A stretch of DNA of 64,000 nucleotides, from assembly GCA_021399445.1 (NCBI GenBank), contig JAJTUQ010000001.1:7936001-8000000 (forward strand), given 5' to 3'. The stretch's first letter is position 1; the number at the start of each line of letters is the position of its first letter. Shown piece after piece: positions 1 to 64,000 of this stretch. A model generated the notes under the pieces. It saw only the letters and a list, made by a program, of their open reading frames with translations. It was not told the DNA's origin and made no database searches. The translations under genes and the position numbers were made by a program. Source of the DNA: Xylogone sp. PMI_703. Its lineage: Eukaryota > Ascomycota > Leotiomycetes.

Positions 1-32
1 ACTCATCATTCCTCACTCATCCTGGCATCCTG

Positions 33-91
33 CTGGCTGCTGGCTGCTGGCTGCTGGCTGCTCTACTCTTAGCTCCTAGCTCCTAGCTCCT
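33..91. repeat. Two adjacent 7-nt tandem repeats
   Basis: CTGGCTG is repeated about four times from 33 to 62. After a short gap, AGCTCCT is repeated three times from 71 to 91. Both arrays share a 7-nt period. No gene overlaps them. Confidence 0.85.
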
Positions 92-3000
92 ACTTCCTAA
101 CTCCTCAGGCCGCGAGACGGTTATACGGTTTTACGCTGCACCCAAGCCCGCTGAGCCTTGCCTGTGCCCTTTCGCTGCTTAAACTCTGCTTAACTCAGTT
201 AACTGCGATGGCACGAATCAAATCTCCGCCCTCTAACTCCATGGATCGCCCTTCCTGCCTGCGGGTGATTACTATTACTGTCCTCATTAAGTTAAATTCG
301 TTCGCCCTGCCGTATGACTGTCCGCTATCCGTACGTACCTGGCTACGACCGTACTGTAACTAACTAATCAATCATCAACGCCGCTTAGCTTTTCTGCTCT
401 GACTCTTACCTCATCCTCTTCCTTAATCCAGCATTTGGTGACTTCCCACTTCGGATGACAAACCCATCGCTTTCGCATTCTCCCACAAATTCAAATCTCA
501 AATTCCCCCATGCCGCGTTTACAAAGCAAGCGCACGCAGATCTCTTCGTAATCAACTATGAACCCAGACTCGAAGAGAACCTCATCGCAACTTCCACCTA
601 ATAAGCAATGGAGCTGCATCAGACCATTTTCCAGATTGCGACATCGTAGATTTGTAACTAGGATAAAAAAACAATACTATACTATACACAAACCCCCACT
701 AACAATCTACGAAATACAGTACTGTGCAGCTCCAATTACTCGCTTGACTCGCTCGTCTCGCGTGTTTTGCTGAATGATTGCTCTTTTCAGGCGACTGCTG
801 CTGAACTGTCTCAATTTTCCCTTCGCAGTCTTGCCCCAAACGGGTAGTGCTCAGCCAGACTGCCGCATCTCCGCCTGAGTCGATCCTGATAAGATGAAAA
901 AGATGTACCTTTTCTGGCGTCTGCTCAGCAGCCTCCACCGCAAAGCTACCTTCTCCAGGCATGCAGATCAAGCCTCGCAATATCGCGACATTCAGTCCTG
1001 ACTCAGCCTCCAAAGGGCGACGAAGCATTCGTGCTGCAAGATTGCCCTCGCGTACCCCGACCTTTAATCTCAGATGTGGTGTTTTACGAGGCAGCGAATA
1101 CGCATCAATTGGTGGCCGACACATCGCATGTCGTATCCCTCCCCCAAATTATTGAAGCTGCTACAAAACAAAAACTACTGGCATCAAATTTAACCTTACA
1201 CACTATTGTGGACTCCACGGGCTCCACAATTGAGCTCTCAACAGCATCAGCCACACTCGTGCGCTGAGATTGCCGAATTGGGATCCATTGCACGACTCTT
1301 TCTCAAATCATTCCTCGCCCTCTCGTTGGCTGGCTTACGACTTTTTGCGGCGTAAGTCAGCAAGGCTGCCGTCAAAATAAAATTGGGCAATCAGATCTCG
1401 CTGGCCGTTCTGGCCTTGGGGATTGCTGCCAAGAGATCCGCAGCACCTCCACACGAACAGCGCAACCAGCACAACAGCTGGTGCGCACGTAAGCCTCTTG
1501 AAAGTTGATACGTATCAAAACGCGGATATAGGAAACCAACAGCGCCGTACTTGCGACCGCCCTGTCCTTTTGCCCAGCTCCTGAGCCATATCGATGCAGT
1601 AACTGCAGTAACTGTGCTGCCCCTTAGGACGGCAGCTTATGCTTATCCCGCCTTTTGACTGCTTACCGGTGCTTACCATCCTGGCCTGATTGCTCAATTT
1701 GTGTACACGTCGAGTGTCCTACCCCTCGCAGAGAGGCGGTGACTCTTTCTAGCCGTTTGCAGTCTGCTATGCGGTGTTCGGTGTTCGTTTTGCTGCAAAG
1801 GTGCGGGTTGGCCAATTCAGAGATGCCTGAAACCTTAGCATTGACACGTAATCGACTGCATACCTGCTGGAGATGGCTCAGGCTCGGTCAGGGTACTTCA
1901 CCTGTAACTGTTGCGAGGTCAGGTGCCTCGCTGTTTTCGCTGCCTTCGCTACCCTCGCTTTCGCTTTCGCATCTTGCGATTGCCGGATCTGGATCTAACT
2001 CGCGAGATCTTTGTGCGCGTCTGTGTGGTTATGCAACCGCTTACTGTGCAAACGCCAGGCGGAAGCATATATCTTCCCACCTCCGCTGCAGAGGCGCTTT
2101 TCCCTAGAAACGCCCTCTCGGGGCCGGGAAGTTTTTGTGCACAACACTCGACACGACGCACTCTGGACAATACCCGGCCCCGATTCAAAGCCACAACAGC
2201 CTCGCTCTCGTATCTCCAGATGGTTACGCACGCTGATCGTTGACGCGCATTCAGAATACGTTAACGAATTCACGTCGCTTTTTATTTTACATCCCGTTCC
2301 ATTGCCGATTTCTTTTCTTCGACTCCCCGCAATATCCGTTGTGCACAAGTATATTACCACAGTAATATCTGACGGACGTTTCCCATGACCTCCTCCTCTT
2401 AGAGGTCACATTGCGGTGGATTATCCAGTCATCCCGCCTGACCTGCACCGCTGCGATAAAAACACGGACATCCGAACCGGCACCGCATCCACGATCCACG
2501 ATCCATGAATCCTCATTAATCACAGTATGCTATTGCGGGAGCCTGGAGAAGATTTGCGCTATTGCGACTGTCAGAGCTAGTCTGAGTCCTACTATCAATG
2601 GTGTGCTTAGAAACCATGGTTGTTCACGATGCGGATTTCAAATCGCACATGATAATTGTCATCAAACCACCCCTAAAAACATTTAAAATACCGGTCGCAG
2701 CCCTTCTTTGCGATTCCACACCCCAAAAGCGTAGCGTACCGTAAAAATGTATGGTTTGGAGAGCCAAGAAAGGTACGTACCCGCGCCCATTCGGCGATTA
2801 CCAACACCCGAACCAACAACCTAGCCCCACGCGGCGACGGCACGAGGCATAGGCATCGATGAGCGAAAGAGGGCGGATTTTACGAGAGGCACCGGCATTT
2901 ATGCTTTAGGGTGCACGGTTAACGGACGCAAGCCTTAAAGCCCTAGATCTGCCGCCCGCACTTGTGGTGTTGCAGAGGGTTTCGGCGGGGGCATCGGATG

Positions 3001-5427
3001 GGTGTCGGAGGGTTTCCATTCGCTCGCTTGATAATCTTCGCGCGAGAATGCAAAAAAAGCTTAATTTGAATTTTCGCGCGAGCGTTTTTTTTTCTCGCTC
3101 GAATCTCTGTTTTTTCGTTTTCGCTTACGTGAATCCGAGTAGCCGAAAGCTGGAGTTATTTGTCAGGGTTGTTTGAACCATCGCCGTTTGGTGACGTAGA
3201 CGGCGATAAACGGCGATTAGATCTACTTCTGTGGAAAGTCGGACGGTGTTTACAGAGACGATGGAGCCAATAGAGGGCATTTACTTGCGACAATCAATTA
3301 CTCACATATGAATCATCGGCGAAGGGTATGGTTTGCGGTCGGTAAACTACATTTCGATTAATGATGCGTGGAGTAACTCCTGTGTTATCGCAGATCAGTA
3401 ATACCGCAGCTACCCTTAATACGATGCGAAAACAGCACCATGCAAGGCTACGAGAGTTACCCTCCGCATAATTTGTCAACAAAAGACAAAAAGTACTGTA
3501 AAACGCACCGAACGAGTTCCAACAACCTCGGCTAGGTAATACTCGGCCGTTCGTAAAGATCCTCCAGTCAGTTTCCAAGAAGAAGATCAGCCGCGCGCCC
3601 GTAAAACGGCGTTCATCTTCTCTCGTCAGCGCGGCTCGCCGAGGTGGATCTGGGGAGGCTTAGGGGTGCTTCAGTCTACCGCAAAGGGCTTTGTTAAGCG
3701 CGGTCCCGCCTCGTCTTACTCATCCTGTTATAGATGCGGATGGTGCAGTAATTAAGTGTCTTTTGCTGTTTCCAAATTAAGATTACCTATGCGGTATCAG
3801 TATGTATCGAAGCTTCACAAGGCTGAGCACAGATACAGTTCGGTACGGCACGGTACTGTACTTGGGCACGGGATGTGTAATCTGTAAGTTGTATGTTGTA
3901 TCTTGTACCTGGACTAGGACTATTGGGGTAAGTACTCGATACAGTGCTCTACTATTTGGCCAGATGGAAGGGAGCTATCTGTGCAATTGGTGGTTTTACG
4001 ATAGCCTGTGTTTTTAGCAATATGTTGTCTGTGAAAGTAATCACTACTGCACTGCACTGCACTGCACTGCACTGTCTTAATAGTATTCGCACGGATGGGG
4101 TTTCTGATATGTAATACAGTACAGTACAATATACTCAACAGCACGCAATACTCTATCTCCAAAGCTGATAAAGAGGACACTGCACAGTTTTGCATTTGCT
4201 CAGTAATCGAGAAGTAAAATGAGTATGATACCCGGCGTGACAATGAAGCCACAGCATGAATGTTAGGTCATCAATCTCTCACATTTCCGCCGCAGATCAG
4301 TAATTCCGAGACGCGTTGATTATCTATCATTCTCTCTGACTCCCGCATCTATTCTGGTCCTAATTACTGTACCTAGCAAGAACTTATCTCTAATTTCAAA
4401 TATGCCCTTAATTAATCAGGAAACTAAGATAAAAGAGGTGCCTAAGTCAACAGTAATCCCGTAGGGCTGTGGTACGCGTAAATGCCCAAAGCACTATCTC
4501 GATTAGGACAGCTTCTTGTTGCCTGAAGCGGAAATGTGCTGTATCTGACATAAGAAATTAACCCACCGTCGCACACTCTGCCCTAATTAATCCCAAGATT
4601 AGAGTTCTTGTGCGACCCTGCCACGTGTGTGGACCCTTTTGCTGAAATTGCGGCTTACTTCAAGGATAGTTCTGCTGACGAAGACGTATCAACGGCCGTT
4701 GCATGTTGCGGTTGGAGTACGGTTCGGGATGTGGAGAGTCCATCGGCCGTCGGACGGATGGGATGTAGATACTCTACAGCATCAAGCAAGACGGAGGAAC
4801 TCGGACCCTTATGTGTTCCCTTCCCCAGGTAGATCTGGAGTTCTAGGCTACTGGTAGTCTGATACAGCTCTGTGCTGTAGTTGTCCAGCGGGACAGGGAG
4901 CGGGCGGTGCGGATATTGCTCGGTATCGTGCAGTATCATGCGGATGTACCTATCCCAGTATATGATTCCCTGGATTGGCTACCGCAGAGATATCCTAAAT
5001 CCGTACCGTGCCGGTGCTGTTGATTCTAGAATGGCGATCTGTGGCTCTAATCGGGTATTGCCCGTATTGAGCTAATTCCTTCTGGAGTTGGATTTGATGA
5101 CTGCTGGAGAAAGGTTTCTCTAATGAGAGATGATGATTGGCTAATTTTCGATTCCCAGCTATGTGATTTGTTCCTCTCCTTATCAGAACAGTCAATCTTC
5201 CTTCTTGCAATCTAGAAGACTGTCAGTTGACCGTGGAATAAGAATCTGAATGAAGAGTGAATCAACGCGGTTGACTTATCTCTCCAGGCTCGTCACATTC
5301 CCAAATATCATTGCTTCTAGCTAGCAATTCATTTCTGTTAATTTGCTTGTCTCTCTTTCTGATGTTGATCGCATAGCAAAGTATGCATGAGCACTCAATG
5401 TACAAACGATTTATCTTCGCCCAAGAA
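92..5427. other. Gene-free stretch, 5.3 kb
   Basis: No protein family is recognisable on either strand. The open frames here are short (up to about 150 codons), overlap each other in several frames, and do not join into anything recognisable across plausible introns. There are pyrimidine-rich patches. It could be a long intergenic region, or hold a non-coding transcript or the 5' part of a gene lying to the left. Confidence 0.6.
4046..4074. repeat. ACTGC pentanucleotide microsatellite
   Basis: ACTGC is repeated five times, followed by a partial copy. Short TACAGTACAGT-type sequence follows within 60 bp. Confidence 0.9.
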
Positions 5428-6675
5428 TTAATCTTGGCATACACTCTTATACTTCAAGTAGTTCGAGTAGAGCTCCCATGGATCTTTCTCTCCTCTATAC
5501 TCATCTTTCCTTTCCTTGAAGAACTCGGCCAAAGCCGCTCTAGCTCTAGAAGCGTTCTTCGAATATAGCGCTTTATCAATTTCCATTAGATCAGCTTCTT
5601 CAGAACGACTTATCACTGAGTCAAATTTGAATTCGTCCTGCTCGAATGCAGAGGAAATCGATCCGAGCTCAAAGTTGACCTTAGGTGGATCGCAACGGCG
5701 TAAGATATGGCTCTGCCACACGGGATCCAAGTGTGATTTTCCCTCCCCAAGATCCTTCCAGACTGTTAGGAACATCGACTTACGTACTGTGTCGATCTTC
5801 TTAAAGTCAAGTTGAAGTTCTGTGAAGCAATATTTGCATTTCATCAATCTGACAGGCTTGTCATGACAGAGATGGGTATAGGGGTCCGGCTGGCTGCGCC
5901 CTATTTGAAGCCTCCGATTTAACATGCTTATGTGAGGACACACCCGTCTGCACCTGTTACCTCCTTGAGTGTAGGTGTCTGTTGAGCTTGGCATATTTAT
6001 AGTTTGACATCGCACGAGAAGTCTATTTCCGTGTATCTTAGCATAAAAATACGTCCATATAATACCGTTGACTGGACCAATTGTAAGTTCCTTCGAAGAT
6101 AGGTGTTTCAGTAGCCCCTGATATGGACGGTTATTTTGATATTCTTTCATTAACATGCGGAATATTATTGGATTGAAATAGTTGGACATAAAGGAATTAG
6201 TTAAATCTGCGATATAGGACTTCCTCGCGCAAGCTGGCAGCCCATATTTGGATCGAGAATATATGATATGCCGACTGATAGTTTTGGGAGTAATCAAGTG
6301 GTATCGTTTACAGTGGAAGCATGCAACGCGGTCAGGTAGCGCGCTTGCCAGTAATACAGCGAAAGCATAGCGGCTGTGACGATTCTCATCCTTTTTCAAC
6401 GGTTCAAGGTACTTTTCCTTGAGAATTTCATATAGATACCGACAAGTAAGTGATAAAGCTGCCGACGACTCAGGAGGCAGGAAGTCGGTGACGCAGCGAA
6501 TAAGTTCTGGAGGGAGCTTCAATTGTCTTGAATATGACTGCTTGGGAGCTGTTTCTCTACAATTAGATTGCCTTGAACTCAATACTCTTGAGCATTGGGC
6601 CTCGAGATCTTGGATCTTCGACAGGGAAATTTGGGACGATCTGGATCTAAAAAGATAGGTTAGCAGACGATACAT
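5428..6675 (-). CDS. F-box domain protein
   Basis: Single-exon frame of 415 codons. Residues about 53-90 match an F-box: LPPELIRCVTDFLPP, then SAALSLTCRYLYEIL. F-box proteins bind Skp1 and act as substrate adaptors of SCF ubiquitin ligases, so a role in targeted protein turnover is inferred; the substrate is unknown. Further along are paired cysteines (CFHC near residue 117, CRRVCPH near 245, CKYC near 278), which could form a small zinc-binding module. No leucine-rich or WD repeats are visible. I used the first in-frame Met; a later Met or an upstream exon is possible because there is a basic tract before the F-box. The gene is isolated, with more than 2 kb of AT-rich DNA on its upstream side. 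Confidence 0.75.
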   Translation of the reverse strand: MYRLLTYLFRSRSSQISLSKIQDLEAQCSRVLSSRQSNCRETAPKQSYSRQLKLPPELIRCVTDFLPPESSAALSLTCRYLYEILKEKYLEPLKKDENRHSRYAFAVLLASALPDRVACFHCKRYHLITPKTISRHIIYSRSKYGLPACARKSYIADLTNSFMSNYFNPIIFRMLMKEYQNNRPYQGLLKHLSSKELTIGPVNGIIWTYFYAKIHGNRLLVRCQTINMPSSTDTYTQGGNRCRRVCPHISMLNRRLQIGRSQPDPYTHLCHDKPVRLMKCKYCFTELQLDFKKIDTVRKSMFLTVWKDLGEGKSHLDPVWQSHILRRCDPPKVNFELGSISSAFEQDEFKFDSVISRSEEADLMEIDKALYSKNASRARAALAEFFKERKDEYRGEKDPWELYSNYLKYKSVCQD

Positions 6676-7879
6676 TTCTGATCCACTTGGCTAGACATGT
6701 GCCTAGCCAGGCACCAAGCCATGTTAATGAATCAAAGAGAGAGTACATTATCGATTTATATATAGAATGCAATACCAGTCTAAATCAAAACTGTTGGTAG
6801 TATAGTGTCTAGTTGAAATGAAAAGTGATGTCTGTTAGATTCTGGACCGGATGACGTACATGTAGTTTATATCATGTCAGTGCGAAATTTGAAATGCTAT
6901 TCACATTAGATTCCTTAGTCTAACTGTTAATTTTTTTTTTTCATCAAGTCAATTATTGACGGCTACTACACAAACTTGCTTCACCTTATATGATGCGATT
7001 ATCTATAATTCAGTCGGGAAAACTAATACTTGCACTCCAAGCCAGCATGAAATTCTTCATGTGACTACACTATTCTACAAAGTAAATATACTGGTTTCTG
7101 CGCATAGTCAAGTACCTTCAAAGCAAAGTTTCGAGAGTATTAATATACAAATTACCAAAGCCCATGTTAAGTTTAACCTAGTCAAAGTTTAACAGAGAAG
7201 AGTTGAGAACAAACATCATAAAATATCCCTTAACATTAAGCCAATCAAAAACCCCTCTTGAACATCTCAATTCTAATACCATCAGTAATATTATCACTAA
7301 AGCTAGGAATGAGATAAATGCTCCGAGAAAGCATAAGGCAAACTGTGACAAGCATAAAGTCCGTAATATATGTTTGTTCTGTAGGATTACAACTGCCAAT
7401 TGAGCGTAGATGCAGATAATTGTAACAAATTCACCACTCTCCTGTAACACGAAGCCTCAGATATCATAGTAATTCTAATATGAACTTCGGCTGCTGCCCG
7501 CAGCTTTCATGTTTTTGCAATTCATACGGCCAATAGAGTTACGACTGCAACTTCGGGAGCTACACCAATGATCCAAGCCCTTCTCGATACGATCCGAGAC
7601 ACAATAACAGAAGAATTCCTACAACACTCGTATATATTTTTCGAATTGGAGGGGTAAATATGGATATCCGTCTAGCTCAAGAAAGGGAATGTAGGGGAGA
7701 CCCCGATGTCCGCGCTGTCACAGCTATACCGTACTCATTCCAGACCCATACAGTATATGCTGCCATTGAAATATCATACTGCCATTCCCTCAATCCGAGT
7801 CTAGTGAGTTTGATTGAAACTCCATGGCAATATCTTAGCGGACTATCTAGTCTTACAATATCGCTCGCAAACACAGCCT
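6676..7879. other. AT-rich intergenic DNA
   Basis: No gene is supported. The stretch is AT-rich and has an 11-nt T run near 6932. It separates the F-box gene from the first tRNA-Leu. It may be old degraded repeat DNA, but no repeat family is recognised. Confidence 0.6.
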
Positions 7880-8028
7880 GGACAGATGGCCGAGTTGGTT
7901 ATGGCGCCAGGTTAAGGTGATCCTTAACACAATTTCCTGGTCACGAAAGTGGTGAGTTCTCTTGGTATAGTTATAAATAACCAATCATTAACAACGCCTA
8001 GGCGTGGGTTCGAGTCCCACTCTGTTCA
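7880..8028 (+). tRNA. tRNA-Leu(AAG), copy 1, with two intervening sequences
   Basis: The acceptor arms GGACAGA (7880-7886) and TCTGTTC (8021-8027) pair, with one G:T. Discriminator A is at 8028. Box A is TGGCCGAGTTGG and box B is GGTTCGAGTCC. The anticodon stem is CCAGG/CCTGG and the anticodon AAG lies at 7914-7916. A 17-nt canonical intron follows position 37 (7918-7934) and contains CCTTAAC, complementary to the anticodon loop. A second insert, 7952-8001 (50 nt), lies in the variable arm between GTG and GC. It starts GTGAGTTC and ends CCTAG. With both removed, the variable arm is CAC-GAAA-GTG and the product is 82 nt, normal for a type II tRNA-Leu. Read as a plain tRNA, the variable region would be abnormally long. 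Confidence 0.9.
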
Positions 8029-8037
8029 AATCTTCGA

Positions 8038-8044
8038 TTTTTTT
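8038..8044 (+). terminator. Pol III terminator of tRNA-Leu copy 1
   Basis: A run of seven T starts 10 nt after the tRNA end. A perfect hairpin, CACACTT/AAGTGTG, follows directly at 8047-8063. Confidence 0.75.
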
Positions 8045-8813
8045 CCACACTTTTGAAGTGTGAATATTTTTTGTAAATCCTTACCCCAACCAAAGCCATA
8101 ATTTAGAACATACTAGATATGAAAAATGTGCATATTTTACTGTTAGAATCCCACCGGAGAGAAGACTCTACGTGAGCACACGTCAGGCCCTGGTGTTATT
8201 ACATATATTCTACCATGTCCTTAAAACTTGAGATTTGCAGTAATAGGCTAAGTTCCTGGATGTACAATCTTACGGGATGTAAGACCTTGGGAGCGGGGCT
8301 CATAAGGTGGTGGGATCCTCGAGCGCATGAGGAATTAAGTCAAGAGGATTGACCCTAAGACCTGTGGGTAGGTCTACCGTCTTATGACCCTCACTTAGCA
8401 ATACCGCAAGGTCCAAAGCTAAATTATCTCGTGTTCAACTCAATTGATTTGCTTTATCATTACCACCAGTACCCACCTGAACAAAGCGTGTTATTCTTGC
8501 CCTCTAACTTTCATAACCATGTGAGACTAAGACGGAACTAATATTCCATATAGTTGTACATGGTGAATGCTTAGTCTCCTCATTCATTAGCTTTATAAAC
8601 TTACCAATTAAGGTATACTTATTCGGTTCAGTGAATCTGAAGACAGTAGAGACAGGTATTAATAGTTAGTTGACCGTATCAAGAAGTCGACCTCGTGACT
8701 TTAGCGGCGCTGAAGGAACTACTCAGTTGTGCGCATAAACTCCGATAAAAATCTGGTCCAAATAGTAACCCCAATTAGATTTCAAGCTGTGAGGGGAATC
8801 GATTTTGAAAAAT

Positions 8814-8821
8814 AAAAAAAA
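8814..8821 (-). terminator. Pol III terminator of tRNA-Leu copy 2
   Basis: A run of eight A on the plus strand, so T8 on the minus strand, begins 14 nt past the 3' end of tRNA-Leu copy 2. Confidence 0.7.
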
Positions 8822-8834
8822 CATGGGAGTATAG

Positions 8835-8985
8835 TGAACAGAGTGGGACTCGAACCCACGCCTATGATATTTGTTAATGACTGCTTTTATCGACACCAAT
8901 TCAGTGAACTTACCACTTTCGTGACCAGGAAATTGTGTTAAGGATCACCTTAACCTGGCGCCATAACCAACTCGGCCATCTGTCC
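8835..8985 (-). tRNA. tRNA-Leu(AAG), copy 2, with two intervening sequences
   Basis: Inverted copy facing copy 1. The first 72 nt (8985 down to 8914), including the 17-nt anticodon-loop intron (8931-8947), are identical to copy 1. So are the last 27 nt (8861 down to 8835). The variable-arm insert is different: 8862-8913 (52 nt) begins GTAAGTTC and ends CATAG. It shares only the two ends and a TCATTAACAA block near its 3' end with the copy 1 insert. Removing both inserts gives the same 82-nt tRNA as copy 1. Internal A and B boxes are intact, so the gene looks transcribable by Pol III. Confidence 0.9.
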
Positions 8986-9473
8986 AGTTGTTACCCCGCG
9001 TGCAATTCAGTTTTATATTCGTTGGCTTCCCCTGAAAGCCAACACACGGCAGATTACAGAATTAGTCTTCATTCATTCCTGTATTGCATAGGAGGCTATC
9101 TAATGTTCTGTGCCCAATATAGGCAACTTTATTCCAAGTCAATACAAAAACTTTGCGAAACTTGTCAGGACGGCCATATGTTACGTCACATTTTGCACAG
9201 CAATCATTTCCCGGATAAACTTCAACCCGTCCGCCAATCATCACGTGATCATGTAAGGGGCAGTCTAGGCAGGTCGAGAAAGTGTGGCTTAGGTGTTTTC
9301 GCGATCCTCACAGTTTAACAGGTGTTCTAGACAGGAGTTCAGCAGATCTCCGACTCAAACACTTCAACGTCAGCCATCTCCAGTGGTTATCAATTGAATA
9401 GAAATAACCTGGTCATAACTTTGTTGGAGGGCTTTGGACATCTGAACCTGATCTATTAGAAAAGAGAGAAAGC

Positions 9474-10235
9474 ATGGATTCGACGGAGCCGGAGGCAACC
9501 CCTTTTGCGGCTGTGAGCGCCCAAACATCGAAGCTTCAGCGGGTACGCTACTTCTTCACTTATGAGCGCACACTCTTTCTGGGACTACGATACTAATAAT
9601 GATTATTTCAGCAATATCAATCTTACCTAGACAAGGCTACACCCCATGTTGGATACAGATGGATTGGGACAGCAACCCTGTTGGTCATCTTTTTCATAAG
9701 AATATTTGTCGCTCAAGGATGGTATATTGGTATGTTTGTTGTCTCAGTGATCTGAAAAGGTCTGGTCAGAGCTAATAAAATAATGCAGTGGCGTATTCCC
9801 TTGGTATCTACTTGCTGAACCTCTTCCTCGCATTTCTCCAACCCAAATTTGATCCTTCCAATGAGGCAATTGATAATGAGATGGAGGATGGTTCAGTGGG
9901 CACTTTACCTACAAAGCAGGATGAAGAATTTAGACCATTTATCAGAAGGTTGCCAGAATTCAAGTTTTGGCATTCCGCGACAAGGGCAATTGCCATTGCA
10001 TTTGTATGCACCTGGTTTACAATCTTCGACGTCCCAGTGTTCTGGCCGGTACTAGTGGTCTACTGGTTTATTCTCTTCATTTTAACAAGTATGTGCACCC
10101 AATTGACGTTTTTGGATGCTGAATGGGTACTGATATTCTATAACCTCAGTGCGGAGACAGATCCAACATATGATCAAGTATCGCTACGTGCCATTCACTT
10201 TTGGGAAGGCGAAGTACAACAAGAACAGCAACTGA
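9474..10235 (+). CDS. RER1: Rer1-family Golgi retrieval receptor
   Basis: Four exons: 9474-9542, 9612-9729, 9789-10088, 10150-10235; 190 aa, the usual length for the family. Rer1 is a four-span membrane protein of the early Golgi that returns ER membrane proteins in COPI vesicles by recognising their transmembrane segments. Visible signatures are the start of the first span at [37 protein letters not shown], the [14 protein letters not shown] stretch between spans 2 and 3, and span 3/4 residues after FWHSATRA. The last exon reads [19 protein letters not shown], the strongly conserved tail. The last intron splits the Met codon of that tail (A|TG). The next gene, PAF1, starts about 690 bp downstream on the same strand. 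Confidence 0.95.
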
Positions 10236-10926
10236 ATAGTGTTATTGGGTCAAGGGGGAAGATGACTTGTGTAGCGCGTCACCAGCCCTGTTTATAGGGC
10301 ATTGCATGTTTTATATGAACAATTGGTGTTTTCATGTTCCGGATCGACAGCTGGGTTGCTGCGCACCTTTATAACCTTTATTAATGACCTTCACCTGTCT
10401 ACAACTAGGGATGAATGGAAATGATGCTACTTCGATGGGATGATGGTGTTAGTCATAGATAGAGACATCATAACATGAGGATTGTCAAGTAATAATGAAA
10501 ACTGTAGCATCAATAGAATCATACATAACACGAGGGTTTATATGTATGAATTTTCTATAGAGGTTATAGTTTTTAGAATCGTACTGGAAGCTCCTGAAAA
10601 TAATCTTATTGTTCGTAAGTGTGTATACCGCCTTAAACCCTGCACAATGGTAACGGTTCTAATATATAGAATAGGTTTTCCACTAGCCGCTAATGAAACG
10701 TGTAAAAGTTCAATTCAAACATGTGTCAGCTCTGGTCCTATGCAAATTTCTAAAGAGAGACTTCCTCTATCACATTTCTGTAGTGATATTGGGAGTCGCG
10801 TTGGTACTCGATATCATTTCTCAGCCTCGCGCTAAAGAGTCGCGCTAACGACATCTCACCTTCCAAAGAATTATTGGATTTGGAGCATCCAACAACAAGA
10901 TTGCAACAATTCATCGCAGCAATACG
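10236..10926. other. RER1-PAF1 intergenic region
   Basis: 691 bp holding the 3' UTR of RER1 and the promoter of PAF1. No further gene or clear element is seen. Confidence 0.7.
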
Positions 10927-12406
10927 ATGTCTTCCTCAGCGTCTCGTGGTACGGAGCGTATGATCCATCAGGATTATATTGCGCGGATACGGTATTCTAA
11001 TGCGCTGCCGCCTCCTCCAAACCCCCCGAAGCTCCTTGACATCCCGAACACTGGCCTTGCCAGCGGCCAGTACACCAATCCTGGCTTTGCTTCACGGTTG
11101 GCACGAGAGCAACCTCTCAACATTGAGGCTGATGCTGAATTGGGAATGCCACTGGATTTGGTTGGAATGCCTGGAATATTTGACGGTGATGAGAGTTGTA
11201 AGTAATGAGAAGGTGCTCCTCTACTTTGCGCAATCATTAATTTACGACTATATAGCTATCCAAGCTCCTCTGAATGCACCTGCTCCTCATCCGCATGATC
11301 GAGCGCTCCTTCGACCGTTATCCACCCTTGGAAAGCCAAAATTCTCGGACACAGGCGTCTCCTTCCTTCGACGGACAGAATATATCTCATCACACACATC
11401 CAAATCGAGATTTGAGTCAACTACCTCAAGAACACTCATTGATAATGTTGGAAATCGCATCAAGAAGCCCGCGCTAAATCTTGACAAAGAATCGCCCGAG
11501 TATATCAAGAGTGAGGTCCAGAAGAGTTTCCAAATTGCAGCTCAGAACTTGAAAGATCGGAGTCGGGTAAGGCATCCGTCGAAACGAAACGTAAAACTTG
11601 TGGAGGCATATCCTATCATTCCGGATCTGGATGCTTTCCCAGATGCTGGTGGATATCTTTCAATAAAATTCTTGACCAATCCAGTGGCTCCAAGCTCGAC
11701 CTATGATACCCGTCTTGAAAGTAGTATTTTGCGACCAATCCCCCCTACTGAAGCCGAGGAACAAGCGAAAGAAGAAGCAAGAGAGCTTCATGAGCGCGAT
11801 CCTGAAAGATATCCACCTCCAGATGAATCTATGGAATATGAGTTCTTCCTTCCCGAGACTGCGGATGAGGCCGCAAATTTCAAGCGGAAGTTTGATGTTA
11901 TGGACCCCGAGAAAGATGACGACGATCTCTACACGAATACAAATGCTCAAGGAACGAAATGTTTCCGATTCAAGCGTGTGCGTGCTTATGAGAGTGCGAC
12001 ACAGGTTGGCACAGCTCTTGATAAATATGATGATGAAGTTGTAATCGCTGTTCATGATGGCTCAGATGGCCTTCACAAAAAGGCAGCTTATTATTACCCT
12101 ATTTTACAGCGGACATCTATTCGGCCACAACGTACTAAGAATATCCTAAAGAACAGACCAGGATTTGCGGCTAACGCTGCAGACGAGGAAGCTAAGATCA
12201 CTGACTGGGTCGACTTGCAAGTTGAGGAACCTACGGAAGAGATGAAAGGTCAGCGAGATGTCTTCAAAGATTATCCATATGGAAAGCCAGAGGAGGAGTC
12301 GAACGAGGATGCTGGCGGAGAGAACGAACAGAACGGGAGGTTAAACTCGTCCCAGAAAGACGATGACGATGATGAGGATAGGGATGCGGAAGCTGAGTCT
12401 GAATAG
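10927..12406 (+). CDS. PAF1: Paf1, subunit of the RNA polymerase II-associated PAF1 complex
   Basis: Two exons, 10927-11197 and 11256-12406; 473 aa. Paf1 is the core scaffold of the PAF1 complex, which travels with elongating RNA polymerase II and promotes H2B ubiquitylation and H3K4/K36 methylation. Family signatures: an N-terminal DYIARIRYSNALPPPPNPPK block (residues about 17-36); GVSFLRRTEYIS; a YPPPDESMEYEFFLP segment; and a very acidic C-terminus (SQKDDDDDEDRD) as in most Paf1 proteins. The intron splits a Ser codon after GDES, and the ORF continues as IQAPLN. The start Met is the first in frame and leads straight into the conserved N-terminus. Confidence 0.95.
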
Positions 12407-12812
12407 TTGGTTTAGGCAAATGACGTTGTAAAACTCGGTGATGGACGAGAGTATCGCTTTTCCAGAAGATAGGATCACATATTTGGCGTAGCATAGGACA
12501 TGGGGCGTTATATAACTTCATAATGTGTATGAACAGAGAAGCATCAAAAAGCAAGGCTACAATAGAAGTTGTTTTCAAGATCTCTTGTCCCGATCTGGCC
12601 TAGTGAAATGATCCAAATGTAGCACGAAGTTTCTGAGCCTTTCATTATATGTGATATTCTATATACCTTATAGAACTGTATGTAGACCGACCTTCCAACA
12701 ACCTTTCCACCTTTATACTCCGTTACACAATTAACCTAGCAAAGTTACATATACAAAGCCATGGTATCTAGTACAAGTTCATACCATTATAATACATAAA
12801 TGCAACTAATCA
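12407..12812. other. Convergent 3' flanks of PAF1 and the GT90 gene
   Basis: 406 bp between two gene ends that face each other. AT-rich; no additional gene seen. Confidence 0.7.
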
Positions 12813-14717
12813 TTATAATGAAAATCCTATCTTATCTCTATCATCGTCAACGAGTCGTCCGTATCTAGATTTCGAAATGGTTAGTTTAGCGGAATAGAAA
12901 CTAGTAAGGTCGAGGATAAGAACATACTCTAATAGTAATCTGAAAAACCACGCTTCTAGGTCCTCATTTCTCAAAGCTTTCTTGGCCCAGTCTTGGCTTT
13001 GCATTGCAATGCGTTCTGCTTCTCCTCTGCCAACAGAATCTGCATCCAGCCATCTTACACTCTCAACCCACTCGTCTCCTTTTAAGCTCCACGGGATATA
13101 ATGTACCCACGGCTTCAACCATTCCTCATGCCACTCTCTAAAGATAGCCATTTTGAAAACCAGGCTTTTGCTCTGCAAGAAAGCGTAAAACCGTCCACTG
13201 AAAGCATTTCCATCGATATCTAATAAGTACTTATAACTCCATGCATCGGTTTGTTTTGCAGCGTCTTTCACATCAAAGAATTCTATTTGTGCTTTGCAAT
13301 CTCCCTCATCACACTGTCCGACGTGAGAGAAATACACATCCAGGAGATTTTTGAAGTCACTTCTAGGGGCATCTTGCACCTGCCAATCATCATTGCCATC
13401 CTTCTCGCCTCTGTTGGCGAGAATTTTGACTGGTCCGACTTCATTGATCTTCGTGACGACTTTCTGACGATGTTGGCGACGCCATCCTCCATTCCGACTG
13501 AAGCCACCCGTAGTAGAACCGCGCCAGTAAATTCGATTTTTCTTTTCGTACCAGTTGAAATCCTCACTTGCATTGTAAGGCACCTTCCCATACCAATACC
13601 ACGGGGAGGGGTAAAGGATATCTGAAAATGAAGAGACTTTGGATTGTGAAAAGATTGGGAACAAATCATGGACTACATTGAATGCATTCGGCCGATCGAA
13701 GAAGCCAAATGAATCCTGCAAAGATGGCGACTGGCAAATATCTGAGAAAGCCGTTTTGTTGTAAACAAAGCCTAGCTCCCCTACTGCATAGCTATTATAG
13801 TTGTCCACCACGTGTCCATCGTCGAGTTGTACTCTTGCTGCACTATTAGGAGGACATGATATTCTTGAATGTGTCCATGTGGGTTGATGTGCAAAAACAT
13901 TGAATCGGGTTGTTTTGACCTCCTCAGTATTGAGTCCATCGCCTAGATCTGACGGGCGTTGTGACCATGAATTCCTTGGACTCCGGACAGCATTTGCAGC
14001 TGGCATATATTTGGTCTTTGCACTTTTTACCAATCGAGCAAGATCATCATACTGAAGCACAACTCGAGGCTCATCGTGTATATTGAAGCATAGATCCATA
14101 TCAGGCAGATATTGGACCCAGTCCTTCATCATACCCGTAGTAGCGTTTTGTTGCCATTCGGGTCCGTCATTAATCCTCTTGACCGTTCCGTTCCTGATAT
14201 ATAACCCAATTAGGCTGTTTGGAAATCCCAAAGCTTCTTTTGCCCTGCCTCTTATTGTCGAAGGTTTCAAGCTCCAAAATGGTGTTAAAGATTGGTGAAT
14301 GTTGTCATACTCGTCAATCAACTGCACGCCCTTGCTCTTAGCAAACTCAAACCATTTATCGAAGTTTGGGGGTGGCGGTATTCCATATCGTTTTCGATAT
14401 TCTGCGACTGCTTCGGCCAATGTCTTCGACTGCCTTCGTTTTAGCGTCTCGAAACTCTTCTCGGAATCCTTGACAAGCTGTAATATTGGATGCGACTTTC
14501 CAAGTTTGAATGTCGGTGGAGGCCATATGTCTCCTGACTGCCTCCCTTCAGACAGTGGGTTTGTCAGATGCGCGACATGGTCTAAAGATGAGGGGATTGT
14601 GGAAACACCAGGCTTCCGAATTAGGTAAATCGACAACGCGATAAAGGAGATGAGGAGTAGTAGAATAAGTCGCCGAGACCTCATTGTCGCCTTTCGGTAA
14701 TGAAATAAGTGTCGCAC
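12813..14717 (-). CDS. GT90 (CAP10-like) glycosyltransferase, type II membrane protein
   Basis: The frame is open for 634 aa. A likely 63-nt intron at 12865-12927 (GTATGT..CTAG, branch CTAAC) would give 613 aa. The N-terminus has a short basic stretch followed by a signal anchor (LILLLLISFIALSIYLI), so the catalytic domain should face the Golgi lumen. The C-terminal half matches Glyco_transf_90/CAP10: KKNRIYWRGSTTGGFSR, DIDGNAFSGRFYAFLQSKS, and a WVHYIPWSLKGDEW block. The family includes cryptococcal CAP10 and beta-1,2-xylosyltransferases, which build cell-wall or capsule glycans. The exact donor and acceptor here cannot be read from the sequence. A second Met at 14684 lies just before the anchor and could be the true start. 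Confidence 0.88.
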   Translation of the reverse strand: MRHLFHYRKATMRSRRLILLLLISFIALSIYLIRKPGVSTIPSSLDHVAHLTNPLSEGRQSGDIWPPPTFKLGKSHPILQLVKDSEKSFETLKRRQSKTLAEAVAEYRKRYGIPPPPNFDKWFEFAKSKGVQLIDEYDNIHQSLTPFWSLKPSTIRGRAKEALGFPNSLIGLYIRNGTVKRINDGPEWQQNATTGMMKDWVQYLPDMDLCFNIHDEPRVVLQYDDLARLVKSAKTKYMPAANAVRSPRNSWSQRPSDLGDGLNTEEVKTTRFNVFAHQPTWTHSRISCPPNSAARVQLDDGHVVDNYNSYAVGELGFVYNKTAFSDICQSPSLQDSFGFFDRPNAFNVVHDLFPIFSQSKVSSFSDILYPSPWYWYGKVPYNASEDFNWYEKKNRIYWRGSTTGGFSRNGGWRRQHRQKVVTKINEVGPVKILANRGEKDGNDDWQVQDAPRSDFKNLLDVYFSHVGQCDEGDCKAQIEFFDVKDAAKQTDAWSYKYLLDIDGNAFSGRFYAFLQSKSLVFKMAIFREWHEEWLKPWVHYIPWSLKGDEWVESVRWLDADSVGRGEAERIAMQSQDWAKKALRNEDLEAWFFRLLLEYVLILDLTSFYSAKLTISKSRYGRLVDDDRDKIGFSL

Positions 14718-15209
14718 AATTAAAATACCGTCATAACGATTGATATGAATTAGAAGCCCCTCTTCTTTTCTCTAGACGGTATTGTACATAGTCCAATGCT
14801 CATAGTTTTGATTATTTTGGACTTAGATCCTAAAATGCTTGGAACTTGGACCCTGGAATACCCCTGGCAAGGTTATTGCGTTGATGACTCATTAATTACT
14901 CATCCAATCATGTTGAAGTTCATGCCCAAAATATCGAGACAGCATCCCTCTTTCTACAGCGTTAAGATTACGAGTGCAAGCTGATTAAAACATTACCGCG
15001 GGGATCATGATTTTGATTGACTTTCGGTGTAGAGTCTTAGTCGCTATCATAAGAGCTCATATACATGCACCCAGAAAAAAATAAGTACAGGGTATATCTT
15101 GACGTCCAGTATTTCCCTTTTCAAGGACCTCCGCAAACGCCATTCAAGCTGACACTCCATAGCCATCCATCAGATCCCGCCGTTTCAAAGCCCAAACTTT
15201 TATATTTGT
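14718..15209. other. Upstream region of the GT90 gene and 3' flank of uS8
   Basis: 492 bp. Nothing beyond promoter/UTR sequence is recognised. Confidence 0.65.
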
Positions 15210-16118
<909 letters not shown>

Positions 16119-16599
16119 CTTGACGGATTGAGATTCTCAAATCGTGGAAAAGTGGAAATGAGGTATCTATAAAGGTCTGAAGTTAGCCTTCATGGGCTTT
16201 TGAGCATGGAGAGTGCCCTCATGATCTCACGAGGGTTCTGCAGCTCGCTGTCGAGGAGAACAGCGTATCGCAGTCTGACGACCCGATTGCTTTCCCCGCC
16301 TATCATGAAGGTCTTTCAAATTGTTTCATTGGGCTGTACATACCTCGAGATATGTGGGTGTTGAGTGTCGTTGAAGGAAATTGGGAGACGAGACGCGAGG
16401 TCAGTTAAGCTCGCGAAAAAATTCCTTACGGTGCGATTAGGGTTAACGCAGTGCCTAGCGATATATCTTTGTGAACTTCTCGCTTAGTTCCACCCGCACA
16501 TCTACTGGCCAAACTGGACCACTACATATCTGCAATTTCAACTACCCATACCAACTCTTCGAGGATCTTTCGACTCAACCTTGAAACGTTATAATCAGG
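16119..16599. promoter_or_regulatory. Shared divergent promoter of uS8 and eS12
   Basis: 481 bp between the start codons of two small-subunit ribosomal protein genes pointing in opposite directions. The arrangement suggests coordinated expression. It contains AGGGTTAACG near 16439 and pyrimidine/purine-asymmetric segments, but I cannot assign a specific factor site. 5' UTR introns on either side are possible. Confidence 0.6.
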
Positions 16600-17224
16600 A
16601 TGGTATGTATCTTGTTATTTAAGTGCGCTTTATTCGACATATTTGCACCATGTACACCGTACAATTGATGGCGCATTTCTTTCGCAAATGTTTTACACAG
16701 ATCATTGACTGATTTTTGGGAATAGTCGGACGGAGAAGAGCCAACTGTTGTCGAGGCGGCCGATGAGGTCGAGGTTTCTGGAGATGCTGCTTCCAAGGGA
16801 CAAATGTCTGTCCTCGATGCCCTGAAAGGTGTTCTCAAACTTGCTCTTATGCACGATGGTCTTGCCCGTGGTCTCCGAGAAGCATCCAAGGCTCTTGATA
16901 GACGCCAAGCACACATGTGCGTCCTTAACGAGTCCTGCGAGGAAGAGGCATACAAGAAGTTGGTTGTTGCGCTCTGCTCGGAACACAAGATCCCCTTGAT
17001 CAAGGTTCCTGATGGAAAGCAATTGGGCGAGTGGGCTGGCTTGTGTAAGTAGAGTCTGATTTGTGATTTTCTGACCGCAACTAATATTGGTAACTATAGG
17101 TGTTTTGGACCGTGAGGGAAATGCGCGCAAGGTCGTCAACTGCTCCTGCGTTGTTGTCAAGGACTGGGGTGAGGAGTCGCAAGAGCGATCTATCCTTCTC
17201 AACTACTTCCAGACCGAGCAATAA
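16600..17224 (+). CDS. RPS12: 40S ribosomal protein eS12
   Basis: Three coding exons: 16600-16602, 16726-17044, 17100-17224; 148 aa. The first coding exon is only the ATG, followed at once by a GTATGT intron of 123 nt that ends AATAG. The protein then reads [17 protein letters not shown]. Conserved eS12 features: [63 protein letters not shown], and the C-terminal [11 protein letters not shown]. eS12 sits at the beak of the 40S subunit. An ATG-only exon was chosen because no other upstream ATG in frame reaches the conserved N-terminus without stops, and GTATGT directly follows. Confidence 0.95.
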
Positions 17225-17474
17225 ACGGGGAAATGGGAACCGTCTAGACTATCGGAGTTAGATTATGGGGACTCAGCCATCTAATGAGGCTTTCTTTCAA
17301 AATGTACTCTATTTGGGAGCTGCATCCTAGGCGGGCATGACATTGGCATATGGGATATCGTCCAAAAAAATGAGATTATGTTTCCCGGATGCATAAGACC
17401 GAATATGATAATTGTGTCACTCTGCTGCTTAACTCCGTACACCGATTACCCCTATGTAATTATTTGTATGCTTG

Positions 17475-17975
17475 CTACTTTCGTCCTTCAACCATAATAA
17501 TGTGATACCCAAACCCCGTCTTTGCTTCTGCGTATCTCGGGTTAGCAGTTGTGCTTGCCTCCAGTTCGAAAGCCACAGCTTCAAACGCAGGATCTAAACT
17601 CCCTCTTGTTTTCCATCCTAAAGAGCCGCCTGCCGAAAGCAACTTAGAAATTCGTTATATCGTATATTGAGTCAAGACTTACCGGCCCTTGCTTTGTCTT
17701 CAGAATACTCTCTCGCAACATCGTCAAACTTGGCACCTCCCTTCAGCTTCTCTAACGCCTCCTCCTTCTTTCCATGCTTTTCGCACTAAGGATTGTTAGA
17801 CTGTATAGAGGACTTTAACAAAGCTATCTGCATTCCAACATACCAGGATGTGTCTCACGTTGATCTGCTGGGCGCCTTTGACTTTTCCTCCCTTGTCATC
17901 AGCATCATTCTTCCCTTTCCCTTTGCCCTTTGCTGCTGCACCTCCTTTGTCGGCAGCTTTGCCTTTCGGTGCCAT
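17475..17975 (-). CDS. Parvulin-type peptidyl-prolyl isomerase (Par14/Pin4-like)
   Basis: Three exons: 17844-17975, 17683-17785, 17475-17629; 129 aa. The first about 35 residues are a Gly/Lys/Ala-rich basic tail ([20 protein letters not shown]), as in Par14, which uses it for nucleic-acid and preribosome binding. The rest is the rotamase fold: [53 protein letters not shown], and [12 protein letters not shown] at the very end. There is no WW domain, so this is not a Pin1/Ess1 enzyme. Close neighbour of eS12, converging on it with about 250 bp between stops. Confidence 0.93.
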
Positions 17976-18392
17976 TATTTAGTTATAGGGGCGCAGAGGG
18001 GGACTGAATGTGATGTAGAATGATTTGTTGCAGCCTACCATCGAAGGAGGGGTGCTGAAGCTGCCCCGCTCTACCGCGAGTTGATACGGAAAAGCTTCGG
18101 CTGTTCTAATACCGTTGGTACCTTGCATAAGATGTTTAATCACAATAAAGAAAGTAACCCTATTTGTTTGGGATATTTTATTCAAGATGGCCAGTTTTAT
18201 CAGATAATCTAGAATCCCGATTGGGAATATACGGTGCCTTAGAATTTGTATATTCATCCCGAGCTCGGAACCAGTATTGCGGACTAAGCTTTGGAGGCAA
18301 ATCCACTTCCCCTGTATTTCAGATCAATTACAATACCGTATCAAATGACTCAATTAGTAGCAGAATATGATCCAAATACATAGCCTACAAGC
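17976..18392. other. Divergent region between the parvulin and cysteine dioxygenase genes
   Basis: 417 bp; presumably both promoters. No specific site assigned. Confidence 0.65.
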
Positions 18393-19104
18393 ATGCATCC
18401 AAAAAACGCTTTTGAAAAGCTCGTCTCAGACCTCTCCAGCATCCTAGGCCCATCATCCGGACTAGATTCCAAGGACATCAATGTCCAAGAACTCCACTCC
18501 CTCATGGGACATTATCCTTCCAGTAAATCAGAATGGTCCAAGTACATGTTCCCAGACACCAGTCGATCATACACCCGAAATCTCGTAGATGAAGGAAACG
18601 GGAAATCTAATCTTGTAGGTTATCTCATTGTCCATTTCATCTCTTCTCATCCCACCAAACCGTTACTCATATCAAACCAAAGGTGATACTAGTATGGACC
18701 CCCGGGAAGGGAAGCCCTATCCACGATCACGCAGACGTACATTGCCTAATGCGAGTCCTCCAAGGAACTCTCAGAGAAACAAGATATGAATTTCCCAGGG
18801 AGCCGGCGCCCATGGTGATTAAACAGGAGACTGTCTACCATGAAGGCCAAGTCACGTATATGGCTGATGAGCTTGGGCTCCATAGGATATCGAATCCGGA
18901 TCCAGAAGTGGTAGCTGTATCGCTGCATCGTATGTGCCCTCAAGCTCATTTTTGTGCTTCATGTATTTGTTGCTGATGATTGGATTAGTTTATACACCTC
19001 CAAATGCAGCTCGGGAGGGATGCAATATCTTTGATGAGCGTACTGGCAAGAGTAGCCATATTATGCAGTATAATTTCTACTCTGAGTTTGGAAACAAAGT
19101 ATAG
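18393..19104 (+). CDS. CDO1: Cysteine dioxygenase
   Basis: Three exons: 18393-18614, 18683-18929, 18989-19104; 194 aa. The enzyme oxidises L-cysteine to cysteine sulfinate with O2 using mononuclear Fe(II), controlling cysteine level and feeding taurine/sulfite routes. Cupin metal ligands are visible: HDHADVH gives two His and GLHRISN the third. The cysteine of the Cys-Tyr cofactor follows the first cluster (HCLMRVLQG), and its partner Tyr is in SLHLYTPPNA, restored only when the second intron is removed. [16 protein letters not shown] is near-invariant in the family. In some fungi this gene takes part in morphology and cysteine tolerance; whether it does so here is unknown. Confidence 0.95.
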
Positions 19105-19536
19105 GTTTTATTTTCATCTTGTAGAATATACACTTGGGTATAGACGGGATTTTAGACTTAAAACTAGAGGCTGATTGGCATAGATCTACGGCGACACAAA
19201 GCCGGCATTGTTTGATTGGGAATTGATTGAATATAGATTAGATAGACAGGTTTTAAATCACTCACGATAAAGGAAAAGGAGATAGAGGTTATTGGAGCCT
19301 GCTGCTCCTTCACTATAATAATTCACACAATGGACAAGCAAGTATAATAGTGCACTCTCTTTGATTATGGAGTCTAGCTGTGTCTAGCTACTTATCTGAC
19401 GACAAGTCATAGTTGCTTAACCATCCGTAGCAATGCATAATCAACCATTTATCCTTGTTCTTAGGAGTCCCTTGCAAACGAACTAACCTCGCAATATCAG
19501 TACAGACCGATTTCAAATAATGTACATCTCTCTTCC
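19105..19536. other. Convergent 3' flanks of CDO1 and PUS7
   Basis: 432 bp between facing gene ends, AT-rich. No gene seen. Confidence 0.65.
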
Positions 19537-22500
19537 TTATCTTCCGCTGCTAAACTCAGGCTTAAACGTCTTGACATTACCAGATTTCATTAACTCACGC
19601 AGGGCCATGGTGGCATATTGACTTGGTCCTAGCGAAAACTTAACAATAACTGCAATCTTTGCTGGTTGAGGCAATGGCTCTATCGGTGCTTCTGCTGCCG
19701 TATGACCATGTCCGGTTGTTCCAGTAACCTCAGATTTTGCGTCAACAGACTTGTCATCCGTGAATTTTTGGCCCTTTGGGCTGCTTACTTCAATGCCCGA
19801 TGTTTCTGAGCCCTTAGGGGAGTTAATCAATGTAGTGGATCTGTGGCCAGTCCGTTTGCCTTCATTATCAACAACATTTGTCTCAATGAAGGTCTCCTTG
19901 AAACAGGGTTGCTTAATATCAGTTGATCCTTTGGGGTCCTGTAGATCTAGCTCCCTTTGCTTATCTGCTATCTCTGCTGCTGCTTTGTCTTCAGCTGCAA
20001 GCTTAGCTGGGAGGTTAACCCACGCATTATGCTGAGGAGTTCCGATATATTTACGGGTCTCCGCCAGTTGACGATGAACACTATTCTCAAAGCGTCCGGT
20101 TTCCTTATCGAAGGTCTGATGGGGATATCGATCCGGGTTTGCTTTTCGAAGCTTTTCTAGATCGGTGTCTACAAGTTGTTCATTTTCATCATGATAAACT
20201 CTGATTTCGAAAGACATATCAGCACCAACAACTGCTAAAATATTCCGGTAGGCACCACTGAGACTAAAGTCTTTTTGATGACGACGCATATCTGCAGGAT
20301 CCAGACAGCCGAAGCGCTCGGTAGACATGACCTCTTTATAATAGTCACCAATATCGTTATCCGGATAGTTAATGTCGAATCCTGGTGTTGGTAGAACAAC
20401 ATCAAAAATTGTCCATTTTCCGCTCTGGGCTTCCTCCTCTGTAAGAGGCCTGGCACGTTGGAAGAGGTCGGCCTGGGAAATAGCACTGTCGTCAACAGCA
20501 GGGCGAACTACAATTTCACCACTTTCGTCTACCTCATCTTGAATGTTAGGCTGGTCTGGTGATTCAACAAAGACAAGGTCACCCTTAATAACCCTATCGC
20601 CGTATTTCATCCAGCGTTGGCTAGTAACTGTATTCCAGACAAGTGATTGATATGCATGCACATACATTGTTCTAAGATTTCGGGGAATCTTCAGAATTGC
20701 TCCCATGAAATCGTTCTTGGTCTTAGAGCTGCCAAGATAACGAATGATTGCAGTTTCTGCGCTGAATCTTCTCGGAAGTTTTTGTAACGCAACATCCGAC
20801 TTGCCTGTTGTTTTAAATAGGTGGATGGCATGAGCACGTAGAACATCCTCCCTGCCGATGTTGTGATTAAGACTCGTGTCTCCGGACAATGCTGCAGAAA
20901 GAGCCTGTTCGCTAACAGAAAGAATTGCGGAAACAGCACCTTGGAAATCGCCCTTCAAGATTAATTTTCCGACCTGATCTGTGGTGATATCAAAGCTTCC
21001 GAATCTTTGAAGCCCGAAATAATTGATGAAACCATGGGCGCGTAAATGATTAACTGCGTCACCAACTACTTTCTTGGCTAGTTCAACTCGATGCTTCTCC
21101 TCTAGTCCTGTCTCAGCTTCGAAATGACAATCTCGCAAGGTGATGTGGAACTGGTTGCCCCTGAGTTCGCCGAGTTCCAAGCCACTCTTCTCGTACTTGA
21201 AATCGCCAAGACGAGCGCCTCGCAGCTTGTGGTTGAGCTCAGCAAGTGTCTCTGCATGCTGGCGAAAGACGCTTACGCGCTGGACAGTCACAGCTCGACG
21301 ATCCTTGGTTCCAGCAAACGTAAAATCCCTTGGTTTAATTTTCAAAGCTGAGCAAAGGAAGCTGATGACTTCCATAGTATCCTTATTCTCCTTATAAAGC
21401 GAGAAATGGAGATACTCGCCTCCGAGTTCCTGCCAGCCAAGTTTTCCTTTCATTTGGTTCCTCGCGGAACTACCACCTCTGGCACGTCCTCCCGAGCTGC
21501 GCGATCCAGACTTATTATTCTGTGGACGTCTGCTTGCTAGCGAAGCTGCTGTAATTTTGATGACTCCATCATCAATAGATTCGGTCTCTAGATGAGACTT
21601 AAAAATACGGCGAACATCTAGGTGCAGCTTGCCACGAAAGGCTCTATCTGGTATAGAGTTGGTGAATAATTGACCAAAGGCTGATGGTTTCGCATCAGGC
21701 TTCTCTAAAATTCTTTTATAAAGCGCAATCACATCGTTCCTGAGATCTTCACCGAAGTAAGTTATAAGTACCGCATCATCTTCAGGACTGATGGTGAAGG
21801 TATATTTTGTGTCTTGAGGTTCTGGAGGAACAGTGCTGTGAGTATCAGAAACCGCAGAGGAAATAGGAGCGGTTGAGGGATCAACAGCAGCGGAGGTATC
21901 AGGGACAGTTGGTGCGTCAACCATGACAGTATCGGTAACCGTAGAAGCATCAGTTGTACCACCATTATCTCCAGATACTGCAGGCTTATCGATTTTTGGT
22001 GAGTTATCTCCTTCTGGAGATACTTGTTCTTCAATGGTGCTTTCAACTTGAACTGGAGCGTCCTCCTGTTCACCCGCAGCCCACGGATCTATTTCATCAT
22101 CAATGTTAGATGGTGGTACTCCAGAGCTTTCGGATTTAATTTCATTTGTTTGGTTGGATGGTTCTGCGGATTGTGCAGTCGAAGCAGGGTTCGGATCAAC
22201 TGGTTGTTCGGCGACTTGAGTAGTCGAACCTGGGTTGGTCTGATCAGACGGCTCCTTGACCTGGGCAGCTGAAGCAGTGTTGGTAGTATCCAACGACTCT
22301 CCAATTTGGGATTCAGGGATAGTGTCTTTCTTTGTGTCGTTTTTTGGTACATTAGTTCCACTTGGGACTACCTGCTAACTTACTGTCAGTAAAATGGATT
22401 GATTGAGCTCACTGGTGTTGGAACTTACCTGATCGCGAGAAATATCACTTGGAGCTCGATCATCCGTAAGATGAGCAATGGTTCCATCTGGCATGATTTC

Positions 22501-23379
22501 ATTCACAAGGAAATCCGTATATCTTCGTGAGCAAGTTAGCAGGGTCTCAGAGGAATGGATAAAGTGGGTCGGAAGAGAGAGTGAAGTAAAATGTAAAAGA
22601 GACGATGTGCCACGTTGATAGAGCAGAGGAGGAAAATTCAAAAGTGTGTTGAAATAGACATAGACGCAATATCAACACTGAACCTTCAACATAGACCATC
22701 ATAAAAGTGAAGTAGGAAGGTGACTCAAAAAAGGAAACACCACACCGAATACTCCACATCAACACTCGTACATCAAGACCAAATGTGACGAAATAAAAAC
22801 GAAATTCAATAGCAGAGGCCATCGAAAAAGAAAGAACAAAGATGAAAGAAGCAGTGGAAAAGATGATGGTGATGGTGATGATGAAGTAGTGAATTCTAAA
22901 ACTTGACACACACAATATATGTGTAGATATACATACCTCTGCTTCAAAACCCCCGAAAACCCCGGATTCTCCGAATTAACAAAGCACAGAATCCCATGCT
23001 CCGCCTCCTTATCAGGCGAGAAGACGAAACTAGATGGTCCCATCCGAGTCATTTTGCTGTTGCCAGTAGCTGTAGCTGTAGCTGTTGTGACAACACCAGC
23101 GTGAGAAGACGAAGGAAGAAGTGTGGCAGTAGATGGCGAAGTTGAAGTGGGAAGAGTAGTAGTGGAAGGAGAGGTGGTAAGGGAGGTAAGAGAAGAGGAG
23201 GACGACGCGGTGGTAAGAGAAGAAGAAGCAGCGTCCGAATTGAGCTTCACACGCTTGGCAGCAGGCTCGTCGTCGCCAGGAGGAAACATCTCAGCGGCAG
23301 CGGGAGGAGCGCTCATGTTTCCACTATTGCTACCACTTCCACTGCCACTACTACCACCACGCGGCCGCGTAGCGGCCAT
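19537..23379 (-). CDS. PUS7: TruD-family tRNA/mRNA pseudouridine synthase Pus7
   Basis: Three exons: 22937-23379, 22429-22522, 19537-22371; 1123 aa. Pus7 isomerises uridine to pseudouridine at position 13 of tRNAs, in U2 snRNA and in mRNAs. Exon joins recreate the conserved N-terminal block: SENPGFSGVLKQR, then YTDFLVNEI. The catalytic motif GTKDRRAVTVQR contains the essential Asp. Later TruD signatures are INYFGLQRFGS and YVHAYQSLVWN. The protein is longer than the yeast enzyme because of a Ser/Thr-rich N-terminus, an acidic Pro/Ser/Thr-rich insert of roughly 150 residues after the second exon, and a low-complexity stretch of about 100 residues near the C-terminus. The start Met was chosen because the upstream DNA shows no continuation of the frame. 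Confidence 0.93.
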
Positions 23380-24668
23380 TATGTCTCTTTTCCGTTGATC
23401 AGTCCAAACGTGACCTTTCTATGAATCTCACTACTTCTACTATTATTATTAAATAGCGTCAGTTTACCCTCATCGAGTAGTTTCCAATTGAGGGAAGGAA
23501 GTGGTGTGTGGTTTTGTTTCGTTTGCTTTGCTCTTGCTCTTTCCCACTCGCTATTTCGTTGATTTCCAGATTTGGAAGAGAATTTTGAAGCTCTTGTTTG
23601 ATACGCGGGTATGCGCTAGTGCCGCGCACTAAGTGGCCAACCAGGAAGCTTGGGGGAGGGGAGCGAGGGGCACGTGGCACGTGCGGTTGATGACGTCTGG
23701 GATGGCAGAGGGGGTAGATACATGGACGTGTTGATTTACATTTTTTAGACATCGGAAAGGAGTTTGCTTGCAGATTGATTTTCGAATGGATTGTTTAGAT
23801 TGTGTTGGGAATTATGCTTTAAAACTGTTATATATAAACGTCTGGGTTCTTCGGGAAGCTATGTTAGTGACAATAGCTGAACTTAACCTCCTCCTGAACT
23901 ACAGAGCCGCATTTAACCAGTATTTACAATCATGAAGAGTCAAACACCAAAGACGAAGTGATAATGATACTATTGCATAAATATCTTCATGGCATGTACT
24001 AAAACACATTGTGTGAATAGTCTTTGTCCAGCCCATCAGCTCAGGAATATTTACCTGCTACAAAGCAGCCAGCAAGCTATTCCCGTTGCACTAGTTAGAA
24101 CCAACAATTACACAACACAATTCACTCTTGTCAATGGGTCCACCCATTTTGAATATAGGTAGAGGATAACAGAAGATTGGAGTAGTGAAGATAAAACCGC
24201 CTCCTGACCTCCCCATGATCATCTCAAGCATCGTAGTTAGAAACAGAGCTGATTGAAACGGTAGAGTCACAAGCTAGCCGTTCACAGAATGCAGAACATC
24301 AAATATAATCAAAGTAGAGTCAGACATTAAGTGCCAAAACTCGGGCTTCTTGCATGAGACAAAAGGACCATAGTAAGTCCCATATGCTAATTCATAGTCA
24401 CATTTCCTTCCCCTCCTCACCGCATCCACGAGACAAAGAAAGATAAGCACCCTCCCAGATCCGGAAACACCGTAGAAAGAGCGATATTTCATACATCTAA
24501 TAGTTCCGCCCTTTTCGCCGCTTCAAGCAAAACCCGAGTAAGCAAGCGAGCATCTATACGTAAAGTAACAGAAAGTTGTACATTGACGCCAGCCATCCGG
24601 AGAAACCATGGATATCCTTTTGACATTAAAAGTAATTTTGTGCTTCATTAACGGGGTCCTGCTTTTTT
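23380..24668. other. PUS7 upstream region and Zn2Cys6 gene 3' flank
   Basis: 1.29 kb without a supported gene. A run of ATT repeats lies near 23440. The segment close to 24650 is probably the 3' UTR of the transcription factor. Confidence 0.6.
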
Positions 24669-27600
24669 CTACCGCATTTGGTGATCAATATCCTCTAAAA
24701 CGCCGTTCTCGAAACTAGGATATCCCATCGCACCGTTTGTTGGTCCGGTGCCATTATTATTTCCCCATTGCATATCTGCCCAATCCCATTCCAGCGTCAT
24801 GGGCATCTGCCACAGATCTTGTGGTACCATCGGTTGTTGGAAGTTATTCGGGTTCATTGGGTTATTTATATCGCCGCCATTTGCAAAACCCTGAAGGCTA
24901 GCAAAGGGGTTAGTGAGGTCAGTCAGGCTTGGATGGGCGAAATCGGCTGCTGGAAAGTCGTTCCAGCTATTGTTCGTTGGCGGCGTCGCGCTGTGAGTTT
25001 GGGACATGGGGCTGAACCCGTTGAGAAGGGGATTAGGGGTGTGCTTTGTTTGGGTGTTCGGGTTCGGAGTGAATTGCATTTGAGGTGTACTATGAATCGA
25101 AGCACTACCATTAACGCTTCCCGCATTCGACATTGGGGTTTGTGGTATAGGTGTTGATTTGGAAGTTGCTGTTGTCGTTGATCCTGCCGTTCCAGTTCCA
25201 TTAACTTTCGAAGTAGGATCATCATTACTCTTCCGTTTTCTTCGGGACGATGTTTCCTTTTCAGCTTTATCAAGCACAACCTTGGCGATTCGCTCGAATT
25301 CAGAACAGACGCTCAGCATACGTTTTACTCCTCCATTTTCTTCTTCCTGGCCAAGCATTGAAAGAAAATTGACAACGAGATTCATTAATCGTACATCGGA
25401 ACGAGCGCGCGGGTCTTGAGGGTTTTGAAGGATGTTACCAAAGAGGGTGACGAGGGCCGAAACGGGGAAATAAAGAATAAGCCTGCCCGACGTTAGTAAC
25501 TGAATCTCCAGGCTTTGCAGAACGAGAAAGAAGGGATAAAGCAAGGAAAACCCCATACCAGACACACGCAAAATCGCCCTGCGGCACGTACTTGATTAAA
25601 TGTATCGAAGCACGAGCCGCAGAAACACACAAAGCTGCTGATGAAAAGACGCGAGGGTTCAATGGTCTTGCATTTAACCCCTGGATAGCATAATTCGAGA
25701 GCCTGCTCGTCCAGTACCCATGATGGACAGACATTCGATGAATAGTAGTCAAACAGTTATAGTAGGAAAAGTGCAGCACAACAACGTGGAGGATGAGAGG
25801 GGTGTGGGAGGCCTTGATTTCATGTTCTGGACGGAAGTCGACGGGAATGCTGTCTTTCCATTCTTCCAATTCATGGTCCAGTTCACCGATGGTATTCAAA
25901 AGCTCGCCATCAGACTGCTTGGAAGCTTTGGTAGAGTACAGCTGCTTGTACACCTTGCTCTCGATCGTGGCAAACTCGCACATTAGACGGAAGAGATTGA
26001 CTTTTCCTTTACCATCAGCCAATGGGATATTGCCAATATTATCGTCAGGATCTGCACTCGGTAGTTCCACATTCATATCGTCATCATCTTGTGCTGGCGG
26101 TCGTCCCGATCGAAGACATATATCCTTGTCCAGCATGTATCCAATCCAGAATACGCGTTTGCGCTGTTCAATCTCAACCGGGTTAAGATTGAAACCGGAG
26201 CCACGCTTGTGGAGGCCTATGCTGTGTGATAATCTGATGGCAGCTGCCACGAGGAAGAAGGATGGCTGCGGATTTGGAGTTCCTTGCAAGAAAAGTGCCA
26301 TGCCAAGCAGCGCTTGCACACTGAGTAAATCAGTATTCCGCATAGTAAGTTCTGCGAGGACGCCCATTGCATTCTTGAGGTAGCCCCAAGCTTTTTCGTC
26401 TTCTTCATGAGGGACGAGATTGCTCATAACGCGAAGTCGATGTGATATAGCTAGTGCGACATTGAGACTTGCCCACCATCCGGAGCCTTCATATGGATCT
26501 CTCGAGTATTGTCGTTCGACGAGGTGTAAGAAAGTAGGTTGGTGGAAAAGTGGAAACATCCAGTTGAAGTTATCGAAGTAGTCTTTTAGTAATGAAAGAC
26601 ATTCCTCTTTGGAAGGTAGGGGTCGGTATACTGGTCGAGCAAATATATCCCCAAACACTTCAGGCTTCCAGTACATAGTCTTGTTGTCATCAATGGACGA
26701 AGAGGATATCATCTCCTGGAAGGAAGTGTCGCCCGTCTTTTCGTTTACCCATTGTATTCCTTTTGGAGAGAAAATAGAGAATCCAGAGGACGACCCTGTT
26801 GAACTGCATCAGAATCTTGTTGCTATGTACTTACCGTATCTCCAGCAATAGCTTACCTATATATCGGGTTTCACCACAGTTATTTGTGACCAGTGAGCAC
26901 ATCATGTCTGACAGTCCTTCTATCTCCTCCTCTGGTTTCTTTTCCACGTTCCCATTCACCTTTTCGGATTCCTTGGGGGCTGGCGGCTCCGGTGAGGCTA
27001 TGGTACTTCGGGGAGTGGAGTTGGTCCCGTCCCGCGGGGTACTGTTTGTGATTGACGGCGAGGTAGGGCCAGAAGCGCGCATTTGTGCGGCTCTTTTCAA
27101 AGCATTCTTCTCCGACAGTTGTTTCTCCAATGTACCTAGATCTGTGCGTCCGTTATCGTCGTCGAGTAAACCTTCAATAATATTAGCTATTTGAATATAT
27201 GGCATCGAATTCAGCGCATGAAGCAAGAGAAGCCGTGGTAAGATTATTGACAAGGCAGCAAGTCTTGCCATCCACCTAAGAACCTACCAGAGAGCCTCAA
27301 TAAACTTTCCATGCGTCCCAGACGATTTTCTAGTCCCTCGATATACTTCGCCCTAAATCCAAGCCGTTAGCAAGCACGTCGCAAAACCAAAAACTCAGCC
27401 AGTTCTTGGATTAGTCATATGCGAAGACACACCCTTTAGGAGGATTCCTCTTCTTCTCCACCTGCGTAAAGATACATTCGGTCTTGTAGTTTATACAGTG
27501 CGAGCAGGCGGGCATCTTCCCGTCGCACTTGATCTTCTTCTTCCGACACATATCGCAAGCCTATATATAAGAGCACGCGGCAAGACGCACAGCAATTAGC

Positions 27601-28116
27601 CCACAGTTGCCAATCCAGAAACAGGTAAAACACCATCACGATCAAACATTAAGTAAAAGAAACTGGGGCTTTTTCTTCCTCCTCTCCCACTTTCTAGTTC
27701 ATTTTTGGCTTTTGTCTTTTTAATTCCCGCATACTGAGCCATTTGGAGCTCTTTGCCCACGACTTTCGTGGGTGTTTTTCTCCCCCATTCGGCTTCGGCA
27801 CTTCCACCACGCCGAAGGCCCAGTTTCTTTTCTGGATCGTGTACCGCAACCTTTGTTGAAAAGAGAAGAAGAGGGATTGGAGATTTTATCCTACCCTTGC
27901 GATCCTCCTCCGCTTGGCCTCATTAGCCTCATTGGAATCATGGCTGTCGTCGAAGTTCGGGGCCTCGAACATGGAGGCTGAGAGGTCGGGCATGGTGGGC
28001 GGCAGGTCGAAGCCGTCATGGCCATAGTTGCCAAAGATGCGAGGCGGCGTATTGGTCAGCGGCGGCGGGTGGATGGACGGCATATTGAAGGAGTGCGAGC
28101 TGCTCGGATCGTCCAT
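24669..28116 (-). CDS. Zn2Cys6 transcription factor with fungal middle homology domain
   Basis: Six exons: 27895-28116, 27433-27560, 27288-27352, 26857-27171, 25559-26795, 24669-25482; 926 aa, all phases consistent. A basic patch (AKRRRIAR) leads into the zinc cluster [19 protein letters not shown] and then [10 protein letters not shown], spaced C-x2-C-x6-C-x6-C-x2-C-x6-C. A linker and coiled coil follow ([20 protein letters not shown]). The middle homology region (Fungal_trans) is in exon 5: [46 protein letters not shown] with RPPAQDDDD after it. The C-terminus is Asn/Pro/Thr-rich, a likely activation region. The target pathway cannot be read from sequence. The first four exons are short and mostly joined by non-textbook donors (GTAGGA, GTGTGT, GTAGGT), so exon edges there are less certain. 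Confidence 0.88.
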
Positions 28117-31100
28117 AGCGGGGGTGAGTGGGATTTACATGAAGGTCGAGCAGCGAGGGGAAAGGTTCCTGGAGCAGAAGGCAGTGGTTTGGGAGAGTTT
28201 GATGGAAATGATGTATTTGCCGGAAAATAAGTTTGTAAGCTTTCAGGAGGCCCGTCAGAGAATTGGTGGTGTACGTAGTGCCGCCGTAGCAATAGTGGCA
28301 CTGCGCCTGCGGGCTGCCTGCCTGGGTTTCGCTCGCTCGGGTCCTGGGGCACTGTCTGGTGTCTCTGGGGGCATTGTTTGGGCTCTTCTCTCCAGCGACA
28401 CAAGGAACGCCACCACAGCACCAACGCTGGCCTCGGTGCGAATGATGACCCAGCCAACCAGCCCGATTGAACGCTGTCGTATTCGGTCCTGCAAGAACGA
28501 CGTCTTGCTCGGTCCTGCTTATGTCATCGACCCTGTCAACCTTTCTAGCTTACAGTATTTATACAGTATTATGCCCTCTTTGGTCCTAGCAGCGAGCTCT
28601 GTGAGGGGTTCTGGAACGGGGTCTGGTTGGCTGCGGTGGCTCAGTGCATACCCGCCGCACGTGAGAAGCCGTCAGAGCTAGCAGGCTGGGCGGATTCACC
28701 ATGAGAGGCACAGCAAAGAGGAAGGATTCTACAGATAGCATCCTATTGTTACCGGACAGTATACAATATCAAACGATCCTCTTCTGCCGTTTCTGGGTGG
28801 ATGTACAATACGCAATTGCCGTAACTGAAGTTAGGGCCCGCACCCAAATGACGGCACCGGAGGCACTTGGTCTCCCGGAGGGGGTTGTCAGATTCTACTG
28901 GACACTTCCGAACTGTATCGCGTGGAACCAGATATGAATACAACAGTACAGAGTACCGAGCCACCGGTTCTTACAGGTCAGGAGTCAACGCTCAGCCTCC
29001 CCCAATTCGGGCTCTCCAGCGATTGGATAGGGCTTAAAGGTCCGGAAGGTTGATCAATTGGGTCAGGAGGGAGAAGATGAAGGAGTCAAGTGAGGTATTT
29101 AGACTCTGCAATTCTCAGAATCCAGCACTCGGATCGCTCCCTGTTCTTAACCTCTTGCCCAGGATCGGGAACGGGCGGCAACCAAAGCAATCCGATTGTG
29201 CAGCGTGCTGCAAGGCCAGAGGGTGCTCAGCCTTGAAGAGATGGCCTTGTGATATCAAATTCCAGGGAGCTTCTTCCACATGGTTGATTAAGGAATTCGA
29301 AAAAAAGAAAAACTTGAATACAAGGTGGATGAGGAGAATAAATAGCTTCGGAAGAAGACAATCTTCGACACAGCACCTTTCTAAAGATAACAACTTGAAG
29401 ACCCAAATCCCGTAGCTATCTGCGCGTAACTGTTGATGACTAACTATGGATCCTCGTTGTTCAGTAAAGTCCGTTCCCGTCGGCCGTCGGGCGGTAGTGC
29501 AACCCGTTCGCCGAAGCAAAGCGACGGATTGGAGCGGATTTAAGCCGTTCTTGTCCCGTGAATTTCCCGTCTGGCTGCAGAAGCGTGCGAGCCAGGAAAT
29601 AAGCTCTGCACAAAAGCCATTCTTGCATGAGGGCCCACCACTTATCATGAATTACCAGTATTGGTCTAAATCCCACCCAATCACTCTCTCGCACCAGTGC
29701 ACTTGTGGCAGAATACGAAGGCACCGTATTCTAACACGAAAAACGAGGTACCTCCGTATCGCATGGCCCGATTGGGACACGCCGGATTGCCCAGTCTGGA
29801 CGCTGCATGCCAATTTCATGCCTTTGGAGTGTCTCGAGATCTCAGATTATAAATAATAAAATCAAGATCATCTTATTAAACTGGTACGGTAATTATCCAT
29901 AACCCGTCTGCTTCTGCAGATGACAAAATGCGGGGGAGACATGACAAAGTCATGTTCAGGTCGATCCTGAGAAACTTTAAAACCTACTCGTAATTAATAA
30001 TACAAGTTTGAGAAGTGCATGTCGGATTAAGGTTGGTATGCATTTTACGTTTTTGCTGTGCTGTCTCTGGGGAAGCTACAGAGTACACTAGGAGCATCCT
30101 GCCTGGAAAGGTTATCTCTGGCTTGACGACTCGCGGATAAGTAACAGTTGGCAGACAATATGAAGAAATACCCAATGTGAGTCTGTACTGTAGCAGACTG
30201 CAACACCCCCAGTCTCTATCCAACTAACTGATTGTCCTACCACCACTCGTCAATCCCTCAGCATACAGTAAGCCAAAGATCCCTTCTCAAAAATCACCTC
30301 ATCACCCGCACACAATGATAATTAATTACCCCTCTAGCTCTTCCTGTGACACATGTGAAACCCGAGCACAAAATCCACAAAGCCACTCCTCCATGGAGAA
30401 ATCCTCTCCCATCAGAGTATGTAAGAGGCAATGATTGCGAAGTGTAATGAGTCACTGGGCCATGAATCAGCCTCCAGATTTCTCCTGTGAAGGAGCTTTG
30501 ATTAATTATCAAGAATGAGTCCAAAACGTTCATATACTGTACGTTCTCTTTTGTTGCACATCGCAGTATCTGCCAAGACGCCAGGCATCTATCTCTTCCT
30601 TTGTATAGTCACTTATTTGACTCGCTATCTTGTTCTAAGCTATATCACATATTATTTTGTTGCAAATCGCAGCTTGTGCCAAGAGGGATTTAGACCTCAC
30701 TATCTTTAAGCGTGGTCCATGATGTTGTGGGTTGTTGTCGTTATTAGTTGTTATAGATGTATCTCCAGTAATGTTAGACTCCAGTACGGTGGTTCTTGAA
30801 CCTGTAGCCATTAGTCTTTTAATCAAGATACCAAAGTAAGCAGGAGGATAAGAACAGAGAAAGGCAAAACTGATAAGACGTCATTGATATAGACTTTAGA
30901 TGAAGGACAGCGCTTTTAATATAGATCTGTACTTATCCAGTACAATGGGACCCTTCCCTTCCTGCTATCCACACATACGTCACAGCTGGGCAAAGAAACA
31001 GATCTTACACCATAGGAGTTATACCACACAGTGACATATACAAAACCACGTCTCTAAGAAGTCAAGAAACAGGCATCTGCACCCCCATCTTGCACAAAGA

Positions 31101-31805
31101 CTAATATCTTTTGCACTTTTTTGTATTGGTTTTCAAGTCTAGCATTATATCCCACCACACACACTCACATCTCCGCGCGTAATGTGGGAGCGAATGAGAA
31201 AAGGATACTACTCCTATCAGGAGCGCCGTATTTTTTCCCTTCCTCGTTCCACCCAGCTTCCTCTCCGACCCCAAGTTTCCCCCCTTAAACCACCCGAGTT
31301 TTCCGACGAACAGCGCCTTCCCTAGGAAAAAGATACTCAAACGGATATAAAGTCACCGCCACTACTACTATGAAACGCACTGCTTTTGATAGCATGGGAA
31401 AAAAGATAAATAACTCAGATTCTCAGAACCGCAATGTCCAAAGCAAAAAAAGCAAGAGACCTTTCTGCTCTGGTATGATCGCAGATCAGAGAAACGAACG
31501 AAAATAAATAAAAAGCAAAAAATGGGAGAGAGAGAGTTTTGAAAAGAAATGAGAATCCCAGCTGCTCATTAACTTAGGTAGGTACGCAAAGAGTTTATCA
31601 AACAGAGAACGCCAGTTGTAATGCCAATCACACTCCCACTCGAACACATATAGGAAATTATTCAGGGGTCGCCGAGAAACAACGAAGTTCCATGAACAAT
31701 CTCTTCTTCTAAATACCTTGAGCAGGTATCCGTCGAGCCTGAAGGAACCCTCTAGACCTTGCCTCTTATCCCTAGACACCAACAAGCAAAGGAGAATGCC
31801 TTCTT
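28117..31805. other. Gene-free stretch, 3.7 kb
   Basis: No gene is supported. A plus-strand frame of 217 codons (28028-28681) overlaps the first exon of the transcription factor and looks like a shadow. Near 31100-31480 the minus strand is pyrimidine/purine asymmetric. It probably holds the long promoter and 5' leader of the Zn2Cys6 gene on the left and the 3' UTR of the membrane-protein gene on the right. Confidence 0.55.
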
Positions 31806-33477
31806 TCAGACCTCCTCCGTAAATCTAGAGGTATGAGACCCATCCTGCGAAGGATGCGACCGTCCAAGTACATCGGGTCGTCGTGGTGGGTTCAGTGAAG
31901 GACTTGGTGGATCGGCGAATGGGCCTTCAGTGGTTACCGGGGTTCGTGCTGGACCGGGCTGGACCGTTGGCATAACGCTCTCCCGGGGGGCTTGCAGACC
32001 TATCTGTCCTAACGGACCAGCAATAGCACCAGGAAATGTCGGCGTTCCAGGACCGTAACCCCCTTTGGAGTCTCGATAGAACGAAGATCCTCTGAGACTC
32101 ATGTCCTCCAACCCTTCCTCCCCACCGTAGCCATCACCGCCTGTCTGCAGTACGGAAGGAAGTTTGCGTCCTGACACCCTGTAGAAGCTACGCTCGCCTG
32201 CACCAGCCGAGGAAACAGTGCGGTTGCTCTCCGACTTTTGCGAGAACCGCTTATAGAGCGGCATCGCAGTGAGGGCAGCAGGCAAGGCTCTCTGTGTCAT
32301 ACCCATTGGCGGAGGACCTTGGGGACCACTTCCCGTGGCCGTCTGTGTAGTTGCACCTGGTTCACTGTTGCGATTAGAAAGCGAGAGCATAGGTTTACCC
32401 TTTCTCCATCTAAGGATGAATAGCAGGAGGAAAATAATCATAGCAAGGCCAGCTATTGATCCAACCACTCCACCGATAACGGCAGGCGTTGATGAGTTTG
32501 AATTTGAACCCGAGCCATTTCCAGAGCCTGCGATACTGGACGATGTGGATGATGCTGGGTTCCCAGCACCACCCAAAATTGCACTACCATCGGTACCAGC
32601 AGCGGGGGCTTCGGTAGTAATAAATGGCACTATCGAGTCTGATGAAGCAAATGAAGATGTGGAAGATGGCAGCAGGGAGCTAGTTGCTAAGATAGACGAG
32701 GTTGTGGTGGAATTGAAGAACGATGCGGTTAAGCTCGTAGAGTTTGTGGTGATTCCTGGAAACAAGATTAGCCAATTGCATTTATTCTACCTCAGCTGCT
32801 GGGCAGGGTGTCCTACTGTTAGAAACCGAAGTGGAATTAATAGGGAACGAAGCAAAACTGGTAGGTACTGCTGAAGTGGGAGGAGTGGATGTCAAGACCG
32901 CTGAAATGCTCGAACTAGAAAGTAAAGACTGTGATGCTAATGTATCAACACCAGCTGTGGAAGTGCTTGAAGAGATAATCAGGCCAACCGGCGAGAATGG
33001 GAGCGTAGTCGGAATTGCAGGAATTGACAGACTTGGCAGAGTAGGAGGGGTCGGTAGACTTGGTACTGCAAGAGGTGGACTCGGTGAATTCGATGCCGCA
33101 GGTGGGACGGGAGTCAGCGTAAGAGAAGCCAGTGGTGTCGCAGTCCCTGGTGGTAAAGTGACTGGCTCGAATGTCTGAACGCCCAAGGTATGCCCATTCT
33201 CATCGACGGTAATCTGCTGAACCACCGCAATTGTCTCAATGGTCACCGTGCTTGAAGTATCTGTTCCATCCAACTGCCGCCTCTGCAATCGCTGCTGCTC
33301 CTGATCGTGGTCATGCCCGCCGTCGGCCTGATGTTGGTGAGAGTGGGAGTGGGAGTGAGAGTGAGTATGAACGTTGTGATTGTGGTATTGATTGTGGTCG
33401 TGATGGTGCTCGCGATGAGCTCTGTCGTTGTGCTGGGCCAGAAGGAGTGATGACCCAGCACTGTCGTCGTCGCTCAT
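31806..33477 (-). CDS. His-rich, Ser/Thr-rich single-pass membrane protein (Mid2-like architecture)
   Basis: Two exons, 32817-33477 and 31806-32755; 536 aa. The 61-nt intron removes an in-frame stop and restores frame (A|GA). From the N-terminus: an unusual His block (HREHHHDHNQYHNH, then HSHSHSHSHQH) at residues about 22-48; a dibasic RR site; a Ser/Thr/Pro-rich region of about 250 residues, suited to O-mannosylation; one transmembrane span (VIGGVVGSIAGLAMIIFLLL); a basic stop (RWRKGK); and a Pro/Gly-rich cytosolic tail. This resembles Mid2/Wsc-type wall stress sensors and other fungal plasma-membrane proteins, but there is no WSC or CFEM cysteine pattern. No signal peptide is visible at the chosen Met, and an in-frame stop lies shortly upstream, so a signal-encoding first exon may be missing from this model. 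Confidence 0.65.
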
Positions 33478-35310
33478 GGCAGTGACGTGTTTCCCCCGAA
33501 CAACTTTCTCTCCGTGCTGCTTCGCAGCCTACACTTCTACCTTCTTGACTTCAGGATGAAGTCGAAGTCGCGAGTTGAGCGCGATGTCGCAACGAGGCGT
33601 CAACTCATTGCCGTCGTCAGGCAGCGCACGGGGTTGGGGAGGAAGAAATTCGAGTCGGCAGTGGGACAGGTGACATGGTCTCGCTCTCTCGCTTTTCCGC
33701 TCCTCCTGGTCTTCCTTCTCGCTCCCTTGGGCGATGGTGATGGCTGCTTTCCTGCGTGCCATCATGGGGGGCCCTGACTGGTCCAATCTCGCTTGGGAGG
33801 GCCTAGTGGCTGCGGGCCTTCCGCTGGCAAATGGGCACGCAAGAAAGGGCATTGGGCTGCAGGGGCACCCGAGATGGTCGCTCTGCCGTGGCTGCTAAGG
33901 AAATCTAATTTTCTGCCCTGACAGCTTGTGCTTGGCGAAGCGAGGCTCAATATCAAAGCTTCCCGGCGCAGGTGATACGGCCCTCCAGCAAACGAAAGGA
34001 TTCCCAAGTCCGTATCCACCATCTCGTTTCCCTCTCTTGCGGTCACTTACGTACCACCCAGCATCCCATTACGAGTGGTTCCAATATGGCCGTGATGATG
34101 CTGCTATGCACGGGTGGCTGAGCGCCCGTCATCATCTTGATGCTCGTGCCCATGTTGTGTCTGCCCAGACGGCAGTGAGCAGTCGCACTGCGCTTGCGAC
34201 CATTCGTTCCTGAAGATCTCGGAGAGAATAAAATGAACACGATGACTAACCTTGTACTATTTCGGGGTCGAGACTCATCGTCAAACAAACTATGGCCACT
34301 ACTACGCTAGTGGGTAGGGATCGAACCTGCCTCTGGATAAGGATGCTAATAGCCTTTCTTCAGCACTGCGCAGAGCTACGGTACACTCCGTCCTACTGTG
34401 TATAGTGGAGCCAGCATAGTCAAATGATACTGTAGTGCAGTATTGTGAAGGCGAGCTATCCCTGACCTGCTTGAATTCTCACCATTTCTTGCATTCATTA
34501 CCGAGCCGCATTAGTGGATATCATGCTGTCAACTAACTATAACCTTGATACTTATTAGCAGACGACCGAAAGCAAAATAGGGGAGTCTCCACTTAAAGAG
34601 AAGAACAGCCTCCAAAATAAATTTATTCAATGCAAGAGCGGGAAGGAGAACGGGAAGGCAAGGTTGCGCGTGCGATATTATCAATACTGCCTTGCTCCGT
34701 ACCATAGGAGGCGAATATGTTGCTAGTATTGAAATTAGCTGGACTTGTTTTGGCGCAGGTGTTGCAGAAAAAAAACTCGCTATTTTAATTCGCGGATCTA
34801 CCCTTGTAGCATTCGTAAGTTCCTGAAAGCGCTAACAAATCGCCCTGTATGAAATCTGAGGTCCTTCCAGGCCTTTGTTGTCGTGTACCAATGATGTCGC
34901 GGTTCGGAAGGATTTGCTGCAGGTCCACGGGGCGAAGGCATTTCGTCTCCACTGCTTCTTCTTTGCTTCTTGTTTACAGCACAAAGAGCTGCGAACCTGT
35001 CCGTCCCACCGCAAGTAGCACCACACGAACGTCCACTTCTTTCGCGGGTATCGAGGTACTAAAAATAGGGAATTAATTCAGCGTGCCCATTGGCGTAGCT
35101 ACCTTTAGGCTAGGCTCTGCCTTTCAAAAGTTGTGGCCTCAGGATTTAAGGACCTAGATCCCCGCCATTAGTGGGGATCAATGTATCCCAGATTGGGAAA
35201 CCGTTCATTCAGCGAGCAGTGCAGTATTGACGCCGTCCAGATGCAGCGCGCAGGTCTAGAATACACCATAATAACACTTCCTAGCGGTCAAACGAACTTG
35301 ACCCAGCGTC
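33478..35310. other. Divergent intergenic region, 1.8 kb
   Basis: No protein gene is supported. A tRNA/U4-like sequence of about 80 bp lies near 34304-34385 on the minus strand (see findings). Both flanking genes point away from this region. Confidence 0.55.
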
Positions 35311-37424
35311 ATGGCTACGCCGGCGCAGCTGGCTGAAAAAGAAGCGCTCAGGAATCGCACAAGATCACCCTCGCCTAGTGTTCAGGAGGCTGCTCCAGCC
35401 CGATATGCTCCTCCATTGCCACCACGAGCTGCGTCTAATCCGGATGTCCCTCCTCCATATGCTACTCATGATCCAAGAGAAGATGGTCTGATACAACCAA
35501 GTGCTGATCCTAGGCTGTTATCAACACAGTCACTGGTGCCCCTAGAGACTCATCAAGATGGACGTCGGAAACTCCTCCTTGTGTATATTCACGGATTCCT
35601 GGGGAAGGAAGCCAGTTTTCAGCATTTCCCCGCCCATATACACAATATATTATCCATTACTCTTGCTGAGACACATGTTGTGCATACAAAAATCTATCCC
35701 AGATATAAATCTCGCGGAGCGATCGAGTTTGCTAGTGAAGACTTTATCAACTGGCAAGTTTGTGCCAGTCTCATATAGGATAAACTCATCTAACATCTGT
35801 GGCCAGGCTCGAGCTCCATGAGGATGAAATGATAGATGTTATTCTCCTGGGCCACAGCATGGGAGGGCTCTTAACTGCTGAAATTGTTCTCAGAGCACAA
35901 TCCCTAGAAGCTGGGCATGTATTGCAAAATTGTATTTTAGGTACAATAAGCTTTGACTCTCCATTCCTTGGAATGCACCCTGGAGTCATATCCAGTGGAA
36001 TAGGGAGCCTGTTTCGTTCGGCGCCAGATTCTCTAAGGTGGGATCAGCAAGGCTCTCCACAAGGGGAAGCCAGTTCCTTGAATATGCCAAGCCAAACGTC
36101 ACTTACGTCCGCTGATACCGTTGATACTGCCAGTAACCTGTCTCAGTTCAGTTCTTTTTCTCCCCTGGCGAGTCCACCAGATGATCCAAACTTCGATCCT
36201 CCCTTTCCTAACGATATACGAATTAAGGAACGAGATGGGTGGAATAGCATGCTGCATTTTATACAGAAGCACTCTGACGGACTCGCCTCAGCTACGAAGC
36301 AGTATTTTATGTCTCATTTTGAGTTCGGCAGCTGTTTAGCTGATTATCCAGGACTCGTAGACCGATATCACAGATTGCGAGTTTTAGAAGATATCAACGA
36401 ACATACAGCGAGATATAATGCCTCTGATCATCCGCGCATGAAGCAAGTCAGATTTGTCAATTACTATACCGTAAGCACCGGAAGGCCAAAATCGCCTGCT
36501 AGAGAAAGGAAAGGGAAGGATGAGACCCCGAAATCGCTAGGAGTTGGAATAAGTGAGATGAGCTTAAGCAGCACCGAGAATCGTTCGTCTGAGTCGATAT
36601 CAAAGATACCTATTGAACGATCCCCTAGCAATGCCACTACGCCCCTTAAAACTGCGGATACTCCCGATATATCCTCTATCGATGAGACGACGCAAGTCTT
36701 GGAGGATTCTGAAGAGGAAGAGATCGAGGAGCTACAAGAAATGGTGTTTCTTGATCCAGTCCCCATGGAGGAAGATGAACCTCAAAATGATCTGGCTACA
36801 GAAACTATGCTAGAGCTTCAAAGTACACCCCAAGAGCATAGCTTACCGGCGTCTGAGTCCCAGCTACCTCCTATTCCAGATATACCTGTGGAACCTTCTC
36901 CAATTGATTTGACTCTTTACCAGGATAAAGAACACCGAAAGATAGCTGAAAAGGAGTCCAAACGACAGATGAAAGCATACCAGCAGGCCGTAAAAGATCG
37001 TGAGCATGCAATCAAAGACCGACGAAAGCTAGTGGAAAAGCGGGAGAAAAAGGCTCGCCAGGAGCGAGAGAAACAACTGAAAGCTGAAGAAAAACAGCTA
37101 CAGAAAGAGATGAAGGAGCTGAAGAAACAGGAAGCCGCGGCATCTCAGTCTCAATCAGCCTCGGAGGCGTCACAGACTGGTAAGGTCAAGAAAGAGAAGA
37201 AGTTCTGCTTATTGCCCATGAAGGTCGATGGGGAGATTGATAAGTGCTGGATCAGGGTGTACATGGAGGGCGTTGATGAAGTGGGTGCGCATACTGAGCT
37301 TTTCCTACCTGGTGTGCATTACGAGACCTTGGTGGGCGATGTTACTACTCGCATTGAGGAGTGGGTTAGAGAGGATGCAACGAAAAGAGCCCTTCACGAT
37401 GCTGAAATCGGTAGCTGGGATTGA
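35311..37424 (+). CDS. DUF676-like serine lipase/hydrolase with charged coiled-coil tail
   Basis: Two exons, 35311-35753 and 35807-37424; 686 aa. The join uses a GC donor (GCAAGT) and restores ..FINW|LELHEDE... The only nearby GT donors would force a stop or a less natural junction. After a Pro-rich N-terminus, the fold shows LLLVYIHGFLGKEASF (residues about 88-103, oxyanion strand) and the nucleophile elbow VILLGHSMGGLL with Ser near residue 165. FDSPFLGMHPG follows, typical of the DUF676/serine esterase group. Residues about 530-610 are a highly charged Lys/Glu coiled coil (REKKARQEREKQLKAEEKQL). Substrate and location are unknown. Related fungal proteins are annotated as lipases or membrane-associated esterases, but I cannot assign a reaction. 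Confidence 0.82.
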
Positions 37425-38808
37425 GCTTGTTTATTCTACCACAGTTTACCAAAGAGGTCGCAGAATATAGCAACAGTTGATTGTTGATTGATTAAGCCTC
37501 ATTATTCGATGTGCAATATTTTTAGCAGGTTATAGCATTTGTGCAAGACTATGATCATCATATCCGCCAGTTAGAAATTCGGGAGCATTTCAAAAGACAC
37601 AGACGATGTTATTTTTGGATTTCCTTGTGAGCTAAAATACAAAAATTGGAGGTGACAAAACTATGCATGGCGAAGGCACCTTCATCTATTTTCTTGATAC
37701 CGAAAAATAATACAATAACCAAGTCCAAGAGGTCTCCATAGGCGTGTACGCAAGCATACTACCATGCCTGTCTAATCTACAAACCTACTGGACTCTTAGA
37801 TGATTGAGAACTCTGAAACAGACTCAGGGGACACGGGCCGGCCCGGAACATCCCCTACACTGACGCCACCACTGCCACACAGACAGCTCACACGTAGCCA
37901 CATTCACGAGGGGCAAACGAACACGGGATTACCGTAATGAGTTGAGGAAGAAGGGACCCGTAAGCCTACATACAAGCGTCGCTTGCGCAGCAGTGGTCTT
38001 ATTGCTGTGTATGAGCCAGAATGGTCTTACCCAAGGATCCGCTCAATGTGGAACTGGCACGACTGGGCAATCAGGCGTTCGGAGTACGGTAGACGTCTCC
38101 GATGTGTTGCACAAGGCCTCGCAGGAAAAAAATGGGTGTCACGAGGACATGTTCCATATTCGGTTGCCGTGGGCCAATCAACGGGTTGCCTTGGCGCGCA
38201 CCCTAATGCCCATAATTATGCATAAGGCTTGCACTAACGAAGTAGCGTCTCCTTAGTGGCGTTGTGTCGTGCATTACTTCAATAATAATGAGTTTTTATG
38301 CATCAACCACCTGGTTTGCGGATGGGAGGACAGGATAGCAATATGATGGTATCACTTCAATGTAAAGATCCTTCACGAATCATGCTCCGGAGAATCCCAA
38401 TTCTGCAAAGACAAACTGCTCCGTGATTTTCTCTGCCGCATTCGTACTATGCGCAACTATCGCGGGCCTAAACGGGCGCCCGCGCTCTTCAGCCCCTCAC
38501 CACCGTCCGAAACCGGGTGATGTCATTATGGAAAGGGCCTCAGTTGATTCTGACCTTATGTGCCAGAGACCCGCAAACATGCAGAGTTTGGGTGCTATCA
38601 TCCGTTTGCTCTCCCCCACGACGCCATTCTAAGTCGATCTAGGTTCCCCTTAGTTGGATTTGTCTGGAACCCTAGTAATCCCATTATCGTTAATGGCTAC
38701 AAAATGAACATGCGGATTCGAATATGTACAGCCGCATGCCGTTTCTGAAGAGTTACATTCTGTGCAAATCGGTGGCGACTCTCTGGATTATTTTAACGAT
38801 TACTTGAG
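37425..38808. other. Intergenic region, 1.4 kb
   Basis: No gene supported. It holds the 3' flank of the lipase gene and the upstream region of the SRA gene; GGAGTACGGTAG occurs near 38081. Confidence 0.6.
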
Positions 38809-40570
38809 ATGGATGGATATCGGATTCAACCTGAGAGACCAGTGTCGAACGGTCTAGGCGTCTGGATGCGGCAAATGCGGCAAGCACAGGATCAAAAGCC
38901 TCAAGACGACAACACTCTCCAGAAACAACGGACTGTATCGACGGATTCTCAGCTGACAGCTGGCTCTGCCACTTCTTCCTCGGGGATGCATCGTCCGTCC
39001 ACGACAGGTTCCATAACTTCCTCGAACACGGAGAGCAGCTTGTCATCAGATATAATCATAGAGCACCCCCAGGGCGAAGCGAAGAAGCATATTCCTCCAA
39101 AACGTAGAACTCGCAGCTGCAATGGCAGGAAATCGAAAGACTTCTTCCTAACGGGTCTCGCAGAGAAACCGCATATCTATGAGAATGTCCTCCTCAGCCC
39201 TGACGGAACAGAAGAAGAATGGAGTATGTACCCTCCTGCAGCCTGTACTGGGACCGATGGACCGAGTGTTGACGTTGGAATAGTCCAAGATATATCCAGA
39301 ATTTCTCCGTCCGATGACGGACTTGCGATATCTTTGCGGCGGTGGTCTACGGGTGACGATGGGTGGGATAGCAACGCATTGCTTGAAATCACGAACGAGG
39401 CGCGCGCGGCGCTTAAGAGTAGATCTCTTTCTATCAAGACAATTGAGACCCTCAAGGACTTGCTAAGGGCGATTATCTCGGAGGAGTCAAGATCGAAGAC
39501 CATGGATTTTCATGTCATCCTCAAATCCCACTTCGATAAACTTCTAGAAGATATTATCTACGCTCCTCGAGTACGCTCTGGGCCGACCTGGAGTACCTTC
39601 TATCAGCTGGTGCATGAAGCCGAGACTCTTCAACATAAGTGGTTGCACCGGTTCAAGTTGAAATATACACTGATCGACGATGAGCGGATGTTATCACTTC
39701 AAGAGGATTGTGGGCCACTCCACGACGTAGCACTCACATGTGATATTAAAGGGGGAAGACAGCAGCGGTGGGTGATAACCCGGCCAGGCTGTTATCCAAA
39801 TATCGGTTTTGAGCACAATTCAGAGACCTGTTTTAAACCTGGACTGTAAGCTCTTCTCTCAGTTGAATAGCTCCTATCTCCAGCTAACATTTATCGCAGC
39901 TGGTGGCTTAACATGGCTTGTGCACAACGTGATAGGATTGTATCTACGTCAAGAGAAGTCGTCTCGAAGGGTCAATACAACGTTATTACATTACCTATGC
40001 TCACAGGTTCTGAAGAAGACGGACCTGAATCTGGTACTCGTAAATTCATGAGAACGGGTAGCATGGGGGACATGCATATTGGACTAATGCAGAAAGTTGG
40101 GCAGACGATCAGAGTCTTACGTGGACACACTTTGAAAAGCTCGGATGCACCTATTGAGGGTGTCCGCTATGACGGACTGTAAGTTCTTCCAGCAAGGAGA
40201 CTTGAATTTACACTGAGCTGTCTTCCTTCGATGCGTCATCTAATATAAAAATAGGTATATCGTCAGACGATATGGCCAAACACGAACCGAGGGAACAGAT
40301 ATCTCCCATCTGGAAATCACACTAGAAAGAGCTCCAGGTCAGACTCCCATGGAAGAACTAAGACGCATACCCCTTCCATCGCAGCGCGATGACTGGCGTC
40401 AATACAGGAGAATGTTAGGAGAAGATATCCGCTCTCGAGAGGGCGAGATTGCATTCAAGCAGTGGAAGATCGTCCAGGATGCAGAAAAGAGGGAGAGGAA
40501 AGACTGGCACAAGGATAACGACTTTAAGGAGGCGATGAAAGACAGCGCGCAAGAGATTATATGCCAGTGA
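38809..40570 (+). CDS. Stand-alone SRA-YDG domain protein
   Basis: Three exons: 38809-39845, 39900-40178, 40255-40570; 543 aa. The first 130 residues are Ser/Thr/Gln-rich with a basic cluster (PPKRRTRSCNGRKSK). The C-terminal third matches the SRA-YDG fold. It has HIGLMQKVGQTIRVLRGH, and exons 2 and 3 join as APIEGVRYDGL|YIVRRYGQ, the signature from which the YDG name comes. SRA domains in UHRF1 and SUVH proteins flip out and read methylated or hemimethylated cytosine. No RING, SET, PHD or nuclease domain is visible here, so it would be a reader alone or a partner of other proteins. DNA-methylation reading in this fungus is an inference. A long helical middle region (residues about 200-300) is not recognised. 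Confidence 0.82.
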
Positions 40571-41248
40571 ATGAGTTCATGTATTTGTATTAGTATTATT
40601 AGAGGGAGTTTCGGGGAGTTCTCATGGGACAAAAGGGCGTACAGTGTACTTTACCTACCTACCTACCTACCTATCGCTATGAAAGAGCAAAATGCTTAGA
40701 ATAATCAAAAGTCAAGGTTACCTATTCATCAGTCCTCTGTGTACAATTTCAAAATTAAAAAAGGGCTAACATCCGTCCCTGTGTGCCGGACGATTCGGGG
40801 GGTACATAAACTTCAAAGCTTCTCAAACTCTGCACACATATCGATATATCTTATCATACCGTATAGACTATATACCCCAGCCATTCCTGAACGCTCTGAA
40901 CCCCCACTCCCTAGAAAATTTATGGTCGCATTGTCTCCATCGCACCAAATTTATGGAGAGTCTTCTTTTGCGGCAAAATAAAATTCCAAACCCTGCTTAT
41001 CTGATTGCCACCCCCGCATAAGTTACTCGTGCTGACTACACCAGGCACCTCACACAAGCTAAGGATCGGACGACGCAACAACAATAATCCAGAGTTTAGC
41101 CGGAAATATCTCTCCGTTCTGTTTATAATCCAGTCGCGCAACCGCAAAACCAGCCGCGCAGCCTCGATGCTGCATCAGCCATGCTATCCGCTCTCATTCG
41201 CCTAGCACAAAGGCACTGGACGTTGGGAGTCCTCTACCTTTCCAGGCT
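40571..41248. other. Intergenic region between the SRA and phosphotransferase-like genes
   Basis: 678 bp, no gene seen. It contains an ACCT tetranucleotide repeat at 40653-40672. Confidence 0.65.
40653..40672. repeat. ACCT tetranucleotide microsatellite
   Basis: Five tandem copies of ACCT, about 90 bp after the SRA gene stop codon. Confidence 0.85.
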
Positions 41249-42773
41249 ATGGGGTCTTTACCCCACTTCATTAATCCCACAGCGATCAAGACTTGGAACG
41301 CGGGTCTCGACGAGAACAACGCCTCTGGAGTAAATGAACCAGTGGCTGGAGCCCTTGAACCCAATCCTCAGGAAATCCCTTCTGTCACGGAAGATCAACG
41401 CAAACAAGCTAGAAAAGCATTCATCGAATCGATAGACTCAGATGCAGTGTGCGCTCTGGCATCAAAGTTCCGCAATGGCAGGTCGTGCCGTGTTGTGAGC
41501 AGGGAGAGCGGCAGCTTCAATGCTTGCTTCTTTGTTGCGTTTGATCAAGATGAGCCTGAGTAGGTTGTGAGAATTCCAATTGAGCCCGCTCTGGACAATC
41601 CCTGGAACAAGCTACTGAGCGAAGTATCTATTTTACGGTGAGCGTGCGGTTGTTATTTTCTCCCTTTGGGCTACTACTTATATAAATAAATACAGGTATC
41701 TCAAGCGCAACACCACGATCCCACTCCCTCGCGTTCATGCCTACGGACGCGATGCCGAGTTGACCAAGACTGGCACGGGAACACAGATGTTTCTTATTAC
41801 AGACTTCATTCTAGGCCGACCACTGAATAAGAAACTATTGAATGAAGCTAGCGAGGAATATAGAAGAAACCTTTACTCTGGGCTAATCGATGTCCTCGCC
41901 GAGCTTAGGAGGCTTGAGTTCCCCTTGATAGGCTCCTTAATGCCAAATCCCAATGGCACGGCGGATCCTGTTTTAGGCCCCGCCATCTGCATGTCTGCTG
42001 CTACGCTTCGTCTCTCGCCCCGGCAAACCTTTGCCTCTGCCAACGATTATATGGCGCACCAGTTTGGCCTCGTATCAGCCTTCTTTTCGCAGCCAGTTTG
42101 CGATCTTACTGTTGACGATATCAAACAAGAGGTTTTCGCGCTACACCGCTTGGAACCCATATTTTACCAGATTATCGACCCTCAGCTTGACAGAGGGCCT
42201 TTTGCGTTGAATCATATGGACTTACGGAGCGCTAACATCATTGTTGATGACAGCCTGCAGGTTCAGGGCATAATCGACTGGGAGTTCACAAGTACTGTTC
42301 CGCGCCAAGTCTTCACTCCGCCGTCATGGATTACCGGTCATGATTCAATCGAGACAAACAAGCAGTTGCACACAGAGTTTCGCGACGTTCTGGATGAAAA
42401 GAGCAGATGCAATAGTGCCTGTGATCAGCTAAGAAAGGAATGGTACGGACAATTGGATACCGGCAAGTCGGAGGATATCGTCCAAACGGACATGGCATTT
42501 TATGTTGCTCATATGCTACGCTGTCCTACCGACGCCACTGACATATTCTACGAGTTTTTCGCCAAGTCTTCTGACGAGGATCTCGATGCTGTAATATCCA
42601 ATTTCTTCAGCAATCATCAATCGCTCGCGTCCGAGGTACAACATCGAGCAGAACAATGCGAGCGTTACACTCAGTTTTTGAAGACGAACGGGTTGTACGA
42701 GACTGATTTGGACAGATTACTTGCCAAGGGAAAAGAGCTGGAGGCAAAATGGGACTGGACATCGAGCCAATAA
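41249..42773 (+). pseudogene. Aminoglycoside-phosphotransferase-like kinase with one in-frame TAG
   Basis: Two exons, 41249-41637 and 41696-42773, would give 488 aa. The frame is open throughout except for a TAG at 41561-41563. That codon sits in DEPE-[stop]-VVRIPIEPAL. Family members usually have Trp just before VVRIP, so a single TGG to TAG change explains it. Everything after it is intact: LITDFILGRPL, the catalytic loop NHMDLRSANIIVD (H-x-D...N), the metal-binding DWEF, and a normal stop. APH-fold fungal proteins phosphorylate small molecules, and the substrate here is unknown. Possible readings are a recent nonsense mutation, a sequencing error, readthrough, or mRNA A-to-I editing that restores Trp. 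The intact downstream frame argues against a long-dead gene. Confidence 0.75.
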
Positions 42774-42825
42774 TCCCTTTCAAACTCAAGCGTTGGCTGC
42801 CAGCTCCTTCTCTTGCTTCTGTAGG

Positions 42826-43398
42826 TCATGTATCTTCTCCCACATACGCCCAATGTTCGCTTCCTTTTTCCGCTCGCCTGCGTTCATATTCCTCCTTTAC
42901 TTCGGCTACAGACCTAGCCGTCTCCTTGTTTCTTTTGTTCCTTGCACTTGAGGCACTCCCTGACATATCATTTAGCTCTTGTTGCTCTTTGCCCAGTGCT
43001 TCCATTGCTTCGCTGATTCTTTTCTTGAGATCTTCAGCTGAAGAGGCCATGTTCACAGTAAATCTATCGTTGCCGTCGTTTCTTGCTTCTTGTTGCTTCC
43101 CACTCCGTTTTCTCTTGCCTTTCTTGGCCGCTTTCGCAGCACGTTTCGCTCGTGCCTCCTCGATGTCCTCATGACTCATCACCTCCCCTTCTCCCTTCCC
43201 TAATGATTTGGCCGATTTGCGGACTTTGGCTTCCGGGTTCAATTTGCCTACTAAATCATATTTACCTTGGTAGGGAGTTTTTTTCGGCAAACAACGTTTA
43301 GCCGCCTTTGCGACTGCTTCTCTACTTCTTACGTGCCTCAATAGGCTTACCTCATTAAGCGTAAGGGTATTCTGTTTGATTAGATTATACAGTAACAT
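42826..43398 (-). mobile_element. C-terminal fragment of a pogo/Fot1-type DDE transposase
   Basis: Open frame of 190 codons. Its middle, NPEAKVRKSAKSLGKGEGEV followed by MSHEDIEEARAKRAAKAAKK, is the familiar C-terminal tail of fungal pogo/Fot1-like transposases, followed by a Lys/Arg-rich end. The upstream DDE catalytic core and the N-terminal CENP-B/HTH domains are absent. DNA to the right (43399-43640) is AT-rich and holds foldback hairpins. It is therefore a truncated remnant, unlikely to be mobile. It ends only about 50 bp past the stop of the phosphotransferase-like gene. The last 70 residues (ASSAEDLKKRISEAMEAL and on) are coiled-coil-like and may belong to the same element. Confidence 0.72.
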
Positions 43399-43506
43399 AA
43401 AAGCTATTACTAACTGTAGTGTTATAAGCGTTTATAACATCTTTGTCTTATAAGTTAATTCAGTAAAAGGGTTTAGCTTATATGTAATTTGTTTCTATTT
43501 AACCTT

Positions 43507-43527
43507 GATGATGATGATGATGATGAT
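43507..43527. repeat. GAT trinucleotide microsatellite
   Basis: Seven tandem GAT units in AT-rich DNA beside the transposase fragment. Confidence 0.9.
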
Positions 43528-43544
43528 AGTTATTTGTGTCCAGC

Positions 43545-43587
43545 GGGGGCAGGTGAAACCTGCTCCCCTGAGACCTCCCTGGGGGTC
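43545..43587. repeat. Two adjacent GC-rich foldback hairpins
   Basis: GCAGGT-GAA-ACCTGC (with a flanking G-run and CCCC) occupies 43545-43568. GACC..GGTC occupies 43572-43587. They stand out sharply in AT-rich surroundings next to the transposase remnant and may be a leftover transposon end. Confidence 0.55.
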
Positions 43588-43615
43588 AATATTGGGACGT
43601 TAAGCTAAGGAATTT

Positions 43616-43622
43616 AAAAAAA
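43616..43622 (-). terminator. Pol III terminator of tRNA-Ser
   Basis: Seven A on the plus strand (T7 on the minus strand), about 16 nt beyond the tRNA 3' end. Confidence 0.65.
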
Positions 43623-43637
43623 TATTAAAGCGATTTC

Positions 43638-43718
43638 CGTCGCGAGCAGGATTCGAACCTACGCCACCAAAGTGATTGGATTTCAAATCCAACGCGTTAA
43701 CCACTCCGCCATCGCGAC
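43638..43718 (-). tRNA. tRNA-Ser(UGA)
   Basis: Intronless 81-nt type II tRNA on the minus strand. Acceptor GTCGCGA pairs perfectly with TCGCGAC, and the discriminator is G. The anticodon stem TTGGA/TCCAA encloses the loop TTTGAAA with anticodon TGA. Box A is TGGCGGAGTGG and box B is GGTTCGAATCC. The variable arm is long, as expected for Ser. It is divergent from tRNA-Ala, 206 bp away. Confidence 0.95.
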
Positions 43719-43924
43719 TTTCATGTAAAGTACTTAAAGGCAGCTTATATAATTATAATTTTTTCCCCCTTATAATGCATTTTTTCTTATAAAGCAATAT
43801 AAATATATAAAATTCTCCGGTGGTTGAATATGCTCATTAACACCAATTGGTCATCGGAGGGAGTGAGAACATCTAGTTAATAAGTCAAAATAACCGACTA
43901 CTCCTTCAACAAGCAATCCTCTAC

Positions 43925-44033
43925 GGGCGAATGGTCTAGTGGTATGATTTTCCCTTAGCAACAGGCGAAGAACCAAAAAGTTCCGCACAACAGACATTGG
44001 GAGAGGTCCGGGGTTCAATTCCCCGTTCGTCCA
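43925..44033 (+). tRNA. tRNA-Ala(AGC) with a 37-nt intron
   Basis: Acceptor GGGCGAA pairs with TTCGTCC and includes the G3:T70 pair, the identity element of alanine tRNAs. Discriminator A is at 44033. The anticodon stem is TTCCC/GGGAG and the anticodon AGC lies at 43957-43959. The intron at 43961-43997, after position 37, holds a small GAAC..GTTC hairpin. Box B is GGTTCAATTCC. The body resembles tRNA-Pro, but anticodon and G3:T70 both say Ala. Confidence 0.92.
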
Positions 44034-44039
44034 TTTTTT
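44034..44039 (+). terminator. Pol III terminator of tRNA-Ala
   Basis: Six T immediately after the discriminator base, with a second T run at 44042-44048. Confidence 0.75.
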
Positions 44040-44882
44040 GATTTTTTTCCCCCAAATCCGTATTTGATTTTATTACGAGGGCTTATGTTAAGCTTCAATC
44101 GCCTTTCCAATTTCCAATTTTCTAGGTGGGGAAGTGAAGGGGGCGTTGAGGTTGTGTGGATGACGGTTGGCAAGCGAGTCCTACTGTACCACAGCACACC
44201 GTTCTATGTGATGTACCTGTCAACACGATGCCTTCAGGATGCGAAGGAATGTCTCTTTCCTCGCTTTAGAATCGATCCATTGAAAGTCACGTTGATGTCC
44301 ATACTAAAGAAGAAAGAAGACACACATTTACGATTTCCTTATATTTTCGCTACCAAGGTCATCCATATATCTAATCTACCTAGAAAATGACCAGTCACGA
44401 AAACAAAAGCCCCAGATGAGAAGAGTTTGTCCTTTTCTTCTATAAAATCCCAGCGACCCCTTGCCTCATCACTCTCGTGATCCTCATCCTCCCCCTATCA
44501 GTATCCCATTCCCGTCCCTTTCTCTTCTCTTCTTCTCTTTCCCATCTCTCCCTACACCTAAAAAAGGAAACCGTCATATAACTACAAAAGGAAAACAGAA
44601 TAAGAGGAGGAGGATGATACAAGAAACACACTGTCCTACAAGATCCAGTCGTGTCAAAAAGAAACACAATTATCGCGCCGCCGATTAGTAAGAAAAAATG
44701 CTTATTCCCTCTTTCTGTAAAGTCAAAAGGCCTTTTTTCTACCCGTGAAGAAAATTTGCCTTTTCCTTCCCGTGGGAGCCCCTTTTCTACTCACAAATAT
44801 ACATGTATTTAGATAAAACTTAGATCCGAAGATTGCCGCCCTCTACATTTTCCCGTTCACGTAAAAATGCGTTTTCCCGCTC
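44040..44882. other. 3' flank of AFG3
   Basis: 843 bp without a recognised gene. A pyrimidine-rich tract (44480-44560) lies in the middle. Short frames on both strands have no recognisable content. Confidence 0.6.
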
Positions 44883-47599
44883 TTAAGCAGCTGCTGGATC
44901 GGGTGGAGTATCTGTGCTCTCGGTCGGGAATGGTGGTGGTGCGCTCTTCTCTCCCGTTTGCCCGGCGAAGTACTTCACGAAGTCCTTGTCGTCTTCGAAT
45001 GGCCTCTTGCCTAATAATCGCACCATGTCATCGCGGCTTAGGACTTCCTTTGCGAGTAGCTCTTCAGCAATGATGCCGATTTCCTTCTTCTTCTCCGCAA
45101 GCAGGTCCTTGCATTGCTTGTATGCTTCATCCACGATTCGTCGAACTTCACTGTCGATCATTTGTGCGGTGGCTTCCGCAAATGGCTTGTGTAGCTTATT
45201 TTCATCATCCTCAAAGTGGAGAGGGCCAAGCTTCTTAGACATCCCCCATTTGGTCACCATCGCCGTTGCCATTCGTGTGACCTTGTTGAAGTCGTCTGAT
45301 GCACCAGATGTTACTGTGTCAAAGTGGAGTTCTTCAGATACACGGCCTCCAAGAGTCATGGCCATACGGTCCATAAGTTGGTTCACACTCATGAGGTAGG
45401 TGTCGCCTTGAGGTAGGTACTGTGCATATCCGAGAGCTCCTTGGCCACGAGGAATGATGGATACCTTGAGCAAGGGGTCAGCGTACTTGAAATACCATCC
45501 GCAGATGGCATGGCCAGCCTCATGATAGGCAACGGTTCGCTTCTCCAGAGGGTTGAGGACGAGGGATTTCTTCTCGAGACCACCAATGACTCGTTCAATG
45601 GCTTGCTCGAAGTGAGTTAATTTGACGGAATCAGCCTTTGTCCTTGCAGCTATTGTCAAAGTTAGCAAAATGACCAAAGGAAAAGCAGCAATCGCGACGT
45701 ACCTATCAAAGCAGCTTCATTACAGCAGTTGGCGATATCGGCTCCCGAGAAACCAGGGGTTAAAGCCGCAAGTCGTCCAGTCAAGTATTCCATATCCTCA
45801 TTAGTGACAATTTTCTTCAAGTGAACATTGAAGATTTGCTTTCGTCCCTCCATAGTCGGTCGGTCAATGGCAATATGTCTGTCGAAACGGCCAGGACGCA
45901 TAAGCGCCTTATCAAGGACGTCGGGCCTGTTGGTACCAGCCAGGACAACAACTTGTTCAGAAGTATTGAAACCGTCCATCTCCGTCAAGATCTGATTCAG
46001 AGTAGCCTCTCGTTCATCTGTGCCGCCGCTGAAGTTGCCACCCTTGCCACGAGATTTACCGATGGCGTCGATTTCATCAATGAAGATAATACATGGTGTG
46101 CTCTTCCTTGCAGTTGCGAAAAGATCCCGCACTCTGGAAGCACCGACACCAACGAACATCTCCACAAACTCGGAACCGCTGACGCTGAAGAAGGGTACTT
46201 GAGACTCTCCCGCGGTAGCTTTTGCCAAGAGAGTTTTACCAGTACCAGGAGGACCTGAGAGAATAGCTCCTCGAGGGATTTTGGCACCCAGACGTTGGAA
46301 TTGCTCTGGAGTCTTCAAGAAGGCAACGAACTCCATGATCTCGGCTTTTGCCTCATCCATACCTGCGACATCCTTGAACTTGACCTTGATGTCGGTTTCG
46401 TGGTTGAACTGCCTGGCACGACTCTTGCCCATGCTGAAAATACCACTGCTGCCTCCAGCACCGCCAGCAGCGCGCCGCGAGAGCCAGTAGATAGCACCGA
46501 TGAACAGAATAGTAGGTCCAAAGCTAAGTATTATACTCCAGGCGCTGGTATCACTAGCGTAGCTGATTGGTATCCGTTCCGAAGTGGGGATCCCAAGTTC
46601 GTTCTGTGCTTCGTCGACATGTCGCTCAAAGGACTCCACGGAGCCAATTGAGAAGTAGTAGTGGAAGTTGGGGTTTTGTGCTGCAGGAGAGTCGGGATAC
46701 ATAGTTTGGGTAAGCTCGCGGTTCAATTCGACACGCACTCGACCATCGTTGATCACAGTCAACTTCTCAACAAGACCCTTGTTGAGGAAAGTATTCCTGA
46801 AATCCTGATATGTGATCTCTCTTCCACTCTCTCCAGGGATAACCATTCGATATAGAAGATAGGACACAAATGCAGAGAGCAATACCGTGCTAAGATCAAT
46901 CTTGATCTCGGTAACCTTGAATGGACCAGGTCCTCCCTGTTTGCCTTTCTTCTCATCGCCTGGAGGTGGTGGTTGTTGAGACCCGCCTTCCCCAGCAGAA
47001 TGCTTCGGCTCATTTGATTCAAAATCCGTCCGTTTCGATGCCACATGTCGTTCTGCCTGCTTGCGCGCCATCTGCGATGTCAACCGCGTAAGCTTCGCAG
47101 CAGTAGCCAGCGTCATAGGCTTGCCCCTCACATCATCCATCAACTGCCGTAGCTCTAACGGTATCCCTTCCTTTTTCATCGTCTCCAGCGCCTGCTCAAT
47201 AACCTCGACTTGACCCTTAGGTAATCCCTTTTTCAGCGTCCCCATGAGCTCCTCCATTGCCTTTTGATCCTCCGGATTTAACCTCGTCATGCCTTCCGCC
47301 AATGGTTGCTCGTCCTCCTTCCCCTCCGATGGAGGCCGCGACAACGGGCTCTTGGAATCATTGTAAAGATTCTCCGTCCCCTTTGGTTCTTTCTTCCCTT
47401 CTACCAATTCATCTTTCTTCCCATCATCGTTATTCTTTCGAGAAGAATATCTGCGGGCCTGTTGCTGTGCAGATATCCGGAGACTTAGAGATAGCGGCTG
47501 AGCAGCCGACGCACGTAGACGACTCGATCGTGTAGCAGACTGGAGCGTGGACCGAGATATTCGAGCAAGCGTGCTAGACTGCCGCAGAATTGAGGTCAT
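44883..47599 (-). CDS. AFG3: Mitochondrial m-AAA protease subunit (Afg3/Yta10)
   Basis: Two exons, 45703-47599 and 44883-45649; 887 aa. The N-terminus ([20 protein letters not shown]) is Ser/Arg-rich without acidic residues, a typical matrix-targeting presequence. Two inner-membrane spans follow ([18 protein letters not shown] and [20 protein letters not shown]). The AAA+ domain has Walker A GPPGTGKT (residues 449-456), Walker [12 protein letters not shown], and the second region of homology with RPGRFDRH. The M41 protease domain has the zinc site HEAGH (675-679). m-AAA degrades damaged inner-membrane proteins and matures some mitochondrial proteins. The overall length and the short C-terminal tail after the helical domain fit Afg3/Yta10 rather than the i-AAA Yme1. 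An in-frame Met 35 codons upstream exists, but the presequence starts better at 47599. Confidence 0.95.
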
Positions 47600-48556
47600 G
47601 CTTGTATATAAAAAACCCCGGAGCTTGGGAGGAAGAGGGCGGGGAAAAGAAGAGGGAGAGAAAGAGAGAGAGGGACAAGAGAAGTCACTGGACCGTGAGA
47701 GCAATTATGGAATCCTACGACCTTATCATCAGAAGAAAGAAAGAAAAGAGGTCTGTTGAAAGCGGGAATTGCTCAATCGTGAGGACGACGGAGGCAAAAG
47801 CGGATGCGGTGGATTAGATGATCAAAACGATCCAGAATGCAAGCGATGGGTGTTCGGGAAAATGGTAGTTCCAGGGTCCGAGAGATGGCGATGGATGGTG
47901 ATGGATCCCGGCGCTAGCAAAAAATCAACGACAACATAGATACACAGATGACGTTTTCTAGATTTTTGTTGTCGATGTTTTCTGTATATTCTTAAACAAA
48001 TCTTGACGAATCTGAAGGATGACTCATTTGGAATTCCTTTTGTTTTTACAGCAATGGGTATTTTCACTACCAGAGGAAGAGATTTTCTGTAATTACGTTT
48101 GGCTTCAATTATCGTATTGATACAAGATTTGAGTAAAACAAAAATTTGTATTCTCCAACCATCCTTGCGTATAATTGGTAAAAGGGTTTGCATGGGCTTG
48201 TCGCTTCCCATCTTCAGAATTCTAATAGAAAACGACCCTTTTGCCTAAAGTTCCCAAGAGAATCACAATCCCACCCTGGCACCCAACGCCTATGATCATG
48301 CTTTGTTTATGTATAAATGTCGTCCCATAACGCGAGAAAGCCATTCCAGGGCAGAAAACTCATTCCCACCCTGTTTGTCCCATTTCCAATCTTCCAACAA
48401 CCGTTAAGATGCCAATCATCGCACCGATCTCACACACAGAAGTTAACAAGCATGAGTGTTGCGCGTCGTAAAGCCGCAACGAAACGCTTAGGCCTAAACA
48501 GGCAAGCCAATCCATATAGATGCGTAGCCCGTTATTCGGGATAGTTTTCGTGTTGT
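47600..48556. other. AFG3 upstream region and MKK2 3' flank
   Basis: 957 bp. The left part is purine-rich (GAGAGAGGGA near 47660-47690), likely the AFG3 5' leader or promoter. A stretch near 48410-48480 loosely resembles a 5S rRNA core but fails on inspection (see rejected items). No gene called. Confidence 0.55.
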
Positions 48557-50250
48557 TTATTTAGTTTCATCCCATCCCCAGACTGTTGCTAAGAAGTGGG
48601 CCATGTTAACCCTCTTAGACCTCATCTCAATCATCCATGGATGCTCCAGCATACGCCAAGGCGATGCACGACGGGATTGCTCTTTCTCGAGACTGTGAAT
48701 GGTTAGCAGATGGAACATATTGCTTATACATGGGGAGCGAATGATCGATTACAGAGAGTATGGGAATAAACTTACCAACACTCAATAAAGTATTTGAAAT
48801 TCTCACTCCACTTGATTCCATTCTCCGGCTCATCTTTTAGCTTTGGAATCGGCTGACGCACAATATATGTTAACAAATCAATCAAACCAGCTCTTGGTTG
48901 CATCTCTGTGCCATCAGCTGGGAACGGGAACCGGTGCTGGGCAACCTCTAGAAGTGTGACGCCTGTACTCCAAACATCAGATGTGATAGTATAACTTTGT
49001 CCCGTGATTCGCTCAGGAGCCATATAATAACTCGTTCCAATGAAGGTGTTTGCATCGCCTTTGGTTCCGAACTCGCCTGACACACCAAAGTCACAGAGCT
49101 TAACTTGACCGTCTCGGCATAGTAAGATGTTAGATGGCTTGATGTCTCGGTGAATAATCTTCTTGGAATGTAGATAGGTGAGACCGTTCAAGACACCTTC
49201 GGCGATCTTTCCAAGCACCTTCTCTCCAGTACGCCCACCTAGCTTCTTCACCTCCCTGTATATGCTGTCAAGGGATCCTCCTTCACAGTATTCCATTGCA
49301 ATGGATATGGTGGCGGTACTAGGCTCCACAAATGCTCCATAATATCTGCAGATATGCTCAGATGCACATCCTTTGTTGAAACCAAGCTCACGCACTATTT
49401 GCTTCTTCACGTCTGGATCAGGGTTCGTGGTTATGATCTGAATGAACCAGATGTTAGTGATGAAAATGAAAGGAGAGAAGAATAGAGCGTCTCGAGATGT
49501 TAATAAGCACATGCGCCATACCTTTAAAGCGAAGATTGTCTTTCCTCCCTTGAGGATGCATCGAGTCACGGCGCCTCCGGCACCCTCGCCTAAGCTACCC
49601 AATTCTTGGATTCTCTTCTCCATACTCGCTACTCGCCATCCTTCATCATCAAGTTCCTCTACATCTAATGTCCTACCCTTTTCGAGACTCAATTTATCGA
49701 AGCCTTCAAGTCCGTTCATACTTCCCTCTCTCTCCATACCTGTACCACCTTCACTTCTCTCTGAATATAAGCTTCCAACGGCCGAAGCCGGGTCCGGAGT
49801 CCCTTGTGGTTGTCGAAGGCCATACTGGGATGCAAACGATAAAGCCGAGTATTGGGAACCTGCTGAAGTGGGGTTACTGGCTCGTCCATCTAAAGGTCCA
49901 AAGCTTCCAGTACGGGAATGGGCAGCACTGCTCTCGCTTCCTCCGCTGGCTGATTGTCCTGTCAGAGGTTGCATACCTACACGGCCATTGGGTAATATTG
50001 GTTGTTCGTAGGGCACTGAATTACTGCCCATTGGTGTTGCCAGCTGCAACCGTGGCAGTGATGGTCGTGAATTGACCTGGTTGGGCATCTGGAGAGAAAG
50101 GCCGCCTTGGGGCACAGGAGCTCCAGCTCCACTGACAGGTTTGGCATTGGGCGATGGTGGGATGGCGAGGCCTAACCTAGGTGTTCGAGTACCACTATTC
50201 TGCCGACTACCTGGAATCGGCGGCCGCAACAACGGTGCTGGAGCAGACAT
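48557..50250 (-). CDS. MKK2: MAP kinase kinase of the cell wall integrity pathway (Mkk1/Mkk2 type)
   Basis: Three exons: 49522-50250, 48776-49437, 48557-48692; 508 aa. A Pro/Ser/Gly-rich N-terminus of about 200 residues precedes the kinase domain. Visible motifs: glycine loop [12 protein letters not shown], catalytic Lys243 in [31 protein letters not shown], an activation segment with Ser/Thr before [11 protein letters not shown], and a C-terminal W-rich end ([10 protein letters not shown]). The linker to the kinase domain ([20 protein letters not shown]) and the [15 protein letters not shown] hinge fit the Bck1-Mkk-Slt2 MAPKK rather than the HOG or pheromone MAPKK. It should phosphorylate the Slt2-type MAPK. 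The first intron (49438-49521, 84 nt) falls directly after the Lys243 codon, and its length is a multiple of three without a stop. Confidence 0.92.
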
Positions 50251-53200
50251 TTTGGATGGATTTGGGAGATCGAGAGTGTTGGAATTGGCGGGCTACGAAG
50301 CTTGTCTATTAGCACCAGCTCTCTCTTATTTGGCTCAGACGTACACATGCAAGCCGATGCAACCGATCCGAATCGGGGTCCTGGGCTTACCTGCTTAGTA
50401 GGAGCTACCGAATCCGACAACGCTGAAACTTCTCTGTGTTCAGTTTCCCTTGCAGGCTGACTGCTGAACTGAGGATTGCTGGGGTTGTAATCTGTCATAA
50501 GCACACCCTTTGGTAGCTATTATACCCTTCCACCAACGTCACCAGGACGGGCTCTCCGCTCGGCAAAAACGACGACGAGTTGTGTCTGTCACCCAACAGA
50601 AAATGGGCAGTGGTAACGAAATGCCGAAATTGGCGTTTCAGGGAGGTCGTATATATGGAGAGACTGTCAAACGGGACGCTGAAGGTTGTAAGTTCGAGGT
50701 TGGGCTGTCACGGCAGTTGAGCTGGTGGCGCTCTTGTCATCAACAGGTTAGTGAGTCGAGGCAGCACGAGTGTCGGCGCTTGGTGGTGGATGCAGGGCAG
50801 TGGAAACGAGGAGCGTAAGCAGAGGCTCGAGAGGGCCAGACCAACGTAAAAGCTGCGATGCGAAAGCGAACGAGAGGGAATGAAAAAAGAAGAGAATGAG
50901 AAAGAGGCAAAGCAAGGCGCAAGAGCTGCTACAAGAAGGACTCTTGAGGAGAAGCAAACGATTGATGGAGGTACGGGAATAGTGGATTGAGAGCGATGGA
51001 CCTGTGCTTTTTGGTGGTGGCAGCCGACCCTTCTTGTCGCCCTCTACCCTCATCCCACTACTTGGCGAATGGGTGCAGCAACCACTTCGGTGGGGCCAGA
51101 GCGTCAGCAGGGGGCCTTCAAGCCTTGGGGGGGATTCGAAGCGCTCGGGCGGCTATTGGCAAGCCCTGGCCTGTTGTCCCTTCGAGGCGCCCATGCGATC
51201 TTCGCCTGCTGCTTCTGCTTTGCTGCTTGCTGCTTGCTTCCTGCATCCGCGCAGGACCCCAGGACCAGAGGCTGCGAAGCGCTGCTTGGCTGCCCGTATA
51301 CCGTACCAATACGGAGTACTGTCCGTACTGTGCTGCACTGCACTTGTCGTTGGCGCAGAAGACGAGAAGACGGGGTACGTCGTGTACCGTGTTATTTGGA
51401 ATATTGGGGATGGAAGCGGTGGTGGGCTGCTGGCTGCTGTCAGTCCCTCTGGAATCACTGCTGCTGGCCCTGCGACTGGTGCGAGTACGACGACTCTTGG
51501 TGGGCGGCGCCTCTCCAGGGCGGGGGCGGGCAGAGCAGCCTCGGTGCCTCACGCCTGTCTGTCTCCCCTTGGGCCCTGAGAGGACCCTCTCGGCTTGCGG
51601 CGAGCAGAAAAGGTCCTTGGCCTCCTGCAGGCCTGCTGTAACGGTACAACAGACATTAATTACGCCTCAATCGTCGCTGCACAGTACATCCACGCAGGAC
51701 CGTACTGTACATCACTTTCCACTTTCCACTTCCGCCTCCAACTTCCCGGCCAGGCCAGATCTCTCGCTCCATTTTATGAGTTAATACCGTCCCCATATTA
51801 TATCGTTGGATCTGCCCCGATGGCTATCGCTGTTGTTGCCCGCCGCTCACGACGTCCGCCTTTCTGCACGACTCGTTCATGGTGGTGATGCTTCCTCCAT
51901 GGCCTAGAACCAGGTGGGTAGATCCCCAGAAAATGCCACTGTTGCAGTACCGACGGTGTCTCCGTGGAAGGGCCCATTGCACCGAACAATCTGTTCTGCT
52001 GGTGGTCGGCTGGTGGCTCTCGATGGGGTGGTGATTAACCTGCAGCCGTTGCTGACCCGTAAGCAGCGCTGACTGCTGCTAACGGCACAGGAGGATTCCA
52101 CCGTAGTACAGCATTACACAAGTCTAATACCCAGTCCAGCACAACACAGCGATGCTGGAGTAGGCACGCCGCAATCAATTCGACTGGTACAAGTACATCA
52201 GGTAATCATCGACCCAGCTGCTAGGGACGGCAATGGCGAGTCGCTGCTTGACAAGTGTGACACGAGGCTCTGCGCCCACCGCACGATCCAATGGTCTCGA
52301 GGACCTGCTGCTTGGATGACGACGATGCGACGGGCTACGATGGAGCCATGAGCTTGCCTGTGAGATATGAGATGAAATTATGCTGTAGTAATGGATGACA
52401 CTCGATTTGAGTTTTCTGAGATCTAGAATTCAGGTTTCTGGGATCAGGAGATTGCGTTCTTGGGGGGCCTGCGTGTTTCATCTGCGAGCCTGAACCAGGG
52501 CCGTTAAAAGGCATCACAACAATGCCATGGTTGAGATCCGCCAAACGAGCTCGATTCAACTCTGCCCAACTCGAAAGTCAATCTGAAAGTGAGCTACACT
52601 GTTGCAGCTTATCTTAGCTGTCCGAGAGCTTGTTGCAGCACGGGTATGGCATGGCATGTTATGGTGCTGTGAGCAACGACGCCGCCTCCTTCATATGCAG
52701 CCACGAACCCGCGAAAGGCATTCTCATGCTCACACAGACACAGCGGCAGCAGTGGCGTCCAAATCAACCAGAAAACCCAGTCCCAGACGGTGTGAGGAAC
52801 CCGGTCTGCGGTATGCAGAACCTGTGATGCACGATCGCTGCTGTATCCTAGCAATCACGCCGCCGTGCCGCCTCCCCGGATGGCAGGCCTGGATGCTGCA
52901 AAGTCACTTGCTGTGGGTGGTTTGAGCCTTGAGCCTTGAGCCTGCGTGTCTGTGTGCGAGGGGAGATTTCCGGGAGGTGCGTGCTGGGTTTTCCAAGGAG
53001 CCACAGGCCCAGAGTCCAGTCGGAAGGAGGGGTTCTCCGCCAAACACGGTTTCAACTAGCGAGCCTGATGTGCCGCCTTCGTCCAGTCTTCTGCTTGATC
53101 TGCGACCTCGACTTTCACTGTCACACGAAAGGGCACAGCACACGCCTGGTGCCCGAGATCTAAGGCCTCCAGGTTCTCCAAGCTTTCGGGTGGCATGAAA

Positions 53201-53572
53201 CGTAGGACCGGAGAAGTGATGCTAACGGAAAATAAGCAACGTATATCGGGGCCATTTAAGGGTCTTTGTTCAACGTTGCTGACAGCATGGAATCCCTTCC
53301 GCTTGCCCGCTCCTCGCCCTCTTTGGGGCACAAGAGGTCGTTGCTCCTGATTGGCCCCTTCGCCTTCGCTCGCTTCCGCAGCCACCTACCGATCCCCCGC
53401 CGGCACAACCCCGGTTCGCTCTCCACGCTTAAGCACCTAAGCGCGCGCATACCAGGTCAAATTTCCCACCATCATCACCGCCCAATCTAAACCGGCAGAA
53501 AAATCTCCCCGTAATACACATTCCATCCAGCGGCTAGGCGTACAAGAGCCAGTGAGCTTCCACTTCGTTGCA
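50251..53572. other. GC-rich gene-free stretch, 3.3 kb
   Basis: Between the divergent starts of MKK2 and DBP8. Overlapping open frames of up to 265 codons occur at 50987-51784 in several frames at once because the DNA is GC-rich. Their translations are Cys/Trp/Arg-rich without any family pattern, so I do not call them genes. TACGGAGTACT occurs at 51310-51320, and a triple GAGCCTT repeat near 52924. Confidence 0.6.
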
Positions 53573-55407
53573 ATGGCTTTGCCCAAATCCAAGTCCAAGT
53601 CTCACCATGCACGATCCGCAGTAACATCAACCAAATTAAAAGCCGTCTCAGAGGCGGCCTCTGCCACAGGCTCTTCGGAAGAGCTAGAACTCGCCTCACA
53701 GTCGCAGTCCGAGGATCACTCTGAGGATGAATCAGAGAGCAGCGGGTCGGAAGATGCACTTGCATTGGAAGAGGAGGATGATGGCAGCGAAGAAGAGGGG
53801 CAGTCAGAATCAGAGTCGGACGAGCTCGACAGTAGGGCTTCTAGGAAACGGAGGAAGATTTCACCGGCATTAGAAGACGACGACGAGAACGAGGATGACA
53901 ATGATGAAGACGAGGAAGGGCACATACAATCCATGATAACTGCGCCATCGAGAATCAAATCAATTGCGTTGAAAGTAATTCCAATTGACAAGGCTGATAC
54001 TCCTCTCGATGGCCTCAATCCAGACACGGCGACCGACCCAAATACAACGTTTGCAGCTCTGAACGTGAGGCCATGGCTCGTCCATTCGTTGGGGAATATG
54101 GCAATCAAGAGGCCCACAGGCATTCAAAAGGGTTGTATACCACAGATACTCAATGGGCGAGATTGCATAGGTGGTAGTAGGACCGGTTCAGGAAAGACGG
54201 TGGCATTTGCAGTTCCCATTCTGCAGAAATGGGCTGAAGACCCATTTGGAATATATGCGCTGGTTCTGACGGCAACGAGGTATACACTATTCATTCTGAG
54301 AGAGGTCATACTTTGAGAACAACTACTAACATAAATCTTTGGCGTGTCTCTAGGGAACTAGCACTGCAAATTTACGAACAGTTCAAAGCCATCTCATCAC
54401 CTCAGTCACTCCGCGCTGTTCTCATCACTGGGGGCTCGGACATGCGGCCACAGGCCACAGAGCTTGCAACCAGACCGCATATCGTGATTGCAACACCTGG
54501 TCGACTGGCGGACCACATACGAACCTCCGGTGAGGACACATTTGGAGCACTCCGTCGGGTACGGATGGTGGTGCTGGACGAGGCAGATCGTCTTCTAGCA
54601 TCTGATGGACCAGGTAGCATGTTACCAGACGTAGAAGAATGTCTCTCTGTGCTCCCACCAGCATCGAAACGACAAACACTGCTTTTCACAGCAACCATGA
54701 CGCCCGAGGTCCGGGCACTAGAAAACTTGCGATCACCAGGCAAACCGGCACCTTTCGTGTGTGAAGTCGACACACAAGTCCTTGCGATTCCCGCCTCACT
54801 GAAACAAATGTATCTGCAAATCCCCGTGAACCGCAAAGATGAGTTCCTCCATATGTTCCTCCTTACCGACAAGAACATCAACAAATCCATCATTATCTTC
54901 TGCAACAGTCGCAAGACGGCGGATGTCCTCACACACTTACTCCGACTTCTCGAGCACCGTGTCACAGCTCTGCACTCGAACCTGGCTCAGCGGCAACGAA
55001 TCGACAATTTGGCCCGCTTTCGAGCCTCAGCAGCTCGAATCCTCGTTGCGACGGATGTGGCCTCTCGTGGCCTCGATATACCTGAAGTTGGCCTGGTAGT
55101 TAACTACGATCTCCCGCGCAATCCAGACGATTACATACACCGTGTCGGACGTACGGCGCGAGCGGGTCGCAAGGGTGAGGCCGTCAGTCTCGTAGGGCAG
55201 AGAGATGTGCAGCTGGTGCTTGCGATTGAGGAAAGGGTGGGAAGGAAGATGGAGAAGTGGAGCGAGGAGGGAGTTAATCTCGAGACGAGAGTGATCAAGG
55301 AGGCATTGAAGCTGGTGGGTGAGAAGAGGAAGGAAGCGGAGTTAGAAGTCGAGGAAGGGAGAGAAGTTGGAGGGAAGAGGAAGAGAGGAGAGAGAAGACT
55401 GAAATAG
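53573..55407 (+). CDS. DBP8: DEAD-box RNA helicase Dbp8
   Basis: Two exons, 53573-54279 and 54354-55407; 586 aa. The intron has a textbook TACTAAC branch site. An acidic/Ser-rich N-terminus of about 130 residues precedes the helicase core. Core motifs: Q motif region [14 protein letters not shown]; motif [17 protein letters not shown] restored across the splice; GGSD; TPGRL; DEAD in [15 protein letters not shown] in place of [17 protein letters not shown]; and [10 protein letters not shown]. The C-terminus is Lys/Glu-rich. Dbp8 is a nucleolar ATPase of the small-subunit processome needed for early 18S rRNA cleavages, partnered by Esf2. The divergence from Dbp5/eIF4A motifs and the short post-core tail fit Dbp8 (human DDX49). 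Confidence 0.9.
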
Positions 55408-57239
55408 GAATATTCAGTAGCTTTCTCTGTATATACATCCATCTCGATTTAGCGCTCTCCATGAAGTAGACTTGACCATGATGGTCAGTCAATTTGTGTA
55501 AAAAAATTAGACAAAAGCAGGCATATTTAATGTAGAGCTTACTATCCACAGCATGCAATCAATCAGTGAAACACCACATACCACACTTAATCCACGCATA
55601 CTCAGAACAACTAGAATTTTGATCCAACTTTCTCTCGATTGAAAAACCAAAAAACCCAAAATGCAAGTCACAGAAGGAAAAGGTCATAAAATATTCCCTG
55701 AAAAGAGATTCTTAGGAAACATTGCCCCTCCCCAGGCATGATCACATAACCCATGGTACGGTAAAAAATGCCATAAGCCACAAGTAACCCCTCGCTCCCC
55801 TTTCTGGTAGTAAATGTCCGGGGCTCCGCTGGCCCTCCCGCGCTGCCTACGTTCACCACGGTACGGAGTTACGGTACACTACTGTACTGTACTTAGTTAA
55901 TCCCTGCAGGTGAATAACTGCAGATATCCGAGCTTCATAGGTAGATCATCTGTACCCGTACGTTTTACGGACATACAGATACGAGGTAAATTCCCACCCT
56001 GAATACAGAAAAACCCCGTAAGATGATGTATGGTATTACCTCCAGGCTTACCGATCTAATTGATTTTTGGGGAGCGATGTTTCTGAGTGAAACTTACATA
56101 CGTGCAAGGTAATTAGGATACTGTAGAAAGAGGTACCGGTACGGAGTACAGAGGTATTTAAGCTTCTCACTTGTACCCTGTGCCGAAGTCATCACGGAGT
56201 GGGGCATTCCACTTGATTACGGAATCATCATCACCGAATATGGAAAACGAGATTGGGGAGATTAATATCATAATATCATAAAATCATACTATCGCAATAT
56301 CGTAATAATACTTGTAGGTACTTTTCTGAGGAGGAGAGGGAGTCGCAGCGCGGGGTTTCTGGAGCCGAGGTGTTTTTGCTTTTTCTACCCCTTGTGTGGT
56401 ACATACCGTGTGTCTCGTCTCGCGCATCTCTGACTAGATGCAGCACATCGCAGATATGGAACCGTACCCTATTTGATAGAGGGGATGACCTCTTGGCGGT
56501 TGTCCCCCTCGGTGGTTATGCTATTAGCTTCCCGTTGTGATTGGGAGGTGACACTCGTTCCCTCGCTCCTTTGTCCGTTTTAAGCTACGCTGCTCTTGTC
56601 GGTATATGCTTCTTTTGTCCGGACCTATGCTTTCTTTCCCGTGGCATCCGCTGCACGGTTGGTAGCTGAAGAGCGGGGGTGTTGAGCTTGTGGAGAGCTG
56701 GGTGGAGGATGTGCATGACGTGCAATATATAGATGCGGGTTCCTGTCGTGTGTCGTCTGGGTTGGCACGAGGGAGGTAAGGAAGAGAGGGTCCTGCCTTT
56801 CTGTCACGGTGATATATATATCTTGAGCTACGGCATTTCCGACCCAAATATTAGACTACTACGCAAAAACGGGGCCCCGGTCTCGCATTGGATCCCGAGA
56901 ATAAGAGCTTCTCTACGCTATAATAGCATTCGCGCCGAACTATCTCCATTCTTTTATGGAAAAGGAGCGGTATCAACCAGTCGATCCGAGATATGCGGCT
57001 TAGATGACATAAGCTCTATACCATACATGATATTGTAATTACAGGATATATCACTCGCTGAGAGTCTAAGACTATCGTGCCGAATATTACCGCTTAGGGG
57101 CATCACTGCATAAATAGAGAGGTGGTTCCGGCCGGGAAGGTTGTAAACTTTCTATTTCGACTTCAAACTATTAAATAAAGGAAAGGCAAAGATAAACACA
57201 AAGAATTCGAATCCCCGGGAGAAGCAAGGACGAAGAACA
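55408..57239. other. Gene-free stretch, 1.8 kb
   Basis: 3' flank of DBP8 and the upstream region of the alpha/beta hydrolase. Repeated TACGGAGT / GTACTGTACT-type words occur (55861, 55880, 56140). No gene recognised on either strand. Confidence 0.6.
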
Positions 57240-58739
57240 ATGGCGATCGAAAAGGGTTCTTCCCACAGCTTGCAGATGGCTGGTGTTGCCAAAATGCCCC
57301 TGACTGAGAAGCTGGGTATATTTGCAGTAATAGCCAAGATGTGTTAGTGTTACCTTCTTTCTGTTGAATTGCCCAAGGACTAGAAAGAATATGCTCTACT
57401 GCAATATCAAATTACTGACCCGGGCTCTCTTCATGCTGAAATACAGTGGGCAATGCCTTCTTCTCCATCCTGACATCCTTCTTTCGGTCTAAAAAGAGGA
57501 AACCGAGCACATTATGGCGATACATCAGTCTCACAAACACAAGAACACCTGTCAGGGTTGCCACTTTAAAGCAGCTACAGTGAGTAACAACTTCTCGAGC
57601 AGTTAGGCTGATTTCATAATCTTTGCCCTTCTCGATCTGCACCTAATTTGGAGAAGATGGATATTGGATGCTATATCAACAGGATATACATGATCTTGCT
57701 GACAACTCTCACAGCTCAATACTTCCATCCACATACAAATCTTATGAAATTGGATGCAAGAATCACGGCCAAGAAGTGAGGGGTGAAGTGCTTCCTGATG
57801 GGACAAGTGCCTTTTGGGTGGGCGAGAAGAACCCCGAGACCCTGGTTCTGCATTTTCATGGTATGTGGTAGATATCTGCTTTCTGCTAGGACTGAAACGC
57901 AAGAGTCTATGGCCAAGACCACTCTGACTAACATTTCACAGGAGGTGGATATTCTATTCCTGGCTCCCCAGAACAGTTTGAATTTCTGTTCAGAGCTCAA
58001 AAACAATTCAAAAGTGAAGGCCACAGCGTCTCGTATCTAGCTCTTTCATATGGTATGTACCATATCCCCCCTCACTGCTCGCTGAGTACTGATCAATCTA
58101 GACTTAACTCCAGAAGCTCAGTATCCACGGCAACTAGAACAAGCTGCCACTTTTATCAACTATGTTATCAACGACCTTCATTACCATCCGAACAACATAA
58201 TCCTCACTGGCGATTCAGCAGGAGCAAATCTGATCCTTGCTCTCATGTCCCATATACTTCATCCACATCCCTCCTCCACCGTACCCAGAGTCACCCTCTC
58301 CACCCCTTTTCTCGGTTGTCTCTTAATCTGTCCCTGGATCTCCTTCAGCACCAATTACCCTTCCTTCAAACAGAACATCTACAAAGACTGCATCGACCCC
58401 ACTGGTGCTCAAAAATGGATCGATGCATTCCTCGGGAAGAAACCCAAAGACAACTACAATGAACCAATCAACGCATCAAAATCATGGTGGGAAGGTTTCC
58501 CGGCTAGAAATGTGACTACTTTGGCTGGAAGTGACGAGATACTTATTGATGGAGTTAAGGAATTCAACGCAAAGTTCCAGGAGGCGTTGAAGGGGAAGGG
58601 AGTTAACTACGAGTTTGTTATTTGTCCAGGGGAGTATCATGATCAGTGGTATCTGGATTTACAATATGGGTACAAGAAGGATGCGGACGAGACCATGGAG
58701 GCCAAGATCATGAAAGAGTTTGTTAGGTCTAAGTTGTAA
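57240..58739 (+). CDS. HSL-type alpha/beta hydrolase (Abhydrolase_3)
   Basis: Five exons: 57240-57342, 57447-57579, 57715-57860, 57942-58052, 58102-58739; 376 aa with consistent phases. The oxyanion motif HGGGY is created only by splicing exon 3 to exon 4 (CAT G|GA). The nucleophile is in LTGDSAGANLIL, the acid Asp in AGSDEIL, and the His in GEYHDQW. The N-terminal two exons encode a short basic segment (FFRSKKRKPSTLWRYISL) like that of fungal esterases that sit on ER or lipid-body membranes. Hormone-sensitive-lipase relatives hydrolyse short acyl esters such as sterol acetates, and the substrate here is not known. Exon 1 relies on a GTTAGT donor and is the least certain part. The gene converges with the ABM gene. 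Confidence 0.82.
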
Positions 58740-58957
58740 ATTAAGTTGGAAGCCCATTTATTGATATGCACTACGGAGATATCCCGGATTTGAAATTTCA
58801 TGACGTTTATCAAACCTGATCAACTCGGTCCAAACTCGTGGCTTGATCTGGAAATGCCAGTGAAGTATCCATACTCGTACAACATCGTAAAACAATGTAC
58901 TCTTCACCAGAAACCTCCCCTCCCCACTCTCTCATCCACTGACTCCTAACGCCTCTC

Positions 58958-59652
58958 TCACAGCTTACTCGCGAACCCGCCTTCCTCCTTCAGAAACTTG
59001 AGCTTTGGTGCCCCCTCAAGCAATCCCTCATCTTTCAACGCCTTTGAGAAGGCCTTGAATTTATCGCTATTGCCGTGGATGCCCAGGGCTTTCTTGTCCG
59101 TATAGCTGTATTTTTTGGCATTTTTTGTTAGCAATTTCTCCCCCTGTGCACCATTCTCTTTTCTATTATTTTATATTTTTACATGAAAGGTGGGCAGGAT
59201 TGAATCTCATGACGATAATTAAGAAATATGGGGCTTTGAGGATGAGGGGTCTTTTTCTTCTCTTTTCTGCGTTTCTTTGCTTGCTTTAAGAAGAGGGATA
59301 GAAACAGGGACTACTTACGATTCCAGCATAAAAACTTCCTCGACGCCATTCTTCTTGTTCACTTCGCGGTGGACATGGTATCTTAGTGTTCCTGGTTCAT
59401 TGACTTTTACCCACTCGGAAAGAGTTTTGAGGAGCTCGACGACCTGTGTTTTGTGTTCAGCATTAGGTTTTTACTCGTGGTGGTGAACTTTCAAATATTG
59501 AACACTTTCTGGGGAAATTGTCTAGGGTCATGTATTTTGAAATGAATTATGAAAAGAAAGAAACTAGAGAGAGTTTGGCTGGAATTGGGACTTACTCGGT
59601 CTGTCTTCCCTGGTTTGGGGGTGAGGATAGCTAGTAGATCCACCTGTGCCAT
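58958..59652 (-). CDS. Small ABM-fold protein (antibiotic biosynthesis monooxygenase-like)
   Basis: Three exons: 59596-59652, 59319-59443, 58958-59105; 109 aa. The sequence MAQVDLLAILTPKPGKTDR, then VVELLKTLSEWVKVNEPGTL, then RYHVHREVNKKNGVEEVFML and ESYTDKKAL is the standard dimeric alpha+beta barrel of the ABM family (PF03992). It has the expected NEPGTLRY and E-x-Y-x-D signatures. ABM proteins include quinone-forming monooxygenases and heme-degrading enzymes, but many are uncharacterised; no cofactor or substrate can be inferred. No biosynthetic genes surround it. The second intron (213 nt) is T-rich on the reading strand. Confidence 0.85.
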
Positions 59653-60922
59653 CTTTTCGTTGCTCGTCGGAGGCTTAGCCTTATTTTATTTCGCCACAGT
59701 TGGATAACAGAGACTATAAATTATAAGTCCACGATAATCTTGTCTCTTAAGATTTAATTTAGAGGCTTTAAATATGAGAGGGTTGGTAAAGAGATGTACG
59801 GCGTTTACTTTTGATCAGTAAACGGCTGACCTAATAACCGTAATTTCCAGTACAAATACCTCGGCTTTGACCCCGCTACGGTACGTTTAGAGCCATTGAG
59901 AGACATGGGATACCTTTCTCGATCTGGAGGCCCACAGATACTCTGAGCACTTGGTTATTATTTAAATCAAAGATTCTAGAGACGACGCTTACATCCCCAA
60001 ATACCGAAGATGTCGGCTTGATAGTATGAAAGGAATGAGTGGGTGCATGCCTCATGATGCTAACTGCTGAGAAGACCAATGTCATTTTTGTCGCGAACAC
60101 TATCTATTTCACGAATTCTGCTTCATCCTAGAGATAAGTGAGAGTTTACGCTGTTTGATCACATCATCATTATTCACTTGCGAAATCGCTCGTTACCACC
60201 ATGGGACCCAATTCGTGATTGCTTACCTTAATAGTCCCTGCCGCAGTTTCAGAATTTTCGGTCAGGTCTATTCTTATCCACCACAGGTACTTATGAGGGC
60301 AACGACACCCATATGAACGGTGCCACATTCTATCACCAGAAAGGATATTATCAAGCATAAGCTCTATCAGTTCATATGTTAAATGACTATTTTTCCATTT
60401 GAGTCATATTTCATTGCCCAACGGCTTCTTTGATGCTTTCAAATCAATCTTCTGGAATTATTACCTAATTAGGATAATGGCACGTTCCGCTTGTAGGCAT
60501 ATCAGCCCTATGGCTTGGCCACCAAACGCATCATGTCTCCTGCTTATGACATTATTATGCACTCCATTAACTATATGAGGAAATATTCTATCTCATATAT
60601 GCAGTCCTACTTCCTACTTCGTCGTTATTCTTTGATTCTCTGCAACCTCACAATTGTTCAGCTGGCTCGCTATATGCGAAGATGACTATTTGTCGACTAT
60701 TTGTAAACTAAACGCCATCGTCGGCGTTACTTAGTGGTAGGTTATATCGACTATGTTGTACACTACGGTAGTGAGTATATAATGGGAAGGGTATTCTTCA
60801 ATATCCCATTTCGCTGCATTAGCACCCTACCTCAGATCCTGCGCTTTATCCATAGAGAAAAATTCCAGTTCTCGGAAATACCTAAACTTGAATCTTTTAG
60901 AACTGCAGATTAAATACCAAGT
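59653..60922. other. Intergenic region, 1.3 kb
   Basis: Upstream of both the ABM gene and the SDR gene, which point away from each other. AT-rich; no gene recognised. It includes a short GACTATTTGTCGACTATTTGT direct duplication near 60685. Confidence 0.6.
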
Positions 60923-61791
60923 ATGGCAACCGTACTCATATCTGGTGCTAATCGAGGTGAGCTTTACACACACCAGCTGAGAATTTAGTGCCATCTATGA
61001 GCCTCCTGAACCCGTTCTGACACCCGTTCCAGGAATCGGCAAAGGGATCCTCACAAACTTCTTAGCTCGACCGAATACGACCGTCATAGCAGCACTCCGT
61101 GATCCATCGGATTCTTCTGCACAAGAGCTCTCGAATATCCAGGTTGCCGCAAACAGCAAACTGATAGTCGTTAAGGTCGATGCTCGTTCTGAAACCGATG
61201 CTTCCGACGCCATCTCGCTTCTGAAAACTCAACATGGAATTACGTCTCTCGACATCGTTATAGCTAATTCTGGACTTCTAGACCAGTATGGACCTGTCAC
61301 CGAAGTCTCGCCCAAAGACCTCAGGAATCATTTTGAAATAAATACCATTGCTCCAATAGTACTTTTTCAAGCTGCACTTCCTCTTCTGAATGCGAGTCAA
61401 AATCCGAGATTCTTTGTTATCTCTTCAACTCTCGGTAGTCTTGAGTTGATCCCTCAAATGCCACTGCCAACTATTGCTTATGGAATTTCCAAAGCTGGAG
61501 CAACATATGCGGTAAGGAAGATACATTTTGAGAATGAGAAGATTAGCGCTGTTGCTTTGCATCCTGGATGGGTTGAGACTAGGATGGGGAGGCATGCCGC
61601 CGACCTTGCGGGTGTGAAGGAGCTCCCAGTTACCGTGGAGCAGAGTTCTAAAGGACTAGTTGAAGTAGTGAGTGTCAGCTGCACTGGTCATTATTGAATT
61701 ATAACTCATGATGTCTTAGATTGATGCTACGACTAAGGAAGGGCTTTCTGGAAAATTCATTGGCTTTGATGGGAAACCTGTGCCGTGGTAG
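60923..61791 (+). CDS. Short-chain dehydrogenase/reductase (classical SDR)
   Basis: Three exons: 60923-60956, 61033-61667, 61720-61791; 246 aa, typical for a classical SDR. The Rossmann motif GANRGIGKG is assembled across the first intron, and the NAG-type motif appears as IANSGLL. The active site has Ser in FVISSTLGS and the Y-x-x-x-K pair in YGISK, followed by PGWVETRMG. An Asp in VKVDARSE marks the end of beta-3 next to the adenine pocket. Sequence style resembles the sniffer/CsgA-like SDRs (carbonyl reductases) and the ketoreductases placed near aflatoxin-type clusters. There is no cluster here, so a general NAD(P)-linked carbonyl reductase is the safest reading. Confidence 0.9.
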
Positions 61792-62175
61792 ACAAAGATT
61801 AGTTGAACAGGCCGTAAGGAATTTATTATAAGTTCGAGTAGCAATGTTATGACTTGACCTAACTAAAGGCGCTTATTGTGGATGGCGCGCTCGTTCACCG
61901 CATGTCGCTGCCAATTCCTAGCTCTGCCTCGTGGTAGTGGAGTGCTTTGGTGCAGCCGCTTTTCTTAGTCCCCTAAGCCGCCTACCTTATTTAGGTATAG
62001 CCCCCGTAGACTAGCCTCATATGGACCCTAGGTTCCACTATTCTATCAACGGCCTGGCATTTCTATTCTTTCATAATGTAGTAGATCAGCCTTTGTCTCT
62101 GAGACTATATGAAACCCTTTCATTCCAGATCACACTTTCCTCTCATTTTTAAACTATGTCTCCATTAAGATTTCA
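61792..62175. other. SDR 3' flank and promoter of the last gene
   Basis: 384 bp; nothing further recognised. Confidence 0.65.
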
Positions 62176-63548
62176 ATGTCCGGCACTCAGGAACAGATTC
62201 TTCCTCGTCGGAAAAGGCGACGCTCTGAAGTAACAGCATCTGAACATCCATCCAAATTACACCCGTCAGAACGGTATAACTCAAGAATCCAATTTCATTC
62301 TGCCGGATTTTACGACAGACTCTCGACATTGTGGCTTACACGCCGTGCATTGAAAGAGCATCGTCGACGAACGAGCAAAGCCCAGAACATTCAACTGCCT
62401 TCTTCTATACCCCAGCACTTAGGCAAAGATAGTTGGGGACAAATAAAGCGATTTGCCAGACACGGTGGCCCAGACCTTCACGATATTCGAGGGGTAAGAC
62501 TACATTGTCAACCACTTCTTTCAATCTGGTGTTAACCACTGCTTTCTAGTATGCAACGTTGCCAACCGCCACAGAGGCAACCTGTATGAGTGCTATGGAT
62601 TCTGGCTCTTCCATATCAAATGATAAACCAACTGTATCTACAAAACTGATGAAAAGACTCAGAGACATAGAAAAATCCTCCGCTTACGATCGCAATTTTG
62701 AACAACTACTTATCGATCATAGTATCTACCCCGAAGGATGTGACTATCTTTATGACCGCGCAGCTTTAGAGCCCGGGAATTTTGAAGAGATCTATCAAAG
62801 ATTGGAGCAACGAAGACCATCCCTTTCACTATCTTGCCTTACTACCTCAGATTTCCAGAGTTTCAAACAGGCTAATAATCGGGCAATCTCCGAGAAGAAG
62901 GTAATGAGTACTGTACTTCCCGTGATGCATGGAAACACCAATACCTTTAATGAAGGAGACCTGGTTTTTACACGGCTCCAGTCAATCACAAATGGTACAA
63001 CTGTTCATGCTAAACCGGATTTTTTTGACGGAGCCCACCTTGGAGAGCTTGATAGAAGAGTGCGCGAAGACCTCGGGCAGTTCATCGTACCCACCGGGCA
63101 TGCAATAGCTCCTGTTGTGCCCAACTTTTTCTTTGAGATCAAACCCCACAGTGGCGACCTAGATGTGGCAAAACGTCAGGTTTGTTATGACGGTGCTCTG
63201 GGCGCTCGTGCTATGCATGAATTACAGTTGTATAAACGGAAACGGGTTTATGACAACAAAGCATATACCCTCACATCAACCTATCAAGGTGGCCAACTAT
63301 TAATATATGCCCACTATCCTATGGCAGGGCCCGAGAGCTCAACAGAATATCATATGACTTTGATTAATGGTTGGAGTATGATTGGGAATCTTCATTCATT
63401 CCAACAGGGTGTGACTGCATTTCGGAATGCTAGAGACTGGGCCCGAGAGCAGCGTGATGCATTTATCTCTACTGCAAATGAGAAGGCAAGGTGTATGCCT
63501 AGATATCAGCCTCAATCGGAGCTGTCCGACCACCAAAAAATAGGATAG
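62176..63548 (+). CDS. Fungal nuclease-like protein of the 'PNFFFEIK' type (possibly DUF7924)
   Basis: Two exons, 62176-62493 and 62550-63548; 438 aa. I recognise the block VVPNFFFEIKPHSGDLDVAK followed by RQVCYDGALGARAMHELQLY from a large family of fungal proteins, expanded in plant-associated ascomycetes and without a defined function. The spacing KPDFFDG ... FFEIK looks like the PD-(D/E)xK core of restriction-endonuclease-fold proteins, so nuclease activity is a structural inference, not a known fact. The N-terminus is strongly basic (LPRRKRRRSEV) and could act as a nuclear localisation signal. There is no signal peptide or membrane segment. Members are often found in repeat-rich, variable regions; here it is the last gene before AT-rich DNA. 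Confidence 0.7.
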
Positions 63549-64000
63549 AAGTCCAATGAAGCGCGAGATACGAACGAGGGAGGAAAGTATTCATATGCGA
63601 TACCCTTAACATTTGCACGGCCAGATTACATAGGCAACGCAGCCAGGACAGTCGAACTGGCCCCTTTCAGCTGAGTTGGAAACCTCAATTAACAAACTCG
63701 CTGTCGATACGCAAGACGTCAACAGCCTCTTACACATGCTCAGGTAAAGTATCAGACCAGATTGTCTCAGTAGCACCACACTAGAATGGTGGCAGACCTG
63801 CTCAGAGATTTAGTACAAGTGGGAAAACTTCACCTATAACGCTTCTCTGGGTTTTCATGTCCTGAGACTTATAGTACTTTAAGAGTGTATTTATAAAGCT
63901 AAACTTGAATAATTAATTAATGTAAGTAATGTTATTAATTCTAAAAATGTGTATACATAAAAGGTAACATAACTAATAAAGTATTCATATTCTAATAGTA
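63549..64000. other. AT-rich right end of window
   Basis: 452 bp with no gene, becoming strongly AT-rich after about 63880. Confidence 0.65.

Follow-up and report, generated by a model that had tools for sequence, protein, structure and literature searches.

Textbooks treat the introns of nuclear tRNAs as a class apart, which is removed by the tRNA endonuclease and is free of the spliceosome. A passage in PMC13149111 describes the anticodon-loop introns of nuclear tRNAs as spliceosome-independent, and an excerpt of PMC3978253 reports ectopic and multiple introns of the bulge-helix-bulge (BHB) type in tRNA genes of archaea and Cyanidioschyzon. Ascomycetes are on record as having spliceosomal introns in their nuclear rRNA genes (Cubero 2000; Bhattacharya 2000, as cited in a section of PMC11889510). 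The U6 snRNA of Schizosaccharomyces pombe is presented in part of PMC8917221 as a Pol III transcript with an mRNA-type intron that is removed by the spliceosome. S. pombe U6 is the nearest precedent for a Pol III transcript that is handled by the spliceosome.

The stretch of DNA analysed here (64,000 nucleotides, hereafter the window) comes from the leotiomycete Xylogone sp. PMI_703. It harbors a nuclear tRNA gene whose insert at 7952-8001 is very probably, judging by its sequence, a U2-type spliceosomal intron that would be removed from a Pol III transcript. Such an arrangement would have in common with S. pombe U6 the Pol III transcript and the spliceosome-type intron, the splicing in our case being deduced; however, U6 is itself an RNA of the spliceosome, whereas the hosts here are tRNAs of nine isoacceptors. 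The U6 of this fungus, unlike that of S. pombe, shows no intron: its best match (C20:2705914-2706024) covers the full model in 111 nt. With the ascomycete rRNA introns the inserts share the mRNA-type appearance and the residence in a stable non-Pol II RNA, but there the host is rRNA made by Pol I and here it is tRNA. Anticodon-loop introns, which are cut by tRNA endonuclease according to BHB structure at 37/38, co-occur with the GT-AG inserts in many of the same genes, while the inserts themselves lie elsewhere. The archaeal and Cyanidioschyzon introns likewise lie outside 37/38 and can be several per gene; however, they depend on the BHB, whereas the inserts described here carry GT, branch and AG signals and have BHB potential at chance level. 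Among the papers listed by a literature search that covered a minority of subscription papers and no preprints, none described a tRNA gene with a spliceosomal intron. Introns of this type are known, and U6 provides a precedent for Pol III; it is the tRNA host and the scale that appear to be new.

The tRNA-Leu(AAG) genes

The first gene lies on the forward strand. Its exon 1 (7880-7917, tRNA positions 1-37) contains the A box TGGCCGAGTTGG (7887-7898, found by an A box scan) and is followed, after position 37, by an ordinary anticodon-loop intron of 17 nt (7918-7934), which ARAGORN also places when the GT-AG insert is excised. Exon 2 (7935-7951) provides the 3' strand of the anticodon stem and the variable arm CAC-GAAA-GTG. 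The 50-nt GT-AG insert in the variable arm (7952-8001) starts with GTGAGTTC (5' site GTGAGT), ends with CCTAG (3' site TAG) and includes a branch-like CATTAAC at 7986-7992, the A of which (7991) lies 10 nt before the end. Exon 3 (8002-8028) comprises the T arm, the 3' strand of the acceptor and A73, with the B box GGTTCGAGTCC at 8007-8017 (B-box pattern), and a T7 run of the Pol III terminator type is situated at 8038-8044. Removal of both introns leaves an 82-nt type II tRNA. The insert with its three signals, as well as the 82-nt product with the CAC-GAAA-GTG arm, had been put forward in the original prediction, and direct reading of the window bears both out. Because a G is repeated at the flanks, the cut can slide by 1 nt, and GT-AG is among the allowed placements. 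ARAGORN makes no call on the uncut gene, and when introns of up to 200 nt are permitted the uncut genes of the window are miscalled, this one as Tyr and its neighbour as Val; the first gene without the insert is called Leu(AAG) with a 17-nt intron.

The neighbour, which the original prediction overlooked, is a second tRNA-Leu(AAG) gene 0.8 kb away on the opposite strand (8985-8835, minus strand). The Rfam tRNA model matches it at 41.1 bits, and the alignment places the variable arm, together with the additional bases, between model positions 44 and 45. The gene consists of exon 1 (8948-8985), a 17-nt anticodon-loop intron (8931-8947), exon 2 with the variable arm CAC-GAAA-GTG (8914-8930), a 52-nt GT-AG insert at the same site as in the first gene (8862-8913; GTAAGT...CATTAAC...ATAG) and exon 3 with the B box (8835-8861); a Pol III-type T8 run occupies 8814-8821. 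All of these features were read from the sequence; the Rfam model supports exon 1, the insert and exon 3, the genome search supports exon 1, and ARAGORN supports the anticodon-loop intron.

The search of the 50.1-Mb genome returned 2 matches to the 5' half of Leu(AAG) (up to 3 mismatches) and 21 matches to its T arm. Two further Leu(AAG) genes, L045 and L047, reside on other contigs, so that four were found in the genome. The variable-arm GT-AG insert is present in all four; L045 and L047 harbor an additional D-loop insert of the GT-AG type (GTTAGT...TACTAAC...CAG and GTTAGT...TATTAAC...AAG, respectively) and therefore have three introns apiece, the anticodon intron counted. The exons (82 nt) are identical across the four genes. 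The variable-arm inserts are 46-60% identical, versus 29-39% for shuffled sequences, and the 80-nt upstream flanks are 17-38% identical. The original prediction would have been weakened by an unrelated insert of non-GT-AG type at the same site; none was found among the paralogues of this genome, and every Leu(AAG) copy found has the insert at the same site, with the splice signals conserved and the remainder diverged. The four copies also rule out an isolated pseudogene as the reading of the first gene's insert.

The two genes of the window are identical in their exons and anticodon intron and 60% identical in their GT-AG inserts. Gene conversion outside the inserts, or a very uneven constraint, might explain this contrast. 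The window further contains an H/ACA snoRNA match of the snR44-like type (15807-15943, minus strand; 38.2 bits, above the gathering score) and, at 43638-44033, a tRNA-Ser(UGA) gene on the minus strand near a tRNA-Ala(AGC) gene on the plus strand, with a 37-nt anticodon intron.

Recurrence and splice grammar of the inserts

Our survey of the genome used B-box patterns combined with a T-run (among the matches listed), the Rfam tRNA model (53 matches, with 63 of 1824 candidates scored) and the fetched loci. It revealed at least 23 inserts of the GT-AG type, distributed over at least 20 tRNA genes. These genes represent nine isoacceptors, and the inserts occupy, as judged by reading, about 12 sites other than 37/38; the totals are lower bounds, since of a set of 20 candidate regions five were covered in shortened form and fifteen lie outside the survey. 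The interrupted genes are those of Leu(AAG) (four), Leu(UAA) (two), Leu(CAA) (three), Ile (one), Pro(AGG) (three), Pro(UGG) (one), Phe (two), Met (one) and Arg(ACG) (three). The A-box/B-box sites L037, L084, L103 and L105, which resemble fragments or pseudogenes, were excluded from the counts. Near-identical B-box-like sites, GGTTCAAGTCCGGGGTACATGGCA, occur at C3:39302, C7:285714 and C16:28590 and perhaps belong to a repeat element.

The inserts were assigned by reading to the variable arm, the D-loop and positions 26/27, 30/31, 31/32 and 32/33. Every copy found of Leu(AAG), Leu(UAA), Leu(CAA) and Pro(AGG) carries one; in Leu(CAA) the insert at 30/31 splits the anticodon stem. Many of the interrupted genes have an ordinary anticodon-loop intron beside the GT-AG insert, and the Pro(AGG) gene L110 (C20:4000570-4000920, minus strand) has three introns, which fall into two types: its D-loop and its anticodon loop (32/33) each contain a GT-AG insert, and the anticodon intron is present as well. 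Among the 61 distinct ARAGORN calls in the fetched DNA and the window, 4 are misread interrupted genes, and the remaining 57 are intronless or have one intron placed at 34-39.

The signals of the inserts are those of U2-type introns, for which a GTRNGT-like 5' splice site, a YTNAY branch site and a 3' AG are typical. GT at the 5' end and G at +5 are found in 23/23, T at +6 in 18/23, and AG at the 3' end in 21/23, including all six Leu(AAG) inserts, the borders having been picked by eye with GT-AG in mind; in the D-loop, the length of which is variable, the borders consequently have some freedom. GTAAGT is the commonest 5' hexamer (7/23), and the 3' ends are CAG (11), TAG (8), AAG (2), CTG (1) and CCG (1). 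A YTAAY motif 9-15 nt before the 3' end is present in 23 of the 23 inserts, which are not independent and represent about 12 sites, whereas shuffled sequences have it in 2.3 on average and in 9 at most (2000 trials). Chance is therefore ruled out as the source of this motif at the right distance. The inserts are 49-64 nt long, and in length and grammar they agree with the mRNA introns of the organism. A search for mRNA-type introns of 45-80 nt in the same genome gave 22 candidates, which contain two overlapping pairs (20 are non-overlapping), versus 3 in the reversed sequence. One such intron is confirmed by the NCBI annotation of an M41 protease and has the same grammar (GTACGT...TTTTGCTAAC...TAG, 53 nt); a 91%-identical M41 relative has Scytalidium lignicola as its named source.

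The two inserts without a 3' AG belong to neighbouring Arg(ACG) genes, L087 and L089 (about C1:6.081-6.084 Mb, minus strand), and end in CTG and CCG, respectively, while that of the third Arg(ACG) copy, L106, ends in CAG. Both keep GTAAGT and TATTAAC and are 75-77% identical to the L106 intron. The pairing of the anticodon stem is kept as well, the L106 stem differing by a compensated C-G/U-A pair, and one of the two neighbours has additionally lost D-loop sequence. We read L087 and L089 as probable decaying copies.

Several other intron classes were considered. Group I and group II introns fold into a conserved ribozyme core that measures hundreds of nucleotides; this class is ruled out by the 49-64 nt size and by folding that is below that of shuffles (mean z +0.71), and no group I or II family is among the 3 Rfam matches in the window at gathering score. 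Introner-like elements, which would show as similar sequences in introns of unrelated genes, were rejected as well: in a comparison that covered the 23 inserts and the 22 candidates of mRNA type, the scores of insert cores from different isoacceptors average 9.8, versus 9.5 in shuffles (224 pairs). The nuclear BHB class is defined by the 37/38 position, at which the inserts do not lie.

One would argue that the inserts are nevertheless cut by the tRNA endonuclease, or by another protein endonuclease followed by a ligase, and that their GT-AG look is coincidental. Introns at odd tRNA positions, including the archaeal variable arm, are in fact described (an excerpt of PMC3978253). However, all 4 central BHB pairs can form at the borders of 3/23 inserts versus 2.8 in shuffles, and the strict form in 0/23 versus 0.7, which is chance level and excludes the BHB class as far as a crude score allows, nine known anticodon introns themselves reaching only 3-4 of 4. 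Such cutting would also leave the conserved GTNNG, YTAAY and AG without a reason. We consider this explanation very unlikely, and the spliceosome would be the better candidate for the removal of the inserts.

Transcription signals and integrity of the host genes

The interrupted genes have the internal A and B boxes and the T-run terminator of Pol III tRNA genes. All 20 genes keep an intact B box, and in 16/20 the A-box consensus occupies its normal position (it is unmatched there in L051, L042, L110 and L062). The A box survives because most D-loop inserts open with bases that continue it (TGGCCGAGTTG before the border, GTTAGT after it). A run of five or more T is found within 40 nt downstream of 19/20 genes, and the twentieth has a T7 that was seen in a separate B-box/T-run search. 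A TATA-like word at -70 to -15 is present in 12/20 genes, versus 6.0 expected from shuffles. One of the 23 inserts contains TTTT. Of the mRNA-type candidates, 6/20 contain it when overlaps are dropped (Fisher P 0.038) and 7/22 when overlapping candidates are kept (Fisher P 0.022), and 6.0 inserts with TTTT are expected from shuffles (P 0.006), these P values being optimistic as related copies are among the inserts. The scarcity of TTTT is in keeping with selection that disfavours premature termination by Pol III. A scan for bacterial-type promoters and terminators led nowhere.

These data bear on the notion that the spliceosome does act, but on precursors made by Pol II. The spliceosome usually works in conjunction with transcription by Pol II, which speaks for such precursors. 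Against them stand the B boxes, the A boxes, the T-run terminators and the scarcity of TTTT; besides, the gene pair of the window sits between open reading frames (at least 150 aa, stop to stop) of which one ends at 6690 and the other starts at 9779. Pol II involvement is thus disfavoured and seems extremely improbable. The sequence tests support the original prediction that a tRNA gene transcribed by Pol III contains a GT-AG intron of the spliceosomal type, from which the splicing itself would follow.

When introns of up to 40 nt are permitted, 3/20 of the uncut genes are called by ARAGORN, all with the wrong isotype, and at up to 200 nt several uncut genes are called, mostly with the wrong isotype. 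With the inserts excised, 19/20 are called and 15 match the assigned isoacceptor. Both Leu(UAA) genes, the Leu(CAA) gene L036 and the Met gene are given another anticodon after excision, and the Leu(CAA) gene L042 obtains no call; these five genes were assigned by reading and by their similarity to related genes. Outside Leu(AAG), the exons and anticodon intron are 70-100% identical within families and the inserts 40-91%, the insert being lower in each pair.

It could be that the genes with inserts are defunct or in decay and that insert-free genes elsewhere supply the cell. In line with this are the two Arg(ACG) copies without a 3' AG, one of which is also missing D-loop sequence, the existence of Phe and Met genes that lack a GT-AG insert, and the fifteen candidate regions beyond the survey. 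However, the copies found of Leu(AAG), Leu(UAA), Leu(CAA) and Pro(AGG) are interrupted without exception, the Leu(AAG) exons are identical though their inserts have diverged, and the terminators are retained. An intact Leu(AAG) gene supplying the cell was named in the original prediction as a finding that would speak against it; it was sought in this genome and no insert-free gene was found. The joined variable arm-T arm of Leu(AAG), the joined D arm-anticodon of Leu(UAA/CAA) and that of Pro(AGG) each gave 0 matches in the genome at up to 3 mismatches, using patterns without a positive control that covered these four isoacceptors. The codons in question are in common use as well: in 11 open reading frames of the window, CTY makes up 41% of the Leu codons, and TTA and TTG together account for 165/527. 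Since joined genes were not found, dead copies are an improbable explanation, and functional genes that are spliced remain the preferred one.

Proposed order of processing and probable dependence on the spliceosome

In the mechanism that we propose, Pol III would transcribe the genes from the internal A and B boxes to the T-run. In the uncapped precursor, GUNNGU, the YUAAY branch site and AG would be recognised by the spliceosome, which would take out the insert of 49-64 nt and so restore the cloverleaf, and the tRNA endonuclease and ligase would take out the separate anticodon-loop intron. In Leu(CAA) (30/31) and in the Pro(AGG) gene L110 (32/33) the spliceosome would have to act first, because the tRNA endonuclease needs a folded arm, which is split there by the GT-AG intron.

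The dependence of the cell on this pathway would differ between isoacceptors. The Phe gene L104 and the Met gene L016 have an anticodon-loop intron only, thus Phe and Met do not need the splicing of GT-AG inserts. An unmodified Leu(UAG) tRNA of S. cerevisiae can read all CUN codons, therefore Leu(AAG) is perhaps not strictly essential, and the argument may be stronger for Leu(UAA) and Leu(CAA). Taken with these reservations, it is likely from the gene set found that the spliceosome is an essential tRNA-maturation enzyme in this fungus: Leu(AAG), Leu(UAA), Leu(CAA) and Pro(AGG) would exist only as genes with GT-AG introns, and the reading of common Leu and Pro codons would depend on the ordered action of the spliceosome and the tRNA endonuclease on the same Pol III transcripts, some of them with three introns of two chemistries.

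The Rfam tRNA model detects 2/15 interrupted genes in uncut form, which points to a blind spot of annotation, and thus similar cases may go unseen in other genomes. If the proposed splicing is true, spliceosomal introns in the D-loop, the anticodon arm and the variable arm break the rule for nuclear tRNA introns, and short uncapped Pol III RNAs could be routine substrates of the spliceosome. The fungus would then offer a natural system for studying how introns enter non-coding genes, and its translation capacity would be tied to the spliceosome.
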